From contig CALHNS010000009.1 of the NCBI GenBank assembly GCA_938035125.1, positions 88,565-152,564 on the forward strand: DNA of 64,000 nucleotides, given 5' to 3'. The stretch comes from an uncultured Granulosicoccaceae bacterium (GTDB lineage: Bacteria > Pseudomonadota > Gammaproteobacteria > Granulosicoccales > Granulosicoccaceae). Positions 1 through 64,000 of this stretch are shown one piece after another; within the stretch, counting starts at the first letter, position 1, and each line of letters starts with the position of its first letter. The position numbers were made by a program, and so were the translations under genes. A model generated the notes under the pieces. That model was not told the origin of the DNA. It saw nothing but the letters and a program-made list of their open reading frames with translations, and made no database searches.

Positions 1-703
1 TACCATCCCAATGCTCTGCACCGTATTGTTCAAACCAATTTAGGATGCCGCCGTCTATTTGATACACCTCTTTTACACCCGCATCGGTTAAATAAGGGGC
101 GGCTTTCTCGCAGCGAATACCGCCTGTACAAAATGTGACCACTGGCTTATCGGTCGGCAGCTTGCCAGAGGCAACGGCGTTTTTCGCAATACTGGGAAAA
201 TCTCGAAAATTAACCAAATCAATATCGATGGCGTTTGAAAACGTGCCCGATCTAATTTCGTAATCGTTTCGTGTATCCAACAACACAAAATCTCGCCCCT
301 CATCCAACCAGGTTTTTAGCGTTTCAGGGGTGATGGACGGCGCTTTCTGGCGGCCTTCAGAGCCTTGTGTTTTGCCACCGTCGAAGGTAATGATTTCAGG
401 CCGAATTCGCACTTTCATCTTAGTAAAGGCTTGAATTTCAGACCAACTTTCTTTCAACCACAAGCCCGCAAGACGCTCATCACTTTCAAAAAAAGCTTTT
501 GCCTGAGCAATGGCTTCTTCTGATGCGGAGAGGGCCACATTGATCCCTTCTTCAGCAATCAGTATGGTGCCCATGCAACCTGCCTCTTTTAATGCGGTCA
601 ACATATCCAGTTGCAGAGTATCTAAGTTTTCCAGCGCTACAAATCGGTAACCTGAAACATTCAGGAACGGTTTTTCTGGGCTGTCAGAATTTAGTGCTGG
701 CAT
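1..703 (-). CDS. trhO: tRNA uridine(34) hydroxylase TrhO (rhodanese family), 3' end cut by window
   Basis: Oxygen-dependent 5-hydroxylation of wobble uridine in tRNA; cytoplasmic. The reading frame starts at an ATG (complement 701-703) and runs off the left edge, giving about 234 residues of a family that is about 350 long (E. coli YceA/TrhO). The N-terminal ferredoxin-like part is followed by the rhodanese domain with DTRNDYE and the active-site loop VTFCTGGIRCEKAAPYL, whose first Cys is the expected catalytic residue. It diverges from the transglycosylase gene, with 98 bases between the starts. The short leftward frame at 88-303 is a shadow of this gene. The family call is firm; nothing can be said about the missing C-terminus. 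Confidence 0.93.
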   Translation of the reverse strand, partial: MPALNSDSPEKPFLNVSGYRFVALENLDTLQLDMLTALKEAGCMGTILIAEEGINVALSASEEAIAQAKAFFESDERLAGLWLKESWSEIQAFTKMKVRIRPEIITFDGGKTQGSEGRQKAPSITPETLKTWLDEGRDFVLLDTRNDYEIRSGTFSNAIDIDLVNFRDFPSIAKNAVASGKLPTDKPVVTFCTGGIRCEKAAPYLTDAGVKEVYQIDGGILNWFEQYGAEHWDG

Positions 704-801
704 TTCCAAGGCGTTGTACTAGTCTCTTTCGTATAACTATAAGTGTATCTTTTTTTTACCAACATGCTCAGGCGAAGGCCTATGACCTTGAGGTGAAAAA
801 A

Positions 802-2832
802 ATGGGATTGAGAAACCGATTGATGAGCATAACCACTTTGCCTGCGGCAGGCCTTCGGCTGGCCGCGATTGCGCTTTTGGCCACTAGCGTGCACGCATCC
901 GCGGCCGCCTCTGAAAATTCTCTTGAATCTAACCCCTTACTGACTGTAGACCCTGTAACGCTTGCAGCCAGAGAGCGTTTCATAAAAGCCCGAAGCGCAT
1001 TAGCTGAAGCCGATGTTGAGGCTTTTGAGCAATACAAGGCCACGTTAAGCGACTACCCCCTGTATGGCTATCTGGAATATGAGGGGCTGTCTCATGAATT
1101 TCGCAACGAAAAGCCAACTAAACAATCCGTTGGTAAGCTCAATGCGTTTGAAACGAAATTTAAGGATAAAGCGCTAACCCGGAAACTCACCCGCACACTG
1201 CAATCGCGCTTAGCTGAAACCGAGCAATGGACATTATTTCTAGCAGTTAGCCAATCCACGCTAGCTGCCAGCCTGAAATGCAGCCATTTACGGGCGAACT
1301 ATGAATTGGGCAATATCAGCGGCTTCACCGATGAAGTTATTGAGTTTTGGATTCAACCCAAACAACACCACGAACGCTGCCAACCGGTACTAGATGCGAT
1401 AGAAGCCGAACATACCCCCCCAGTGAAAGCGATTTGGGAGCGCATATTCTTAGCCTTTGAAGAAGATAAGCCGAAATACGCTAAAGACATGTTGGGGTAT
1501 TTGGCAAGCTATGAACGCAAGCAAGTGAACAATTGGCTGGATGCTTTAGAAGAGCCTGAAGCTTTTTTAAACCATCCTGCTTTAAAAGACGATACGCAAA
1601 TTAATCGGCGCCGCTTTGTCGATTTAATTCTGGCTTGGTCAAAAACTGACACGGTTGCTGCGATGGAACATTGGCAGGCCAACAACGAACGATTTACGTT
1701 TTACGCCGATCGACATTACGACACGCATCGTTTGCTCGCGTTTCGCGCAGCCTACAGGCGATTACCCGAAGCCTATGAGTTTTTAATGAGCGTGCCGGGG
1801 CGAGATGAAGATTTAGAACTTAAAGAATGGCGGATACGCGCAGCCTTATTCGATCAAAATTGGCTGAACGTCATAAAAAACATTCGCAGGCTGCCAAAAG
1901 AAGAGCAACAGGAAGATCATTGGGCCTATTGGGAAGCTCGCGCTTTAGAAATCGCAGGTCACACCGACAAGGCCAATGAGATTTATCAAACATTGGCTGA
2001 ATTGCAGTCGTATCACGGTTTTTTATCGGCCGATCGATTAAACCAAAACTACTCCATACGCAATGAACCCATTCCCTACGTAGCGGCAGAGGTTGAGGCA
2101 CTGGCCGCCCGCCCAGATGCCATTCGTGCGCGGGAGTATCACCATACCGGGGTAACTTGGGAGTCTCGCCGAGAATGGAATTCGATATTATCCGATGCGC
2201 CAGACAATCAAGTGGCTGCTGCGGTCCAGCTAGCTGGTCATTGGAATATGGTCGATCGAGCCATTGCAACCGCCGGTCGCGCCAAAGAATTCCGTCGGGC
2301 TATAGAGGTGCGCTTTCCCGTGGTGTTTGAAGATTTAGTGAAAACACACACCACCGAAAACGAGTTGGATCCTTCGTTAGTGTTGGGTTTAATGCGACGA
2401 GAAAGTGGTTTTATGGCGGATGCGAAATCTCCTGTAGGTGCATCAGGGCTTATGCAGCTGATGCCCGCAACGGCTGCTGATGTTGCAAGGCGCATGGGAG
2501 AGAAAAATTGGCGAGGTGACTTAAACGATCCTGAAACCAATATCGAGATGGGAACTTTCTATTTCCGTTACGTGCTCGATCAGTTCGATGATCGCGAAAT
2601 TTTGGCTGCAGCAGGCTATAACGCAGGCCCTCACCGAGTAAGATCTTGGTTACCGGATGCTGCCATGCCAGGTGATGTCTGGGTTGATGCGATCCCTTTT
2701 TCTGAAACTCGCCGATACGTGCGTGCTTTACTTGCCTATGCCGCCATTTACGACGTGCTATTGACGGGCAAACAAAAAAGAATCAGTGATCGCTTAGCCG
2801 ATGTTCCAGCTGCAGAGAAAGAAGACGCATGA
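802..2832 (+). CDS. slt: soluble lytic murein transglycosylase (Slt70 type)
   Basis: Periplasmic enzyme that cleaves the MurNAc-GlcNAc bond of peptidoglycan to give 1,6-anhydro products. I choose the ATG at 802 (676 aa) over the far upstream in-frame ATG at 592, because GAGGTG lies 7 bases before it and a signal peptide follows at once (basic start, hydrophobic stretch, VHASA-type cleavage near residue 31-33). A long all-helical superhelical region precedes the C-terminal SLT domain. The catalytic Glu is about residue 534 in RRESGF, followed by SPVGASGLMQLMPATA and AAGYNAGP. The length is close to E. coli Slt70 (645 aa). The stop overlaps the bolA start by 4 bases, so the two genes are translationally coupled. 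Confidence 0.95.
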   Translation: MGLRNRLMSITTLPAAGLRLAAIALLATSVHASAAASENSLESNPLLTVDPVTLAARERFIKARSALAEADVEAFEQYKATLSDYPLYGYLEYEGLSHEFRNEKPTKQSVGKLNAFETKFKDKALTRKLTRTLQSRLAETEQWTLFLAVSQSTLAASLKCSHLRANYELGNISGFTDEVIEFWIQPKQHHERCQPVLDAIEAEHTPPVKAIWERIFLAFEEDKPKYAKDMLGYLASYERKQVNNWLDALEEPEAFLNHPALKDDTQINRRRFVDLILAWSKTDTVAAMEHWQANNERFTFYADRHYDTHRLLAFRAAYRRLPEAYEFLMSVPGRDEDLELKEWRIRAALFDQNWLNVIKNIRRLPKEEQQEDHWAYWEARALEIAGHTDKANEIYQTLAELQSYHGFLSADRLNQNYSIRNEPIPYVAAEVEALAARPDAIRAREYHHTGVTWESRREWNSILSDAPDNQVAAAVQLAGHWNMVDRAIATAGRAKEFRRAIEVRFPVVFEDLVKTHTTENELDPSLVLGLMRRESGFMADAKSPVGASGLMQLMPATAADVARRMGEKNWRGDLNDPETNIEMGTFYFRYVLDQFDDREILAAAGYNAGPHRVRSWLPDAAMPGDVWVDAIPFSETRRYVRALLAYAAIYDVLLTGKQKRISDRLADVPAAEKEDA

Positions 2833-3143
2833 GCGGACCAATACAACAACAAATTCATGACACCTTAGTAGCAGGCCTTGCGCCCAGCCATTTACAAGTA
2901 ATCAATGAAAGCAACAACCACAACGTACCACCTGGCTCTGAATCTCATTTCAAGTTAGTGGTTGTGGCGGATTCATTTGACGGCATGCGATTGATTCAAC
3001 GACATCGTGAAGTGAATGCGCTGTTAAAGCCTTACCTAGAAGGCTCTGTTCATGCCTTAAGTATGCACACTCATACGTGTGATGAATGGGTGGCTAAGGG
3101 GGAATTGGTTCCTGATTCACCGCCTTGCTTAGGTGGCTCTTAA
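2829..3143 (+). CDS. bolA: BolA family protein
   Basis: Small (104 aa) BolA-fold protein. Family members bind monothiol glutaredoxins and [2Fe-2S] clusters and influence cell shape and envelope genes. Visible family features are NNHNVPPGSESHFKLVVV, the RHREVN helix, VHALSMHTHTCDEW and the C-terminal SPPCLG. The last is shared with E. coli BolA rather than the shorter YrbA/IbaG type, so BolA proper is the better match. It begins inside the stop codon of slt, so it is probably expressed with this cell-wall hydrolase. It is followed by a strong bidirectional terminator hairpin. Confidence 0.93.
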   Translation: MSGPIQQQIHDTLVAGLAPSHLQVINESNNHNVPPGSESHFKLVVVADSFDGMRLIQRHREVNALLKPYLEGSVHALSMHTHTCDEWVAKGELVPDSPPCLGGS

Positions 3144-3237
3144 ACATTGAGCTGCGCGGGTTGGTGTTCAATTAGCTTCATCAATCACTAAGTAAAAAAT
3201 TACCCACTTTCTTGCATCAACTTTTCTTACTGCATTA

Positions 3238-3271
3238 AAAAAGCCCCGAAGCTTTCGCTCCGGGGCTTTTT
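3238..3271. terminator. bidirectional rho-independent terminator between bolA and porin
   Basis: Perfect 11-bp stem, AAAAAGCCCCG at 3238-3248 pairing with CGGGGCTTTTT at 3261-3271, with a 12-base loop. The A-run on one side and T-run on the other let it end transcription of both converging genes. Confidence 0.9.
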
Positions 3272-3297
3272 CACACTGATGTGTTTGCTAAGCAGTC

Positions 3298-4215
3298 TTA
3301 GAAAGATTTGCTTAACAGAAAACGCCAGTCAGAAGTATCTTCACCATCTTCAGGAGCGTTGAAGTTAAGACGTACAGAAGCGTTTAAACCGCCGCCTAAG
3401 CCATAACCAACATCCAATCGAGTAGCGGTATCTTCTGCACCATCACCACCGTCTAACGTTTGGATCATGTGAGTAACCGAAACCGATGCACCGGCAATAC
3501 CGTAGCCAACGTTGATACCCACAATGTTGGTGTTGTCGGCACCGTCATCAGTTTCCACATCAACAAAATGCACGGCAACTGATGCGCCAGCAAAACCAAA
3601 GGATGCACCAGCAGAGAAACTAACCAATTCGTCACGATCCTGACCACCAACACCAACTGAGAAACCACCGATGTTGAAACGTGCGCCGATGCCGATTACA
3701 TCGTCGTTACGTGCAGGAGACCAGTTCGCACCAATTGTTACAGGACCGAAACCACCAGTGTAAGAAACACCTGTGTCGATGCCATCAAAGCCGTCAAAGA
3801 TATCGTTAGCAACCTGACCATACTCAGCTGCAACCGGAACTTCACCGACACGTAATTCACCAAAACCACCTTTAACGCCAAGATAGATGTTGTCACTGGT
3901 TACATCTGCACCAGAAAAGCCAGTGCTGTCGAAACGAACGCTACCGAAAGCACTCAAACCACTGTTCATAGTGTGAGTAGCAACGACACCGAATACACCG
4001 TCATCGAAACCCAAAACAGGATCGCTGGTGGTATTTTCGCTTTCCGAACCTTCTGGTAACTCCATCTCATCCTCATCAAGAGGAATGTCTCGGTCATCGG
4101 CACCAATTTGAATACCAATTGCTCCAGACAGGACGGTGTCCGCGGAAGCAATCTGTGGGGATGCTGCAGCAATACCTGCGATTGCTACCGCTACTGCTGT
4201 TCTTCTGAATTGCAT
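3298..4215 (-). CDS. outer-membrane porin (Gram-negative porin family)
   Basis: Predicted outer-membrane beta-barrel for diffusion of small hydrophilic solutes; 305 aa. A signal peptide is plain (MQFRRTAVAVAIAGIAAA, cleavage near ASA-DT). The mature part starts TVLSGAIGIQIG, alternates Gly/aromatic beta strands throughout and ends in Phe (SKSF), the usual BAM recognition signature. An acidic segment of about 25 residues (about 45-65, rich in D and E) replaces the usual short first loop. GGAGAG lies 5 bases before the ATG. It stands alone between its own terminator and a ~400-base upstream gap that must hold its promoter. Substrate specificity cannot be read from the sequence. Confidence 0.88.
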   Translation of the reverse strand: MQFRRTAVAVAIAGIAAASPQIASADTVLSGAIGIQIGADDRDIPLDEDEMELPEGSESENTTSDPVLGFDDGVFGVVATHTMNSGLSAFGSVRFDSTGFSGADVTSDNIYLGVKGGFGELRVGEVPVAAEYGQVANDIFDGFDGIDTGVSYTGGFGPVTIGANWSPARNDDVIGIGARFNIGGFSVGVGGQDRDELVSFSAGASFGFAGASVAVHFVDVETDDGADNTNIVGINVGYGIAGASVSVTHMIQTLDGGDGAEDTATRLDVGYGLGGGLNASVRLNFNAPEDGEDTSDWRFLLSKSF

Positions 4216-4554
4216 AGTTCTCTCCGATTCAGATATTTGCTGTTGTATTTAGAATGTGTCTAACAAAAGATATGTGTTGACCAAGACAACTTTATCCACT
4301 GTGTGTGAAAAATGCAACAACAAATGACATTTTCGCTATTCACAGGCAGACGTGTCTTTTAGTCAACATGCATTAGTGTAGAACACTTTGGCGGATCGGC
4401 TAGTTTTTAACCAAAAATCTCAAACTTTTTTATGCCAGTGGTTTTTCTGCCACACGCTAATGCATCTGTGGTTTTTCAGGCCAAGTGAAATACCATTCCA
4501 GCACCCTTAAAACTAAACGCTAACTCAGGGGAAACGCCTAAGTTGTAAGCCCAA
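4216..4554. other. intergenic region upstream of the porin
   Basis: No gene is seen here. The part next to 4215 is AT-rich and must contain the leftward porin promoter and leader, but I could not pick a convincing -35/-10 pair. No inverted repeat beyond the min terminator at its right end stands out. Confidence 0.5.
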
Positions 4555-4580
4555 GAAAAAGGCCCGACTTGCGGGCCTTT
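4555..4580 (-). terminator. rho-independent terminator of the min operon
   Basis: On the leftward strand, AAAGGCCCG and CGGGCCTTT form a 9-bp stem (4558-4566 with 4572-4580) around a 5-base loop. A T-run follows (A-run at 4556-4560 on the + strand). It lies about 40 bases past the minE stop. Confidence 0.85.
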
Positions 4581-4622
4581 CAGCTCGCATACCGAGCTTT
4601 TTCATAGGGATGAAAACAAAAA

Positions 4623-4940
4623 CTAGGCGCTAGATTCTGTTTTCTTTCTTCGCGCTGCCGCACTGGATGACGGATTGGGCGATCCTGAATCTTCAGGCAA
4701 AGTTATATTCAGTTCCAGTATGTCGAATTCATCTTGAGAATCGAGCTGCACAGAAACTTGATCATCCCCAACGGACACATACTTTTTAATCACGTTCAAT
4801 AAATCGCGTTTCAGCATCGGTAAGTAGTCCGGTGCGTTGCGATTGGTTCGTTCGTGCGCGATTAATACTTGGAGTCGATCTTTTGCAACCTTGGCTGAAA
4901 GGTCATCGCCTCGACTGCGAAAAAATTTGAAAAATCCCAT
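4623..4940 (-). CDS. minE: cell division topological specificity factor MinE
   Basis: MinE stimulates the MinD ATPase and drives pole-to-pole Min oscillation so that the Z ring forms at midcell. The protein is 105 aa. The N-terminal MGFFKFF is the membrane-targeting amphipathic segment. It is followed by AKDRLQVLIAHERTNRNAPDYLPMLKRDLLNVIKKYV, the MinD-contacting helix/strand (quoted as positions 20-56 of the protein), and then the dimerisation beta sheet. A Ser/Lys/Arg-rich tail of about 20 residues makes it longer than E. coli MinE (88 aa). It is the last gene of minC-minD-minE, 6 bases after minD, and is followed by a terminator. Confidence 0.96.
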   Translation of the reverse strand: MGFFKFFRSRGDDLSAKVAKDRLQVLIAHERTNRNAPDYLPMLKRDLLNVIKKYVSVGDDQVSVQLDSQDEFDILELNITLPEDSGSPNPSSSAAARRKKTESSA

Positions 4941-4946
4941 GTTCTT

Positions 4947-5756
4947 CTACCCAAACAGTCGCTTGAAGAATCCTTTCTTACTTTGTTCCATAAATCGATG
5001 CGGTTTATTTTCACCCATCAATCTATCGATCGCATCGCCATAGGCTTGACCCGCTTCACTTTCGTCATCGAGGATGACGGGCTTACCAGCGTTTGATGAT
5101 TCCAATACGGTTTGCGATTCTGGAATGATCCCCAGCAGCGGTATAGCCAGTAGATCAACAATGTCATCAACACTGAGCATCTGCCCTTCTTTAACACGAC
5201 CGGGGTTATATCGCGTGATCAGCAAGTGCTCTTTAACCGGCGATTCGTTCATTTTTGCCCGCTTAGATTCACTTTGCAAAATGCCTAAGATTCGGTCCGA
5301 ATCTCTAACAGAGGACACTTCAGGGTTGGTAGTGATGATGGCTTCATCGGCAAAATACAGCGCCATTTTGGCACCTTTTTCGATGCCCGCAGGGGAATCG
5401 CAGATGATGTAGTCAAAATCACTCTTTTTTAACTTATGAATAACCCGCGCGATGCCCTCGATGGTTAAGGCATCTTTATCGCGAGTTTGAGAAGCTGGGA
5501 GAATGTATAGATTGTCAATGCGCTTATCTTTAATGAGCGTTTGGTGCAGGCTACTTTCCTGATTCACCAAGTTCACCAGGTCGTAAACCACGCGACGCTC
5601 GCAACCCATGATCAGATCTAGGTTTCTAAGGCCCACATCAAAATCGATCACCACGGTTTTGAAGCCTCGTTGCGCAAGGCCCGTAGCGATAGAGGCACTG
5701 GTGGTCGTTTTTCCTACGCCGCCTTTGCCCGACGTCACAACGATTGTTTTGGTCAA
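4947..5756 (-). CDS. minD: septum site-determining ATPase MinD
   Basis: Membrane-cycling ParA/MinD-type ATPase that recruits MinC and MinE. The deviant Walker A motif GKGGVGKTT starts near residue 10. Further on are DFDVGLRNLDL, the ICDSPAGIE switch and the C-terminal amphipathic membrane helix SKKGFFKRLFG. No ATG is available at the start. The frame opens at a TTG (5771), but a second TTG at 5756 has GGGAG 8 bases before it and gives 269 aa beginning MTKTIVVTSGKGG. That aligns residue for residue with E. coli MinD (270 aa), so I choose it. Family assignment is certain; the exact start is likely but inferred. Confidence 0.96.
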   Translation of the reverse strand: MTKTIVVTSGKGGVGKTTTSASIATGLAQRGFKTVVIDFDVGLRNLDLIMGCERRVVYDLVNLVNQESSLHQTLIKDKRIDNLYILPASQTRDKDALTIEGIARVIHKLKKSDFDYIICDSPAGIEKGAKMALYFADEAIITTNPEVSSVRDSDRILGILQSESKRAKMNESPVKEHLLITRYNPGRVKEGQMLSVDDIVDLLAIPLLGIIPESQTVLESSNAGKPVILDDESEAGQAYGDAIDRLMGENKPHRFMEQSKKGFFKRLFG

Positions 5757-5792
5757 GCTCTCAACTCCCAAAAAAAATGTCTTACCAACTTT

Positions 5793-6695
5793 TTAAAGCG
5801 GCTCTATGTTGAGCCTTTCATCATCAAGCCAGATTTGCGCAGGTTTGCCACGTAAATCTTCCGGTATTGATTCCAGTACTCGGTAATTCCCAGCCACTGA
5901 AACCAATTCAGCTTCTAGCGACTGACAAAAAATTCTTGCTTCTGTATTGCCCGACACCCCACACAATGCCCGGCCCCTAAGTGGCCCGTATACATGAATG
6001 TGGTTATCCGCAATTACCTCTGCCCCCGGCCCAACCTGACCCATTATAATGAGATCGGTATCGCGAGCATACACTTGTTGCCCTGAACGTACTGGCCGCC
6101 TTAAGAGCTGCGGCTGTTTAACAATATACTGTACTTCTTGCGCAGATAATGGCTCAAGCTCTGCATCTAGCTCAACGTCGGGGCTATCAACGGCACCTGC
6201 CGCAGCCTCAACATTATCATCAGAGTTATCGTCAGAATCCTCTTTGGCGCTTTCACCACCGGCATTCTCGTTACTGCTGCCACTATTTGTCAATGAGGCA
6301 TCTGTATTACTGCGGTTGGCAGCATCGCTACTCTCATCGTTCTGCTTCGCCGAATCGTTCTCAGCAGACGTTTTGGAACGCCTTGCTACGCCTTCAATCA
6401 ACGGCAAGGTCAATTGTTGAGCAACTTCGCCACTTTTATCCACCACACTGGCAACAATTGGCACCAAATGATGCGCTTTGATACGCTCTAATATGGCAGC
6501 CGTATCCAGTGAGTTATCGGCAGCATCAAGATCGGTAAAGTCAACAACCACCGGAGTATCTTTAAAGAAACCGGGCGCTTGCAGAACCTTATCCGCTATG
6601 CGCTGGTCAATTGTGTCGATATCACCTGTATAAAGTTTGAGCGACATAAAGGTGTACATTCCACCTTTGAGTTCGACGTCCAGTTTTCGCGGCAA
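5793..6695 (-). CDS. minC: septum site-determining protein MinC with long acidic linker
   Basis: FtsZ antagonist recruited to the membrane by MinD. The N-terminal FtsZ-inhibiting domain (about residues 1-105) is joined to the C-terminal beta-helix domain (about 190-300: [32 protein letters not shown]). The linker of about 75 residues is almost entirely Asp, Glu, Ser, Asn and Ala; E. coli MinC (231 aa) has a much shorter one. An ATG at 6737 is in frame. However, a TTG at 6695 preceded by AGAGG with 8-base spacing gives an N-terminus that aligns with E. coli MinC (both lead directly into VELKG/IELKG), so I prefer it (300 aa). It is the first gene of the min operon. Confidence 0.92.
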
Positions 6696-6829
6696 AGCTA
6701 AAGTCCTCTTTATAAACCGTAACTCACTTTGCAGCATTTCCTAAGTGAGCTTCCTACGGTTTGCATATTCTAAAGCATTAACGCGATGACATGAACTTGA
6801 CGGTTAGTTATTTGCGTAGACTTTTGTAA

Positions 6830-7924
6830 ATGCAGATGTTTCGAAAAATCATACATATCGACATGGATGCTTTTTACGCATCCGTTGAGCAACGCGACAA
6901 CCCCGAACTTCGTGGTTTAGCTGTTGTTGTGGGTGGGAAACCGCAAGGGCGCGGGGTGGTTGCCGCTTGCAGTTATGAGGCCCGAAAATTCGGTGTTCAT
7001 TCCGCTATGCCCAGTGCCACAGCCTATCGGCTTTGCCCTGACGCAATATTCATCCGGCCTCGATTTGAAGCCTATCAAGCGGTATCTGAAGAGGTGCAGC
7101 AAATTTTCCGCGAATACACGGACCAGATTGAGCCCTTGTCGCTAGACGAAGCCTACTTGGATGTAACTGGCAGCGACTTATTCGAAGGCTCTGCGCTAAG
7201 AATTGCCCAAGACATTCGCCGAGTGATTTTGCAACGCACAAAATTAGTGGCATCGGCAGGTGTGTCTTACAACAAGTTTTTAGCAAAAATTGCCTCAGAC
7301 ATTGATAAGCCCAATGGCTGCCGCTGCATATTGCCGAACGAAGGTGAAGCGTTTGTACAAACTTTACCCGTCAAACGCTTCCACGGTGTTGGCCAAGCCA
7401 CCGAAAATCGAATGCATTCTCTTGGCATTGAAACAGGACAAGACTTACGCAAATGGTCACTGATTGAGCTGCAAAAAGAATTCGGTAAATCGGCTGATTA
7501 TTACTTCAACATTGCTCGTGGTATTGATCATCGGCCAGTACGAGTAGAACGCACTCGTAAATCTATGGGCAGTGAACGAACCTTCGGTGAAAACTTAATC
7601 CATCGAGACGAGATGCTGGTTGTATTGCAAGATTTATCCAATCGTTTAATAACGAAATTAGATGAACGGCACTTAAGTTCTCACACCTTGAACGTAAAAC
7701 TTCGCTACGCTGATTTCACCACACTAACCCGTGCTCATAAACTAACTCACGGCGTATTCAACCAACATTCTGCTCTGCGTACCTTACCGTTCTTGCTCGA
7801 TCGATGTTTGGCACAACGACCTGTAAAAGGCCCACCACAGGTACGACTATTAGGTGTGTCATTCAGCGGGCTATGCCCGTCAGATGATGAGCGTCCAGAG
7901 CAATTGGATATGCCGTTTATATAA
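6830..7924 (+). CDS. dinB: DNA polymerase IV (Y family)
   Basis: Error-prone translesion DNA polymerase. The 364-aa protein has the Y-family catalytic motifs IIHIDMDAFYASVEQRDNP near the start and LSLDEAYLDVT near residue 105, the VASAGVSYNKFLAKIASD palm motif, a GVGQATENRM thumb HhH and a little-finger domain. It ends in a short clamp-binding type sequence (EQLDMPFI). An ATG at 6836 is an equally good start and aligns better with E. coli DinB; no strong ribosome binding site precedes either. I see no LexA box of the CTGT-N8-ACAG kind in the 92 bases between it and minC. Confidence 0.96.
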   Translation: MQMFRKIIHIDMDAFYASVEQRDNPELRGLAVVVGGKPQGRGVVAACSYEARKFGVHSAMPSATAYRLCPDAIFIRPRFEAYQAVSEEVQQIFREYTDQIEPLSLDEAYLDVTGSDLFEGSALRIAQDIRRVILQRTKLVASAGVSYNKFLAKIASDIDKPNGCRCILPNEGEAFVQTLPVKRFHGVGQATENRMHSLGIETGQDLRKWSLIELQKEFGKSADYYFNIARGIDHRPVRVERTRKSMGSERTFGENLIHRDEMLVVLQDLSNRLITKLDERHLSSHTLNVKLRYADFTTLTRAHKLTHGVFNQHSALRTLPFLLDRCLAQRPVKGPPQVRLLGVSFSGLCPSDDERPEQLDMPFI

Positions 7925-7935
7925 ACTTTCAGCAA

Positions 7936-9714
7936 TTAAGCCGATAGCATGACGTCTGGGAAGGTGGTGGCTTCCATTGGCATACACAAATAATAACCTT
8001 GCGCACGGTCGCAACCTAATTCGGCAATTTTATCAAATTGCTCTTTAGTTTCGATACCTTCAGCCACCACGTGCGCACCGATACTGTCAGCAATGTTAAC
8101 GATGGCTCGAATGATCTCTTGGCTGTTGCGATTGGTGGTGACATCCATAACGAACGCTCGATCAATTTTTACTTCGCTGATGGGGAAATCACGTAATTCC
8201 AGTAATGATGAATAACCCACACCAAAATCATCGATGGCCAACTTCATACCCATACTGGTTAACTTATTCAACATGGTACGAAGCTGTGTTGAATCGTTAA
8301 ACAATGCCGTCTCAGTTATCTCTAAACACAAACGTGATGGGTCGAAACCTGTTTCATCTAATAAACGCTCGATGTCAGAAATCATGGTGGTTGAATCGAA
8401 CTGTTTGCGTGATAAGTTCACTGACAAGGTAGCAGGCGACATACCAAACTGTGCCAAACGTTGATAATCATCGATGGCTTGTCGCAATACCCAAGTGCCT
8501 AAGCGGGTGATGATGCCAGTTTGCTCAGCCACTTCAATGAATTCACCTGGCGATACACTGCCCAGCTCTCCACTGTTCCAACGCAGCAGCGCTTCCATGC
8601 CGCAGGTCATTCGAGTTTGCACATCGATTTGCGGCTGGTACTGTAAAGATAATTCTTTCTTTCGAACCGCTTGCAGTAAGCCCATTTCCAATTGATGACG
8701 GCGCTTAGCAGCCTTTTGATGATCACTGCTGTACACCATATAACTGTTATGGCCGCGCCGCTTTGCATGCGAACACGCGCTGTCTGCGCACTTAAGCAAT
8801 GAGGTTACCGTGTTGCCGTGTTCAGGTGCATAGGCAATGCCCACACAGGCACGAACAGGTAAATTAAGCGTACCCACATTCACACCACAACGTAACGTGG
8901 CAAGAAACGTCGATACTCGGCGCTCAATGGCTGCGCGGTCGTTGTCAAATTCTATAAGGGCTGCAAATTCATCACCTGCGGTGCGAGCGATCAACGAATC
9001 GCTAGGCATACAGTGTTGCAACTGAATTGCTGTTTGTTTCAGTAACTCATCACCCACTGGATTACCGTAAGAATCGTTAATCTGACGAAACCCGCGTAAA
9101 TCCACAATCACCAACGCCAATTGATCACGCGTTCGACTGCAACGCTTAGCAATACAGCTGAGTAAGTGCGCTCGATTGGGCAATGCGGTTAACGGATCGT
9201 TCATGTGCGCCACACCATGGCGCTGTGCACCGTGCACCGTAATGGCGACACCACCGTCTTCAGTGGCTTTTTCTTTCACCATTAAAGAGTCGCGACCGTA
9301 ACTTGGAAGCTCAAAGGCGATAGTGGAATCAGGATCTTCAATAGCTTCACGGGCGCGGTTTCGCGCTTTCTCAACCGCCAAATTATCTGGCGAGAGCTGA
9401 GCGTAGAGATCACTGCTGGTGCTCTCCGCCATGGCAGATGCACCAACATCAAGCGGAAGCATTTTTAAAAGCTTACGGTTAATCGCGGTTAGTTGTCCTT
9501 TGGGGTTATACAAAGCAACCGCATCGGGCAGAGAATCAAGCGTGCGTTGCAACGCACCTTGTTCGCGCACTGCTCCTACGTGCCTGCGCCAACTCCACAC
9601 TGCGCCAATGAACATCGCACCAAGCAACAACCCGCCTGGCAACCAAGGATTACTCCAAACACTGGCAACCGCGTCACTGCTTGGATTCAATAATGAAAAC
9701 GACTGATTGGTCAT
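7936..9714 (-). CDS. PAS-GGDEF-EAL cyclic-di-GMP protein
   Basis: Membrane-anchored protein that makes and/or degrades c-di-GMP. I take the ATG at 9714 (592 aa); the longer frame begins with 32 residues without family character. Order of parts: one membrane segment (about 22-40), a PAS-like domain (LDSLPDAVALYNPKGQL), GGDEF (about 175-335), EAL (about 350-590). The GGDEF signature reads AGDEF, a variant that can be active, and no RxxD inhibitory site sits before it. The EAL domain keeps the key residues (MEALLRW, NLSRKQF, EITETALF, DDFGVGYSSL, KIDRAFV, AEGIET), so phosphodiesterase activity is expected. It converges on dinB with only 11 bases between stops. Confidence 0.93.
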   Translation of the reverse strand: MTNQSFSLLNPSSDAVASVWSNPWLPGGLLLGAMFIGAVWSWRRHVGAVREQGALQRTLDSLPDAVALYNPKGQLTAINRKLLKMLPLDVGASAMAESTSSDLYAQLSPDNLAVEKARNRAREAIEDPDSTIAFELPSYGRDSLMVKEKATEDGGVAITVHGAQRHGVAHMNDPLTALPNRAHLLSCIAKRCSRTRDQLALVIVDLRGFRQINDSYGNPVGDELLKQTAIQLQHCMPSDSLIARTAGDEFAALIEFDNDRAAIERRVSTFLATLRCGVNVGTLNLPVRACVGIAYAPEHGNTVTSLLKCADSACSHAKRRGHNSYMVYSSDHQKAAKRRHQLEMGLLQAVRKKELSLQYQPQIDVQTRMTCGMEALLRWNSGELGSVSPGEFIEVAEQTGIITRLGTWVLRQAIDDYQRLAQFGMSPATLSVNLSRKQFDSTTMISDIERLLDETGFDPSRLCLEITETALFNDSTQLRTMLNKLTSMGMKLAIDDFGVGYSSLLELRDFPISEVKIDRAFVMDVTTNRNSQEIIRAIVNIADSIGAHVVAEGIETKEQFDKIAELGCDRAQGYYLCMPMEATTFPDVMLSA

Positions 9715-9913
9715 GAAATCGGCATCGCCGTGACTAATAGAGACGGTGCCAACTTTTCGAACTGCGAGTTTGCACCTGTATTGAAAGTAGCAGGAAAACA
9801 ACAAAATCAAAGCAGTTTTTATCTTTTAGACGTACGGTATTTATCGCATTGGTTAGGTTGAAAAATAACTCGACATCAACTACCGCCGGGTTATTACGCA
9901 ATACATGACGAAT

Positions 9914-10726
9914 TTAAAACGCAGCGAGCATCGCCTGCAAACAGGCTTCAGGTTGCTCACCTAACATCATATGCCCACAGTTAGGCAGCTCAATCGTTCG
10001 ACTGTTTGCAATGAGCGCAGCCAGTGCTCGCCCACCTTTTGGCATCGTCATTCGATCATCAACACCGAGGATGAGCGTAACCGAGCTAGCACCCGCGGCC
10101 GACGCTGCTTGCTCACCTTCTGCGTAGTTATTACAGGCCGCTAGATCATTATGCAAAACCCCAGGGGCGGCACTTTCCAACAGCGCTTCACCCACATTCA
10201 TCACGCTGATGCCTGCGATGGGGTTGTGACCTAACCGAGACGATTCACTGTGACCAAACAAGGTAATCATATCGATAGCGGCATGATCATTGGCTTTGGC
10301 TGCATTTAATAGTGGCGGGCCCACCACCATCGGGTATGCCGTACCCATCAAAGCAACCGCTGAGTATCGTATGGGTTCATCACCAACAGCTTGCAAGGCA
10401 ACCAATGACCCCATGCTGTGACCTGCCATACGCACATCTTCAAGCGATAATTCTGAATGTTGTTCTGCACAGTGTTCAAGCAGTGCGTTTAACCACTTCG
10501 CCATGGCTTCAATTGAGGTTTTAACGCTGCCCGAAGAATTACCGTGTCCAGGCAGATCGGGTGTTATCACGTTATAGCCACGGCGCGCAAAATAGCGTGT
10601 GAATAACGTCCAAACCGTTCGGTTCAAACCCGCACCATGCACTAGCACCATAGTGGGCTGACCGCTTTTCCATTCCACACCACCAGTACTGATGAAAACC
10701 GATTCATTGTTAAAAGATACGATCAT
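9914..10726 (-). CDS. alpha/beta-fold hydrolase
   Basis: Cytoplasmic hydrolase of unknown substrate, 270 aa. The fold is shown by the oxyanion HGAGLN, PDLPGHGNS, the nucleophile elbow GHSMGS (Ser near residue 108), an Asp in GVDDRMT and the catalytic His in NCGHMM. There is no signal peptide. Its ATG overlaps the stop of the O-acetylhomoserine sulfhydrylase gene by 4 bases, so it is coupled to it. An esterase or thioesterase role linked to that pathway is possible but is only guilt by association. Last gene of the leftward operon. Confidence 0.88.
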   Translation of the reverse strand: MIVSFNNESVFISTGGVEWKSGQPTMVLVHGAGLNRTVWTLFTRYFARRGYNVITPDLPGHGNSSGSVKTSIEAMAKWLNALLEHCAEQHSELSLEDVRMAGHSMGSLVALQAVGDEPIRYSAVALMGTAYPMVVGPPLLNAAKANDHAAIDMITLFGHSESSRLGHNPIAGISVMNVGEALLESAAPGVLHNDLAACNNYAEGEQAASAAGASSVTLILGVDDRMTMPKGGRALAALIANSRTIELPNCGHMMLGEQPEACLQAMLAAF

Positions 10727-12033
10727 GAGGCCACCTTCATAGCACGCGCCGCACTTTTTAAAGCAGAAGATAAATCGGCAATAAGATCATCAGCTTGCTC
10801 TAAGCCAACCGACAACCTAATTAATCCAGGCGCTATGCCCGATTCAAGTAAAGCGGCCTCATCCATCCGTGAGTGAGTGGTACTTGCAGGATGTATGACT
10901 AACGATTTTGCATCACCCACATTGGCCAAATGCGAAAACAATCGTAGGGCATCAATGAACGCAGCCCCTGCCGCTCGTCCACCTTTTATTTCAAAACTAA
11001 AAACTGCACCGGTTCCATTTGGCAGCAAAGTTTTGGCTAATTCGTGATCGGGGTGAGACGGTACCGCAGCATGGTGAACGATGTCCACTTGGTCGTGATT
11101 CGAAAGAAATTCAACTAAGGTGTGGGTGTTACTGACGTGACGTTCCATGCGCAAACTCAACGTCTCTAAGCCTTGCAATAAATAAAAAGCATTAGCAGGA
11201 GACATAGCGGCACCAAAATCTCTTAAGCCTTCTTTACGTGCTCGCATCACGAACGCAGCGGGGCCGAATTCGTCTACGAAATCCATACCATGAAAGCCTG
11301 CGTAAGGCTCTGTGAATTGAGGATAGAGACCCGATGCTTCCCAATCAAAGCGCCCACCGTCTACTAAACAACCACCCACAGCAACACCATGACCGCCCAT
11401 AAACTTAGTAAGAGAATGCACGACTAAGTCAGCCCCTTGGCTCAAAGGCTTTTGCAATTGCGGTGTTGATAAGGTGGCATCGAGAAACAAAGGCAGATTG
11501 GCCTTATGCGCCACATCGGATACGCGAGGTATATCCAACACTTCACATCGCGGGTTGCCAACGGTTTCTGCAAATACCACCCGTGTTTCTGGCCGAATGG
11601 CGCTTGCGAATTCTGCCGGTTTTCTCGGGTCGACAAAAGTAGTTTCGATTCCAAAGCGCGGCAAGGTATAACTTAGTAAATTATGGGTGCCGCCGTATAA
11701 ACTGCGTGAGGCAACGATGTGATCGCCTGCATTACATAGGGTGGTTAATCCTAAATGAATCGCCGCCATTCCACTGGCTGTGCACACCGCACCCACACCA
11801 CCCTCTAAGGCTGCCACACGCTCTTCAAGCACAGCAACGGTTGGATTAGAAATTCTTGAATACACATGACCTGCACGCGCTACATCAAATAAGCTGGATG
11901 CTTGATCGGCATCATCGAATACAAACGATGTGCTTTGATAAATCGGTGTGGCTCTGGCACCGGTTTGCGCATCTGGTTGCTGTCCGGCATGCAGTGCTAA
12001 GGTATCGAACCCGAAATGTTTAGGTCCTGCCAT
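10723..12033 (-). CDS. metY: O-acetylhomoserine sulfhydrylase (Cys/Met metabolism PLP enzyme)
   Basis: PLP enzyme joining O-acetylhomoserine with sulfide (or methanethiol) to give homocysteine or methionine. The 436-aa length fits the MetY type rather than the ~390-aa cystathionine synthases. It starts FGFDTLALHAGQQPDAQTGA, typical of OAH sulfhydrylases, with SRISNPTVAVLEERVAALEGG and ASGMAAIHLG. The PLP lysine is in VHSLTKFMGGHG. The ATG is preceded by AGAGAGG with about 8-base spacing. It lies 32 bases after the ClC channel gene, too short for a SAM riboswitch, and none is seen. MetZ-type specificity for O-succinylhomoserine cannot be fully excluded. Confidence 0.93.
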   Translation of the reverse strand: MAGPKHFGFDTLALHAGQQPDAQTGARATPIYQSTSFVFDDADQASSLFDVARAGHVYSRISNPTVAVLEERVAALEGGVGAVCTASGMAAIHLGLTTLCNAGDHIVASRSLYGGTHNLLSYTLPRFGIETTFVDPRKPAEFASAIRPETRVVFAETVGNPRCEVLDIPRVSDVAHKANLPLFLDATLSTPQLQKPLSQGADLVVHSLTKFMGGHGVAVGGCLVDGGRFDWEASGLYPQFTEPYAGFHGMDFVDEFGPAAFVMRARKEGLRDFGAAMSPANAFYLLQGLETLSLRMERHVSNTHTLVEFLSNHDQVDIVHHAAVPSHPDHELAKTLLPNGTGAVFSFEIKGGRAAGAAFIDALRLFSHLANVGDAKSLVIHPASTTHSRMDEAALLESGIAPGLIRLSVGLEQADDLIADLSSALKSAARAMKVAS

Positions 12034-12065
12034 GGTGTGTCCTCTCTATGTGTTATGCACCTAAC

Positions 12066-13859
12066 TTAGGTGATACCAAATTCATCTTGTCGTGCCTGCT
12101 TTACTACATCGTAGTGCGCAGCCAATAAATCACTTTTTAATAATACGCCCTGAATGACTGGAGCATCGCTGGTCATGTCATCCACAACGGGTAAATAATC
12201 GAGCTCTTGATCGGCCATCAAATTCAGTGCATTCACAATATTGGTTGCTTGGCCCACTGCGACTTCTTTAGGTGCCATGCATGTCAATAGCTGCGCATCA
12301 TTTTGAATTTTTTCATCAAGGTTATCTGTGGATGCGTGCTCATCTTCTGTTATTACATCCTGAGCATGCCAATGCGCAAGCAGCGCAGCCAAACTAACAC
12401 TGCCCGCAAAACGACCTTCATCATCAACAAGAACAGCGATACGTTTGCGTTCCCGCCCCAATTGTGCCTGTAACGCCAACGGTTCGTCCGTCACTTTCGC
12501 AATGGAATACCGATCCGTGACCAATGTGGCAACTTGATGAGTCATTAACAACGATATATCTCGCCCGGTGGTTATATTGACCGAACGATTGGCCAATTGC
12601 CAACGAAAAAACGACCCCCACGGACCCGATTGCATCACAGTACTCGATACGGCAGCAGCGACCATAACGGCCACGGTAATGTCGTAGTCACCCGTCATTT
12701 CAAAAACAATTAAAACCGTTGAAATAGGTGCACCTAACATCGCTGAGGCCACAGCGGCCGTTCCCACCAAAGCGTAAACCCCTTGCTGGGATCCGGTGTT
12801 CGGTAAAAATGAGGCCGCATCCAAACCCAGCCACTGCAACAGTGTCCAACAGCCTGCTCCTAGTAAGGCACCAAGGAAAACCGCTGGCGCAAACACACCA
12901 CCGGCACAGCCGCTGCCAATAGCTATACCCACTAATAATAATTTTGCCACCAATAAGGGCAGCACTAAATTAGCCGAGATATCACCACGTAACGCAAGAT
13001 CGGTTGCTTCAAAACCAATGCTGAGCACCATCGGAAGCTCTAATGCCACCACACCAAATACGATGCCTGCAAACATGGGCCGCAACCAATACGGCACAAC
13101 CACTCGTTCCCAGCCCAATTTAGTGCTGTGTGCCACACCGATAACGAGATACACAATGCCAGCACCAAGCACACCCACTAACGCAAATAATGGCAACTCC
13201 CAAAAGGCGGCTAATTCATAGTTGGGTAACTCAAAATAAACCTCTTTACCCAATACCAGATGCCGAACCACCACCGCCGCCACACAAGCAACCACAATGG
13301 GTGCGAACACTCGCAAGGTGTAATAACCCACGATAACTTCTAACGCAAAAATGACTGCGGCAACGGGTGCGTTAAAAGACATAGTAACCGCCGCAGCCGC
13401 ACCACAACCTAATAAAGCAAGCGATTGACTGCGATCAAGATGCAATCTCTCGGCAAGCCATGCCGACATGGACGCACCGATGTGCACTGCAGGACCTTCA
13501 CGCCCTAATGGAGCACCCGAGCCAAGCGATACTGCAGCGGCTAAGGCTGCAAAAATATCAATACGGGTGGGCATACGTGCGCTGTTCAACGCGCAGGCTT
13601 CCATCACATCGGCGATACCGTGATAACGCTTACCTGGCACTTGAGTAAATAACAGCCCAACAAGCAAACCACCAATTGCGGGTACTAAGATGATTCGCCA
13701 CGCTGGTTGCGCCGCCACAATTTCTGCATAACGTGTTTCAGAGGCCTCGCCAAACCCGATCAGTTGTACCCACAAGATAAGTTGTATGAGCGCTAAAATT
13801 AGAAGACCCACCACAGCGCCTACAACCGCTGCCAAGGCGAAAAACGCAAAGCGATTCAA
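12066..13859 (-). CDS. ClC family chloride channel/antiporter with CBS pair
   Basis: Inner-membrane anion transporter, 597 aa. About ten hydrophobic helices cover residues 1-420. Selectivity motifs are GSGAPLGREGPAVHIG, whose Glu is the gating residue of CLC transporters, and GSGCAGGVFAPAVFLG. A cytoplasmic tail with a CBS-domain pair (about 440-590) is present, unlike E. coli ClcA, which lacks it. Whether it is a channel or an H+/Cl- exchanger is not decided by the motifs I can see. Its start overlaps the ubiH stop by 4 bases, placing it inside a biosynthetic operon with no evident functional tie. Confidence 0.93.
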   Translation of the reverse strand: MNRFAFFALAAVVGAVVGLLILALIQLILWVQLIGFGEASETRYAEIVAAQPAWRIILVPAIGGLLVGLLFTQVPGKRYHGIADVMEACALNSARMPTRIDIFAALAAAVSLGSGAPLGREGPAVHIGASMSAWLAERLHLDRSQSLALLGCGAAAAVTMSFNAPVAAVIFALEVIVGYYTLRVFAPIVVACVAAVVVRHLVLGKEVYFELPNYELAAFWELPLFALVGVLGAGIVYLVIGVAHSTKLGWERVVVPYWLRPMFAGIVFGVVALELPMVLSIGFEATDLALRGDISANLVLPLLVAKLLLVGIAIGSGCAGGVFAPAVFLGALLGAGCWTLLQWLGLDAASFLPNTGSQQGVYALVGTAAVASAMLGAPISTVLIVFEMTGDYDITVAVMVAAAVSSTVMQSGPWGSFFRWQLANRSVNITTGRDISLLMTHQVATLVTDRYSIAKVTDEPLALQAQLGRERKRIAVLVDDEGRFAGSVSLAALLAHWHAQDVITEDEHASTDNLDEKIQNDAQLLTCMAPKEVAVGQATNIVNALNLMADQELDYLPVVDDMTSDAPVIQGVLLKSDLLAAHYDVVKQARQDEFGIT

Positions 13860-15055
13860 CCGGTGTATCCCATCATACGACCAGCAAAGTGCTTACGCAT
13901 TGGACCGATCGAATCAAGACCCATTAACGCCAAACCTCGCAAGTGCGCAGGCATACTGGCTTCACCTAAAAATCCTTGGGCAAGCGTGTCAGTAAGAAAT
14001 ACCACCTCTTTTTGATCGCGCGCACGCGTTGCAACAAATTCTGACAAGAGCGAGTTACTGCCAGGATCTATTGCAGCATCATCGGTTTTTGCACCCATCA
14101 AATCCAGCAATGCCGTTAAATCTCGAAGCACTAGATTAAAGCCTTGGCCAGCCACTGGGTGTAACAACCTGGCTGCGTTGCCTAAAAGCACTGTGCGCGT
14201 ACCCACTTGGTTAATGGCTTCACGTCGAATAAGCGGTACGACAACTTTGGGCCCAATCGATTGGAAGCGCCCTAACTTAAAACCAAACAGAGCTTGAAGT
14301 TGATCAACAACCAAGGAATCATCAGCACCAGTCCAATGCTGTGCATCCGATTTAGGCAAACACCAAACTACACTCATCATGTTGTTTGGGCGCGGTAAAA
14401 AAGCTAAAGGACCTTGGGCTGTAAAGCGCTCAAAAGCCATAGACTCATGCGGTTTTGCCAACTGCAGTGTGGTCATTAAGGCGCTTTGCTTATAGTCATA
14501 ATGCGTATCCCCAACACCAACCAAATCTCGCACCCTGGAATTCACGCCATCAGCGGCAATCAGCAATGAGGAATCAATTCGTTGTCCAGAGGCAAGTGTC
14601 ACCGCCACGGTGCCATCGTTATCATCACGAACACTATCAACCGTTTCACCACGTAGCCATCGAATTTTTTCGTGATTGCCTACGACTGTAGATAGGGCAG
14701 CGGCCCATTGTCTGTTTTCTATGACATACCCTAAAGCTTTCACACCTACGTCGTTTGCTTGCAAACGAACACTGCCCAAGTAACCTTTTTGACTGATATG
14801 CACTTGCTGAATACTTTGCGCATTCGCTTCAATGGCTGGCCATATACCCCAGCGGCTTAATAAACCCACACTTGCACTACTGATGGCCGTGCATCGCTGA
14901 TCAAGCGGGTCGGTAGGTAGCGCATCAATGGATTTGTGTTGATCAACTAAGGTTACCTGCCATCCAGCTTGAGCGCAGGCTATAGCAATGGGCAATCCTG
15001 CAAGGCCTGCCCCAATTACCGTAAGGTCGGTGCGGGTCATAACCGCTTTACGCAC
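13856..15055 (-). CDS. ubiH: UbiH/UbiF/VisC family FAD-dependent ubiquinone hydroxylase
   Basis: Flavin monooxygenase that hydroxylates the ring of the ubiquinone precursor; 399 aa. Motifs are the N-terminal dinucleotide fold VIGAGLAGLPIAIACAQAG, the DG motif ADGVNSRVRD and the C-terminal FAD motif LLGNAARLLHPVAGQGFNLVLRD. UbiH is chosen over UbiF or UbiI because the gene follows pepP and UPF0149 as in E. coli ygfB-pepP-ubiH. The ATG at 15055 overlaps pepP by 8 bases; an ATG at 15040 is equally possible. E. coli has ubiI directly after ubiH; here a ClC gene takes that place. Confidence 0.92.
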   Translation of the reverse strand: MRKAVMTRTDLTVIGAGLAGLPIAIACAQAGWQVTLVDQHKSIDALPTDPLDQRCTAISSASVGLLSRWGIWPAIEANAQSIQQVHISQKGYLGSVRLQANDVGVKALGYVIENRQWAAALSTVVGNHEKIRWLRGETVDSVRDDNDGTVAVTLASGQRIDSSLLIAADGVNSRVRDLVGVGDTHYDYKQSALMTTLQLAKPHESMAFERFTAQGPLAFLPRPNNMMSVVWCLPKSDAQHWTGADDSLVVDQLQALFGFKLGRFQSIGPKVVVPLIRREAINQVGTRTVLLGNAARLLHPVAGQGFNLVLRDLTALLDLMGAKTDDAAIDPGSNSLLSEFVATRARDQKEVVFLTDTLAQGFLGEASMPAHLRGLALMGLDSIGPMRKHFAGRMMGYTG

Positions 15056-16361
15056 CCGCCATCAAGGCTTCAATTTCATCACAGGTTTTAGGTACATCCC
15101 CTGTAATGACTTCACAACCGGTTGCGGTAATGAGCACATCGTCTTCGATGCGAATGCCAATGTTGCGATAGTGCTTAGGCACACCTCGTACATTGCCAAT
15201 GTACAAACCCGGCTCAATGGTTAAGCACATACCCGATTCTAATAAACGCCATTCACCATCGATTTTGTAGTCACCTACATCATGCACATCAAGCCCCAAC
15301 CAATGCCCTGTTTTGTGCATGTAAAAAGGCTTATACGCCTCCTTCTTTATTAATGATGCCAAGCTGCCCTTCAAAATACCGACGTTTTTTAAACCCTTCG
15401 TTAACACTTTTACGGCAGCATCGTGAGGATCTTGCCAGTGGTTACCGGGCTTACAAGCATCGATGCCAGCAAGATTTGCTTCCAGCACAATGTTATACAA
15501 TTCTTTTTGCGCCTCACTGAATTGACCGTTAACAGGAAAGGTGCGTGAGATATCCCCTGCATACCCTTGCACTTCAGCCCCAGAATCAATCAGTACCAAG
15601 TCGCCATCGTTCAATTTTTGATTATTTTCTGTGTAATGCAAAATGCATCCATTCTCTCCACCACCTACTATCGGCTCGAAGGCATGTTCACCACCTTCCC
15701 GTTTATAGGCATGAATTAACGCCGCTTCGAGTTCATATTCCATCATGCCCGGCGCGCACGTTTTCATGGCCGCCACATGTCCTTTAGCACTGAGTTTTGC
15801 AGCGTTTTTTAGATGTTTTTGTTCTGCGCGAGATTTCAACACCCGCATGTCGTGCAAGTGATAATCTAATGAGATAAACGCATCAGGATCATCTGAGCTG
15901 CGGCGCGCCATACGAGATTTTTTTAACCAACCTAATAGTTGCGCATCAAACGTTTGGTTTTTACCTAAGGTGTGATAAACGTGCTGCCTGCCTTCCAGTA
16001 GCCCTGGCAAAATTTCATCCACATCGTCTATTGGGAAAGAATCATCGGCACCCAATGCAGCTGGCGCTCGGTCAACGCCTAAACGGCGACCGTGCCACGT
16101 TTCTTTTTCAACATCACGATCGCGGCAGAACATTAAATACTCACCCGCTTTACGACCGGGTATAAGAACTAACAACGCCTCGGGTTCTTCAAAGCCTGAT
16201 AAATAGAGAAAATTACTGTCTGGGCGATACGGATAATCGGTATCTCTACTTCGTACTGCCACAGGTGCAGCAGGAATAAGCGCGATCGCATTGTCGTCCA
16301 TGCTTCGCATGAGCACACGACGCCTGCGCCTGAATTCATTGATTTCGGTTTTATTCAGCAT
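15048..16361 (-). CDS. pepP: Xaa-Pro aminopeptidase P
   Basis: Cytoplasmic Mn-dependent peptidase removing N-terminal residues before proline. The protein is 437 aa, as E. coli PepP (441). The N-terminal domain carries SNFLYLSGFEEPEALLVL. The pita-bread catalytic domain shows ILHYTENNQKLNDGDLVLIDSGAEVQGYAGDISRTFPVNG (metal-binding Asp pair, about residues 245-285), HKTGHWLGLDVHDVG with the metal His, and the Glu residues of TIEPGLYIG and GIRIEDDVLIT. It is 5 bases after the UPF0149 gene and overlaps ubiH, so all three are one transcript. Confidence 0.96.
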   Translation of the reverse strand: MLNKTEINEFRRRRRVLMRSMDDNAIALIPAAPVAVRSRDTDYPYRPDSNFLYLSGFEEPEALLVLIPGRKAGEYLMFCRDRDVEKETWHGRRLGVDRAPAALGADDSFPIDDVDEILPGLLEGRQHVYHTLGKNQTFDAQLLGWLKKSRMARRSSDDPDAFISLDYHLHDMRVLKSRAEQKHLKNAAKLSAKGHVAAMKTCAPGMMEYELEAALIHAYKREGGEHAFEPIVGGGENGCILHYTENNQKLNDGDLVLIDSGAEVQGYAGDISRTFPVNGQFSEAQKELYNIVLEANLAGIDACKPGNHWQDPHDAAVKVLTKGLKNVGILKGSLASLIKKEAYKPFYMHKTGHWLGLDVHDVGDYKIDGEWRLLESGMCLTIEPGLYIGNVRGVPKHYRNIGIRIEDDVLITATGCEVITGDVPKTCDEIEALMAGA

Positions 16362-16366
16362 GGTTA

Positions 16367-16933
16367 TTAGTGCACTTGTTTTGTATTGCCACCCGCTACC
16401 GGTTGCAACTCCTCGTGAATCAGCAATACCCCAACGCGAAGAAACTCAAACAATTCCTGCCACGCCTCATCGTCCGAATCATCCAATTCGTCTAGATCTA
16501 AATTTTGGATGGATTGAAAATCAGCAATAACTTCACGAGTATCACTAGGCAAAGACGCCGTGTCTCGACCACCTGATGACAAACCCAGCCCGTAATTAAA
16601 TCCTGAACAAAAATCGATCAAACTAATGGATCGCTCAGACAAATTTGTCGAATCTGCCGGCACTTCAGGTGAGAACCCCAAATCAGAATCGTTCAAAGAT
16701 GCAACAGTTTCATCGAACCAAGCATCCAGTTCGCGAATTTCGGCCGCGCTTTGCTGCACAGATTCGGCTTTCATATCAGCCGCATCGAGCAATTCGGTAA
16801 GCCAACGGCTCTTGGCAAGACCGGTGGCTTGGCCGCACAACAGCCCCACAGCAATACCGTGAGCTTCGGAAACCGATACAGGCACGGATAATCTGGACAG
16901 CACGTCCGATCGTTGATTATAGTTTTTTGTCAC
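16367..16933 (-). CDS. UPF0149 family protein (YgfB/YecA type)
   Basis: Small helical protein of the YgfB family. YgfB influences quinolone and beta-lactam responses in Pseudomonas, but its biochemistry is poorly defined. Family marks are SEAHGIAVGLLCG near the start, SLIDFCSGFNYGLGL and an acidic DELDDSDDEAWQELFEFLRVGVLLIHEEL near the end. The open frame extends to 17044, but that would overlap the divergent gene and lacks family character. I choose a GTG at 16933, which gives 188 aa, close to E. coli YgfB (192 aa). There is no SEC-C zinc tail, unlike YecA. First gene of the leftward pepP-ubiH operon. Confidence 0.85.
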   Translation of the reverse strand: MTKNYNQRSDVLSRLSVPVSVSEAHGIAVGLLCGQATGLAKSRWLTELLDAADMKAESVQQSAAEIRELDAWFDETVASLNDSDLGFSPEVPADSTNLSERSISLIDFCSGFNYGLGLSSGGRDTASLPSDTREVIADFQSIQNLDLDELDDSDDEAWQELFEFLRVGVLLIHEELQPVAGGNTKQVH

Positions 16934-16949
16934 AACCGGTGCGTTTACC

Positions 16950-16980
16950 TTGCCAGTACCACGGTGCAGAAGTATACAAT
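16950..16980 (+). promoter_or_regulatory. candidate sigma70 promoter for the coiled-coil gene and zapA
   Basis: TTGCCA (16950-16955) and TACAAT (16975-16980) resemble -35 and -10 hexamers; the 19-base spacing is slightly long. Transcription would start near 16987, about 22 bases before the chosen ATG. Confidence 0.45.
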
Positions 16981-17008
16981 GGGGGCAGAGCCACCGCAGA
17001 CGCACGCT

Positions 17009-17230
17009 ATGAGCCCTTCCGACATAAACGAAGAAATCGAGCATCTAGAAGACCAACTGAACGAATTGGCCTCTTTGTGCCAACGCCTTCAATTGGAAAA
17101 CCGATCACTGCGAGAGCAGCAAGTTAGTTTGGTTGAAGAAAGGTCTCGCCTTGTTGAAAAAAATGAGCTGGCGCGAACCAAGGTTGAACAAATGATTATT
17201 CGCTTGAAGTCATTAGAGGCAACATCGTGA
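17009..17230 (+). CDS. small coiled-coil protein (TIGR02449 family)
   Basis: A 73-aa protein that is almost entirely one coiled coil: heptad leucines run through EEIEHLEDQLNELASLCQRL, ENRSLREQ and LVEERSRLVEKN. Proteins of this kind sit just before zapA in many gammaproteobacteria and resemble ZapB/SlyX-type coiled coils; a role in division is inferred from position only. I choose the ATG at 17009; an ATG at 16979 would add MGAEPPQTHA. Its TGA overlaps the GTG start of zapA, so the two are coupled. Confidence 0.82.
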   Translation: MSPSDINEEIEHLEDQLNELASLCQRLQLENRSLREQQVSLVEERSRLVEKNELARTKVEQMIIRLKSLEATS

Positions 17231-17568
17231 GCAAACGCACACTATCGTCCATTTCCCGCTCGGCTGAAAGCCGCCCAGTAAAACTGCGTATTTTAGATAA
17301 AGAAGTTCAACTAGCCTGCAAAGTGGGCGAAGAAGATGAGCTGTCTAAGGCCGCTGAATATATCGATCGAGCCATGGCCGATCTAAAGGCCCGCAACAGC
17401 ACCTCCAGCATTGAAAAAATCGCGATAGTAGCGGCCATTAATACGGCTGCGGAACTGATGAAATCGCGCTCGAAAAAATCAGGTGATAACTCTGAAGTCA
17501 CCGATCGCTTGGTAGCTATGAATTCAAAGCTAGAAGATTTACTTAAAGAAAATACAGAACCAGCCTAA
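17227..17568 (+). CDS. zapA: cell division protein ZapA
   Basis: ZapA bundles FtsZ protofilaments at the division ring. The 113-aa protein starts with GTG inside the stop of the preceding gene. Family features are VKLRILDKEVQLACKVGEEDELSKAAEYIDRAM, in the N-terminal globular head, and a C-terminal coiled coil with IEKIAIVAAINTAAELM. The gene order coiled-coil gene, zapA, 6S RNA, ygfA is the conserved gammaproteobacterial one. Confidence 0.93.
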   Translation: MSKRTLSSISRSAESRPVKLRILDKEVQLACKVGEEDELSKAAEYIDRAMADLKARNSTSSIEKIAIVAAINTAAELMKSRSKKSGDNSEVTDRLVAMNSKLEDLLKENTEPA

Positions 17569-17633
17569 TCGTTCTGGTGAACGTTTTAAATACGTCACCC
17601 TTCCAATAGCATTCGCGTGCTACGCTCATAAAC

Positions 17634-17821
17634 GTATCATCTGCGGTGTTTGTTATCTTGCTGGGTATATCCCTTGAGCCTATTTTCGCACCCCGGGAAC
17701 GGCTCGGTCACTGTTGTTGTGCACGTCCGCTACGGCGGAAAGCCTGATACGGTTCCGGCTGATCCCACTTGAGCCACTTGGTTCAAGGTAGCACACTTGA
17801 GACGGCACTCGTGGTTGATAC
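17634..17821 (+). ncRNA. ssrS: 6S RNA (SsrS)
   Basis: Regulatory RNA that mimics an open promoter and holds sigma70 RNA polymerase in stationary phase. It lies exactly where E. coli ssrS does, between zapA and the folate cyclo-ligase gene. Recognisable blocks include TATATCCCTTGAGCC, ACGGCTCGGTC and the 3' arm CTTGGTTCAAGGTAGC with a following CTTGAGACGGC. The ends are placed where GTATCA (17634-17639) can pair with TGATAC (17816-17821), giving 188 nt against 184 in E. coli. The ends could be off by a few bases. Confidence 0.85.
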
Positions 17822-17831
17822 ACTCACTACT

Positions 17832-18416
17832 ATGGAAGCGAACCACTCAAACCACGAACGCGAAACTTTGCGAAAACAAATGCGCGCGGCAAGACGTGCG
17901 TTAAGCGTTGAACAGTTAGCTGATGCAGCTGCAGCCTTGCAGCCAAAAGTACTAGACACCCTGCATACATTTGAAAACCAATCGCCTTTAAAACGAGTCG
18001 CTGGCTATCTTGCGTTTCAAGGTGAAATTGATGTAAGCCCCATCATGGACAGCCTAAGAGGTAAGGGTATTGAAACCTATGTGCCCATGTTGGATGGGGA
18101 AACCTTACAGTTCGCACGTTGGTCAGAACATACGCCTTATAATAAAAATCGATTCGGCATCATTGAACCCGATGTGCCCAGAGAACACTGGGTATCTGCT
18201 GATAAGCTGGATGCCATTTTGGTGCCTTTAGTTGCGTTCGATTCGCAGGGAAATCGGATGGGCATGGGCGGTGGGTTTTACGATAAAACGTTTTCTGCAC
18301 GGCGAGAAAAGAATGGCCCACCCTGGTTAATTGGTGTTGCACATGAACTGCAACGAACTAACAATGTATTTGAAGATTGGTGGGATGTAAGACCCGATAT
18401 TATTGTTAGCTCGTAG
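17832..18416 (+). CDS. ygfA: 5-formyltetrahydrofolate cyclo-ligase
   Basis: ATP-dependent conversion of 5-formyl-THF to 5,10-methenyl-THF. The 194-aa protein begins at the ATG at 17832; the longer frame from 17769 would run through the 3' half of 6S RNA. Typical parts are ETLRKQMRAARRALS, VAGYLAFQGEIDVSPIM, the LVAFDSQGNRMGMGGGFYDKTF substrate/ATP loop and a PWLIGVAHELQ strand. It is probably co-transcribed with or processed from the 6S RNA transcript, as in E. coli. Confidence 0.94.
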   Translation: MEANHSNHERETLRKQMRAARRALSVEQLADAAAALQPKVLDTLHTFENQSPLKRVAGYLAFQGEIDVSPIMDSLRGKGIETYVPMLDGETLQFARWSEHTPYNKNRFGIIEPDVPREHWVSADKLDAILVPLVAFDSQGNRMGMGGGFYDKTFSARREKNGPPWLIGVAHELQRTNNVFEDWWDVRPDIIVSS

Positions 18417-18427
18417 CGCTTTAGATG

Positions 18428-19105
18428 CTATTCAAAATATTCAGCGTTCAGCGCTAAAATTTGATTAATCTGGGTATCCAGCCTGCTTAAATGAAGCCGC
18501 GTTGCAGCCAGTACATCATTTAATTGCTTTGCTTGAAGTGCTTTTGCAATAGCTACATGATCTTCATATAGAGTGACCACTTCATCTTCACGACCTAACG
18601 ACAAATAACACAAACGATCTAATTCCCTTTTACTTTCGCTTATGTTTTCAGCCGCTTGTGGATGACCACTTAAGGTGCAGATGGATTCATGAAAATCAGA
18701 ATCGAGTGCATGGAAAACATCGATTTTTCCCGCATCGATTGCCTCTCGCTGCTCATCCAAATGCCGTTGCAATGTGTTCGCTTTACTATCGTCCCAAACA
18801 GCGCAGGCTCGATAAAGCACTTCGCACTCAATTGCTAAACGCACAAAGCGAGAATGATTAATACGTTCGATAGAAAAACCGCGCACCTCCGTGGCCCGTT
18901 GAGGCCGAATAAGCAGTAAATCCATCCCCTCTAACCGACTAAACGCTTCACGTATTGGCTGTCTCGATACACCAAATCGTTTCGCAACTTCTGCCTCAGA
19001 CAACTTTGTACCTGGCAAAAGCTTTAGCGAGACCAGCTCGTCGTACAACTGATCGAACACATCGTCTGTGGTGGTTCGCCGAACGTCGTTGGCTCTGAGT
19101 TCCAA
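18428..19105 (-). CDS. GntR family transcriptional regulator (FCD/FadR-type)
   Basis: Probable local regulator of the divergent TRAP transporter. The 225-aa protein has an N-terminal winged helix (about 10-75, KLSEAEVAKRFGVSRQPIREAFSRLEGMDLL) and a C-terminal FCD domain. The FCD domain has the usual metal-binding Asp/His set (DSDFHESI near residue 140, EDHVAIAKAL and RLHLSRL). FCD regulators mostly sense organic or sugar acids. It seems to start with TTG (19105); no ATG fits. It is separated from dctP by 279 bases holding a promoter-like sequence with a palindrome. Confidence 0.9.
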   Translation of the reverse strand: MELRANDVRRTTTDDVFDQLYDELVSLKLLPGTKLSEAEVAKRFGVSRQPIREAFSRLEGMDLLLIRPQRATEVRGFSIERINHSRFVRLAIECEVLYRACAVWDDSKANTLQRHLDEQREAIDAGKIDVFHALDSDFHESICTLSGHPQAAENISESKRELDRLCYLSLGREDEVVTLYEDHVAIAKALQAKQLNDVLAATRLHLSRLDTQINQILALNAEYFE

Positions 19106-19302
19106 AATCTAATTCTCTACATATTTCGCAAATTGAAGTCTTGCCGCTCTCTTTCTAAGAGACCCTATTCTATTGGTCGCAGCTTATCGACCCCATAAGA
19201 ATAAAGCCTTTACGGTACTTGAACGTGTAGAACATTATTTCAGCACGAGAAATTCACATGTTTCGCCCGGCCACTCACCCGCTACCCGATCAAAAAATCT
19301 TC

Positions 19303-19331
19303 TTGACATTACTACCATACTAGTATTTTAT
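19303..19331 (+). promoter_or_regulatory. candidate dctP promoter with embedded operator palindrome
   Basis: A perfect -35 hexamer TTGACA (19303-19308) is followed at 17 bases by a weak -10 (TTTTAT, 19326-19331). The perfect 10-bp palindrome ATACTAGTAT at 19317-19326 lies between them, where a bound regulator would block RNA polymerase. The size and symmetry suit a GntR/FCD operator. Binding is inferred. Confidence 0.55.
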
Positions 19332-19384
19332 TGGCTTCTGCATTATTTTTTTAGCAGTATTTAAAAACACCACTGGAGATCACA

Positions 19385-20365
19385 ATGATTAAGAAATTTT
19401 CCGCAACGCTTCTTGGCTCAGTCACAGGTTGCTTATTGCTTGCTGGCACAGCCGTCGCTGAAGACTGGAGAGCGTGGAACATCCACAACGAAGGCCATCC
19501 GAACACAGCGGCAATGGATCGCTTTTCAGAGCTGGTAACTGAAGCCACAGGCGGTGAAGTGAACGTGCAAGTTTTCCACGGTGGCGTGCTGGGTTCACAG
19601 CCCGACGCACTGGAGCAGGTTCGATTGGGTGCCATTGAAATTGGAAACTTCAACCTAGGTCCTATCGGCCCTATTGTAAAAGAAGCTAACTTAGTTTCTT
19701 TGCCGTTCATCTTCAAAAGCGTTCCGCACATGTTTCGCGTACTAGAAGGTGAAGCTGGCGACGTTATCGCCAAAGCAATGGCCGATGCTGACATCCTGCC
19801 ACTAGCCTGGGTTGATGCCGGTGCGCGATCGTTCTACAGCCAAAAGCCTATTAACTCACCTGAAGATGTAGAAGGGTTAAAAATCCGTGTAATGAATAAT
19901 GACTTATACACGTCAATGATTTCAGCCATGGGCGGCAACCCTTCTCCGATGGCGTTTGCTGAAGTTCAGCAAGCCTTAAAAACCGGTGTTGTAGACGGTG
20001 CTGAAAACAACTTCCCATCATTCAAGAACGTTGGTCATTTTGAAGTAACAACGCATTATTCACTAAGCGAGCACCTCATCATTCCTGAGTGTATCTGTGT
20101 GAATACATCGAAATTTAATGCGCTTTCGGAAGAGCTTCAAGCAGCCGTTCGTGGAGCAGCTGAAGAAGCAGCTGTTTATCAACGTGAGTTGTGGGCTGTT
20201 CAATCTGAACAAGCACGAAAAGACGTTGAAGCCGCAGGCATCACTGTTAACGAAATTGCTGACAAAGGGCCTTTCCAAGCAGCGATGGTTAAGGTGTATG
20301 ACGACTATCTAGGTGCAAACCCAGATATGGCAGCGCTCGTGAAAATGGCTCAAGAAACTGAATAA
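19385..20365 (+). CDS. dctP: TRAP transporter substrate-binding protein DctP
   Basis: Periplasmic binding component of a tripartite ATP-independent transporter. It is 326 aa with a signal peptide ending LAGTAVAE-DW. Family features are GGVLGSQPDALEQVRLGAIEIG, GLKIRVMNNDLY, whose Arg normally clamps the carboxylate of the ligand, and VDGAENNFPSF. The last motif is common in binding proteins for sugar acids, and the adjacent FCD regulator agrees, so an organic or sugar acid is likely; the exact ligand is unknown. GGAG lies 6-7 bases before the ATG. First gene of dctPQM. Confidence 0.93.
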   Translation: MIKKFSATLLGSVTGCLLLAGTAVAEDWRAWNIHNEGHPNTAAMDRFSELVTEATGGEVNVQVFHGGVLGSQPDALEQVRLGAIEIGNFNLGPIGPIVKEANLVSLPFIFKSVPHMFRVLEGEAGDVIAKAMADADILPLAWVDAGARSFYSQKPINSPEDVEGLKIRVMNNDLYTSMISAMGGNPSPMAFAEVQQALKTGVVDGAENNFPSFKNVGHFEVTTHYSLSEHLIIPECICVNTSKFNALSEELQAAVRGAAEEAAVYQRELWAVQSEQARKDVEAAGITVNEIADKGPFQAAMVKVYDDYLGANPDMAALVKMAQETE

Positions 20366-20388
20366 ATTTCTTGTTGTAAGATAAATTC

Positions 20389-20415
20389 GAAGCCCCCAAA
20401 AATCTTGGGGGCTTC
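20389..20415 (+). promoter_or_regulatory. intercistronic hairpin between dctP and dctQ
   Basis: A perfect 11-bp stem, GAAGCCCCCAA (20389-20399) with TTGGGGGCTTC (20405-20415), around a 5-base loop, 24 bases past the dctP stop. No uninterrupted T-run follows, so it is probably an mRNA stabiliser or partial terminator that keeps dctP in excess over the membrane genes. Confidence 0.75.
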
Positions 20416-20459
20416 GCACGTTTCATTTTCTTTGTATTCAGTAAACAAGCGAACCCACG

Positions 20460-20990
20460 ATGCAAGAGACCACTGAACCCTCAGGGTTCTTACGGCACAT
20501 GAACGGACTGTTTGACGTTTTATCCCGTATCTGTTTAATCATCTCTGGCACCGCACTGGTTGCCATGACAGTAATGTTTGCATGGCTTGTGTTTGGTCGT
20601 TACGTATTAAACGACACGCCAACTTGGGTTGAACAAGTCTCTCATCTATTAATTATGGTCATCGCTTTTCTTGGCGCCGCGGTTGGCGTGCGACAAGACA
20701 CACATCTCTCGGTCGTATTGTTTCGCACCAAAGTACCAACGCCTGTTCGCACGGTGTTTGTTGTGGTTACCGATTTGCTCATGGCAGTATTTGGCTGCCT
20801 GATGTTTTGGTATGGCCTTGAACTAACTCTTTTCAAAATGAACAGCCAAATCCCGTTAATTCGAGTTCCTGAAGGGCTGCGATCTATGCCACTAACGATT
20901 TGCGGTGCACTGGTCTTTCTATTTTCTGTCGGTCACCTCATTCACGTTTTGTGTGGTAAAGACACACGCAAAGACACCATCGGGGAATAA
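20460..20990 (+). CDS. dctQ: TRAP transporter small permease DctQ
   Basis: Small membrane subunit (176 aa) with four hydrophobic helices: about 22-45, 57-75, 97-118 and 140-160. The family signature RYVLNDTPTWVEQVSHLLIMVIAFLGAAVGVR is seen at residues 43-75 in pieces, followed by HLSV. It partners DctM in Na+-driven uptake. It starts 94 bases after dctP, across the hairpin, and ends 6 bases before dctM. Confidence 0.93.
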   Translation: MQETTEPSGFLRHMNGLFDVLSRICLIISGTALVAMTVMFAWLVFGRYVLNDTPTWVEQVSHLLIMVIAFLGAAVGVRQDTHLSVVLFRTKVPTPVRTVFVVVTDLLMAVFGCLMFWYGLELTLFKMNSQIPLIRVPEGLRSMPLTICGALVFLFSVGHLIHVLCGKDTRKDTIGE

Positions 20991-20996
20991 CAGACA

Positions 20997-22277
20997 ATGG
21001 GACTGGCTTTACTGCTTGGCGTATTTGCGTTGTGCGTCGTTATTGGATTACCCGTTGCTTTCGCCTTAGGTATTGCAGCGCTTGCAGCGTTTTGGCACGA
21101 AGGCTTGCCGCTGCTAATTGTTTTTCAGCGAATCGTTGCTGGCATCAATGTGTATTCACTGATGGCCATTCCGTTTTTTATCTTCGCCGGGGAATTGATG
21201 TTTCATGGCGGCATCGCAATTCGCTTAGTACGTTTTGCACAAAATGCGGTTGGTGCTGTGCGCGGCGGGTTAGGAATCGTTAATGTATTTTCATCCATGC
21301 TGTTTGGCGGAATTTCTGGGTCGGCCATTGCTGATATCTCAGCCTTAGGCTCCATACTCGTTCCGGTAATGAAAGACAAAGGATACGATGCCGACTACGC
21401 CGTTAACGTAACCGTTACCTCCTCCATTGCTGGAATCATTATTCCGCCCAGCCACAATATGATCATTTTTGCTCTGGCAACCGGCGGTGCGGTATCCATT
21501 TCAAAACTCTTCTTGGCAGGGGTTGTACCCGGTATTTTGATGTGTATGTGCTTAGCGGTTGCCGCGTACGTCATTGCCGTTAAAAGAGGCTACGGATCAG
21601 AGAAATTTCCTGGCTGGACTGTATTCCTTTTAAGTTTTGTTAGCGCCATTCCAGGGTTATTAACAGCTGTGATCATTGTAGGCGGCGTGTTATCCGGCGT
21701 ATTCACAGCAACCGAATCGGGTGCCTTCGGCGCGCTTTACGCTTTTCTTGTAACCACATTGGTTTACCGCAGCATCACTTGGTCAAATTTCAAAACGGCT
21801 GTAGTGCAATCGGTACGCACAACATCCATGGTCATGATTCTCATAGCGTGTGCAGGCGCTTTTGCCTACATGCTTACTTTCTTTCGTGTGCCCAATCTAA
21901 CCATCGAATTTTTAACCGGGCTAACCGATAACCCGATCTTTATTTTGTTAATGATTAACGTGGTATTGCTACTGCTTGGCATGATCATGGATATGGCTGC
22001 ACTCATATTGATTTGTACGCCTATCTTTTTACCCATCATGAATACGCTAGGCATTGACCCTTTGCAATTCGGCATGATTTTATTAGTGAATTTAGGCTTA
22101 GGGCTTTGTACCCCACCAGTAGGTTCTTGCTTGTTTGTGGGTTGCGCGGTGGGTAAGCTGCCTATGGAATCTGCAATACGCACCATATGGCCTTTTTATC
22201 TAGCGATTTTTGTGGCACTGATGCTAATCACTTTTGTGCCAGCTATATCACTCACACTGCCTGGCCTACTGGAGTAG
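20997..22277 (+). CDS. dctM: TRAP transporter large permease DctM
   Basis: Main translocation subunit of the TRAP transporter, 426 aa, with about twelve hydrophobic segments. Typical motifs are YSLMAIPFFIFAGELM, GISGSAIADISALGSILVP, TVTSSIAGIIIPPSHNMIIFALATGG (residues about 139-164), SGVFTATESGAFG and MDMAALILICTPIFLP. GGGGAA before the ATG is a good ribosome binding site. No catabolic gene follows: the next gene, ilvA, is convergent after 25 bases, so this is a transporter without its metabolic pathway nearby. Confidence 0.95.
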   Translation: MGLALLLGVFALCVVIGLPVAFALGIAALAAFWHEGLPLLIVFQRIVAGINVYSLMAIPFFIFAGELMFHGGIAIRLVRFAQNAVGAVRGGLGIVNVFSSMLFGGISGSAIADISALGSILVPVMKDKGYDADYAVNVTVTSSIAGIIIPPSHNMIIFALATGGAVSISKLFLAGVVPGILMCMCLAVAAYVIAVKRGYGSEKFPGWTVFLLSFVSAIPGLLTAVIIVGGVLSGVFTATESGAFGALYAFLVTTLVYRSITWSNFKTAVVQSVRTTSMVMILIACAGAFAYMLTFFRVPNLTIEFLTGLTDNPIFILLMINVVLLLLGMIMDMAALILICTPIFLPIMNTLGIDPLQFGMILLVNLGLGLCTPPVGSCLFVGCAVGKLPMESAIRTIWPFYLAIFVALMLITFVPAISLTLPGLLE

Positions 22278-22302
22278 CCAAAGGCTTTTAATAACGCGCT
22301 TA

Positions 22303-23823
22303 TTAACGTAAAAACCACTCCAAAGCTTCGTTGTCCGATTCGTGTTCTGCAGGAAAACCCATGCTATTAATGAAGGTTGCAAGTTCTGCTTCTTCGTTTT
22401 TGGGTACTTGAATTCCAATGAGCACTCTGCCGTAGGCCGCTCCGTGGCTTCGATAGTGAAACATTGAGATGTTCCATTGCTGGCCCAACCCGGTTAGAAA
22501 ATTCAGTAATGCCCCTGGGCGCTCTGGGAAACGTAATCGGTGCACTTGCTCATCGTCTAATGATGCATGGCCTCCAATCATATGGCGAATGTGTAATTTC
22601 GCTGTATCGTTGTGCGTCATATCCAGCACCTCGAAACCTGCTTGAATTAAGTTCTGTGCAATCTCTTTGCGCTCATTGGATCCTTGCTCAACTTCAACGC
22701 CTGCAAACACTACAGCCGATTGTTTATCAGAATATCGATAGTTAAATTCTGTGATACTTCTACGGCCCAATACTTGGCAAAATTTTAAAAAACTTCCCGG
22801 CTCCTCTGGGATTCGAACACCAAACAAAGCCTCACGGCTGTCACCAATTTCTGCACGTTCTGCAATGTGGCGAAGCCTATCAAAGTTGATATTGGCACCG
22901 GTATTCACCGCCACTAAGGTTTGATTTTTAGCCTGAGTGTTTTCCACATATTTTTTTAATCCCGCCACACCTAAGGCGCCTGCAGGTTCTGTTAATGTGC
23001 GCGTTTCGTTAAAAATATCTTTTATCGCGGTGGACATCTCATCTACCGTTATCTCAATTACACCATCAAGCAGCTCGCGACAGATGCGAAAGGTTTCCTC
23101 GCCAGCCTGCTTTACCGCCACACCGTCGGCAAACAATCCCACAGTATCTAGAACCACACGCTCATCAGCCTCTAAGGCTTTTTTCATGCTGGCAGCATCT
23201 ACTGGCTCAACACCGTAAATTTTGATTTCAGGGCGTAAATATTTAAGGTAGAGCGCGATACCGGACGCAATGCCACCGCCCCCCACTGGCACAAACACCG
23301 CATCGATAGGATCAGGATGTTGGCGATTTATCTCTACACCCACCGTGGCTTGGCCTGCGATGGTATCGGGATGATCGAAGGGGTGAATAAAAGAAAAACC
23401 GGTTATCTGTTCTAACTCTAGGGCGTGCGCAAGCGCGGTATCAAAATCGTCACCGTGCAAAACTGTCTTTGCGCCTAAACGGCGAACCGCATCCACTTTG
23501 ATGGACGGTGTGGGTGTTGGCATAACAATCGTGGCAGCAATGCCCAACGCTTGCGCCGTAAGCGCTACACCCTGTGCATGATTTCCAGCAGATGCTGCGA
23601 TAACCCCCTTTACCGATTGCTCTTGCAGCAAATGATGAATTCGGTTGTAAGCTCCCCGGCATTTGAACGAGAAAATGGGCTGCTCGTCTTCTCGCTTGAG
23701 CAACACCGTATTCCCCAACCGTTCGCTCAGTTTCGGCGCTCTATCTAGCGCGGTTTCCTCGCTCACTTCATAAACTCGTGCGGCAAGAATTTTTGGTATG
23801 TAATCTTGGTGTAGAGTGTTCAT
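22303..23823 (-). CDS. ilvA: threonine ammonia-lyase, biosynthetic
   Basis: PLP enzyme converting threonine to 2-oxobutanoate, the first step to isoleucine. The 506-aa length matches E. coli IlvA (514). The PLP lysine is in FSFKCRGAYNRI (near residue 54), with SAGNHAQGVAL and the phosphate-binding loop GGGGIASG. Two ACT-like regulatory domains fill residues about 330-505 (EEPGSFLKFCQVLG and ERPGALLNFLTGLG), so feedback control by isoleucine/valine is expected. Not in an ilv operon here; it is divergent from rpiA with 53 bases between them, a pairing known from other gammaproteobacteria. Confidence 0.96.
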   Translation of the reverse strand: MNTLHQDYIPKILAARVYEVSEETALDRAPKLSERLGNTVLLKREDEQPIFSFKCRGAYNRIHHLLQEQSVKGVIAASAGNHAQGVALTAQALGIAATIVMPTPTPSIKVDAVRRLGAKTVLHGDDFDTALAHALELEQITGFSFIHPFDHPDTIAGQATVGVEINRQHPDPIDAVFVPVGGGGIASGIALYLKYLRPEIKIYGVEPVDAASMKKALEADERVVLDTVGLFADGVAVKQAGEETFRICRELLDGVIEITVDEMSTAIKDIFNETRTLTEPAGALGVAGLKKYVENTQAKNQTLVAVNTGANINFDRLRHIAERAEIGDSREALFGVRIPEEPGSFLKFCQVLGRRSITEFNYRYSDKQSAVVFAGVEVEQGSNERKEIAQNLIQAGFEVLDMTHNDTAKLHIRHMIGGHASLDDEQVHRLRFPERPGALLNFLTGLGQQWNISMFHYRSHGAAYGRVLIGIQVPKNEEAELATFINSMGFPAEHESDNEALEWFLR

Positions 23824-23876
23824 ACTGGCGCTTCAGTGGCGCACCCATTTAACTGACAACGTACTGTAACACCACA

Positions 23877-24536
23877 ATGAACACCGCAAAAGTCGCAGCC
23901 GCAAAGGCGGCACTGAATCACGTTATTGATGGCTCAATTCTTGGCGTGGGCTCTGGCAGCACGGCTGATTGTTTCGTTGATGCACTAGGAGCATCAGGCA
24001 TCAAACTGCAAGGGGCTGTGGCAAGTTCTGTAGCCACGGAAATGCGCTTGAAATCGGTTGGTATTGAGGTGCTAGATTTAAACAGCACAGGCCCACTCGA
24101 TTTGTACATTGATGGAGCGGATGAAGCCAATGCTCAATTAGAACTAATAAAGGGTGGTGGCGGATCACTTACTCGCGAAAAGATTGTTGCAGGTGCCAGC
24201 AATCAATTCATATGCATAGCCGACAACACAAAACGTGTAGAAACATTGGGCACGTTTCCACTACCTATTGAAGTCATTCCAATGGCCAGAAGTTTTGTCG
24301 CCAGAGAGCTTGTGAAATTAGGTTGTGATCCTGAATACCGAGAAGGTGCAATTAACGACAACAACAACGTAATTCTTGATTGTCATGGGTTTGAAATTAA
24401 CGAACCTAAAGCGCTAGAGCAGACCATAAACGCCATTCCTGGGGTGGTGACGGTGGGTATCTTTGCCTTACGCAGTGCCGATTTATTAATCATTGGCCAC
24501 GATGATGGCAGTGTTGATGTGGACAACGCCGGATAA
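23877..24536 (+). CDS. rpiA: ribose-5-phosphate isomerase A
   Basis: Interconverts ribose 5-phosphate and ribulose 5-phosphate in the pentose phosphate pathway. The 219 aa match E. coli RpiA (219). Motifs are [16 protein letters not shown] (phosphate loop), [10 protein letters not shown] (catalytic Asp region), [14 protein letters not shown] (catalytic Glu and Lys) and [12 protein letters not shown]. It is a single gene convergent with the CHASE2 kinase gene. Confidence 0.96.
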
Positions 24537-24555
24537 GAGGGTTGTGATTTAGGGA

Positions 24556-24595
24556 CTGAGGTCTGAGGTTAAAAGCTGAGGTCCGAGGTTAAAAT
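24556..24595. repeat. tandem duplication of a 20-base unit
   Basis: Two copies of CTGAGGTCTGAGGTTAAAAG-like sequence (24556-24575 and 24576-24595) differ at only a couple of bases and fill most of the 58-base gap between the rpiA and kinase stops. Each unit itself contains a doubled TGAGGT/CGAGGT motif. The last base falls in the kinase stop codon. Confidence 0.85.
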
Positions 24596-27270
24596 TAGCC
24601 TTGCACTTCCTGATCCAGTGGCAACCGAAAAATAAACTCAGCCCCTTTCCCGCCGCTGTGTGCGGTAACGCTGCCACCATGCTGGCGAGCAACTCTGGCT
24701 ACCAACGCCAGGCCTAATCCGATGCCTCGAAATCGATCGGCCACACTGGGGTCACGTTTGAATCGTGTAAACAGTGAATCGATAATGGCAGGATCAATTC
24801 CCACACCATCATCTCGCACCTTGACAATAACTTCTCTGCCCGCAACCAGACCTTCCGCATCACCAGCCTGTTCAGTAACGACAACGTCTAACCAAACATC
24901 TCCTCCTTCATTGGAATATTTTATGGCGTTATTGAGTAAATTTCCTATCGCTCGATCGAGTAGCCCCGCATCGCCAAACAACCATAGTTCATCATCACAA
25001 ACAGAAACATGCAGATCGATATTTCGTGATTTGGCTTGTGGAATGTAGCGACTTGTAACGTTATCAATGACATTATCCAGCAGAACCTCTTTAAACGATT
25101 CCACGCTAACCGTATCCGCACGCGACATGTGCAGTAGATTTTCCATCATCGACAATGAAGATTGAATGTTTTTGCGCGCGCTGTTTAAATCTTCAGCCGT
25201 AAGATCATCAACATTTTCTTCATCCAATAAATAGAGACTGGACACTAACGGTGAACGTAGGTCGTGCGATAAATAATCCATCATCTCCGCTCGCGCTCTT
25301 TCTGCGGTTCGTATTTCACTCACATCAATGACGGTTGCGCATATCAAACGCTCAGACAATGATCGCCCCACAGCACTTAGCCCAACCAGTAGTTCTTTTT
25401 CATCATGGTGAACCGTAAATTGCCAAGGCTTTCCGCGCTGCATTAGGTTTTCAAAATGCTCACTGATATTCTCATCGGATAAGTCCACCCCCGATTTTTC
25501 AATGAACTCCCGCATGAGCGGACGCTTTCCAACGTTGGGTAACAATTGCACTAGCAATTCATTTAAACGAATGGGCTCACCCACCACATTCCAAACCACA
25601 AACCCTGCAGGGCTGCCTTCTAAAATACTGTCAGAGAATGACTTAACGGCTCTAAGCCAATCCATTTGCTCACCTAATTTAAGCGCGTTGTCTTGCAACT
25701 GCTCAATGGAGCCATGCCAAATAGATGGTTTAACTCGCCGTCGCACTCGATCCAATCGATCGATATAGCGCGTGATTTCACCAGCAATTAATGGATCTTT
25801 TACGCTAACCAGCACTTCTAAGCGATCATCAGTGGGAAATTTACGACCGTATATATCACCATTGCGCACCCATGCATCGGTTAAACCAGATTGCTTACTG
25901 GGTGGGGCTTCACCCCCAACGTGGCTTTGTGATTTATTGGTAAAACGCCACCCTTGAATTGGTAAATGCATGGTAGCGTTTATAAAAAATCGAGTTAAGT
26001 CCTCGTTTGCATAACGCTCACGCGGTGGTTGTTGTAAGTCAATTTTATTACTTTGTGTGGCGAGAAACTGATTTACAAAGCGTAATCGGTTGCCACTCCA
26101 AGCCAGATAACTGACCAGTATGGGAACCGAAGCCACCAAAGGCGGGAACCAAAGATTAAAGCCTTGGTACAACACAAAGCTTAATGCAATCGGTGTGCAC
26201 GCAACACCAATCGCTGCCGCCAATGACCATTCTGGCCCTGCGCGAGAATAGGTCCACATTAATAACGGCAACATTCCCAACGCCACCACCAAATTCCAAC
26301 GACTATCAATGCGAGTTACGATGCTGCCATCTCGCAACGCAGCGAATAAATTGGCGTGAATTTCAACACCCGGTATGGGTTGATCTAAAGCCGATACTGG
26401 TGTTGGCACTACATCTTCCAGCCCGGCGGAAGTCATACCAACAAACACCACTTTATCTTTAAACATATCAGCAGGCACATTCCCGCTTAACACCTGCCCC
26501 GCCGATACCGTAGTAAAAGCATTCCGCGGCCCGTAGAACGGGATCATGACTTCAAAATCTTGCAACCATAAATCTTGATCAAGCTCTAATTCCGAGCGAA
26601 CACCCGGTAGTTGTTCAAGATCAAATTGCTCAGATTCTTCAGCAAAGGCCTGATGAGCTGCTAACGATAGCGTAGGCCAATGAGGAACATTAAAACCTGC
26701 CATCAAGAACACACGCCGAACGATCCCGTCATCGTCTATCGGCATCTGAATTTGCCCTAGATTTTGCACATGACGTAACAACTGAGGTACGGGCAACCTT
26801 TCCACATCACCGGAACGACCTGAGCCAATCACCCGGCTTTCAGTCAGCACGGGCAATACCGTTTTGGGAAGATTTTTTATCGCATCACCCAAACGAACAT
26901 CGTCTTCGCGGTTTGGCGACTGTTCGGTATAGAGAAGATCGATCACGAAGCCTTTAGCTTCAGTCTTTCCTAAGTTCTCGAATAACTGGGCTTGTAAGGC
27001 TCTTGACCATGGCCAGCGGCCATGATCCTGCAAGCTTTGAGGATCGATACCGACGATCACTAAATCTTTAGGCGTGTCGCGCTGATTAACGCGTACCCAA
27101 GCATCGTGCAAAAGCCTATCAAGCTTTAACGTGCTTTCACTCCACAATAATAGCGCTGTTAATAAAAATAGCGCTAATAGGAAGGCACCCAGCGACAGCA
27201 GCGTAACGCCGTGTCGCCGCCTCGTGGTTCGATCAACCAGGGGTTGTGTGCTCTTCCAGTCGGTAGCCAT
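24595..27270 (-). CDS. CHASE2-domain sensor histidine kinase
   Basis: Membrane sensor kinase, 891 aa. Order of parts: membrane segment (about 20-43), extracytoplasmic CHASE2 sensor domain (about 47-320, with VIVGIDPQSLQDHGRWPWSR and PTPVSALDQPIPGVEIHANL), three closely spaced membrane helices (about 325-400), a linker, a PAS-like domain (about 545-650), HisKA with the phospho-acceptor in YLSHDLRSPL (near 675) and HATPase_c (NLLNNAIKYS, DDGVGID, RGIGLGLALVARVARQHGG). The ligand sensed is unknown. Its start lies 38 bases inside the response regulator gene, so the pair is coupled. CHASE2 kinases are rarer than other sensors. Confidence 0.92.
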   Translation of the reverse strand: MATDWKSTQPLVDRTTRRRHGVTLLSLGAFLLALFLLTALLLWSESTLKLDRLLHDAWVRVNQRDTPKDLVIVGIDPQSLQDHGRWPWSRALQAQLFENLGKTEAKGFVIDLLYTEQSPNREDDVRLGDAIKNLPKTVLPVLTESRVIGSGRSGDVERLPVPQLLRHVQNLGQIQMPIDDDGIVRRVFLMAGFNVPHWPTLSLAAHQAFAEESEQFDLEQLPGVRSELELDQDLWLQDFEVMIPFYGPRNAFTTVSAGQVLSGNVPADMFKDKVVFVGMTSAGLEDVVPTPVSALDQPIPGVEIHANLFAALRDGSIVTRIDSRWNLVVALGMLPLLMWTYSRAGPEWSLAAAIGVACTPIALSFVLYQGFNLWFPPLVASVPILVSYLAWSGNRLRFVNQFLATQSNKIDLQQPPRERYANEDLTRFFINATMHLPIQGWRFTNKSQSHVGGEAPPSKQSGLTDAWVRNGDIYGRKFPTDDRLEVLVSVKDPLIAGEITRYIDRLDRVRRRVKPSIWHGSIEQLQDNALKLGEQMDWLRAVKSFSDSILEGSPAGFVVWNVVGEPIRLNELLVQLLPNVGKRPLMREFIEKSGVDLSDENISEHFENLMQRGKPWQFTVHHDEKELLVGLSAVGRSLSERLICATVIDVSEIRTAERARAEMMDYLSHDLRSPLVSSLYLLDEENVDDLTAEDLNSARKNIQSSLSMMENLLHMSRADTVSVESFKEVLLDNVIDNVTSRYIPQAKSRNIDLHVSVCDDELWLFGDAGLLDRAIGNLLNNAIKYSNEGGDVWLDVVVTEQAGDAEGLVAGREVIVKVRDDGVGIDPAIIDSLFTRFKRDPSVADRFRGIGLGLALVARVARQHGGSVTAHSGGKGAEFIFRLPLDQEVQG

Positions 27271-27940
27271 GCTGGTAAATGGAGGTCAGCTTCCAACGCT
27301 CAGTGGCTAATAGATTTAGCTTTTTGCGCAAGCGGCTGGCATGGGTATCAACGGTTCTTGTATTAAGTTCCGCCGAGGTTCCCCAAACTGAGGTGAGCAG
27401 ATGCTGACGCGACAATACTCGCCCCCGATTTCTAAACAAGAACAACGCGAGTTCGTATTCTTTTTCGGTAAGCTTAATGGGTTCATCATTTAAGCGCACT
27501 TCGCGATTTGCCGTGTTGAACACATAAGGAGGGCAATCTAGCACTTCTGATTCTGGTTGCGCGCGTCGAGCCAGCGCATACAGACGAGCTAATAGTTCAT
27601 GCTGACGAACAGGCTTCGATAAGTAATCATCCGCACCGGCTTGAAGCGCTGTAACGATGTCCTCTTCAGCAACACGCGATGTAACAAAAATGATTGGGAT
27701 ATCGCTAGTGAGTGTTTTTCGCACCCAGTTAAGCACTTCCAAACCTGAGCTGCCCGTAGTGAGCATCCAATCTAAGATAATGACGTCGTAGCTGGATTTA
27801 CGAAAAGCTCGTTGAAATTCTTCTGCGGAAGAATACACTCCGCATAAATAACCACGATCTTCAATCCATCCACTGACTTTAGCCGATTGCTCTGGATCAT
27901 CTTCAAGCAATGCAATTCGCAGCGCGGGTCGATCTGACAT
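27233..27940 (-). CDS. OmpR/PhoB family response regulator
   Basis: Transcription factor partner of the CHASE2 kinase. I choose the ATG at 27940 (235 aa), preceded by AGGAG with 7-base spacing; the frame continues upstream to 28021 without family features. The receiver domain has EDD near residue 13, the phospho-acceptor Asp in VIILDWML, FVTSR and the switch Lys in LSKPVRQ. The C-terminal winged helix (about 140-232) includes LTEKEYELALFLFRNRGRVLSRQHLL and DTHASRLRKKL. First gene of the two-gene operon. Its targets cannot be read from the window. Confidence 0.94.
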   Translation of the reverse strand: MSDRPALRIALLEDDPEQSAKVSGWIEDRGYLCGVYSSAEEFQRAFRKSSYDVIILDWMLTTGSSGLEVLNWVRKTLTSDIPIIFVTSRVAEEDIVTALQAGADDYLSKPVRQHELLARLYALARRAQPESEVLDCPPYVFNTANREVRLNDEPIKLTEKEYELALFLFRNRGRVLSRQHLLTSVWGTSAELNTRTVDTHASRLRKKLNLLATERWKLTSIYQHGYRLEEHTTPG

Positions 27941-28107
27941 GAACCACTCCTGAACTAACTTATTTTTACCGTTCGAGAGCGTACTATCCCCGATTTGGTG
28001 CTTAGTCTCTAATAATACCAATTCGTAAGCATTTGATACAGGACTGATTGCCTACACAGGGCTCAAAAACTAAGATAAGTCTTTGATATCGGTGGGAATA
28101 AGCCTTT

Positions 28108-28749
28108 TTACGTAGTTTCTGATGTTATCGGGTTCACGTAATGGCGCCCTCCCTCGACTGATTGGATGCGCTCTACGAGCATTTCGAAATCAGCAGGACT
28201 GTCTGCCAAATTAATGTCGGCAGCATTAACGATCAACAAAGGCGAATCATCGTATTGGTGAAAAAAACGCTCGTAAATTTCGATAAGACGCTGCAAGTAT
28301 CGACTGTCGATACGTTGTTCGTGTTTAATACCGCGGCGCTCGATTCGCTGCACAAGGCGTTCTAACGGCGCTTGCAGATACACCACTAAGTCAGGCTTAG
28401 GAAAATGCTGTGTTGCTCGGTCAAACAGTGTGTTGTACATCTGCCATTCGGTTTCATCCAGTGTTAATTCAGCGAACAAACGATCCTTATCGAGAACATA
28501 ATCGGCCACCAATGGGCGCTCATTATCTATAGCAGGCAATGCACTCATGGCCTCAATTCGCGACACAAGAAAATGCATTTGAGTATGAAAGGCCACTCGT
28601 TCTGGGTTTTGGTAAAACGATTTTAGATAAGGGTTTGTGGCTTCTGCATCGGGTAAAAATCGCCCACCCACAGCGACGCTTAATTTTTTTGCCAGCGTGG
28701 TTTTACCTACACCGATAGGCCCTTCAACAGCGATGTATTTATATTTCAT
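28108..28749 (-). CDS. deoxynucleoside kinase family protein
   Basis: Phosphorylates a deoxynucleoside (deoxyadenosine, deoxyguanosine or similar) at the expense of ATP; 213 aa, close to bacterial dGK/dAK enzymes. The P-loop GPIGVGKTT is at residues 10-18, the base-contacting segment is ADYVLDKDRLFA, and the arginine-rich lid RIERRGIKHEQRIDSRYLQRL spans about residues 135-155. It is the last gene of hslR-pcnB-folK-kinase, 24 bases after folK. The substrate cannot be told from the motifs. Confidence 0.9.
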   Translation of the reverse strand: MKYKYIAVEGPIGVGKTTLAKKLSVAVGGRFLPDAEATNPYLKSFYQNPERVAFHTQMHFLVSRIEAMSALPAIDNERPLVADYVLDKDRLFAELTLDETEWQMYNTLFDRATQHFPKPDLVVYLQAPLERLVQRIERRGIKHEQRIDSRYLQRLIEIYERFFHQYDDSPLLIVNAADINLADSPADFEMLVERIQSVEGGRHYVNPITSETT

Positions 28750-28773
28750 TGGCCAATTCTCTAATGCTTACGA

Positions 28774-29286
28774 TTAAGCAGGTCGTATACCCAGCTTGTT
28801 CGCCGCTGCTAGTAATTCTGCCACAGCTCCTGCACCCTGAATGCTCAGAGCAGGGTTTAGATCAAACAATGGCTGTAATACAAATGATCGGGAACGAATT
28901 TCTGCATGAGGCACAGTTAATCGCTCATCCGCGATAACAGAATCACCAAATAAAAGTATGTCTAAGTCTAGCGTTCTTGCCTGCCATCGAAGTGATGCAA
29001 TGGATGCTGCATCGGTTGGTCTTAGGCGTCCGCGCTCAATTTCAATGGATTGCAATTCATCGAGTAATGAGTGGGCGCTTAATTGGGTATCAAATTCACA
29101 CACTGAATTCAAATAGTCGGGCTGATCTGGCGGACCCATAGGGTCAGTGAGGTAGCGCGGAGATTCCACCAAATTTTTAATGGCATGAATTGCACGCAAG
29201 CTGGTGATGGCTGCATCCAAATGCTCGTGACAATTTCCTAAGTTACTGCCCAGCGCCACATACGTTTTGGTGAAACTTGTGGTCAA
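28774..29286 (-). CDS. folK: 2-amino-4-hydroxy-6-hydroxymethyldihydropteridine pyrophosphokinase
   Basis: HPPK of folate synthesis; transfers pyrophosphate from ATP to the pterin alcohol. The protein is 170 aa. Motifs are YVALGSNLGN at the start, PDYLNSVCEF, IERGRLRPTDA, RTLDLDILLFGD, whose two Asp bind Mg2+, and LTVPHAEIRSRSFVLQPL. A short insertion (TDAASIASLRWQA) lies between the Arg loop and the DLD motif. Its ATG overlaps the pcnB stop by 4 bases, the same pcnB-folK order as in E. coli. Confidence 0.95.
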   Translation of the reverse strand: MTTSFTKTYVALGSNLGNCHEHLDAAITSLRAIHAIKNLVESPRYLTDPMGPPDQPDYLNSVCEFDTQLSAHSLLDELQSIEIERGRLRPTDAASIASLRWQARTLDLDILLFGDSVIADERLTVPHAEIRSRSFVLQPLFDLNPALSIQGAGAVAELLAAANKLGIRPA

Positions 29287-31382
29287 GCTTCATTGCCACC
29301 GCTAGCACCATCGTTTGGCGGACGACGATTGCGTGAACGACGCCGACGCTGACCGTTCATACCTTGACCACCGCCTTTATTAGCACTGGTTTTTTTTCGG
29401 CGCACGCCCTGCGATTGGCCTTCGCTGTTGGCGTTATGGTTCGCATTGTTGCCTTGATTATTTGACTGATGATTACCTTGCCCATCAGGTCGACGGCGAG
29501 CACTGCGTTTTTTACGCCGCTGTTGACTGTTGGCTTGACCGCTGGGTTGACCTTGGCCACGACTATTGCGTTGACGGTTTTGCCCGTTGTTGCCGCCACC
29601 AGCAGGGCGCCGCCTGCCACCGCGTTGCCTGTTCTGATTCGAACTACCAAATAACTCAGAAGCATCACGATTGGAATTATCTTCAGGTTGGATATCATCG
29701 TAAATGCTGGTGCTCTCTTCTACCTCTTCTGGCAGAGCACGATTACCGCGATTATCTTCATCCCAATTTTCGTGCTTGGCCTGCCGTTGCGGACGAGCGG
29801 GCCGCTGGCTTTGTCGATTGCCCACATCATCGCTGTTATTGTGCGAGCGATTGGAATGTTGGCGGCTGTTGCCGCGACTATCGTCAGCATCACCGCGCGG
29901 GTTGTTTCGCTGATTACGATTTGGATTCGGCTTGTTGTTACTTTTAGGTTCGCTAGAATCATCCACAGTGTTCTCGTTAGATTCTGCGTTCGTATTAGCG
30001 TTTTGCTGACGAGGCCCACGTTGACGAGGTTTGCGATTTCTATTACGAGAATTTTTTCGATCGTTACTAGGAGGCACCGGCACCACTATGTTGGTTAATT
30101 GCTCGGGAGATTCCCCCCAGAAGCCTTCTACCACCGGTTTATTGGCAAGCAGCTCTTCGCGAACTTCATTATGCGAACGCTGAATCTCAGTCCACCATTC
30201 CGCTAAGGGTTGCAATCGATCATCGATCGTTGAGCGCAACAATAAGAAATCGTATGAAGCGCGAAAACGTCGGTTTTGTATGAGTTCATCGACGTCGGCT
30301 ACATCGCCATATTCTAATAACAATTGCATCGACCACACCTCACGCATAGGCTCTGAAAAACGGCGTGGAATAGCAATGATGCGAACTTGTTCGGCGGTTA
30401 CAGAGTCGGCTGCCATACCAATGGCCTCTGCCACACTCATGCCATCAGCAACGTGCATGCGAGCGCGTTGCTCAACATCAGGCCACAGCATAAAGCTCAA
30501 TAAATAATAAGGTGTAATAGGCTTATTGGCAGCCACTCGCGCATCGGTATTCTTAAGCGCTGTGCTAAGAAGCTCTTCTAAACCGACGGTATCGTTTTCA
30601 AGTCGCGGATCGAGTAAGGGAAATAAATAGGGCAACAATCCATGTTCACGAATCGCGTTAAAACTTCTTTCTGCGTAGCCGCCTTGAAACAGTTTTAGCA
30701 TTTCTTCGAACATGCGAGCTGCAGGCACTTCGCTGAGCTTATGCCGCGTTTTTTCCATGGCAATAAGCGTATCGATATGAATATCGAACCCCAGTTTTGC
30801 ACTTAAACGCGCCGCGCGTAGTACCCGAACGGGATCTTCTTCACAGCGGGTTTGGGGATCTCCGATTAAGCGAAACAATCCGTCTCGCATGTCGTTCAAG
30901 CCGCCGCAATAATCGGTAATGGAATCGTTAGCAATGTTGTAATACAGAGCGTTAACGGAGAAATCACGCCGAATGGCATCTTCTTCCACCGTGCCAAATA
31001 CATTATCGCGAACGATTTGACCACCATCACCCACTTCACCACCATCGCCTTTATCGTGCCCAGCACGGAAAGTGGCGACCTCAATAACATCACGCCCGAA
31101 CAGCACGTGCACCAAACGAAATCTGCGCCCAATAATGCGAGAATTTTTAAACAATTCACGCACTTCTTCAGGGCTTGCATCGGTGGCCACATCGAAATCT
31201 TTGGGCCTTTGCCCCACTAATGCATCACGAACACCGCCACCAACTAAATACGCATCGAAGCCACCATCAATCAACCGATTCAATACCTTCAAGGCATTGT
31301 TGCTGATCATGTCCTGACTCATGTCGTGGTCGTCAGTTCCTAGCACTTCCACTACGGGTTCGGAATTCACGGGTATTACCAT
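29283..31382 (-). CDS. pcnB: poly(A) polymerase I with extended low-complexity C-terminus
   Basis: Adds 3' poly(A) tails that direct RNA decay. The catalytic nucleotidyltransferase head has AYLVGGGVRDALVGQRPKDFDVATDASPEEV (residues about 40-70), VFGTVEEDAIRRDFSVNALYY and DPVRVLRAARLSAKLGFDI. A helical arm follows to about residue 430. From about 436 to the end (699), the protein is almost only Asn, Arg, Gln, Gly, Ser, Asp and Lys, with RRKKRSARRRP and RRRRSRNRRPP blocks. E. coli PcnB is about 465 aa with a much shorter basic tail. The tail is likely disordered and RNA-binding. It lies 3 bases after hslR and overlaps folK by 4. Confidence 0.94.
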   Translation of the reverse strand: MVIPVNSEPVVEVLGTDDHDMSQDMISNNALKVLNRLIDGGFDAYLVGGGVRDALVGQRPKDFDVATDASPEEVRELFKNSRIIGRRFRLVHVLFGRDVIEVATFRAGHDKGDGGEVGDGGQIVRDNVFGTVEEDAIRRDFSVNALYYNIANDSITDYCGGLNDMRDGLFRLIGDPQTRCEEDPVRVLRAARLSAKLGFDIHIDTLIAMEKTRHKLSEVPAARMFEEMLKLFQGGYAERSFNAIREHGLLPYLFPLLDPRLENDTVGLEELLSTALKNTDARVAANKPITPYYLLSFMLWPDVEQRARMHVADGMSVAEAIGMAADSVTAEQVRIIAIPRRFSEPMREVWSMQLLLEYGDVADVDELIQNRRFRASYDFLLLRSTIDDRLQPLAEWWTEIQRSHNEVREELLANKPVVEGFWGESPEQLTNIVVPVPPSNDRKNSRNRNRKPRQRGPRQQNANTNAESNENTVDDSSEPKSNNKPNPNRNQRNNPRGDADDSRGNSRQHSNRSHNNSDDVGNRQSQRPARPQRQAKHENWDEDNRGNRALPEEVEESTSIYDDIQPEDNSNRDASELFGSSNQNRQRGGRRRPAGGGNNGQNRQRNSRGQGQPSGQANSQQRRKKRSARRRPDGQGNHQSNNQGNNANHNANSEGQSQGVRRKKTSANKGGGQGMNGQRRRRSRNRRPPNDGASGGNEA

Positions 31383-31385
31383 GAG

Positions 31386-31835
31386 TTATTCATCGCTGGT
31401 CTTTGCATTATTACTTTGTTCCTTAAAGGATTGTATTTGGCGACGCTGCTTCTTGGTTGGCCGACCTTCTCCTGCCAATCCCAATCGGGCTTGTCTGTCT
31501 GCTCGCGCTTCAAGTCGTTGCAATTCTCGCTTGGTTTGACTCTCTTCACTTTCCAAATACAGCCGTTGCGCTTCGCTTGCTGAACGGCGTTTATCGGACA
31601 AGGCAGTTACCTCAATCCGAAATTTGTACGGCGGTTTCTCAATGGTGAGTGTGTCGCCAATTTGAATTTGTCGTGACGGCTTTACCGATTGGCCATCTAC
31701 CTGAACACGATTCTTATTAATGGCCCCAGTGGCCATGCTGCGTGTTTTAAAAAAACGAGCGGCCCACAGCCACTTATCGATTCTTACTTTATCGGCCAGT
31801 TCCACGGAGTTTTCGTGGCTCACGTTTGGCCCCAC
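31386..31835 (-). CDS. hslR: heat-shock protein Hsp15, S4-type ribosome-associated RNA-binding protein
   Basis: Hsp15 binds free 50S subunits carrying nascent chains and helps recycle stalled complexes. The 149-aa protein has the S4 domain up front: VRIDKWLWAARFFKTRSMATGAINKNRVQVDG (residues about 17-48), SKP-type SVKPSRQIQIGDTLTI, then RRSASEAQRLYLE. A basic Gln/Lys-rich tail ends it. The start is a GTG at 31835 (another GTG at 31823 is possible). It overlaps the upstream region of the divergent ycgL gene and is the first gene of the pcnB operon. Confidence 0.9.
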   Translation of the reverse strand: MGPNVSHENSVELADKVRIDKWLWAARFFKTRSMATGAINKNRVQVDGQSVKPSRQIQIGDTLTIEKPPYKFRIEVTALSDKRRSASEAQRLYLESEESQTKRELQRLEARADRQARLGLAGEGRPTKKQRRQIQSFKEQSNNAKTSDE

Positions 31836-31920
31836 GCTGGTAACTCACAGTATACTGCCTCTGACGCGTAACGCACGTTGTTCGCGCGAATTCTCAGCGA
31901 ATTTGAGGAAAAATCTGCCC

Positions 31921-32199
31921 ATGCAGTGCTATGTGTACCGCAGTTCAAAAAAAGACGGTTTGTATGTTTATTTAGCCGATGAAGACGGCTTAAGCCAGCT
32001 CCCCGAACCGGTGCTACGCCAATTGGGTGAGCCCGAACTTGCCATGTCGGTTGACTTAGCAACGCGTACTTCGCTGGGGCATGAAAACATTGACGAAGTG
32101 CGTAAAAACCTCGAAGAACGAGGTTTCCACGTGCAGATGCCGAAAAATATTGAGCACTTGGTGCTGCAGGCTGCAAGAGACAGCCAACAAAAACCTTGA
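31921..32199 (+). CDS. YcgL domain protein
   Basis: Small conserved gammaproteobacterial protein of unknown function, 92 aa. The ATG at 31921 with GAGG upstream opens the family sequence MQCYVYRSSKKDGLYVYL, followed by the central LPEPVLRQLGEPELAMSVDL and EERGFHVQMP. The frame continues upstream to 31720 but without family features and opposite hslR. Single gene, convergent with the cytochrome c pair. Confidence 0.88.
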   Translation: MQCYVYRSSKKDGLYVYLADEDGLSQLPEPVLRQLGEPELAMSVDLATRTSLGHENIDEVRKNLEERGFHVQMPKNIEHLVLQAARDSQQKP

Positions 32200-32229
32200 A
32201 AAACACCGAGTGCTCATCAGTGTTGCCTG

Positions 32230-32571
32230 TTACTTAACGTATTGCAACTTGCTGTCATTGGATGAAAACCAAGCGGCTAAATCGGCGATTTCCTTATCGG
32301 TTAAGCCCGCAGCAAACCCAGACATAATGGCATTCTGGCGATCACCTGACTGGTATTGCTTCAAGGCTTGAACCAAGTAATCTTCATATTGGCCAGCAAG
32401 AATGGGGTTAGTTGGAATAACCGAATTACCATCGGCTGCATGACAACCCACGCAACCTTTTTCTGTGGTTAATTTTTCGCCATTTTTAGCATCACCCGCC
32501 ATAGCCACAAATGAGCTTGCGACAGCCATCAGACTAAAAAGCGCGACAACGGTGTGTTTCACAGTGTTCAA
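32230..32571 (-). CDS. class I cytochrome c, small periplasmic
   Basis: Secreted electron carrier of about 113 aa. A signal peptide (HTVVALFSLMAVASSFVAMA-G) precedes a single haem site CVGCH, with the distal Met probably in IMSGFAAGL. The start is unsure. No ATG fits well: an ATG at 32592 would overlap the previous gene by 20 bases, a TTG at 32571 has GGGGAAA 7 bases upstream, and a GTG at 32562 gives the neatest signal peptide (MKHTVV...). I use the TTG. It directly follows another cytochrome c, and the two resemble each other (GxxCxxCH, YLVxALxxY, DIADxxAxF), so they arose by duplication. Confidence 0.85.
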   Translation of the reverse strand: MNTVKHTVVALFSLMAVASSFVAMAGDAKNGEKLTTEKGCVGCHAADGNSVIPTNPILAGQYEDYLVQALKQYQSGDRQNAIMSGFAAGLTDKEIADLAAWFSSNDSKLQYVK

Positions 32572-32572
32572 G

Positions 32573-32911
32573 TTATTTCCCCTTACCGGCAAAGTATGCC
32601 GAAATGTCGGCGATATCTTGATCAGACAAATTGCCTGCGTTCGCTTGCATAGTAGGGTGTGATCGCGCCTTACTGCGATAAGCTTGCAAAGCAGCCACTA
32701 AGTAAGCTTCATGCTGCCCAGCCACGCGCGGTACTTTATAGGTTGGGTAGGTGTTCACGTAGTGTTCCACCCCGTGACATCCCAAACAGGTATGAGCTTT
32801 TTTCTCACCCGCGGCGGCGTCACCGGCAGCGTAGGCTGAGGGGCTTAAGGCAAGCAGCAGCGCTGCTGTGCCCGCGGCGCTACAGAGTAGGCGTTGCTTA
32901 AGTAATTTCAT
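32573..32911 (-). CDS. class I cytochrome c, small periplasmic
   Basis: Secreted haem protein, 112 aa from the ATG at 32911. This start gives a clean signal peptide (MKLLKQRLLCSAAGTAALLL, cleavage after SAYA); the frame upstream to 33001 adds no plausible sequence. Haem site CLGCH, later TYKVPRVAGQHEAYLVAALQAYRS and HPTMQANAGNLSDQDIADISAYFAG, where the Met is the expected sixth ligand. This arrangement resembles cytochrome c4/c553-type halves. It is the first of two tandem related cytochrome genes. Confidence 0.9.
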   Translation of the reverse strand: MKLLKQRLLCSAAGTAALLLALSPSAYAAGDAAAGEKKAHTCLGCHGVEHYVNTYPTYKVPRVAGQHEAYLVAALQAYRSKARSHPTMQANAGNLSDQDIADISAYFAGKGK

Positions 32912-33019
32912 GAGTCGGTTCAAAACCTTCCAGATAACAAGTATTCGTTGTAGCGGCAATGGCTGAAGTTTAGCAGGTAGATTACACAACCCAAGCGTCA
33001 ATTGCGAAGGACTAATAAA

Positions 33020-34954
33020 TCAGTCTTGCATTGCCATAAACATTTCATTCATACGTTTAACAAAGCCAGCGCCATCGGCCAATTGCCCACCTTCAGCCAA
33101 CATGGCTTGATCGAGTAGCAAACGAGACCAATTGGCAAATTTATCTTCATCTTGCTCTCGGTCGAGTAAGCCAAGAATGGGGTGCGTTGGATTTACCTCT
33201 AACACAGGCTTAGTCTCAGGCATTTCATGGCCAGCCTGCTTAAGCAGTTGCTGCATATGCAGCGCCATATCATGCTCGCCCATCACCACACAAGCAGGCG
33301 ATGAGGTTAATCGCGTGGACGCGCGCACATCACTGGTGTCTTCTTCCAGCACAGCTTTAATACGCTTAATAAGAGGCTCAGCTTCAGCCGCTTGCTTTTC
33401 TTTCTCAGCCTTTTTCTCACTGTCATCAGAGGCCATTCCTACACCGTCTAAATCCAGATCGCCTTTAGCGATGGATACAAATGACTTTCCGTCGTATTCG
33501 TTGAAGTAATTCATCATCCACTCATCGACACGATCGTGCATTAACAACACTTCGATGCCTTTATCGCGGAATATCTCCAAGTGCGGGCTATTACTTGCCG
33601 CCGAGTAGCTGTCGGCGGTGATGTAGTAAATTTTGTCTTGACCTGTTTGCATTCGGGCCAAGTAATCATCTAAGCCAGTGAGCTCACCTTCTGATGATGT
33701 GTGCGTGGTATCAAACCGATACAGCTTGGCCACTTCCTCTTTATTACCAGGATCTTCACCTGGCGCCTCTTTTAAGCAGTTACCAAACTGCGTCCAGAAA
33801 TCTTTGTATTCTTCCGGCTTCTTCTCCGCCAAGTCGTTAAGCATACCCAACACTTTCTTGGTGGAACCTCGGCGAATGCTGGCAATAATTTTGTTGTCTT
33901 GAAGAATTTCGCGCGATACGTTCAGCGGCAAATCGTTACTATCAACAAGCCCACGCACAAAACGCAAATAACGCGGCATTAATTTTTCAGCCTCGTCCAT
34001 GATGAATACGCGTTGCACAAACAATTTGATGCCATTTTTTGGCGTCATTGATTCGTACAAATCAAACGGTGCACGCTTAGGTAAATACAATAACGAGGTG
34101 TATTCGTAATTACCTTCAACCCGATTATGGCTCCACGCTATCGGGTCTTCATAGTCGTTACACACTTGTTTGTAGAACGACTGGTAGTCCTCATCGCTGA
34201 TATCACTTTTCGAACGAGTCCATAGCGCAGAAGCGGCATTAACTTGTTGCAACTGAGGCTCTTTGGGTGCCTCAGGCTCTTCCCCTTCTTCAGGTTCTGG
34301 AGGTGGTGGCAGCTGCTCAAGCATCATGATAGGGAACGTTACGTGATCAGAATACTTTTTAACTATGGAATGCAGTTGCCAGTGATCAACATAGTTTTTA
34401 TGTTCATCTTTAACGTGCAAAGTAACGGTGGTGCCGCGCTTTTCTTGGCTAACAGAATCTAGCGAATAACCACCAGTGCCATCAGATGACCACAACACCG
34501 CCTCATCGGCATTCGCACCAGCGCGACGGGTTTGTAAATCCACTTTATCGGCGATAACGAAGGCAGAGTAGAAGCCCACACCAAATTGACCAATTAAGGC
34601 CGAATCGGTTTTTTGATCGCCCGTTAGGGATTCTAAGAATTGCTTGGTACCTGATTTGGCGATGGTGCCGATGTTCTGCACCACCTCTTCCCGGCTCATG
34701 CCAATACCGTTATCCGATACGGTTATGGTGCCGGCTTCAGTATCGAAGCCGACCTGGATGGACAGGTCGGAATCGGATTCTAAGAGGCTTGCATCGGATA
34801 CCGCTTCGAATCGAAGCTTATCGCAGGCATCTGAGCTATTAGAAATAAGCTCACGAAGAAAAATTTCTGGGTTGCTATACAGCGAATGAATCATTAACTG
34901 CAGAAGTTGGCTGACTTCTGCTTCAAACTTCATCTCTTCAGACATGGTTTCCAT
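33020..34954 (-). CDS. htpG: molecular chaperone HtpG (Hsp90)
   Basis: Dimeric ATP-dependent chaperone, 644 aa. The N-terminal GHKL ATPase shows FLRELISNSSDACDKLRF, VSDNGIGMSREE, SGTKQFL and GQFGVGFYSAF; the middle domain has LYLPKRAPFDLY and PLNVSREILQ. The C-terminal dimerisation part ends MNEMFMAMQD. An acidic Pro/Glu loop (LPPPPEPEEGEEPEAPKEP, about 215-235) is typical. Starts at 34954 or at the ATG 9 bases on. No convincing heat-shock (sigma32) promoter is visible in the 89 bases upstream. Confidence 0.97.
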   Translation of the reverse strand: METMSEEMKFEAEVSQLLQLMIHSLYSNPEIFLRELISNSSDACDKLRFEAVSDASLLESDSDLSIQVGFDTEAGTITVSDNGIGMSREEVVQNIGTIAKSGTKQFLESLTGDQKTDSALIGQFGVGFYSAFVIADKVDLQTRRAGANADEAVLWSSDGTGGYSLDSVSQEKRGTTVTLHVKDEHKNYVDHWQLHSIVKKYSDHVTFPIMMLEQLPPPPEPEEGEEPEAPKEPQLQQVNAASALWTRSKSDISDEDYQSFYKQVCNDYEDPIAWSHNRVEGNYEYTSLLYLPKRAPFDLYESMTPKNGIKLFVQRVFIMDEAEKLMPRYLRFVRGLVDSNDLPLNVSREILQDNKIIASIRRGSTKKVLGMLNDLAEKKPEEYKDFWTQFGNCLKEAPGEDPGNKEEVAKLYRFDTTHTSSEGELTGLDDYLARMQTGQDKIYYITADSYSAASNSPHLEIFRDKGIEVLLMHDRVDEWMMNYFNEYDGKSFVSIAKGDLDLDGVGMASDDSEKKAEKEKQAAEAEPLIKRIKAVLEEDTSDVRASTRLTSSPACVVMGEHDMALHMQQLLKQAGHEMPETKPVLEVNPTHPILGLLDREQDEDKFANWSRLLLDQAMLAEGGQLADGAGFVKRMNEMFMAMQD

Positions 34955-35043
34955 CTAACGTTAATTAAACAATCTTGCTCAGTTTAAGTCTGGCACAGTT
35001 ATGTCTGGCGGCAACACCTGGGCGAGTGCCTATCGAAAAGCAA

Positions 35044-35388
35044 TTAAAGCTTTTCTTTGATTCGCGCTGCACGTCCGGTTAGGCCACGAAGGTAATACAG
35101 CTTGGCACGACGCACATCGCCGCGGCGCTTCACTTCAATGCTGTCTACTAACGGGCTATAGGTTTGAAAAACACGCTCAACGCCTTCACCGTGTGAAATC
35201 TTGCGAACTGTGAACGCAGAATGAAGACCACGGTTTCGCTTGGCGATTACCACACCTTCAAAAGCCTGCAAACGCTCGCGTGTGCCTTCCTTTACTTTTA
35301 CCTGAACAACGACGGTGTCGCCCGGGCCAAACTTGGGTATTTCCTTACCCATTTGCTCGGCATTAATTTCGTCGATGATGTTGCTCAT
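35044..35388 (-). CDS. rplS: 50S ribosomal protein L19
   Basis: Ribosomal protein at the 30S-50S interface. From the ATG at 35388, with AGGT 7 bases before it, the protein is 114 aa, the usual L19 length; the frame extends to 35415. Typical segments are [68 protein letters not shown]. Last gene of rpsP-rimM-trmD-rplS, the universal order in proteobacteria. Confidence 0.97.
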
Positions 35389-35426
35389 GTCTGTACCTGT
35401 ACTTACGTTGGTCATGATTCGATAGT

Positions 35427-36155
35427 TTACGAATCTATGGTGTTCAAAAATATTTTGTCCGCATCGGTTAAAGCCGATTCATCAATCAGCTCTGGCCGCC
35501 GCAAACGCGTTCTCTTTAAAGCTTGTTGCCGACGCCATAAAGCGATGGCTTTATGGTCACCAGACGTTAAAACAGGCGGCACCGCCATCCCGTTAAAATC
35601 TGTTGGCCGCGTGTAATGCGGGCAATCAAGCCATCCGGTTTCAGCGAACGAATCCTGCTCCGCTGATTCTGGGTGGCCCAACACACCGGGCACCATGCGC
35701 GATACCGAATCGATAACAGCTGCCGCTGCTATCTCACCGCCACTGAGCACAAAATCACCCAGCGATAATTCTTCATCAACGCACGACTCAATAATTCGTT
35801 CGTCAATGCCTTCGTATCTTCCGCACAGCATAATGACTGATTGCAGAAGACAGTAACGCTTCGCCGTTGCTTGGTTAAACACCGCGCCTTGGGGTGTTAA
35901 ATACACCACCTTGGCCGCAGGCATTCGAGCCTTCAACGCGTTTACCGCATCGATGGTTGGCTGAGGTGTCATCACCATGCCAGGCCCACCGCCGAACGGT
36001 CGATCGTCCACCGTTCGATGCTTGTCGGTTGCATGCTGCCTAGGCGACTCAGTATCTAAAGATATTGTGCCATCCGATAGGGCCCTTCCGACAACGCCTG
36101 TTGCCACAAAAGCTTCCAAGCTTTCGGGGAACAATGTGACCACACCAAATTGCAT
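35427..36155 (-). CDS. trmD: tRNA (guanine37-N1)-methyltransferase
   Basis: SPOUT-class methyltransferase making m1G37 in tRNA. From the ATG at 36155, which shares one base with the rimM stop (TAATG), the protein is 242 aa. Motifs: [27 protein letters not shown], the deep-trefoil knot [12 protein letters not shown] and [13 protein letters not shown], and [12 protein letters not shown]. The frame runs 6 codons further upstream, but the coupled ATG fits the family start. Third gene of the rpsP operon. Confidence 0.97.
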
Positions 36156-36700
36156 TAAAAGTCTGGGTCCCAATCAACCACAATCTTCTTAGCCTGTACG
36201 TCCACATCAACCACAACATCTGGGCGCACCCAAGGCACCAAAATATTGGGCCCGTTGGGATATTTCTCACCCTCACCAAGCGGCCGTTCATCACGGATTT
36301 CCAACACGTCGTTGGCACCCGTCTCAAACAACCGAGTAGCTTTTCCAAACCGCTGGCCGTCGGTATTGAACACCTCACAACCGACTAGATCCGTCCAGTA
36401 GTACTCGCCTGCATCCGTTGCTGGCAAACTATCTCTAGGTATGGCGATTTCAGTTCCACGGAGCTGCTCCGCTTCATCTCGATCGTCTAACCCTTCCAAC
36501 AATGCCAACACATTTTTTGGGGTGTGCTGGGACTGAACTACCTTAACTTCCTCCCAACCGCTGCGCTTCTTCATCCACCATCGAGGGTAGGTGAGAATGT
36601 TTTCACGCGGTTGAGTGTCGGAATGGATCTTAATCCAGCCCCGGACGCCATGAACCCCAATGACGCGTCCGAGCAACACCCATTGGGTGTCGTCCGACAA
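36155..36700 (-). CDS. rimM: 16S rRNA processing protein RimM
   Basis: Assembly factor for the 30S head; binds S19. The 181-aa protein has the N-terminal barrel (LLGRVIGVHGVRGWIKIHS, LLEGLDDRDEAEQLRGTEI) and the C-terminal PRC-barrel (EYYWTDLVGCEVFNTDGQRFGKATRLFETGANDVLEI, about residues 85-125), with ILVPWVRPDVV near the end. It sits 23 bases after rpsP and is coupled to trmD. Confidence 0.96.
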   Translation of the reverse strand: MSDDTQWVLLGRVIGVHGVRGWIKIHSDTQPRENILTYPRWWMKKRSGWEEVKVVQSQHTPKNVLALLEGLDDRDEAEQLRGTEIAIPRDSLPATDAGEYYWTDLVGCEVFNTDGQRFGKATRLFETGANDVLEIRDERPLGEGEKYPNGPNILVPWVRPDVVVDVDVQAKKIVVDWDPDF

Positions 36701-36723
36701 GAGAATTTGCCGCCCGCTCGATC

Positions 36724-36987
36724 TTACGCCGCAGCGCTAGCTTGAGCTTTGCGGTAAGTTTTTACGATGTGCTTTACTCGATCGCTCATTTGAGCGCCAT
36801 TGCCTATCCAGTAGTCAACGCGAGATAAATCGATGTTTGTGCCAATCGCTTCACCGCGAGCCATTGGGTTGTAGTAACCCAGGCGCTCAAGGTAGCGACC
36901 GTCACGACGGTTGCGGCTGTCAGTTGCAACCACGTGATAGAACGGAGCTTTTTTAGCGCCGCCACGAGACAGACGAATGGTAACCAT
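36724..36987 (-). CDS. rpsP: 30S ribosomal protein S16
   Basis: Primary-binding small-subunit protein, 87 aa from the ATG at 36987 (the frame opens earlier, at 37026, without family sequence). It has [39 protein letters not shown] and [15 protein letters not shown]. First gene of the rpsP-rimM-trmD-rplS operon. The leader of about 130 bases behind ffh contains a candidate -10 (TACAAT on the leftward strand) and a small hairpin (ACATC/GATGT, 37023-37037). Confidence 0.96.
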
Positions 36988-37074
36988 AGTGCAGTAGTCC
37001 ACAAAAAACGGATAATCGGCCAACATCCAAAAGATGTGTGCTCGAAGGTAACTCCCAATTGTATCGGATTGGGT

Positions 37075-37105
37075 AAAAAAAGGACACCCAAAAAGGGCTT
37101 GTGCC
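37075..37105 (-). terminator. possible terminator of ffh
   Basis: On the leftward strand, GGCACAAGCCC and GGGTGTCC can form an imperfect, bulged stem with a T-rich loop, followed by a run of seven T. It starts about 12 bases past the ffh stop. Stem quality is modest. Confidence 0.4.
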
Positions 37106-37116
37106 GCTACATCACG

Positions 37117-38472
37117 CTACATCATTCCAGGGGGTAACTTACCCTGCATGCCGCGCATCATCTTCGCCATGCCGCCGCCTTTCATTTTTTTCATCATTTT
37201 GGACATTTGCAGATGCTGTTTCAGCAATTTATTCACATCTTGCACCTGACAACCGCTGCCCGCGGCGATTCGCTTGCGCCGAGAACCCTTGATGATGGCA
37301 GGATGCTTACGCTCCTGCGGCGTCATGGAATTGATGAGCGCGATCATACGAACAAATTCTTTATCGTTCGCTTTCTGTTTTACCGAGTCCGGCAAATCGG
37401 CCGCGCCTGGCAATTTGTCGATAAGGGCTGCCATGCCACCCATATTCGCCATTTGCTCTAATTGATCACGCATATCGGTTAAATCGAAATTTTTGCCGCG
37501 CTTGATCTTTTTGGCAAGTTTTTCTGCCTTGCCGTGATCGACTTTGGCGGTAACTTCCTCCACCAAACTGACCACATCCCCCATGCCCAATATGCGCGAG
37601 GCCACTCTATCGGGGTGAAAGGGCTCTAGGGCATCCAGCTTTTCACCCGAACCAATGAATTTAATCGGCTTGCCAGTCACCATTCGAACCGACAGCGCAG
37701 CCCCCCCTCGCGCATCGCCATCTGTTTTGGTCAGCACGACCCCTGTGAGCGGCAAGGCATCACCAAAGGCTTTGGCCGTGTTGGCCGCATCTTGCCCTGT
37801 CATGCTGTCCACAACAAACAGCGTCTCGATGGGGTTTACCACCTGATGCAGCGATTTAATTTCCCCCATCATTTCTTCATCAATGGCTAAGCGGCCCGCG
37901 GTATCCACCAGCAGCACGTCCACCATTTGAAGTTTTGCAGCCTCTAAGGCGCTTTTGGCGATACCGTTAACCGTATCGATCGCCGTACTGGGGTGGAACA
38001 AAACGTCCACCGACTCTGCAACGGTTTGCAGCTGCTTTATGGCTGCAGGACGATAAACATCACAGCTCACCACCATGACCTTTTTCTTGTCGCGCTCTTT
38101 AAGTAGCTTGGCAAGTTTGCCCACTGTGGTGGTTTTACCCGCACCCTGCAGGCCTGCCATCAAAACAACCGCAGGCGGCTGGGTGGCCAAATTCAGCGAC
38201 TGGGTGGTTTCCCCCATTAACGACGTTAGTTCATCGTTCACCACTTTGATTAGGGCTTGCCCAGGGGACAAACTGCCCACCACTTCCTGACCTAGCGCCT
38301 TGGTGCGCACATTGTCGGTGAAGGTTTTCACCACCGGTAGCGCAACGTCCGCTTCCAGAAGAGCCATACGAACTTCGCGCATGGTATCTTTGATATTGTC
38401 TTCGGACAGCCGGCCTTGCCCGCGCAGCTGCTTGACCGTTCGGCCTAGCCGTTCACTTAATGACTCAAACAT
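37117..38472 (-). CDS. ffh: signal recognition particle protein Ffh (SRP54)
   Basis: GTPase subunit of SRP; with 4.5S RNA it delivers membrane proteins to FtsY. The 451 aa show the N domain, the G domain (GLQGAGKTTTVGKLA near residue 107, DVYRPAAIKQL, VDTAGR, TKTDGDARGG, FIGSGEKLDALEPF) and the methionine-rich M domain (MSKMMKKMKGGGMAKMMRGM, ending PPGMM) that binds signal sequences. Divergent from the ypjD-like gene. Confidence 0.97.
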   Translation of the reverse strand: MFESLSERLGRTVKQLRGQGRLSEDNIKDTMREVRMALLEADVALPVVKTFTDNVRTKALGQEVVGSLSPGQALIKVVNDELTSLMGETTQSLNLATQPPAVVLMAGLQGAGKTTTVGKLAKLLKERDKKKVMVVSCDVYRPAAIKQLQTVAESVDVLFHPSTAIDTVNGIAKSALEAAKLQMVDVLLVDTAGRLAIDEEMMGEIKSLHQVVNPIETLFVVDSMTGQDAANTAKAFGDALPLTGVVLTKTDGDARGGAALSVRMVTGKPIKFIGSGEKLDALEPFHPDRVASRILGMGDVVSLVEEVTAKVDHGKAEKLAKKIKRGKNFDLTDMRDQLEQMANMGGMAALIDKLPGAADLPDSVKQKANDKEFVRMIALINSMTPQERKHPAIIKGSRRKRIAAGSGCQVQDVNKLLKQHLQMSKMMKKMKGGGMAKMMRGMQGKLPPGMM

Positions 38473-38525
38473 CTGTAAGGGTCGTCCTAGCTCTTGTTCA
38501 CTTTTGGCGTCGAGTATATCTGTTC

Positions 38526-39347
38526 GTGACCAACCCCAACATACTCGCCATTGTTGCCGCCGTCCTTTATGTGGGCGCAGCCGTGGTATTGCTATTGAGC
38601 CTCACACGCACAAATAGCGAAGCCAGTGAGGGCAAATCACCATCTAAAGGCCGCAGCACCCTAATTCTTGCCGCCTCTGCCGCTGTTTTTCACACCTTTG
38701 TGGCATTGCATCAAACCGGCCTACCGCAAAATCTTCAACTGCCCATTCTGGTCTCGATGAACGTGGCTGCTTTATTTATTGTGACGCTGCTGCTGATCAT
38801 TTGCTTACGCCAACAAGCGCATTATATGGGCCTGGCGGTATACCCTATTTCAGCCCTATTGCTGCTTCTGAGCGCCGCCACCCAAACACCTAGCACGGCA
38901 CTGCCACTGAATATTCAGTTGCACGTGCTGTTATCGCTCGTCGCTTATGCGTTTCTAGCACTTGCGGCCGTGCAAGCCATTTTGGTGTGGGTGCAACGCG
39001 AAAAATTGCAGCACCACAAGCCTGGCGGAATATTGCGTTCACTGCCTGCGCTAGATTCCACCGAAAGACTGTTATTCACCCTGTTGTTTGCAGGCTTTGC
39101 CACCCTGTCATTATCTCTAGCCACCGGTTTTTTCTATCTAGAAGACCTTTTCGCTCAGCACCTGGTGCACAAAAGCGTTTTATCGGTATTGGCGTGGCTA
39201 ATATTTGGGCTATTACTGTTCGCACGATGGCGCTGGGGCTGGCGCGGCAAACGGGCCGTATTTTGGACTTTGATCGGTTTCGCGGTGCTAATTCTTGCCT
39301 ATTTTGGCAGTAAGTTCGTTCTTGAAATCGTTCTAAACCGCAACTAA
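38526..39347 (+). CDS. cytochrome c assembly (CcsA/YpjD) inner-membrane protein
   Basis: Polytopic membrane protein with about eight hydrophobic segments, of the CcmC/CcsA superfamily; E. coli YpjD, also next to ffh, is the closest known relative. Conserved histidines stand in LHVLLSLVAYAFLALAA and HKSVLSVLAWLIFG, and the C-terminal WRWGWRGKRAVFWTLIGF is the characteristic tryptophan-rich turn. The frame opens at 38460, inside ffh. I prefer the GTG at 38526 (273 aa), which starts just before the first membrane helix and clears the ffh promoter region. A role in haem handling is expected from the family but unproved for YpjD. Confidence 0.85.
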   Translation: MTNPNILAIVAAVLYVGAAVVLLLSLTRTNSEASEGKSPSKGRSTLILAASAAVFHTFVALHQTGLPQNLQLPILVSMNVAALFIVTLLLIICLRQQAHYMGLAVYPISALLLLLSAATQTPSTALPLNIQLHVLLSLVAYAFLALAAVQAILVWVQREKLQHHKPGGILRSLPALDSTERLLFTLLFAGFATLSLSLATGFFYLEDLFAQHLVHKSVLSVLAWLIFGLLLFARWRWGWRGKRAVFWTLIGFAVLILAYFGSKFVLEIVLNRN

Positions 39348-39404
39348 GCCGTGGCTAGGCTATGATGAGCACAACTCCATTGTCAATTTGAGTAACTGCA
39401 CAAC

Positions 39405-40691
39405 TTGAACACTGTGCCCATCGGCGTGCTAGTGATTTTATTAGTCGGACTGATTTTGTTGTCTGGCTTTTTTTCCGGCTCCGAAACTGCGTTGATGTCG
39501 TTAAACCGATACCGGCTACGACATCAAGCCAAACAAGGTCATCGCGGTGCCATTCGCACCGCAAAATTGCTCGAGCGCCCCGATCGTTTGATCAGCCTAA
39601 TCTTGCTTGGCAATAATTTTGTCAACATCTTAGCTTCTGCTATCGCCACCGTTATTGCACTGCGGTTAATGGGTGAAGCAGGCATAGCCGTGGCAACCGG
39701 TTTATTAACTTTAGTAATTTTAGTGTTTGCAGAAGTCACCCCTAAAACGCTTGCCACCTTACGCACGGAACAAATCGCATACCTTGCCTCAGCGGTTTAT
39801 CAGCCCTTGATGAAAGCGGTTTACCCCTTGGTGCTAGCCACCAATTGGATGAGTGGTCAAATCTTAAAGCTGTTTAAAGTGGACAAAGAATCCACTGAAG
39901 TTGAAGCGCTTAGTAGCGATGAATTGCGCACCGTTCTCAATGAAACTACCGGCATGATTCCGCCGCGAAACCGTGACATGTTAGTGAACATTTTGGATCT
40001 ATCCACAGTGTCGGTTAACGACATCATGGTGCCTAGAAACGAAATAACGGGCCTGGATATCGAAGACAGCTGGGACGAAGTTAAACAACAAATTAGTGAA
40101 AGCCGACACAGCCGAATGTTGGTGTTCAAAGAGAACATCGATGAAGTACAAGGCTTCATTTACTTACGCAAAATGTTCGACTCTCTGCACACTGGTGATT
40201 ACACCCGCGAAACCTTAGAAAAAAATATTCGCGAGCCGTACTTCATTCCAGAAGGCACCACGCTTACGGTGCAATTACTTAATTTTCAGCGAGAAAAGCG
40301 GCGCATCGGCTTAGTGGTGGATGAGTACGGTGACATCCAAGGGCTTATCACCATCGAAGATATCGTTGAAGAAATCGTAGGCGAATTTGACACCGACCCC
40401 TACCACGGACCAGAAGAGGTTCAAGCTCAAGGCGATGGCAGTTTTATCGCAGAAGGAAGCGCGCAAATAAGAGCATTGAACAAAGCCTTGGAATGGGATT
40501 TATCCGCTGATGGGCCTAAAACACTGAACGGAATTGTGTTGGAACACTTTGAAAATTTCCCACCCCAAGGCGCTGTATTCACTTTCAATGGGCATCCGAT
40601 GACGGTGCTGGAGGTGGAAGAGAATTTTGTACGCCGTGTGCGCATCGACCCCAAAGTGGAAACGATCGACGACGAAGCTGAGTCTTCTTAA
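39405..40691 (+). CDS. CNNM/CorC-HlyC family transporter (DUF21-CBS-CorC)
   Basis: Inner-membrane protein of the CNNM/CorB type, linked in the family to Mg2+ (or Co2+) efflux; 428 aa. DUF21 membrane domain (about 1-180, FFSGSETALMSLNRYRLRHQA), two CBS domains (MVPRNEITGLDIEDSW; LVVDEYGDIQGLITIEDIVEEIVGE) and the C-terminal CorC_HlyC domain (about 345-425). The start is a TTG at 39405, or a GTG at 39414; neither has a clear ribosome binding site. Same place as E. coli yfjD next to ypjD and ffh. Confidence 0.92.
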   Translation: MNTVPIGVLVILLVGLILLSGFFSGSETALMSLNRYRLRHQAKQGHRGAIRTAKLLERPDRLISLILLGNNFVNILASAIATVIALRLMGEAGIAVATGLLTLVILVFAEVTPKTLATLRTEQIAYLASAVYQPLMKAVYPLVLATNWMSGQILKLFKVDKESTEVEALSSDELRTVLNETTGMIPPRNRDMLVNILDLSTVSVNDIMVPRNEITGLDIEDSWDEVKQQISESRHSRMLVFKENIDEVQGFIYLRKMFDSLHTGDYTRETLEKNIREPYFIPEGTTLTVQLLNFQREKRRIGLVVDEYGDIQGLITIEDIVEEIVGEFDTDPYHGPEEVQAQGDGSFIAEGSAQIRALNKALEWDLSADGPKTLNGIVLEHFENFPPQGAVFTFNGHPMTVLEVEENFVRRVRIDPKVETIDDEAESS

Positions 40692-42050
40692 GTGGCCAAA
40701 GCAAAGACGGCTTATGTGTGCAGTGCTTGCGGTGCATCCTTCACTAAATGGAACGGCCAATGCGCTGATTGTGAAGAATGGAACACACTGGAAGAAAGTG
40801 TTGCTGCACCCACTTCAGCAAAAAGTGATCGCTTTGCTAACTACGCTGGCGCCAGTGGCATCACCAACGCCGATGATGTTTCTCTTGAATCGCAAGCGCG
40901 CATTGGCACGGGTTTATCAGAATTGGATCGAGTGCTCGGCGGCGGACTAGTTTCAGGCTCGGTAACGTTATTAGGCGGTGATCCAGGCATTGGAAAATCC
41001 ACCATTTTGGTGCAATGTTTAGCGAATTTATCCACCACTCATAGAACGCTTTATGTAACCGGTGAAGAATCATTACAGCAGGTGGCACTGCGGGCACGCC
41101 GCTTAGAACTGCCCACAGAAAATTTACGATTGCTGGCGGAAACCCGAGTTGAAGCCATCATCGCGCATGCGCAAAAGGAACAGCCATTAGTCATCGTGGT
41201 GGATTCCATTCAAACGATGCACACAGAAACTTTAAATTCAGCCCCGGGGGCTGTGGCCCAAGTGCGCGAGAGCTCCGCTCGTTTGGTTCGTTATGCCAAA
41301 CAAGCCGGGGTGGCTGTATTTGTGGTGGGACACGTCACCAAAGAAGGGGCTTTGGCAGGGCCTCGCGTGCTTGAGCACATGGTAGACACGGTGTTGTATT
41401 TTGAAGGTGATCCTGGTAGCCGATATCGCGTTATACGTGCGGTAAAAAACCGATTTGGGGCCGTCAATGAATTAGGCGTTTTCGCTATGGGCGAACAGGG
41501 TTTGAAAGCGGTTCCCAACCCTTCTGCCATCTTTTTATCAAGACACCCTGAGCCTGTTAGCGGCAGTGTCATCATGGTTACTCGAGAAGGCACGCGGCCG
41601 CTACTGGTGGAAGCACAGGCCTTGGTTGATACCAGCCATTCAGGAGCACCTAGGCGCGTAGCTTTGGGTTTAGAACAAAACCGATTGGCCATGCTCCTTG
41701 CGGTTATGCACCGTCATGCAGGCATCGCTATGTTCGATCAGGACGTTTACATCAATGTGGTGGGCGGTGTTCGAATCTCAGAAACCGCGGCTGACTTACC
41801 CGTGTTACTTTCCGCTTTGTCCTCTTTTCGAAACCGCCCGCTGCCCAGCGATCTGATCGTTTTTGGGGAAATTGGCCTAGCCGGTGAGGTACGACCTGTG
41901 GCCAATGGCGAAGAACGACTTGCCGAAGCAAAAAAACACGGCTTCAAACGAGCCATTGTGCCCGTGGCTAACGCTCCAAAACGGCCCATCAAAGGGCTGC
42001 GTGTGGATGGTGTTTACCGCCTTCACCAAGCGCTTGATTTGTTAGACTGA
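40692..42050 (+). CDS. radA: DNA repair protein RadA (Sms)
   Basis: RecA-like helicase that drives branch migration during recombination. The 452-aa protein begins with GTG immediately after the preceding stop. It has the N-terminal C4 zinc finger (CSACGASFTKWNGQCADCEEW), Walker A GGDPGIGKST, the KNRFG motif unique to RadA and a C-terminal Lon-protease-like domain (about 280-452, DVYINVVGGVRISE). Confidence 0.97.
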   Translation: MAKAKTAYVCSACGASFTKWNGQCADCEEWNTLEESVAAPTSAKSDRFANYAGASGITNADDVSLESQARIGTGLSELDRVLGGGLVSGSVTLLGGDPGIGKSTILVQCLANLSTTHRTLYVTGEESLQQVALRARRLELPTENLRLLAETRVEAIIAHAQKEQPLVIVVDSIQTMHTETLNSAPGAVAQVRESSARLVRYAKQAGVAVFVVGHVTKEGALAGPRVLEHMVDTVLYFEGDPGSRYRVIRAVKNRFGAVNELGVFAMGEQGLKAVPNPSAIFLSRHPEPVSGSVIMVTREGTRPLLVEAQALVDTSHSGAPRRVALGLEQNRLAMLLAVMHRHAGIAMFDQDVYINVVGGVRISETAADLPVLLSALSSFRNRPLPSDLIVFGEIGLAGEVRPVANGEERLAEAKKHGFKRAIVPVANAPKRPIKGLRVDGVYRLHQALDLLD

Positions 42051-42077
42051 CACCTCGGTAAATAGGCTGTAACTCGC

Positions 42078-42338
42078 GTGGCGCAGAAATCTAAATCTAT
42101 TCCAAAATCCATGGGCTTTGAAGACGCCCTGGCTGAGCTTGAAAACTTGGTCATCGATATGGAATCTGGCGAACAATCCTTAGAAGAATCTTTGGCTCAA
42201 TTCGAACGCGGCGTAAGTTTAGCTAGGCATTGCCAAACCAGCCTGAAAGCGGCCGAACAAAAAGTGCAAGTGTTAATGCAGCAATCCGACGGCAAGGATG
42301 TATTGGCTGACCTGGACGCTGACGATGACGCCAACTGA
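42078..42338 (+). CDS. xseB: exodeoxyribonuclease VII small subunit
   Basis: Small helical subunit of ExoVII, 86 aa, starting at GTG (42078). Family sequence: FEDALAELENLVIDMESGEQSLEESLAQFERGVSLARHCQ (about 15-54). The large subunit gene xseA is not in the window. The last 14 bases overlap ispA, the usual xseB-ispA-dxs arrangement. Confidence 0.95.
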   Translation: MAQKSKSIPKSMGFEDALAELENLVIDMESGEQSLEESLAQFERGVSLARHCQTSLKAAEQKVQVLMQQSDGKDVLADLDADDDAN

Positions 42339-43218
42339 CCAACTGCTTAAGAATTACCAGAATCGTGTAGATCGTGTTCTGCTCGATTTACTGCCACCGG
42401 TAAACAGCAGCAACACTCAGTTGCCTGCAGCCATGCGTTACGCCGTCACGGTGGGCGGTAAACGCGTTAGGCCCAGCCTAACCTACGTTACCGGCCAAGC
42501 CTTAGGTGTGCCGTTAGAACGATTAGATGTGCCCGCGGCATCCGTTGAAATGCTACATGCCTATTCTTTAGTCCACGACGACTTACCCGCCATGGACGAC
42601 GATGATTTACGACGCGGCCAGCCCACATGCCACATCAAATTTAACGAAGCTACCGCGATCTTAGCTGGCGATGCCTTGCAAGCTTTAGCGTTTACTATTC
42701 TTGCGAACAATGAAGATGCCGTCATCACCACCGATGACAAACTGCGCATGGTGAAAGTGCTCGGCGATGCCAGTGGGTCAGCAGGAATGGCCGTTGGTCA
42801 GGCAATTGACTTAGAGTCTGTAAACGAATCACTGACCATCGAGCAATTGGAAAACATGCACCGACATAAAACCGGTGCTTTAATTCGTGCCAGCGTTGCC
42901 ATGGCAGGCTTAGCCGCCGATTCACCAACTGACGAATTAATGGCACGACTTGATCGTTTCGCCTCCGCCATAGGTCTTTGTTTCCAAATTGTCGATGATA
43001 TCTTGGATGTGGTGGCTGACACCGATACACTGGGCAAGCAGCAAGGCGCTGATATTGCGCTGAACAAGCCAACGTACCCTGCACTATTAGGGCTGGACGG
43101 CGCTCGTGAGCATGCAGCAGAAATGCATCAGTGTGCTTTGTCTGAATTAGAAGGCCTGGGTCCACAGTTCGATGAACTGCGGCAAGTGGCCAACTACATT
43201 ACCAAGCGTGGCCATTGA
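42325..43218 (+). CDS. ispA: farnesyl diphosphate synthase (polyprenyl synthetase)
   Basis: Condenses isopentenyl diphosphate with allylic diphosphates to farnesyl diphosphate; 297 aa from the ATG at 42325, inside the xseB end. The first Asp-rich motif is [14 protein letters not shown] (FARM, near residue 87) and the second [11 protein letters not shown] (SARM, near 227), with GGKRVRPSL near the start. The short-chain type is supported by length and by the operon with xseB and dxs. Confidence 0.95.
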
Positions 43219-43225
43219 GTTACCA

Positions 43226-45112
43226 ATGGATATAGCCAGCCAATTTCCGCTGCTAAGCCAGATCGACAACCCAGCAGATTTACGCAAACTGGAGATTGGC
43301 GAACTGCCTGAAGTGAGCAAAGAACTGCGCCAATTCTTAATAGAATCGGTAGCGCGTACCGGTGGGCATTTTGGCTCTAGCCTTGGCACCATCGAACTAA
43401 CCGTCGCTTTGCATTATGTTTTCAACACCCCTTACGACAAACTCGTATGGGATGTAGGCCATCAAACCTACGGTCATAAAATTTTAACGGGCCGCAAAAA
43501 TCGTATGAACACCATGCGAATGGCCGATGGCTTAGCCCCGTTTCCAAAACGCGAAGAAAGTGAATACGATACGTTTGGTGTTGGCCATTCCAGCACTTCG
43601 GTTAGCGCGGCATTGGGTATGGCCATTGCCGCCCAGCAAGAAGCCAAGATCAATCCTGGCATTGCAACGCGAAAAGCCATTGCTGTTATTGGTGATGGCG
43701 CGCTCACCGCAGGCTTAGCTTATGAAGCATTGAATCACGCTGGCGGATTAAGAACCGACATGTTGGTTGTGTTAAACGATAACGATATGTCTATCTCACC
43801 TAATGTGGGTGCGATGAATCGTTATCTTGCACGTTTACTTACTGGGCCTATCGTTTCAGGGGCACGTGAAGGCAGTAAAAAAGTGTTGAGTAAAACCCCA
43901 CCGCTGTTTGAATTTGCCAAACGCACAGAAGAACAAGTAAAAGGCATGGTCGTTCCATCGTCCATGTTTGAAGAATTGGGGTTTAACTATTACGGCCCAG
44001 TTGATGGGCATGATGTTGAAGGTTTAGTAGCCGTCATGCAAAACATGAAAAACTTATCTGGCCCCTTGTTTTTGCATGTGGTAACCAAAAAAGGATACGG
44101 CTATAAGTTTGCTGAAGAAGATCCACTAGCGTTGCATGCAGTTACCCCTTTTGATCCTGCAACCGGCAAAAGCTTAAAACAAGGGAGTGGCAGTAATCGC
44201 CCCACCTACACCAAAGTATTTGGAAATTGGTTGTGCGACATGGCTGAAAACGATAAGCGCATCGTGGGGATAACGCCTGCCATGCGTGAAGGTTCTGGCA
44301 TGGTGGAATTTGAACAGCGTTTCCCTGATCGTTATTTTGATGTGGGAATTGCTGAACAACATGCGGTAACGCTTGCCGCAGGCCTAGCTTGTGGTGGCCA
44401 AAAACCCGTAGTAGCCATTTATTCCACTTTCCTGCAACGCGCATACGATCAATTAATCCACGACGTTGCTGTGCAAAATCTACCGGTTGTGTTTGCTATC
44501 GATCGTGCAGGTTTAGTTGGCCCAGACGGGCCCACACACGCAGGAGCTTATGATTTTAGTTTCCTTCGCTGCATTCCTAATATGACCATCATGGCACCGG
44601 CAGATGAAAATGAATGTCGCCAGATGTTGTACACAGCAACGTGTATGGATTCACCATCCTCGGTTCGATACCCTCGTGGCCATGGCCCAGGTGTTGACGT
44701 TGATATGGAAATGACAGAACTTCCCATTGGCAAAGCTGAGCTGCGTCGCACAGGAACTGGCACAGCCCTTTTAGCATTCGGCTCTATGGTTGATGTTGCG
44801 ATGGAAGTGGGCGAGGCGCTGAACATGACAGTGGTTAATATGCGTTTTGTTAAACCACTAGATAATAACTTGTTAGATGAACTCGTTAAAACGCACAAGC
44901 GTTTTATAACGATAGAAGAGAACGCTATTGCCGGTGGCGCAGGCGCAGGTATTGTTGAATACATCGCCGGTGAGCATTGCAGCTTTCCCGTATCCATTAT
45001 TGGGTTAACCGATGATTACATAGAGCACGGATCACGGGAAGAATTGTTGGCTCGGGCTGGGTTGGATTTGGCTGGGGTTACTGATCAGGTTCAGCAGGTT
45101 TTGGCTCAATAG
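43226..45112 (+). CDS. dxs: 1-deoxy-D-xylulose-5-phosphate synthase
   Basis: Thiamine-diphosphate enzyme joining pyruvate and glyceraldehyde 3-phosphate, the entry to the MEP isoprenoid pathway. The ATG at 43226, 7 bases after the ispA stop, gives 628 aa. Motifs: [36 protein letters not shown], the TPP-Mg site [18 protein letters not shown] with [12 protein letters not shown], and the catalytic Glu in [19 protein letters not shown]. Followed by a repeat-rich gap. Confidence 0.97.
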
Positions 45113-45145
45113 GCTGACATTGCAGCCGGCATCGTCGTTGGGGCC

Positions 45146-45222
45146 GACACATAGCGCAATGCAATTCCAAAACTGGGGTGCTGTGAACCCGTCCATGGGG
45201 GCTTCGCAGCCGCATCCTTGCG
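45146..45222 (+). repeat. truncated copy of the 116-bp inverted-repeat element
   Basis: Begins GACACATAGCGCAATGCA and follows the full element at 45229-45344 closely through the ATGGGGGCTTCGCAGCCGCATCC block. It stops before the right terminal repeat, at the point where the next full copy begins. Both copies are preceded by GGGCC. Confidence 0.85.
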
Positions 45223-45228
45223 CGGGCC

Positions 45229-45344
45229 GACACTTAGTGCAATGCAAATCCAAAACTGGGGCGCCGTGAACCCATCCATGGGGGCTTCGCAGCCGCATCC
45301 TTGCGGCTGAGACCCAGTTTTGGATTTGCATTGCGCTAAGTGTC
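45229..45344 (+). repeat. 116-bp element with 32-bp terminal inverted repeats (left of ovoA)
   Basis: Left end GACACTTAGTGCAATGCAAA... (45229-45260) and right end ...TTTGCATTGCGCTAAGTGTC (45313-45344) are inverted repeats with one mismatch in 32. The 52-base core holds two smaller hairpins, GCCGCA/TGCGGC and CCCAT/ATGGG. There is no room for a transposase gene. A second 116-bp copy lies in opposite orientation beyond ovoA. It is MITE-like or a long palindromic intergenic repeat. Confidence 0.9.
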
Positions 45345-45553
45345 TGGTTTTTTGTGTTGGAGGTGTATTCGAAAAATATTTTGCTTGATTAAAGCTATTG
45401 GGTAGTTGGCCCTTGATAGCAAAAATACGTGTTTTTGTTTTCATGCTTTTGTGAAATTAGCGAAGGTTTTTTCATCGCTGTTATTTATGAACTTAACGCT
45501 TTTATGGATATCTGATTTTTTTCCAAAAAATAAAGATTCTTGCAAAAGCAAAA
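45345..45553. other. AT-rich upstream region of ovoA
   Basis: No gene is seen. The region becomes strongly AT-rich toward ovoA and must hold its promoter. I see no clear -35/-10 pair and no purine-rich ribosome binding site before the ATG (only AAAGCAAAA). Confidence 0.5.
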
Positions 45554-47743
45554 ATGAACAACACTTCGACACCTAGCAATTCTGTTAATGAAGATTCACA
45601 AGAGTTAAAAAACAAGAATATTAAGAATGCGCCTGCGGCGTTAGTTACTAAAACGACTCTGCTTGATGGTAGTGATGCAGAATTAAAACGCGAAGAAATT
45701 TTGCACTATTTCCATCAAACTTTTTCATTGTATGAGAGTTTGTTCGAATGTCTTTCAAGCGATGAATCTTATTACCAACGGGCTAGCCCTCTCCGTCATC
45801 CCTTAATTTTCTATTATGGCCACACGGCAGTTTTCTTTGTTAACAAGCTGAACGTAGCCAATTTGATTGATCATCGAATTGATGCCGATTTGGAGTCGTC
45901 TCTGGCTATTGGTGTTGACGAGATGTCTTGGGATGATTTAAACGATAAAAGTTACGACTGGCCTTCGCCTGCAACTGTGAAGGCATATCGTGATAAGACA
46001 CGTGAGTTAGTGGATAACTTTATTCGCATTTGCGATATTACGTTGCCCATCCAATGGGATGATCCTTTATGGATCGTAATGATGGGCATAGAACATGAGC
46101 GTATTCATCTTGAGACTTCATCTGTTCTTATTCGAGAACTGCCGCTGGCGTATGTTCAACCGAACAAACTATGGGGCAATATTTGCCAGACTACCGGCAA
46201 AGCGCCAACAAACGAGCTCTTGTCAGTAGAAGGTGGCTCAGTGGTTATTGGCAAGTCAAAAGATGACCCACTGTATGGGTGGGATTTGGAATACGGCAAA
46301 CAAACCCATCAAGTGGACGACTTTAAAGCCAGTAAATACTTAGTCAGTAATGCCGAATATAAAGAATTTATGGATGCGGGTGGTTACACCACGCAACGTT
46401 ACTGGACTGAAGAAGGTTGGGGGTGGGTGCAATACCGAAAAGCCACCATGCCGGTATTCTGGCAACGCGATGGCGAACAGTATAAGTATCGCACCATGCT
46501 AGAAGAAATTGATATGCCGTGGGATTGGCCAGTAGATTTAACCTACTTAGAATCAAAGGCATTTTGTGAATGGAAATCTGAGGTCACGGGTAAATCCATT
46601 CGTTTACCATCCGAGGCGGAGTGGTATCACTTACGAAAATTAGTGGATACCGACCAACCCTTTTGGAACAATGCACCTGGCAACATAAATTTAGAATACG
46701 ACATGTCGTCTTGTCCGGTGAATAGACATGAATGCAAAGGCGGCTTTTTTGACATCATTGGTAACGTATGGCAATGGACAGAATCACCTATTGATGCGCT
46801 GGCTGGCTACGAAGTGCACCCAGCTTATGATGACTTTTCTACACCCACTTTCGATGGTAAACACAACATTATCAAAGGAGGTTGTTGGATCTCTACGGGT
46901 AATTACGCCATTAAAGATTCTCGCTATGCCTTCAGACGTCATTTTTATCAACATTCAGGCATGCGCTACGTTGAAGCCAACCCCTTACCCGAGATCAAAA
47001 TGAATCTTTATGAAATGGACGACATGGTGTCGCAGTACATTGAATTTCACTATGGCGAAGAATATTTTAATGTTCCCAATTTCCCAGTGGCTTGCATTCA
47101 ACACAGTATGAATGCTGCAAAAGGTGGGGCAACGGGCAAAGCGTTAGACTTAGGCTGTGCTACAGGCCGATCTAGCTTTGAATTGGCCAAACACTTTGAT
47201 CATGTCGATGCGTTAGATTTTTCAGCTCGCCTTATTCAAGCCCCTACCGAACTACAAAGCTCAGGCCTGCAGCGATACGCGATTCAAGATGAAGGCGACA
47301 TTGTCTCCTTTAAAGAAATATCGCTAGCCCAATTCGGGTATGAAGATGTGAAAAACAAAGTCAATTTCATGCAAGGCGATGCGTGCAACTTACCTGAAAA
47401 ATTTAACGGTTACGATCTTGTATTCGCTGGCAATCTCATCGACAGACTGTACGACCCAAAGCAATTTCTGGAACTGATTAAGGGGCGTATTAATCCTGGT
47501 GGCTTTTTGGTAATTACATCCCCATACACTTGGCTGGAGTCTTTTACAGAGAAAGACAAATGGCTAGGTGGTTTTAAAGCCAATACGGGGGAAAACTTTA
47601 CTACCCTAGAGGGTATTGGGCAGGCATTGCTGCCTGAATTTGAGCAACATCAAAAGCCCATTGATGTGCCATTTGTAATTCGAGAAACTCGCCGCAAGCA
47701 TCAACATACGGTGGCGGAGTTATCGGTTTGGCGAAAGGTTTAA
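45554..47743 (+). CDS. ovoA: ovothiol synthase OvoA (5-histidylcysteine sulfoxide synthase with methyltransferase domain)
   Basis: Non-haem iron enzyme that joins cysteine and histidine with oxygen to give 5-histidylcysteine sulfoxide, here fused to the SAM methyltransferase that N-methylates 5-thiohistidine to ovothiol A. The 729 aa contain a DinB_2-like iron domain (about 50-205), an FGE-sulfatase-like domain (about 225-480, GGSVVIGKSKDDPLYGWDLE, NVWQWTESP, RHFYQHSGMRYVEA) and a methyltransferase domain (about 520-729, LDLGCATGRSS). The iron ligands are His90 (YYGHTAVFF) and the HxxxHxE at His181/His185. The three-domain layout separates it from ergothioneine EgtB, which lacks the methyltransferase. 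It is a single gene flanked by inverted repeat elements. The partner lyase OvoB is not in the window. Confidence 0.95.
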   Translation: MNNTSTPSNSVNEDSQELKNKNIKNAPAALVTKTTLLDGSDAELKREEILHYFHQTFSLYESLFECLSSDESYYQRASPLRHPLIFYYGHTAVFFVNKLNVANLIDHRIDADLESSLAIGVDEMSWDDLNDKSYDWPSPATVKAYRDKTRELVDNFIRICDITLPIQWDDPLWIVMMGIEHERIHLETSSVLIRELPLAYVQPNKLWGNICQTTGKAPTNELLSVEGGSVVIGKSKDDPLYGWDLEYGKQTHQVDDFKASKYLVSNAEYKEFMDAGGYTTQRYWTEEGWGWVQYRKATMPVFWQRDGEQYKYRTMLEEIDMPWDWPVDLTYLESKAFCEWKSEVTGKSIRLPSEAEWYHLRKLVDTDQPFWNNAPGNINLEYDMSSCPVNRHECKGGFFDIIGNVWQWTESPIDALAGYEVHPAYDDFSTPTFDGKHNIIKGGCWISTGNYAIKDSRYAFRRHFYQHSGMRYVEANPLPEIKMNLYEMDDMVSQYIEFHYGEEYFNVPNFPVACIQHSMNAAKGGATGKALDLGCATGRSSFELAKHFDHVDALDFSARLIQAPTELQSSGLQRYAIQDEGDIVSFKEISLAQFGYEDVKNKVNFMQGDACNLPEKFNGYDLVFAGNLIDRLYDPKQFLELIKGRINPGGFLVITSPYTWLESFTEKDKWLGGFKANTGENFTTLEGIGQALLPEFEQHQKPIDVPFVIRETRRKHQHTVAELSVWRKV

Positions 47744-47760
47744 TAAACACCTTTAATGCT

Positions 47761-47792
47761 GGGGCCGAAACTTAGCGCGATGCAAATACTTA
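47761..47792. repeat. solo end fragment of the 116-bp element
   Basis: GGGGCCGAAACTTAGCGCGA and the following TGCAAAT resemble GGGGCC plus the left terminal repeat of the element, followed 32 bases later by another GGGGCCGAAAC that opens the full copy at 47799. Confidence 0.7.
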
Positions 47793-47798
47793 GGGGCC

Positions 47799-47914
47799 GA
47801 AACTTAACGTGAGTCTAATCCAAGACTGGGTCTCAGCCGCAAGGATGCGGCTGCGAAGCCCCCATGGATGGGTTCATGGCGCCCCAGTTTTGGATTTGAC
47901 TCGCGTTAAGTGTC
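47799..47914 (-). repeat. 116-bp element with terminal inverted repeats (right of ovoA, inverted)
   Basis: Same length as the copy at 45229-45344. The 52-base core (47831-47882) is the reverse complement of the left copy's core with one difference in 52. The terminal repeats (47799-47830 and 47883-47914) share AAGTGTC-type tips and CAAAACTGGG-type inner ends with the left copy but have diverged in between (ACTCGCG against GCATTGCG). Confidence 0.9.
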
Positions 47915-47948
47915 TGAGTGTTAGAGAGCTTGGGCTTGAACGGGAGGT

Positions 47949-49697
47949 TTACCGCCCTAGTGCTACTCCTTCGCGCCTTGGGTCGGCTCCACCCATCAGC
48001 TTTCCATCATCAATAATAATGGCGTGCAAGCCTGAGGTTAGGCTTCGAAGGTTTACTTCATAACCGATGGCTTCTAACTCGGCTTGCAAGCTTTCAGAGC
48101 CGGTGCCTTCTTCTAAATCATAAGTACCGAACCGATTAACGGCATGAGGCATGCTGAGTGCATCTTGTGCGTTCATACCCCAATCTAGATGGGCGATGAT
48201 GGCTTGTGCTACGTAACCAATGATACGGCTACCACCAGGTGAACCTACCACCATATAAGGCTTACCGTCTTTCATCACAATGGTGGGTGCCATGGAGGAT
48301 CGCGGGCGTTTACCGGGTTCAACTCGGTTTGCGATGGGTATGCCTTCTTTATGGGTGGCGAATGAGAAATCGGTTAATTCGTTGTTTAACAGAAAACCTC
48401 CGCTCATTAAACGCGAACCAAAACCATTTTCTATGGTGGTGGTGATCGATACCGCATTGCCATCGGCATCAACAATAGAAAAATGGCTTGTGGATTTAAA
48501 TTCAATACTTTCATCATCAGCCAGAAGCATAGCGTGATCCCATTCAGGAGAACCCGCGGCCACTTCTTCAAGTGCTTTATCACCTTCTAATAATGCTGCT
48601 CGTTCAGCTAAGTAAGACTTCGCTACTAAACCTTCTGTCGGCATGGGCACAAAATCACTGTCGGCCATGTAACGCCCACGATCGGCAAACGCTAACCGCG
48701 AGGCATCACCAATTAAACGCCAGCTTTCAACAGACGTTGGCCCCAATGCTTTTAAATCATACGAATTTAGTGTTCCAAGAATTTGCCCAACCGTTAAGGC
48801 GCCAGAGGAAGGTGGACCCATACCGCACACATCATGCTCACGGTAGTTTACGCACACGGGCTCTCGCTCTTTAATGTTGTAGTTGGCCAGATCGGCCATG
48901 GCCAAAACGCCTGGATTACCAGCGCTTTGCACTTTATCGACTATGCCTTGTGCGATAGGTCCTGTATAAAAAGCATCGGCACCACCTTTTGCTACCTTCG
49001 TTAGTGTTTCAGCGTATTCAGGGTTTTTCAGTAGATAACCCACAGGATGCGGATTGCCATCATCACCGAAGAAATACGCTTTTGTATCTGGGTGAACGGA
49101 CAATCGTTCAATATCATTGCTAATTGATTCGTGCATACGAGCTGACACTTCAAACCCACTGTTTGCAAGATCAATAGCAGGTTGCACTAAAGCATCCCAG
49201 CTCATACTACCGTGCAACTTGTGCGTCTCGTACATTAATTTCAGCGTACCAGGCGTGCCCACTGATCGGCCACCCACAACAGCATCCCAAAATTTTAACT
49301 TCTCGCCATTGTCATCTTGAAATAACAACGGTGTCGCTGCCATCGGTGCGGTTTCACGACCATCGTATGTGGTCAAGGCCTTATCTTTAGCGTTGTAATA
49401 CACGAGAAAGGCGCCGCCACCTAATCCAGAAGACTGCGGTTCCACTAAACCTAAGATGAGCTGGGTTGCCACCATTGCATCTATAGCGTTACCCCCATTA
49501 GATAGAACACGAAGCCCGGCTTCAGCGGCATAAGGGTTGGCTGCAGCGACCATAAAGTTTTCTGCTACTACCATTGGCGCTGATGAAATACTTGTTGCGA
49601 TTTCAGGTGCAAAACCGTCTGCAACCTCTTGCGCGTTCGCACCCACTGAACAGATTAAAAGCGATCCAAGTGCTACGTTGCGTATCTTAAATGGCAT
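47949..49697 (-). CDS. ggt: gamma-glutamyltransferase
   Basis: Periplasmic enzyme that hydrolyses or transfers the gamma-glutamyl group of glutathione and related thiols. The 582-aa precursor (signal peptide ending near GANAQ) is cleaved autocatalytically before Thr403 in STSHFSIVD, the nucleophile of the small subunit. Other motifs: VLSNGGNAIDAMVATQ, GLGGGAFLVYY, GRETAP, FGSRLMSGGFLLNNE, SSMAPTIV and GSPGGSRII. AGGT lies 7 bases before the ATG. It converges on ovoA across a repeat element. As ovothiol and glutathione are both low-molecular thiols, the neighbourhood may be meaningful. Confidence 0.95.
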   Translation of the reverse strand: MPFKIRNVALGSLLICSVGANAQEVADGFAPEIATSISSAPMVVAENFMVAAANPYAAEAGLRVLSNGGNAIDAMVATQLILGLVEPQSSGLGGGAFLVYYNAKDKALTTYDGRETAPMAATPLLFQDDNGEKLKFWDAVVGGRSVGTPGTLKLMYETHKLHGSMSWDALVQPAIDLANSGFEVSARMHESISNDIERLSVHPDTKAYFFGDDGNPHPVGYLLKNPEYAETLTKVAKGGADAFYTGPIAQGIVDKVQSAGNPGVLAMADLANYNIKEREPVCVNYREHDVCGMGPPSSGALTVGQILGTLNSYDLKALGPTSVESWRLIGDASRLAFADRGRYMADSDFVPMPTEGLVAKSYLAERAALLEGDKALEEVAAGSPEWDHAMLLADDESIEFKSTSHFSIVDADGNAVSITTTIENGFGSRLMSGGFLLNNELTDFSFATHKEGIPIANRVEPGKRPRSSMAPTIVMKDGKPYMVVGSPGGSRIIGYVAQAIIAHLDWGMNAQDALSMPHAVNRFGTYDLEEGTGSESLQAELEAIGYEVNLRSLTSGLHAIIIDDGKLMGGADPRREGVALGR

Positions 49698-49768
49698 GTT
49701 TATACCTGCGTAAGGGTTCTTCGGAAGTCCTTAGTCAAACACATTCGCAGAATAAATGAAAGAACGGC

Positions 49769-50458
49769 TTAACCTGAAACGTATCGCTTGATTAATGTGG
49801 CCACGCTTTCAGCATTCAATACTGGTGGAAAAAATGTCTGAAGTTTGCCATCAGGACCCATCAAATAAAAATAAGACTGATGAGATACCACAGCACTTTC
49901 AGCTAGCTCAAAATCTAGTACGGAAGGTTTTTGTTTATAGGCTTTGTAAACCGGCTTCAATTCATCCAAAGTACCCGTTAGGCCTATCAAAGCCGCGTGA
50001 TAACCCGCTAGACTATTTTTCAAAACCTCAGGCGTATCGTTAGCAGGATCTACTGTTATCACTAGTGGGTTAATTTTTTCTAATGGTTTATCGATATCGT
50101 TTTCTAAAATGGTTAGTGCATCCGCAATGCGCTTTAACGATATAGAACACATGATTTGGCAATTGCTGTATCCGAAAAACACTAACATGTGTTTTCCAGC
50201 ATAAGTTTGATCGGTTACGGGTTGCCCTAAATGATTAGTTAGCGAGAACGGACCACCAATACTGGCTATTTCTGCTGGCAATACGTTATTGGTGGTAGCC
50301 ACTTCAACAGACACACCTGAATCGTCGTGGTTTTCACCATCGTGCGCATGAACAACATTCAATCCGTTGCCGATGAGAATGACCATGGCCGCTAACCACA
50401 GATTAAATTTAGATGAATATCGAACCATTCGCTTTAGTTTCAATTGAAGATACAACAA
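49769..50458 (-). CDS. SCO1/SenC family copper-binding thioredoxin-like protein
   Basis: Membrane-anchored periplasmic protein of the SCO family, which delivers copper to cytochrome oxidase or other cuproenzymes or acts in thiol redox. The 229-aa protein has an N-terminal hydrophobic anchor (about 20-40), a His/Asp-rich start of the mature part (HAHDGENHDD), the thioredoxin fold with GKHMLVFFGYSNCQIMC and the distant His in VVSHQSYFYLMGPDG. Two Cys three apart plus this His are the SCO copper ligands. The start could also be the ATG at 50428. It is the last of three leftward genes for exported proteins. Confidence 0.9.
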   Translation of the reverse strand: MLYLQLKLKRMVRYSSKFNLWLAAMVILIGNGLNVVHAHDGENHDDSGVSVEVATTNNVLPAEIASIGGPFSLTNHLGQPVTDQTYAGKHMLVFFGYSNCQIMCSISLKRIADALTILENDIDKPLEKINPLVITVDPANDTPEVLKNSLAGYHAALIGLTGTLDELKPVYKAYKQKPSVLDFELAESAVVSHQSYFYLMGPDGKLQTFFPPVLNAESVATLIKRYVSG

Positions 50459-50462
50459 CCGA

Positions 50463-51005
50463 TTATTGAAAATATTCTTGATCGGCTTCTACACCTAAAC
50501 CTAACCTGCCATCGCGCTCAAGTATGGTTTTCACTCTATCGTCATTGTCATACCACCGACTCGCCACAGACAAAGGCTGGCCAGTTCGTTCTGACCAAGC
50601 TTGCAAATAGCGAGTCGCTTTCAGCCATTTGCCTCCGGGCTGACGAACATTTTGCACTTGAAAAAACTTAACGCCTTGATGTTCGGTAAACAACCCGTTA
50701 ACTTCAACTGTTTCTGCACAAAACGGCCATAACTCATCCACAGCACCTGAGTAAAAATTAAGATTCTTTGCAGCTAATACGGTTCCAAATTCTTCAGTTT
50801 TTACGGCTAACTGCCGCTTGCCTTCACCGCAGTTATCGGCACAATTTCCGGTAAGCTCACACTGCACATCCACAACAGTACCTACAAATCCATTTTTCTC
50901 AGCATTGGTAACTGGCCAATTGTCGATCCCACCAGGACCAGCTGCACAACCTGTTAACCCAACGCACAACGCTGCCATAACTACATGCCATGTTTTCTTG
51001 ACCAT
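50463..51005 (-). CDS. uncharacterised cysteine-containing lipoprotein
   Basis: I do not recognise the family. From the ATG at 51005 the protein is 180 aa with a lipoprotein signal (MVKKTWHVVMAALCVGLTGC; lipobox LTGC near residue 21). The frame upstream to 51092 would bury the signal. The mature part has four further Cys, three of them close together in VQCELTGNCADNCGEG, and a later FCAETVEVNGLF. Alternating beta-type stretches suggest a small barrel (OB-like), in the style GxVVDVxC ... VEVNGLF ... FFQVQNV. It starts the pair with the SCO gene 4 bases downstream and is probably in the same transcript. A periplasmic metal or redox role is inferred from cysteines and neighbours only. Confidence 0.75.
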   Translation of the reverse strand: MVKKTWHVVMAALCVGLTGCAAGPGGIDNWPVTNAEKNGFVGTVVDVQCELTGNCADNCGEGKRQLAVKTEEFGTVLAAKNLNFYSGAVDELWPFCAETVEVNGLFTEHQGVKFFQVQNVRQPGGKWLKATRYLQAWSERTGQPLSVASRWYDNDDRVKTILERDGRLGLGVEADQEYFQ

Positions 51006-51147
51006 AACGTTTGCATAATTCACTGTACTGACTCCACTAACTAAAACGATATTTAGATGACGGCGGGATCGATTCAACCACGATTGGTTCAACCATTACC
51101 GGATCAATTTTGCGTGCGAACACAACGCTCTTTAACCTTTTCGAGCG

Positions 51148-51669
51148 CTACGGGCGAGCATCCCCAGGCACTATGCCGAATTTCTCGTGGGATAGATTCA
51201 CAATGCCATGGTCAGTAACCACTTCATCGATGTTTACGTAATTAAGCCCATCTAACTCAAACACCGTTCCTGTGATGGTGAGCTCTCTGCTTTGCAGATC
51301 AAGAACTTTATCATTAGCTACGCTGGTATCGTCGCCTTCAAAAGACAACACCATATACACTTTGTTGTCCTCCTTATTCAGCAAACCAACGGGAATACCC
51401 CCAGCGGCACACCAAACCGCGCATACGTGATGCGCTGTGCCAGTCACGGCTGCCGAAGAACCCATAATTTGCGAAACATAGCACCAAGTATCAATCATCT
51501 CACCTGTCATGGTGACTTTTTTGCCATCTATGGCTTGAACCTGAGTTGGCATAATGGCACTTAACAATACAGCCGCAGCGCCTACATAAACTGAAGATCG
51601 CGCTGAACGTGCTGAACGCATTAAATTGGCCAAAGCTTGTGTGAAGCCGTTAATTGATTTTATGTTCAT
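51148..51669 (-). CDS. uncharacterised secreted Cys/His protein
   Basis: Not a family I can name. The 173-aa protein has an N-terminal hydrophobic signal (about 27-46, cleavage near VQA-ID). The conserved-looking core GEMIDTWCYVSQIMGSSA, GTAHHVCAVWCAAGGIPVG has three Cys and two His in about 35 residues, a possible metal or haem site. It is followed by LTITGTVFELDGLNYVNIDEV. The GEMIDxWC ... ITGTV ... YVNI layout parallels the lipoprotein gene downstream (GTVVDVQC ... VNGLF ... FFQVQ), so the two may share an OB-like fold. First of three leftward genes ending in SCO1. Confidence 0.72.
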   Translation of the reverse strand: MNIKSINGFTQALANLMRSARSARSSVYVGAAAVLLSAIMPTQVQAIDGKKVTMTGEMIDTWCYVSQIMGSSAAVTGTAHHVCAVWCAAGGIPVGLLNKEDNKVYMVLSFEGDDTSVANDKVLDLQSRELTITGTVFELDGLNYVNIDEVVTDHGIVNLSHEKFGIVPGDARP

Positions 51670-51822
51670 TGAGATTATTCTATGTAAAGTGGTGTTTGCG
51701 CCTGATTTTCTCGTGGCACAAAAAATCTAACGTTAATCAAATAGTTATTGAAATTTATAACAACAAACTCTGCCACTGTAAAGGCGATATCAAAATCGTA
51801 TACTTTCTGGTGGCAGATTAAG

Positions 51823-52089
51823 TTATCGCAGCTGGCTGTCTTTACTTCCACGGCGGTTGTAACCTACGTTGGCTGATTGCTTAGCATCGGCAGTTTCTTG
51901 GCAAACGATGCACAATTGCACGCCAGGTACGGCATGCCTTCGCTTTTCAGGAATTTCTGCGTCGCACTCAATGCAATGGGTTAAGCTATCGCCTTGTGGC
52001 AATTGGTTGCGTATGCGACTTACGGCATCATTTAACGAATCATCGATTTGATCTTGCACTGCCCCATCTTTTGCAAATCCGCCAGCCAC
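51823..52089 (-). CDS. DksA/TraR-type zinc-finger protein (YbiI-like)
   Basis: Small C4 zinc-finger protein similar to E. coli YbiI. From a GTG at 52089, with GGGGAAA upstream, it is 88 aa, the same length as YbiI. Features: GGFAKDGAVQDQIDDSLNDAV, SLTHCIECDAEIPEKRRHAVPGVQLCIVCQE (four Cys, about 35-65). The frame extends to 52167 but overlaps the next gene. It lacks the long coiled coil of DksA, so direct RNA polymerase channel action is doubtful. Confidence 0.87.
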   Translation of the reverse strand: MAGGFAKDGAVQDQIDDSLNDAVSRIRNQLPQGDSLTHCIECDAEIPEKRRHAVPGVQLCIVCQETADAKQSANVGYNRRGSKDSQLR

Positions 52090-52138
52090 TGCATTTTCCC
52101 CAAATAAAAACGTTGTTGCCATTGCCATTAAAACCAGC

Positions 52139-52474
52139 TTAAACACGTGATAAATCAGCAGCCGCAATAAGTAGCTCAGTTAAATAAGGTTTATCGATAT
52201 CGTAAACACTAACAAAATTTACATGCCGCCGAACCTTGCCCTTACCTTGTAGCATTTTTTCAGGATCAGTTAACTTAGCCCCCTGGCTGAATACAACCTG
52301 CACGTGATTTTCGTATGAAAACAACCCACAAAACTGTCCTTCTTTTTGTTCAGGGTTTAAAGTGAACAGAACACCGCCGTATTTTTCCAGCGTATCGGCT
52401 GTCGGAACAGCCTTAAGTATGATTTGGCTTAATTCATTAATCAGCAATGCTTTGTCTTGCTCATTCATGTGCAT
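52139..52474 (-). CDS. DUF1801 domain protein
   Basis: Small cytoplasmic protein of unknown function, 111 aa. DUF1801-like marks are LEKYGGVLFTLNPEQKEGQFCGLFSYENHVQVVFSQGAKL (about 29-68) and the closing KVRRHVNFVSVYDIDKPYLTELLIAA. Its stop is downstream of the zinc-finger gene's chosen start, so the two may be coupled. Confidence 0.8.
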   Translation of the reverse strand: MHMNEQDKALLINELSQIILKAVPTADTLEKYGGVLFTLNPEQKEGQFCGLFSYENHVQVVFSQGAKLTDPEKMLQGKGKVRRHVNFVSVYDIDKPYLTELLIAAADLSRV

Positions 52475-52577
52475 TCGTGCTCAACTGGCCTGTATTGAGT
52501 CGTTAAAGTGCAATCAAAGTTAAAGTGCAATCTATAACCACTATAAGCTCATTAAGTCGTCTTTTCAAAACAGTCCT

Positions 52578-53378
52578 TCAAACGGTTGCTTCAGCATCTC
52601 CGGCAACCGCTTTACCCGTAATGGCATACCATCGACTAGCCGTATGTGGCTTTAACACTTCCACCCGTTCAGGGTTTGTTGACACACTGGCAAGCACAGC
52701 ATCAAGCGCGCATTGTTCGGTATTATTTTTTTCACTTAAGTGCCCTAACAAAATACACTCAAGTGCTGGGTGGTCAACAGCACGAACTACAGGGCCTGCC
52801 TGAAGATTGCCAAGATGGCCAAAGTTCCCTCGTATGCGATGCTGCAAGCTGGGTGGGTAAGGCCCGTTTCTCAACATATCATCATCGTAATTACATTCGA
52901 TGAGCATCCCGTTTACTCCTGCTAGCTTACTTAATACAAATGGCGGGCACACACCCATATCCGTTGCCACAACAAAACTTACCTTGTCTTTTCGTACAAC
53001 GAACTGGCAGGATTCAGCCGCATCGTGCGGGGTGGGGAATGGGTCAATTTCTAAATCCCCCAGTGTAAAAGGTGCATGCGCATGAAAAAGCTCATAAGAC
53101 AATAAGCGATCATCTTTTAACCGCCTGAAGGTTCCGTGAGTTAAGTAGATGGGAACACCGAACTTACGAGACAAAGGCCCGATGCCTTTCACATGATCGC
53201 CGTGTTCGTGGGATATCAACACAGCGGATAAATCCGAAGGAGCCACGCCAAGGGAGGCCATCCGCTTCAACGTTTCTTTAAGAGTGAATCCGCAATCGAT
53301 CAATACCGTGGTTTTAGCGGAACGAACAAGGGTTGCGTTACCCGTACTGCCACTACCTAAAGAGGCAACCTCTAACAT
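52578..53378 (-). CDS. MBL-fold metallo-hydrolase (YycJ/WalJ-like)
   Basis: Cytoplasmic beta-lactamase-fold hydrolase, probably of the nuclease/phosphodiesterase type; 266 aa from the ATG at 53378. Metal site motifs: SLGSGSTGNATLV, the HEHGDH signature in LISHEHGDHVKGI, PHDAAESCQFVV, DMG and a C-terminal HLSEKN with HTASRW. The substrate is unknown. It follows bamC in the same direction with about 110 bases between them. Confidence 0.88.
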   Translation of the reverse strand: MLEVASLGSGSTGNATLVRSAKTTVLIDCGFTLKETLKRMASLGVAPSDLSAVLISHEHGDHVKGIGPLSRKFGVPIYLTHGTFRRLKDDRLLSYELFHAHAPFTLGDLEIDPFPTPHDAAESCQFVVRKDKVSFVVATDMGVCPPFVLSKLAGVNGMLIECNYDDDMLRNGPYPPSLQHRIRGNFGHLGNLQAGPVVRAVDHPALECILLGHLSEKNNTEQCALDAVLASVSTNPERVEVLKPHTASRWYAITGKAVAGDAEATV

Positions 53379-53489
53379 TCGCCAACACAAACGTTACGCA
53401 CTGCCGCGACAGCGATAAAACAACCACTATCAATTTTCATTGACTTATTGCTTACAGCGGTTGGAACAAAGGTACTGCCACTCAATGGC

Positions 53490-54458
53490 TTAGACCAATT
53501 GATCACGCAAACTGCCTAAAAGAGCTTGCTGTTGTTCGCGCGTTAAAGGCTCTGCGGCGTTCACGGTAACTCTTGCCGCACTGACATTCACCGCAGATAT
53601 TCGAAACGATACCGCCACACCATCAATCACGGCGTTTAGTCGACCAATATTGCCATCTGACTCTACGCCTTCAGCAGCTATCGCTTTTAGCGCATTATCC
53701 ACAGCACGAAAAGCCGGTTGATAACCTCGGTACACCACTAACCAAGTGTCGGACGCGGTAGATTCTAGTGTGGCATCTTGTAAAAGGGCTGCAGCAGAAT
53801 CGTCTTTTAAAATGCCGCGGGCGCGTTGCTCTTGCACACCGAAAAACACCATTAACCGGATCATCAGCTCACTGGTGTTTTCAGGATCATGACTGGAAGG
53901 CGGCCAAACATCGTCGGTACTAATTTGTACATCGGCGTTAGCGGCCACTTGTTGGCGTGAAAACAAACGCGTGCTGTTGCCAGCGCCTCGTTCCACACGA
54001 AATGCTACGCGCATAACCGTTGCATCGGTGCCCAGTAAATTCTTCAAAGCACCGCGCGCACCTTGCCCACCCAGTTCTCGCCACTGACTGCTCATCACAC
54101 CGGTTAAGGGCTCAGCCTTTGCAATGGGTAAACGCTCACCGGATAAAAACTCCTGCAACTGCGGCCAAACCTCTTCGGGTGTTTTTTGAATCTCGAGATA
54201 ATTCTCACCCGCCTGACGTACAAATCGCACAGCGGCTGATTCAGGCAGCAAAGTGTTTCGGGTAATTGCCCCGCCACTGGTACCAGGCAGCACAAATTGC
54301 TCGCCTTCAGCCACACTGGTTAGATCTGGCGGAACTTGTAAATTACGCGCCTGAGTGGCGTTTTTTGAATACAGACCTTCGGGGCTATTCACTCGGTAGC
54401 CCGTTTGGCAAGCCGCTACGCTCAATCCCAACAACACAGTCGCAAACACGCGATACAT
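53490..54458 (-). CDS. bamC: outer membrane protein assembly factor BamC
   Basis: Lipoprotein of the BAM complex. Starting at the ATG at 54458, the 322-aa protein has a lipobox (SVAAC) near residue 16-20, the unstructured BamD-binding stretch GYRVNSPEGLYSKNATQARNLQVPPDLT (about 24-50) and two helix-grip domains. It directly follows dapA (15-20 bases), the classic dapA-bamC pair. The sequence is divergent in the two globular domains, as usual. Confidence 0.88.
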   Translation of the reverse strand: MYRVFATVLLGLSVAACQTGYRVNSPEGLYSKNATQARNLQVPPDLTSVAEGEQFVLPGTSGGAITRNTLLPESAAVRFVRQAGENYLEIQKTPEEVWPQLQEFLSGERLPIAKAEPLTGVMSSQWRELGGQGARGALKNLLGTDATVMRVAFRVERGAGNSTRLFSRQQVAANADVQISTDDVWPPSSHDPENTSELMIRLMVFFGVQEQRARGILKDDSAAALLQDATLESTASDTWLVVYRGYQPAFRAVDNALKAIAAEGVESDGNIGRLNAVIDGVAVSFRISAVNVSAARVTVNAAEPLTREQQQALLGSLRDQLV

Positions 54459-54478
54459 GACGATCTCCAAAAAACGCT

Positions 54479-55363
54479 TTACGCTGGCAGCGCGCCAGCC
54501 TTAATCAATGCGGACTTCACCTGTTGATGATAGTCGCTAGACAGTGAGGTTAAAGGCAGCCGTAATGTTGGGCCGCATCGGCCCATGGTGTGCAACGCCC
54601 ATTTCACCGGAATGGGATTGGATTCTAAAAAGAGCACACTGTGTAAATCTTCTATAGGGGCGTTGATTTCAGTTGCGGCTGCTCGATCACCGGCAATTGC
54701 TGCCCGGCACATGTCCGACATCGCCTTAGGGGCAACGTTCGCCGTTACTGATATATCGCCATGACAGCCTGCCAACATGCTTTCAAGCGCGGTAGCGTCA
54801 TCGCCGGTAACAATCATGAAATCGCTATCTACGACGTCTAGTAGCTCTTTAATTCTATCAACGCTGCCATAAGCCTCTTTTATCCCAACAATATTTCCCA
54901 CCTTAGAAAGGCGCGCTGTGGTGGCAGGCGTCATGTCTAATGCGGTTCGACCTGGCACGTTGTAGAGAATTTGAGGAATGGAGACCGCTTTTGCCAAGGC
55001 ACTGAAATGCTGAAACAGCCCCTCTTGTGTGGGCTTATTGTAATAAGGGGTAACCAACAAACAGGCATCGGCACCGGCGTCCGCTGCGTGCGTTGTCAAT
55101 TCAATGGCTTCTGCGGTTGAGTTGGCGCCCGTTCCAGCAATGACAGGAATTCGCTTATTGACCAACTGCACCACTTGCTCAATAACGGCTGTGTGCTCAG
55201 GCACCGCGAGTGTGGCCGATTCGCCTGTGGTGCCCACCGCCACGATGGCATCGGTGCCCTGCTCAATATGCCATTCCACCAAATCGGCCAGCGCCGGTTT
55301 GTCTACCAAGCCATCGGTATTCAGTGGAGTAGCAAGGGCGACCATACTGCCTTGATGGAACAT
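54479..55363 (-). CDS. dapA: 4-hydroxy-tetrahydrodipicolinate synthase
   Basis: Condenses pyruvate with aspartate semialdehyde in lysine and diaminopimelate synthesis. The ATG at 55363 gives 294 aa, as E. coli DapA (292); the frame runs to 55405. Motifs: GTTGESATL, YYNKPTQEGLFQHF, YNVPGRTALDM and the Schiff-base Lys in GIKEAYG (near residue 161), then GDDATALESMLAG. The ribosome binding site is weak. It lies 58 bases after the AI-2E permease gene and is co-transcribed with bamC. Confidence 0.96.
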   Translation of the reverse strand: MFHQGSMVALATPLNTDGLVDKPALADLVEWHIEQGTDAIVAVGTTGESATLAVPEHTAVIEQVVQLVNKRIPVIAGTGANSTAEAIELTTHAADAGADACLLVTPYYNKPTQEGLFQHFSALAKAVSIPQILYNVPGRTALDMTPATTARLSKVGNIVGIKEAYGSVDRIKELLDVVDSDFMIVTGDDATALESMLAGCHGDISVTANVAPKAMSDMCRAAIAGDRAAATEINAPIEDLHSVLFLESNPIPVKWALHTMGRCGPTLRLPLTSLSSDYHQQVKSALIKAGALPA

Positions 55364-55420
55364 TAGGGCATCTCTAAAAACTTGGAAGGTAGATGATACA
55401 ACCAACCCACCCTGTAGCGC

Positions 55421-56524
55421 TTATTCCGTTGAGGCATTGGCCGGAGCGTTTTTACGCTCATTAACCGCAAATCGCTGATCGTGCCGCGGCCACACCTTCA
55501 TGACCGTCTGCACCAGTGTGGCCAAGGGAATGGCGAAAAATACCCCCCAAAGACCAAACAGCCCACCAAAAAACAGCACCGAAAGAATTATGGCCAAAGG
55601 GTGCAGATTGACGGCTTCTGAGAACAACAAGGGCACCAGAGCGTTTCCATCAAGAATTTGAATGATTTGGTAGTACAGCAGAAGCCACCAAAATTGCGCC
55701 GTTAGCCCCCATTGGAAGTAGGCAATGATCGCGATAGGAACCGTGACCACCACGGCGCCAATGTACGGCACGATTACCGACATCCCTACCAAAAAGCTCA
55801 GTAACAATGAATAATCCAGCCCTGACAGGGCGAATACCACATAGGTGGCTAGCCAAACAATCACGATTTCAACAAATTTACCGCGTATGTAGTTGGCTAT
55901 TTTCTGATCCACTTCGCGCCACACTTGGAACGACAATTCACTTCGGCGCGGCATGAATCCCAAAGCCCATGCCAGTAATTTATCTTTGTCTTTCAAAGTA
56001 AAAAACACCATCAAGGGCACCAATACGGCGTACACACCAATGGCGACTAAGGTGCCCACTTGAGCAAATGAGAATTCTAAGAAATCTTGCGTGGCTTGAC
56101 CCAGCTCTGCGCGAAGGGTGCCGATAAGCTCATTGATTTGCTGAACCGTAAACACCTCAGGGTATTTGTCCGGCAGTTTCAACAATTGCTCTTGCCCTTG
56201 CACAATCATGCTGGGCAAAGCTCGGATAACTTGGGTAATTTGCTGAGATAACACCGGTACCACACCAAACATGAGTATCAGTGAAAGCGCGATAAACATC
56301 AGCAGCACCACCACGACCGACGGGGTACGAGGCATGCCTGCTCGCTGCATAATGCCCACCACCCCTTCGAGCAGATAGGCCAGCACTAAGGCCACGATTG
56401 CAGGCGCCATGATGTCGCCAAACAATAAAATAAGGCCGAACATCGACAACAACAGAAACGCAAGGATAACGGCCTGAGGGTCGGAGAAGTTTCGGTGGTA
56501 CCAATCGCGAATCAGATCGAACAT
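55421..56524 (-). CDS. AI-2E family transporter (PerM-like permease)
   Basis: Inner-membrane protein of 367 aa with about eight hydrophobic helices and a large soluble loop between the third and fourth. Typical segments are PSVVVVLLMFIALSLILMFGVVPVLSQQ, VPLMVFFTLKDKD, GKFVEIVIVWLATYVVFALSGLDYSLLLSFLVG (about 215-247), VPYIGAVVVTVP and a closing WGVFFAIPLATLV. The family name comes from a few members; most have no proven substrate. Confidence 0.9.
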   Translation of the reverse strand: MFDLIRDWYHRNFSDPQAVILAFLLLSMFGLILLFGDIMAPAIVALVLAYLLEGVVGIMQRAGMPRTPSVVVVLLMFIALSLILMFGVVPVLSQQITQVIRALPSMIVQGQEQLLKLPDKYPEVFTVQQINELIGTLRAELGQATQDFLEFSFAQVGTLVAIGVYAVLVPLMVFFTLKDKDKLLAWALGFMPRRSELSFQVWREVDQKIANYIRGKFVEIVIVWLATYVVFALSGLDYSLLLSFLVGMSVIVPYIGAVVVTVPIAIIAYFQWGLTAQFWWLLLYYQIIQILDGNALVPLLFSEAVNLHPLAIILSVLFFGGLFGLWGVFFAIPLATLVQTVMKVWPRHDQRFAVNERKNAPANASTE

Positions 56525-56657
56525 GGGAGTATCAACGCAATGCGTCGATTTTAAAGCCGGTGCTATTAGGGACCTTATTATGCCATTGAATGCTCAGCTT
56601 AAATGGCACTGATGTCGCCATCACTTTGACGCAACAGCCTAACTATTGGGGCTACAT

Positions 56658-57554
56658 TTAGCCTTGCGCGCAGTAGCGCCGAGCAAAATCAAACAATTCA
56701 TCCATCAGGCGCAACCGAAATTGCTGACGCTGGCGAACAAAATAGAATGGCCTATGTAAAGCAGGAATTAACGGCCTCATGACCAACAACCCCAGCTCAA
56801 CTTCTTTCTTTACTGTCGCAACCGAGACAATCGAGACACCCAAACCAGCCTGTACCGCACCTTTTATGGCCTCAGTGCTGCCCAATTCAAATGAATTCTG
56901 CAGCTGTTCTTCGTTCAGCCCATGGTTTTGTAAATAGGTGGCGGTAACGCTTCGAGTACCCGAGCCGTCTTCACGCTGTACAAAGGGGTACCGAGTTAAG
57001 TCTTTGGGCTCAATGTGTTGCTGCTGCGCTAACTCATGATCGCAAGGCATGATCACCACCAACTCATCCATTTGGCAATCTTCCACCAGCAGGTTTTGAT
57101 TGTGAACTTCACCTTCCACGATGCCCAAATCGATAGAGCTATCGGCCACCAAAGCAACGATGGCATCGGTGTTCGCCACCCGTAATCGCACATGTACATC
57201 GGGAAATTCGTGCCGAAAGCCTCCCAAAAGCTCTGGCAACATGTATTCAGCGATGGTGGTGCTCGCACCTAAGCTAAGAAGACCACTGCGATCTCCTGTC
57301 ATGAGTTTTACCGACTCGTGCATGTCGTCATAGAGCGACAAAATACGCGAGGCATAATCTAGCACTTGCTCACCAGCAGGCGTTAACGAGATTTTATTGT
57401 TCACACGATCGAACAAGCGCGTGTTGAAATCCGCTTCTAGCTGCCGGATTTGATGAGTAACGGCCGGCTGAGTCATGTGCAGCATTTCAGCGGCGCGGGT
57501 GAAATTTAAAACCTGCGCAACGGTATGAAATACTTGGAGTCGTCTGTCAGACAT
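56658..57554 (-). CDS. LysR family transcriptional regulator (CysL/YeiE-like)
   Basis: One-component regulator, 298 aa from the ATG at 57554 (frame open to 57623). The N-terminal winged helix reads RRLQVFHTVAQVLNFTRAAEMLHMTQPAVTHQIRQLEADF (about 3-42), followed by the linker helix and a two-lobed effector domain (LSLGASTTIAEYMLPELLGGF, LGIVEGEVHNQNL, GSTEAIKGAVQAGLGVSIVS). The effector lobe resembles CysL/YeiE regulators. Divergent from proS with 91 bases between the starts; the target is unknown. Confidence 0.9.
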   Translation of the reverse strand: MSDRRLQVFHTVAQVLNFTRAAEMLHMTQPAVTHQIRQLEADFNTRLFDRVNNKISLTPAGEQVLDYASRILSLYDDMHESVKLMTGDRSGLLSLGASTTIAEYMLPELLGGFRHEFPDVHVRLRVANTDAIVALVADSSIDLGIVEGEVHNQNLLVEDCQMDELVVIMPCDHELAQQQHIEPKDLTRYPFVQREDGSGTRSVTATYLQNHGLNEEQLQNSFELGSTEAIKGAVQAGLGVSIVSVATVKKEVELGLLVMRPLIPALHRPFYFVRQRQQFRLRLMDELFDFARRYCAQG

Positions 57555-57645
57555 GACCACCATTCTAACCACTGTGGACGCAAGTGACGGCACCAATCTG
57601 GCTATACTCGTCACATCTCCCATTTAACGACAAAAGATTAAGGCC

Positions 57646-59376
57646 ATGCGAGCCAGCCAGTTTCATATTGCCACTACCAAAGAAACCCCAGCCGATGCAG
57701 AAATCATCAGCCATCAGCTGATGCTGCGCGCAGGGCTGATTCGCCGCCTGGCTTCCGGTTTGTACAGCTGGATGCCGCTGGGGCTTCGCGTGGTGAGAAA
57801 GGTGGAACACATTGTGCGCGAGGAAATGAATCGCGCCGGCGCTTTAGAATGCCTACTGCCCGCCGTTCAACCAGCCGAACTGTGGCAAGAGTCTGGCCGC
57901 TGGGAGAAATATGGCCCTGAACTGCTGCGTTTGCACGATCGACACGATCGAGAATTCTGCGTAGGCCCTACCCACGAGGAAGTGATTACCGATATCGCTC
58001 GAAAAGAATTGCGCAGCTACAAACAGCTACCCATCAATCTTTATCAAATTCAAACCAAATTCCGCGATGAAATTCGCCCGCGTTTTGGGGTAATGCGTTC
58101 GCGTGAATTCATTATGAAGGATGCCTACTCTTTTCATATTGATGGTGCATCACTGAGCCAAACCTTTGATGATATGCACACAGCCTATTGCGCCGTGTTC
58201 GATCGCATCGGTTTAGATTATCGCCCAGTAGATGCCGATAGCGGCAGCATCGGCGGTGCAAAGAGTACTGAATTTCATGTGCTAGCCAATAGCGGTGAAG
58301 ATGGCTTAGCCACATCCACGGTAAGTGACTACGCTGCGAATGTGGAAAAAGCAGCCGTTGTTTGCACCACTACTCGTGCGGATGCCACAGCAGAGCAGAC
58401 AGTGATTGATACCCCAGGGGTTCACACTATTGATGAACTCTGTAAAGCAACAGGGGCGAACGCTTCTCAGTGTGCAAAAACCTTATTAGTCAATGGTGTT
58501 GGCATGAACACCCAAGAAGATGGCAGCGCTGTGGATGGGCCGAAAGTTGTTGCTCTAGTGATAAGAGGCGATCATGAGCTCAACGACATTAAGGCTGAAA
58601 AACATCCACTGGTTCAATCACCTTTAACGTTTGCCGATGCGAAGAGCATTCGCGATGTAGCGAATTGCGATGCAGGCTCTATTGGCCCTATCGGATTAAG
58701 CATTCCAGTAATTGCCGACCAAGACGCTGCCAATATGAGTGACTTCGTGGTCGGTGCTAACGAAAATAATAAACACATCACAGGTGTTAACTGGGCGCGC
58801 GACTTACCCGATCCTGAAGTGGCGGATTTACGCAACGCTATTGAAGGCGATCCCTCACCTGATGGCCAAGGTAACTTAACCATCGTGCGCGGTGTTGAAG
58901 TGGGCCATATATTTGAATTAGGCACCACTTACAGTGAGGCATTAAAAGCTTCGGTACCTGACGAATCAGGTAAAAACCAAACACTGCACATGGGTTGTTA
59001 CGGCATTGGCATTACACGCGTTGTGGCCGCAGCGATTGAACAAAACCATGATAACAACGGCATTCAATGGACACGCAGCATCGCGCCATTTGAAGTGGTA
59101 ATCGTGCCCATCAATGCAGCAAAATCGGACGCGGTTAAAGCGGCATCAGAAAAATTGTATCAAGAACTTCAAGAACAAGGCTTTGATGTATTACTCGATG
59201 ACAGGCCACTTCGCCCCGGTGTGATGTTTGCTGACATGGAACTCATTGGTATTCCCCATCGTGTGGTGGTTAGCGATAAGTTATTACCTGACAATAAACT
59301 TGAATATCGCAATCGCCGAGCAGAAGAATCTGAAGTGATTGACTACGCAGACGTTGTGGCGCGAATTAACACATAA
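57646..59376 (+). CDS. proS: proline--tRNA ligase
   Basis: Class II synthetase charging tRNA-Pro; 576 aa, bacterial type with the editing domain inserted between motifs 2 and 3 (about residues 225-400, deacylates Ala-tRNA-Pro). Motif 1 region [21 protein letters not shown], motif 2 [24 protein letters not shown], motif 3 [17 protein letters not shown], then the anticodon-binding domain. Single gene; ATG at 57646. Confidence 0.97.
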
Positions 59377-59389
59377 GCGGTACATTACT

Positions 59390-60004
59390 TTATTGACGCT
59401 TGCGAAAATGCTCTTGAACGCGAGCGCTCATGCCGGTTAATACCCACGCACTGACTGCCAAAACCAAAACGCAGAGCATAACTTTCGTTGCGCTCTGCAT
59501 TGCGCCTTCTATTTTTAAGGCATGAACCACGGTTCCAACAACGGTTACAGCAGCCAGCACTTTGTGAATGTTTTTCCAAACGTGCATTCGCAATCGAAAT
59601 TTAGAACGTAATGCAGCAAGCACAGCCGATGCGAACACACACCACATAGCAACAACTCCCCAAACAGAGAATGGCGTTGGGGATGCAAACAGCAGTGCAT
59701 CAATAACATCCGGAGGGCTGGTTATCCAAAGCCCCACCACATGCACAACCACTAAGCCAGCAAGTGCACCGCCCACAAACCGATGCAGTTTTCGTGAGCG
59801 CATTGCCGATAACCCTGGCAGTAGCGTTGCTGCCATGAGTGGTTGTAACAACATCAAACACAAGGCCCCAATGCCTGCAAATCCTGCCGCAATATAGATA
59901 GGGGTGCGCCATTGAAGCAGCGGGCTTAAGCTGGCCGCAAACACGGGAACAATCATGGCAGCAGCTACCGCCAGCCAAATGAATACGGATACCACCACAC
60001 TCAT
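59390..60004 (-). CDS. ferric-reductase-like haem b membrane protein
   Basis: Membrane protein of 204 aa with six hydrophobic segments. Paired histidines on adjacent helices (KLHRFVGGALAGLVVVHVVGLW and NIHKVLAAVTVVGTVVHALKIEG) are spaced as the two-haem sites of ferric-reductase-like transmembrane domains. There is no FAD or NAD domain, so a separate electron donor is needed. It follows the Tat-exported protein gene after 34 bases and is probably its electron-transfer partner. The hydrophobic protein resembles MsrQ in size, but no MsrP-type molybdoenzyme gene is present. Confidence 0.82.
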   Translation of the reverse strand: MSVVVSVFIWLAVAAAMIVPVFAASLSPLLQWRTPIYIAAGFAGIGALCLMLLQPLMAATLLPGLSAMRSRKLHRFVGGALAGLVVVHVVGLWITSPPDVIDALLFASPTPFSVWGVVAMWCVFASAVLAALRSKFRLRMHVWKNIHKVLAAVTVVGTVVHALKIEGAMQSATKVMLCVLVLAVSAWVLTGMSARVQEHFRKRQ

Positions 60005-60038
60005 GCCGTGTTGAACTCTATAAAAAGATTACTCAGGT

Positions 60039-60527
60039 TTACGCCGGTTCTAAAACAAAATCAACGTGCAACGCGGTATCTTTTGAACTGGCCATGATAG
60101 GGCGCAAGAAAACGGTTTTAAATTCTTCGCTGTCATACGCTAAGTGCCCATGCGCTTGACCAAACGCTGGAACAATTTGCGGCATATCCATGGTAAACAC
60201 GCCGTTAGCATCGGTTAAGGTAGCACCGTGACTGCGCTCGTCGCGCTCATGGCCTTCTGTGGTGTGCGCCCAAATTTGAATGCGCTGCCCTTCTAGCGGC
60301 GTGCCTTCACCGGCTAAACGCACAGTGCCTGTCATGGTGAAACCGCCCCCACCAATTCGATCGACAATAGGCGCACCAGGCCGATAATTGTTCGAACCCC
60401 CACGCATCGTCGGTGTTGCGACAAGGCCTTGAGCATAACTGGGGCTGAAAAGACCTGAAGCGCCGCTTGCAAAAAACGCACTGGTAGCGGCAAGAAAGGC
60501 ACGACGTTGGGTTAGAGGGTTTCGCAT
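60039..60527 (-). CDS. Tat-exported intradiol dioxygenase-like protein
   Basis: A 162-aa protein with a twin-arginine signal (QRRAFLAATSAFFASG, cleavage near SYA-QG) and a compact beta-sandwich resembling the core of intradiol ring-cleavage dioxygenases. Family-like stretches are FTMTGTVRLAGEGTPLEGQRIQIWAHTTEG, TLTDANGVFTMDMP and FGQAHGHLAYDSEEFKTVFLRP. Classical enzymes bind Fe(III) with two Tyr and two His; here only the HGH pair is obvious, so catalysis is uncertain. Export by Tat suggests that it folds with a cofactor in the cytoplasm. Operon with the haem membrane protein. Confidence 0.78.
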   Translation of the reverse strand: MRNPLTQRRAFLAATSAFFASGASGLFSPSYAQGLVATPTMRGGSNNYRPGAPIVDRIGGGGFTMTGTVRLAGEGTPLEGQRIQIWAHTTEGHERDERSHGATLTDANGVFTMDMPQIVPAFGQAHGHLAYDSEEFKTVFLRPIMASSKDTALHVDFVLEPA

Positions 60528-60635
60528 GTCGGTTTTCTCTTAAATCAGCAATTAACAGTGTTTATACGGTAATCGCTATTGATTGTGAATACCTACCGTT
60601 TGAGCCCTATAACGGCTGCGAGTTCATCGGCCCGT

Positions 60636-62456
60636 TTAACCACCCAACATGGGCGCAGGCGTTACCTTCACTATCTCGTCCACCGACGTTCGGCCTTGTG
60701 CCACTTTCGTCAGCCCACTCACACGCAACGGACGCATGCCCTCTTTGTAAGCTTGTGTGCGCAGCTCTTCAATGGGGGCATTGGGCTGAATGTGTTGTTG
60801 TAAGGTGGGCGTCATTTCTAATATTTCGTAAATACCAGCCCGACCCAGAAAGCCTGTTTCACGGCATTGTTCGCAACCAACCGCCTTTTGGATAGTTTCA
60901 GGCGCTTTGGTTTTCCACGGTGCCATGAGTTCTTTCCATTTCTCTTCTTCCATCGTGGTGGTGGTAGAGCAATGGGGGCAAAACGAACGCACCAAACGCT
61001 GAGCTACCACACCGATAACGGTGGAACGAATTAAATAGTACGGCACACCCAATTCCATCAATCGAGAAATCGCCGATGGCGCATCGTTTGTGTGCAATGT
61101 GGATAACACAAGGTGACCAGTTAACGCTGCTTGCACAGCCATTTGTGCCGTTTCTAAATCGCGTATCTCACCCACCATGATGATGTCTGGATCTTGTCGC
61201 AACAAGGTTCGAACGCCTGCGGCAAAATCTAAGTCAATATTGTGTTGCACCTGCATTTGATTGAACGCAGGCATCACCAATTCGATAGGGTCTTCTATGG
61301 TGCACACGTTCACATCGGGTGTGGCCAGTGTTTTTAAGCTGCTGTATAGGGTCGTGGTTTTACCAGAACCTGTAGGGCCTGTTACCAGTAATATGCCGTT
61401 AGGCTGCTGCAGCATTCGATTCCATAAACCGCTTTCGTGTTCATCAAAACCTAACGCAGACTGATCTTTTAACAACACCTCAGGGTTAAAGATACGCATA
61501 ACCATTTTTTCGCCAAAAGCGGTTGGCATGGTTGAAATACGCAGCTCAACTTCTTTGCCTTCTGCGTTGCGCGTTTTTAATCGCCCATCCTGCGGGCGAC
61601 GTTTTTCAGCCACATCCATACGGCCAAGGATTTTTAATCGACTGGTTACCGCCGTCATAACCGCTGAGGGCATTTCGTACACTTGCTGCATCACGCCATC
61701 AATTCGAAAACGCACCCCACCAATTTCACGCCTGGGTTCAATGTGAATATCACTGGCGCGTTGCTCATAGGCATATTGCAGCAACCAATCGACAATGCTC
61801 ACCACATGGCTATCGTTGGCTTCAAGGTTTCCACCTTGGCCCAGTTCCATCAACTGCTCTAAGTTTTGTACCGCGTTCGAACTTTCATTTTTATGCGCAT
61901 CGTTTGCGCTGGTAACAGATTTAGAGACAGAATAAAATTCAATGAGATATCGACGAATGTCATTCGGATTCATGATGACAAGACGTATCTCTTTTTTCAA
62001 AACCTGCTGCAATTCTGTTTGCCATTCAACCGAGAAGGGTTCGGCCGTTGCAAAGGTCACGAAATCATCTTTCACATCTACACACAACACATTAAAGCGC
62101 TGCGCGTAAGCCAAAGAGGCAACGGCGGTTATTTCTGGCACGTCCACCTTCAATGGATCTACCCGATGCCATGGGATACCCACCTTCTCCGCTAGCCACT
62201 TGGACAGAAAATCCAAATCGATTTTCTGCTTTTCATCACGCGCATGCATCCAATTACTGGCGGCAATTCGCTCAAGTGGCCCCTGAGATTTGGAACCGTG
62301 ATTACCGGACGCCACCTGTCGCAACAGCTGACTGTTCGATTCTTCAATGTGTCCGTCGATCAAAAGACCATCTAAAATGGCTTCTAATTCGAGTTTGCCG
62401 GTGGCAGGGTTTGCGAATCGGCTCGCATTTTCAGTTAGCACTGGGGCATCATCCAC
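60636..62456 (-). CDS. GspE/PulE/PilB-type secretion ATPase
   Basis: Hexameric ATPase of the type II secretion/type IV pilus superfamily, 606 aa. The N-terminal domain (about 1-190) is followed by the catalytic core. Walker A GPTGSGKTTTLYSSL lies near residue 360, Asp box IEDPIEL, Walker B DPDIIMVGEIRDLETA, His box TLHTNDAPSAISRL, and a C4 zinc element CPHC...CEQC near 505-545. No pilus or Gsp partner genes are adjacent, so it is a lone ATPase here. GspE and PilB cannot be separated with confidence. Confidence 0.92.
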   Translation of the reverse strand: MDDAPVLTENASRFANPATGKLELEAILDGLLIDGHIEESNSQLLRQVASGNHGSKSQGPLERIAASNWMHARDEKQKIDLDFLSKWLAEKVGIPWHRVDPLKVDVPEITAVASLAYAQRFNVLCVDVKDDFVTFATAEPFSVEWQTELQQVLKKEIRLVIMNPNDIRRYLIEFYSVSKSVTSANDAHKNESSNAVQNLEQLMELGQGGNLEANDSHVVSIVDWLLQYAYEQRASDIHIEPRREIGGVRFRIDGVMQQVYEMPSAVMTAVTSRLKILGRMDVAEKRRPQDGRLKTRNAEGKEVELRISTMPTAFGEKMVMRIFNPEVLLKDQSALGFDEHESGLWNRMLQQPNGILLVTGPTGSGKTTTLYSSLKTLATPDVNVCTIEDPIELVMPAFNQMQVQHNIDLDFAAGVRTLLRQDPDIIMVGEIRDLETAQMAVQAALTGHLVLSTLHTNDAPSAISRLMELGVPYYLIRSTVIGVVAQRLVRSFCPHCSTTTTMEEEKWKELMAPWKTKAPETIQKAVGCEQCRETGFLGRAGIYEILEMTPTLQQHIQPNAPIEELRTQAYKEGMRPLRVSGLTKVAQGRTSVDEIVKVTPAPMLGG

Positions 62457-62542
62457 GTAACGATACGGTTCTTATCGACCATATCGGGCATCCATAAAGA
62501 ACCCGATGAATGAAACATCGGCCTGTGACACACTGCACACCC

Positions 62543-63160
62543 ATGACAACACGCATATTGATCATCTACGACACGAACGGCGGCAACAGCCACATCATGG
62601 CCAAAGCCATTGCAGCAGGCGTTGAATCAGTGACTAACGCTGAATCAATCGTTCGACGCGTACCCAAAGTATCGCCCACCATAGAAAGTGTGGATCAACC
62701 CGTGCCTGAAACTGGTGCACCCTATATTGAGATGTCTGATTTGAAAAACATTGATGGTCTGATATTGGGCGGGCCCACCCATTTTGGAAATTTCTCAGCT
62801 TCTATAAAACACTTTTTAGATTCCACCACCACCGATTGGTTGGCAGGCACGTTGGTGGGCAAACCCGCAGCCGTTTTCACCAGTACCGGCAGCATTCATG
62901 GAGGGCAGGAAGCTACGTTACTCAGTGCGCACATACCGCTTATGCATCACGGCATGATAATCGTTGGCTTACCGTACACGTCCCCTGAACTGATGCGAAC
63001 GCAAAGCGGAGGCACCCCCTATGGCGCAAGCCATTACGCCGGTGAAGGAGGGAAAAACCCACTGGATGAAAATGAAAACTCACTGTGCAAACAATTGGGG
63101 GCAAGAGTGGCAGGCATTGCATCTGCACTAGTAACCTCTGCCACCTTCAAGGCAAGCTAA
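62543..63160 (+). CDS. WrbA-type NAD(P)H:quinone oxidoreductase (flavodoxin family)
   Basis: FMN protein that reduces quinones by two electrons. From the ATG at 62543 it has 205 aa. Flavodoxin fold with the FMN phosphate loop [62 protein letters not shown] and TPYGASHYAG, as in WrbA. The frame opens 11 codons earlier. Its stop shares a base with the DUF2069 start (TAATG), so the two are coupled. Confidence 0.92.
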   Translation: MTTRILIIYDTNGGNSHIMAKAIAAGVESVTNAESIVRRVPKVSPTIESVDQPVPETGAPYIEMSDLKNIDGLILGGPTHFGNFSASIKHFLDSTTTDWLAGTLVGKPAAVFTSTGSIHGGQEATLLSAHIPLMHHGMIIVGLPYTSPELMRTQSGGTPYGASHYAGEGGKNPLDENENSLCKQLGARVAGIASALVTSATFKAS

Positions 63161-63798
63161 TGACCTCAAAAATTACGTTTTATCGTTGGCTGTCACTGAT
63201 TGGTTATTTCGGGCTGCTGCTACTGATCGTAAACTGGTTTACTTGGTTAGCACCGCCTGAATCATTCCCACGCAGCATGGTTTTAATCCTACTTGCAGGC
63301 CCATTGCTAATTCCCCTTCGAGGCCTACTGCACGGCAGACGGCGCACGCATCAATGGGTTATCTTTTTATCATTGGCTTATTTTATGGGGGGCGTGGATG
63401 TTTGGTTTAACCAAGTGGGTTTGAAATCTATTTTAGGCGCAGCAATGACCCTATTTTCCATCATTCTATTTGTAGGATGCTCTTACTACGGTAAGTACAT
63501 GGGCCCACCCCGTGAACCTAAAAAAGAGAAAAAAGCGCGCCTAGCTCGCGAAGCAGAAGCAGAAGCAGAAGCAGAAGCGCAGAGAAGGGAGAGAGGAGCA
63601 GGGTATTTGAGAACGGCAGTGGCGGAGGAGGGCAGAGGGGGTGACGGATGCGTTGAGGGTCGGGGTCAGGGTTCGCGGTTGGCGATAGGTGGTGGGCGGT
63701 GTCCGAGGCGTGTGTCCCCGGGTTCGCCGCGACAAGCGCAGGAAGAGAGACGTCTTCGCCAGCACAACAAGCCCGGGCATGTCTGTGCTATCACTTGA
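63160..63798 (+). CDS. DUF2069 membrane protein with anomalous, probably artefactual tail
   Basis: The first ~110 residues are a normal DUF2069 protein: four hydrophobic helices, WLAPPESFPRSMVLILLAGPLL, LRGLLHGRRRTHQWVIFLSLAYFMGGVDVWFNQ (about 47-80) and VGCSYYGKYM. DUF2069 follows wrbA in other gammaproteobacteria. After a KKEKKARLAREAEAEAEAEA run the reading frame continues for about 75 residues of Arg/Gly-rich sequence with no family character, in DNA of very different composition. The real gene probably ended near 63580, so the stop at 63798 should not be trusted. Confidence 0.7.
   Translation: MTSKITFYRWLSLIGYFGLLLLIVNWFTWLAPPESFPRSMVLILLAGPLLIPLRGLLHGRRRTHQWVIFLSLAYFMGGVDVWFNQVGLKSILGAAMTLFSIILFVGCSYYGKYMGPPREPKKEKKARLAREAEAEAEAEAQRRERGAGYLRTAVAEEGRGGDGCVEGRGQGSRLAIGGGRCPRRVSPGSPRQAQEERRLRQHNKPGHVCAIT
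63553..63579. repeat. GAAGCA microsatellite
   Basis: About four and a half tandem GAAGCA units, coding Glu-Ala repeats at the end of the DUF2069 protein. It marks the point where base composition changes. Confidence 0.85.
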
Positions 63799-64000
63799 CG
63801 CTGCGCCAACCGGGCCGGTCTGCGGCGGCGTATGACAAGGCAGGGCGACGCACGCCGGGGACCGTCTGAATTACTGCTGCCGCGAAGTGCCCTCTTACCT
63901 CCTTCAACCAAACAAGTGCTATTCCTACGTATGTCTAGCGTTCCCCCCTTCGCAGTGAAATCCTAATCCGGTCCTGAAACAACAACAACAACAACAACAA
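63580..64000. other. compositionally foreign window end
   Basis: G-rich, then GC-rich sequence without recognisable bacterial genes, ending in a run of CAA trinucleotides (about 63977-64000). Nothing in it matches the coding style of the rest of the window. The short frames through it are not convincing. Confidence 0.7.

What the first reader, a model, noticed from the sequence alone, without database searches (positions are those of the whole stretch)
45146..47914. ovoA is bracketed by near-identical 116-bp palindromic elements in opposite orientation
The copies at 45229-45344 and 47799-47914 have equal length, 32-bp terminal inverted repeats and 52-base cores that differ at one base when one is reverse-complemented. 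A truncated copy (45146-45222) and a solo end (47761-47792) lie beside them, so the site has been hit more than once. The arrangement could have mobilised or inverted the ovoA segment, or could simply mark favoured insertion points of a non-autonomous element. I know of no named family that this matches.
Basis: partly seen in the sequence, partly recalled or inferred. Interest (0 to 1): 0.7.

Follow-up and report, generated by a model that had tools for sequence, protein, structure and literature searches.

The report
Mobile repeat carrying CsrA-like decoy hairpins
The two 116-base palindromes beside the ovothiol gene ovoA are copies of a repeat scattered through many bacterial genomes (120 matches in one), whose conserved tip is predicted to fold into two RNA hairpins that likely bind the global regulator CsrA; their bracketing of ovoA is likely a coincidence.

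Summary
The palindromes are real, but only their ~60-nt cap is conserved elsewhere; the arms differ between copies yet stay self-complementary. The cap forms two adjacent hairpins with ANGGAY-type loops (51 of 60 distinct genus caps) and compensatory stem changes. This is the architecture of Rfam TwoAYGGAY (RF01731): 22 matches at E<=0.01 in 14 genomes, one above the gathering score, though the ovoA copies themselves do not match. Gardner and Eldai predicted that TwoAYGGAY binds CsrA. Arm mismatches on the GGA strand are mostly G.U, not A.C (85:16 and 66:27), so that strand is the one selected to fold. The family is dispersed and mobile: 33 of 185 class genomes, 120 matches in Desulfopila IMCC35006 with 10-bp target duplications, and presence/absence at orthologous MAG sites. 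At ovoA both elements have the same end orientation; copy 2's cap is flipped. Each follows a plus-strand gene (dxs, ovoA). None of nine other OvoA-positive genomes has the repeat, so an ovoA-mobilising unit is not supported. CsrA binding is inferred; no mobiliser was found.

The parts
45229..45344 (-). complete element, copy 1 (cap, i.e. the GGA-loop strand, on minus); stem arms 45229-45260 and 45313-45344
45256..45317 (-). conserved double-hairpin cap of copy 1 (model R1, 87.8 bits)
47799..47914 (+). complete element, copy 2: same end orientation as copy 1 on the + strand, cap inverted (GGA strand on plus)
47826..47887 (+). conserved double-hairpin cap of copy 2 (model R1, 89.1 bits), 83 nt behind the ovoA stop codon
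45146..45222 (-). truncated copy directly before copy 1 (cap on minus; R1 45.3 bits over 45173-45231)
47761..47792 (.). solo left end before copy 2 (begins GGGGCCGAAACTTAG like the other left ends)
45348..45353 (+). T6 run right after copy 1 on the strand of dxs; possible terminator tail
   Evidence: read; the terminator scan does not report it (its loop limit is 3-8 nt)
43172..45112 (+). dxs, the gene that copy 1 follows
   Evidence: TIGR00204, 888 bits
45554..47743 (+). ovoA, the gene between the elements, which copy 2 follows
   Evidence: TIGR04344, TIGR04345 over cut-off
47949..49697 (-). gamma-glutamyltransferase gene, convergent to ovoA
   Evidence: TIGR00066

Best explanation
The 116-bp units are copies of a dispersed, mobile palindromic repeat of the TwoAYGGAY RNA type, whose conserved cap is predicted to fold into two GGA-loop hairpins on a long stem and, when transcribed, would likely bind CsrA as a decoy. 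Shown here: the dispersion, the target duplications in Desulfopila, presence/absence at orthologous sites, the paired but variable arms, the covarying cap, the strand-specific G.U tolerance, and RF01731 matches at and below threshold to sister copies. Inferred: transcription of the GGA strand, CsrA binding, and any benefit to host or element. At ovoA the bracketing is likely incidental: one element lies behind dxs and one behind ovoA, in the same orientation by their ends. The cap of the second is inverted within its own arms (probable route: recombination or template switching between the arms), which would place the GGA hairpins in the ovoA 3' untranslated region. Copy 1 with its T6 run may also serve as a terminator for dxs.
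For: Cap found apart from the arms. Covariation 11 of 19 pairs, 96.4% of cells paired against 33-48% when slid. C-A(N)GGA(Y)-G in both hairpins in 51 of 60 distinct genus caps. RF01731: (22 matches, 15 of them at listed R1 places; one of 22 above gathering). G.U 85 to A.C 16, and 66 to 27; 64:17 and 22:11 after clustering arms. Dispersion. Mobility: 10-bp duplications, 6 of 10 Desulfopila copies exact and 4 of 10 with one mismatch (read); presence/absence sites. CsrA genes: 3 in G000, present in 24 of 26 other positive genomes. CsrA prediction for TwoAYGGAY: PMC4333381. Cap flip: foot on the opposite strand only in copy 2 among 49 genus copies. No tie to ovoA.
Against: No transcript or binding data. 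The ovoA copies themselves give no RF01731 match at E<=10, and one search listed none in six further loci (one of them, L199, does match; filters differ). The caps lack the leading A of the SELEX consensus. In the genus most elements lie antisense to the gene that reads towards them (43 of 52; 35 of 43 intervals), so read-through from it gives the non-GGA strand; no orientation bias elsewhere (32 of 61). CsrA is common anyway, and two positive genomes showed none. After the strictest clustering the named-genome G.U excess is only p 0.08 (sign test 10:2, p 0.04). No mobilising enzyme found.
Confidence: 0.55

Rival explanations
1. The unit is a MITE or REP-like DNA repeat: the hairpin matters only as single-stranded DNA for transposition, and the GGA loops are contacts of a transposase or recombinase with no link to CsrA.
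For: Mobility; conserved asymmetric foot A|G..C|GG across unrelated arms resembles the end tags of GTAG-type REPs (PMC3733652, abstract and outline); single-stranded DNA also tolerates G.T.
Against: Y1 transposase (RAYT) is absent from 11 of 15 carriers searched, among them G005, G059, G060, G061, G063, G064 and G071. Conserved AYGGAY-type loop pairs match a CsrA site and an RNA family.
Confidence: 0.28
2. The element is mainly a transcription terminator placed at gene ends.
For: In the genus the gene downstream of the cap is convergent in 43 of 52 cases, 35 of 43 intervals after thinning; T6 follows copy 1; the 12 nt before the foot hold 5.6 A on average against 3.8 further out.
Against: No orientation bias (32 of 61) and no A-run (2.5 against 3.3) in the named genomes. 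G.U tolerance favours the strand that the neighbouring gene does not read. Copy 2 has no T-run on either side.
Confidence: 0.1
3. One reading: the pair of elements moved or inverts the ovoA segment as a composite unit.
For: ovoA sits in a ~7.4 kb lineage-specific block; opposite caps flank it.
Against: Ends are in direct, not inverted, orientation; the right end of the block bears no element; none of 9 other OvoA-positive genomes has the repeat and 6 of 6 tested R1-positive relatives lack OvoA.
Confidence: 0.04

Closest known systems
TwoAYGGAY RNA (Rfam RF01731; Weinberg et al. 2010, PMC2864571, passage seen)
   Same: Two adjacent hairpins with AYGGAY-type loops on a longer, poorly conserved outer stem; 22 matches in 14 genomes, 15 of them at listed R1 places.
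   Different: Second hairpin shorter, with a UUCAY bulge; mostly below the gathering score; ovoA copies not matched. In the passages I saw it is not described as a mobile high-copy repeat (the supplement was not seen).
CsrB/RsmY/RsmZ-type CsrA-sequestering RNAs
   Same: GGA in hairpin loops, in pairs (PMC4333381 and PMC4383904, passages).
   Different: Those are single-locus sRNAs (recalled); here two sites per unit and many dispersed units; binding untested.
MITEs
   Same: Short, no gene, inverted arms; 10-bp target duplications in Desulfopila.
   Different: No convincing target duplication in the other sets, no parent element found, arms differ between copies instead of being one fixed terminal repeat.
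GTAG-tagged REPs mobilised by RAYTs (PMC3733652, abstract and outline)
   Same: Dispersed palindromes at gene ends with an unpaired tag at the foot; often (C/G)(T/C)A|G here.
   Different: REPs are 20-40 bp by that abstract; this unit is 110-177 nt from foot to foot with a conserved cap; RAYT absent from 11 of 15 carriers.

Membership tests
TwoAYGGAY (RF01731) | covariance-model score at or above gathering (43 bits) | tested here: inconclusive
   1 of 22 matches over it (43.8 bits), the rest 30.9-38.8 bits; none for the ovoA copies
TwoAYGGAY (RF01731) | two adjacent hairpins with AYGGAY-type loops on an outer stem | tested here: met
   (loops are ANGGAY, not strictly AYGGAY)
CsrA-binding decoy RNA | GGA in hairpin loops, paired sites | tested here: met
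   51 of 60 distinct genus caps; 63 of 67 in the named set, but that set was fetched by a pattern demanding these letters
CsrA-binding decoy RNA | transcribed and binds CsrA | not testable with these tools
   needs RNA-seq, gel shift or CLIP; csrA present in 24 of 26 other positive genomes and in G000
MITE | target-site duplication | tested here: inconclusive
   10-bp in Desulfopila, 6 of 10 exact, 4 of 10 with one mismatch; not convincing in 41 named and 32 genus copies
MITE | autonomous parent with the same terminal repeats | tested here: not met
   Desulfopila: 11 exact terminal-repeat matches; the one far from a listed core (L274) has no transposase-like ORF beside it that I could recognise; other ten not searched for genes. 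G000: no other copy of the ovoA-type arms
RAYT-mobilised REP | Y1 transposase in the genome | tested here: not met
   4 of 15 genomes have PF01797; G000 and G005 lack it
ovoA composite mobile unit | elements associated with ovoA in relatives | tested here: not met
ovoA invertible segment | both orientations of the segment in reads | not testable with these tools
   no reads on hand

The most novel reading that the evidence does not exclude
A mobile palindromic repeat spreads by carrying decoys for a host master regulator: each copy, when transcribed, yields a stem capped by two CsrA sites, so that its copy number (120 matches in one genome) sets the cell's free CsrA level. The cap can flip inside its own arms and so switch which strand, and which neighbouring mRNA (here ovoA), carries the decoy.
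Probability: 0.28. Interest if true: 0.85.

Novelty: new variant of a known kind. Interest (0 to 1): 0.55.

Why it matters
TwoAYGGAY is an Rfam family whose proposed CsrA role was untested in the papers I saw. Finding it as the conserved cap of a mobile, high-copy repeat with unrelated arms, in many gammaproteobacterial MAGs and in one Desulfopila genome, makes a question testable: can a selfish repeat titrate a global regulator, and does its copy number tune CsrA control? The case also shows how short palindromes around a gene can be misread as a mobile cassette.

Tried and rejected
Rejected or led nowhere. Rfam at gathering on the whole window: only 6S RNA. RF01731 on the ovoA stretch at E<=10: no match; six further loci: no match at E<=1. 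Plasmid and phage searches with copy 2 in 'distant' mode: no match (weak tests, since only the ~60-nt cap can match); viral contigs with an exact pattern: 0. RAYT/Y1 as general mobiliser: rejected, absent in 11 of 15 carriers. Target duplications outside Desulfopila: none convincing (a small excess of 4-5-nt repeats in the named set, 4 of 41 with 5 nt or more against a mean of 0.7 and a maximum of 4 in 200 shuffles). Parent element in Desulfopila by exact terminal repeat: none seen (the pattern is strict). Integron attC sites: considered because of GTTAAGT/ACTTAAC in copy 2, dropped since copy 1 lacks them and no array is present (recalled rules, no call). Terminator scan: its loop limit cannot see these hairpins. 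Candidate empty sites that were not clean: L088:7247 leaves a remnant in L089, L089:5275 is ambiguous, L121:5700 is occupied in both genomes; at L136:1601 the partner lacks about 37 nt more than the unit. Presence/absence could be deletion as well as insertion. Literature: searches (listings) showed no paper on dispersed CsrA-hairpin repeats; PMC9788540 (abstract and passages) is about two single CsrA-related sRNAs; the library lacks most subscription papers.

Caveats on counts. R1 matches per genome are lower bounds (at most 94, 150 or 29 candidates scored per genome), and the tallies include G000 itself. The 15 of 15 were chosen because the pattern had hit them. R1 was built from copies similar to the window core, and the 70 named stretches were fetched by a pattern that demands GGATG and CANGGANG, so loop conservation in that set is by construction; arms, feet and G.U/A.C counts are not. 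Dropped rows: one search used 47 of 62 genus and 71 (70 distinct) of 73 named copies, the rest failing the paired-arm test; one search used 49 genus and 59 named copies (12 Desulfopila rows left out); one search used only copies with the foot, so its columns at the foot are 100% by selection. The weak match L111:2946 (18.1 bits) was left out of the later scripts. ORFs for the orientation counts come from a simple longest-ORF rule, not a gene finder. The first outside search used the whole 116-bp unit.

Full report
OBSERVATION. Copies 45229-45344 and 47799-47914 are 116 nt, 88% complementary over their length, with cores one base apart. The GGA strands of both fold far better than shuffles (z -10.3 and -11.7, 0 of 200 each). 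Two details need correction. The arms of the two copies are not near-identical. And the asymmetric bases outside the palindrome (GGGGCC left of the truncated copy, the solo end and copy 2, GCGGGCC left of copy 1; TGTCTG at the right of copies 1 and 2) point the same way in all, so only the cap of copy 2 is inverted.

WHAT IS CONSERVED. In the window's own genome the full unit occurs only at ovoA; five other places (two on C108, one on C46, two on C50) share just ~58 nt of the middle. Their arms are other sequences that are again self-complementary. The same holds in relatives and in named genomes. A covariance model of the middle (R1), built on 24 copies, has 11 of 19 pairs with changes on both sides and 96.4% of cells paired against 33-48% when slid. 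The middle consists of two adjacent hairpins with ANGGAY-type loops; C-A(N)GGA(Y)-G stands in both in 51 of 60 distinct caps of the genus set.

IDENTITY. Rfam's TwoAYGGAY (RF01731) aligns to some of the repeats at 35.2 and 29.8 bits. In 14 carrier genomes it gives 22 matches at E<=0.01 in 8 genomes, the best 43.8 bits with a gathering score of 43, the other 21 below it. Fifteen of the 22 lie on R1 places listed; the other seven (five in G071, one each in G061 and G063) are not among the listed R1 places, whose lists were cut. Against this: the ovoA copies give no RF01731 match at E<=10 and six further loci none at E<=1. Weinberg et al. 2010 list the motif as a probable RNA from human gut, gammaproteobacteria and Clostridiales (PMC2864571, one passage). 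Gardner and Eldai found CsrA-site matches in it and proposed CsrA sequestration (PMC4333381, passages). The SELEX consensus of CsrA, RUACARGGAUGU with GGA in a hairpin loop, is from PMC4347634 (passages); the caps share CANGGAUG but not the leading A.

WHICH STRAND. If the arms were kept only as a double-stranded palindrome, G.T and A.C mismatches should be equally common on either strand. On the strand with GGA loops they are 85 G.U type to 16 A.C type (47 genus copies) and 66 to 27 (70 distinct copies from named genomes). After clustering arms at 60% identity the counts are 64:17 (37 arms, p 1e-7) and 22:11 (23 arms, p 0.08; sign test 10 to 2, p 0.04). So the GGA strand is the one whose folding is selected, as RNA or possibly as single-stranded DNA.

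MOBILITY AND SPREAD. R1 matches: 12 of 57 genomes (own and relatives) at E<=0.01; 33 of 185 class genomes, own included, at E<=1e-5; 15 of 15 genomes picked because the pattern scan had hit them, with 120 in Desulfopila sp. IMCC35006, 90 and 82 in two gammaproteobacterial MAGs and 28 in an uncultured Pseudohongiella chromosome. These are lower bounds. In Desulfopila the unit sits in a ~172-bp element with CTGATTAC..GTAATCAG ends and 10-bp target duplications, exact in 6 of 10 copies and with one mismatch in 4 (read). In the MAG set the unit has sharp ends (GCACnnYGTGA|G..C|GGATCGAAGCCAC) and no convincing target duplication. Two orthologous sites lack the unit in a related MAG: L088:3635 against L089, with tight junctions, and L136:1601 against L082, where about 37 nt of flank are missing too; a third keeps a remnant and others were unclear. 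No viral, plasmid or phage match.

ENDS. Across unrelated arms the stem foot is A|G..C|GG on the GGA strand in 32 of 49 genus and 41 of 59 named copies (Desulfopila left out), against about 2% by a rough chance estimate; it is on the other strand in one copy of each set. The genus one is copy 2 of the window; the other is L094. Both are explained by inversion of the cap between its own arms; this is inference from the ends.

THE ovoA SITE. dxs, ovoA and gamma-glutamyltransferase were confirmed by profile. Each complete element follows a plus-strand gene in the same end orientation and is preceded by a truncated piece. In 16 of the 19 genus relatives whose dxs locus was fetched, dxs is directly followed by a homolog of the minus-strand gene at window 52581-53393, so a block of about 7.4 kb with ovoA, ggt and a SCO1/SenC gene is specific to this lineage; its right end bears no repeat. 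Of 39 genomes searched 10 have OvoA, own included. None of the nine fetched OvoA loci of genus relatives shows dxs or ggt in the flank held, some flanks being cut by contig ends. None of the 9 other OvoA-positive genomes has an R1 match, and 6 of 6 R1-positive relatives tested lack OvoA. The bracketing is therefore most likely incidental. Across the two locus sets, 10 of 10 adjacent oppositely oriented caps within 3 kb face outward, the ovoA pair and one weak match included; 13 further adjacent pairs have the same orientation. I have no full explanation; in the genus it goes with caps lying opposite to genes that read towards them.

HOW IT WOULD WORK. Inferred: a transcript of the GGA strand folds into a long stem with two CsrA sites at its tip; many copies act as a dispersed sink, or mark single mRNAs. 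Copy 2's flipped cap would put the pair 83 nt behind the ovoA stop. CsrA is encoded in G000 (three matches) and in 24 of 26 other positive genomes, compatible but weak evidence. Against a fixed cis role: genes next to the caps in the window's genus mostly read the other strand (35 of 43 intervals), and there is no bias elsewhere (32 of 61).

VERDICT. New variant of a known kind: a TwoAYGGAY-type RNA as the cap of a mobile high-copy palindrome. The CsrA decoy is the best reading but untested.

Noticed in passing
window 45113-52580: A ~7.4 kb block (ovoA, gamma-glutamyltransferase, a SCO1/SenC gene and others) separates dxs from the metallo-beta-lactamase-fold gene at 52581-53393; in 16 of 19 genus relatives these two are adjacent.
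   Followed up: partly
window 17635-17821 (+): 6S RNA gene (RF00013, 71.9 bits).
   Followed up: no
   Followed up: partly
L020 (G000:C50) 5376-7372: A HipA-like gene (5515-6792, minus) lies between two outward-facing elements, much as ovoA does.
   Followed up: no
L093, L115 (Desulfopila): A second Desulfopila element type with similar outer ends but other inner arms and cap; in L093 it lies next to the first type.
   Followed up: partly
loci L078, L106, L107, L116, L142: Sequences like CGCAGAATGACGG stand just left of several MAG elements, as if another repeat family were an insertion neighbour.
   Followed up: no
L019 1478-1542 and L021 563-627: Two contigs of the window's genome (C108, C46) carry the same element with similar flanks inside a ~235-aa open frame, probably a segmental duplication.
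   Followed up: no
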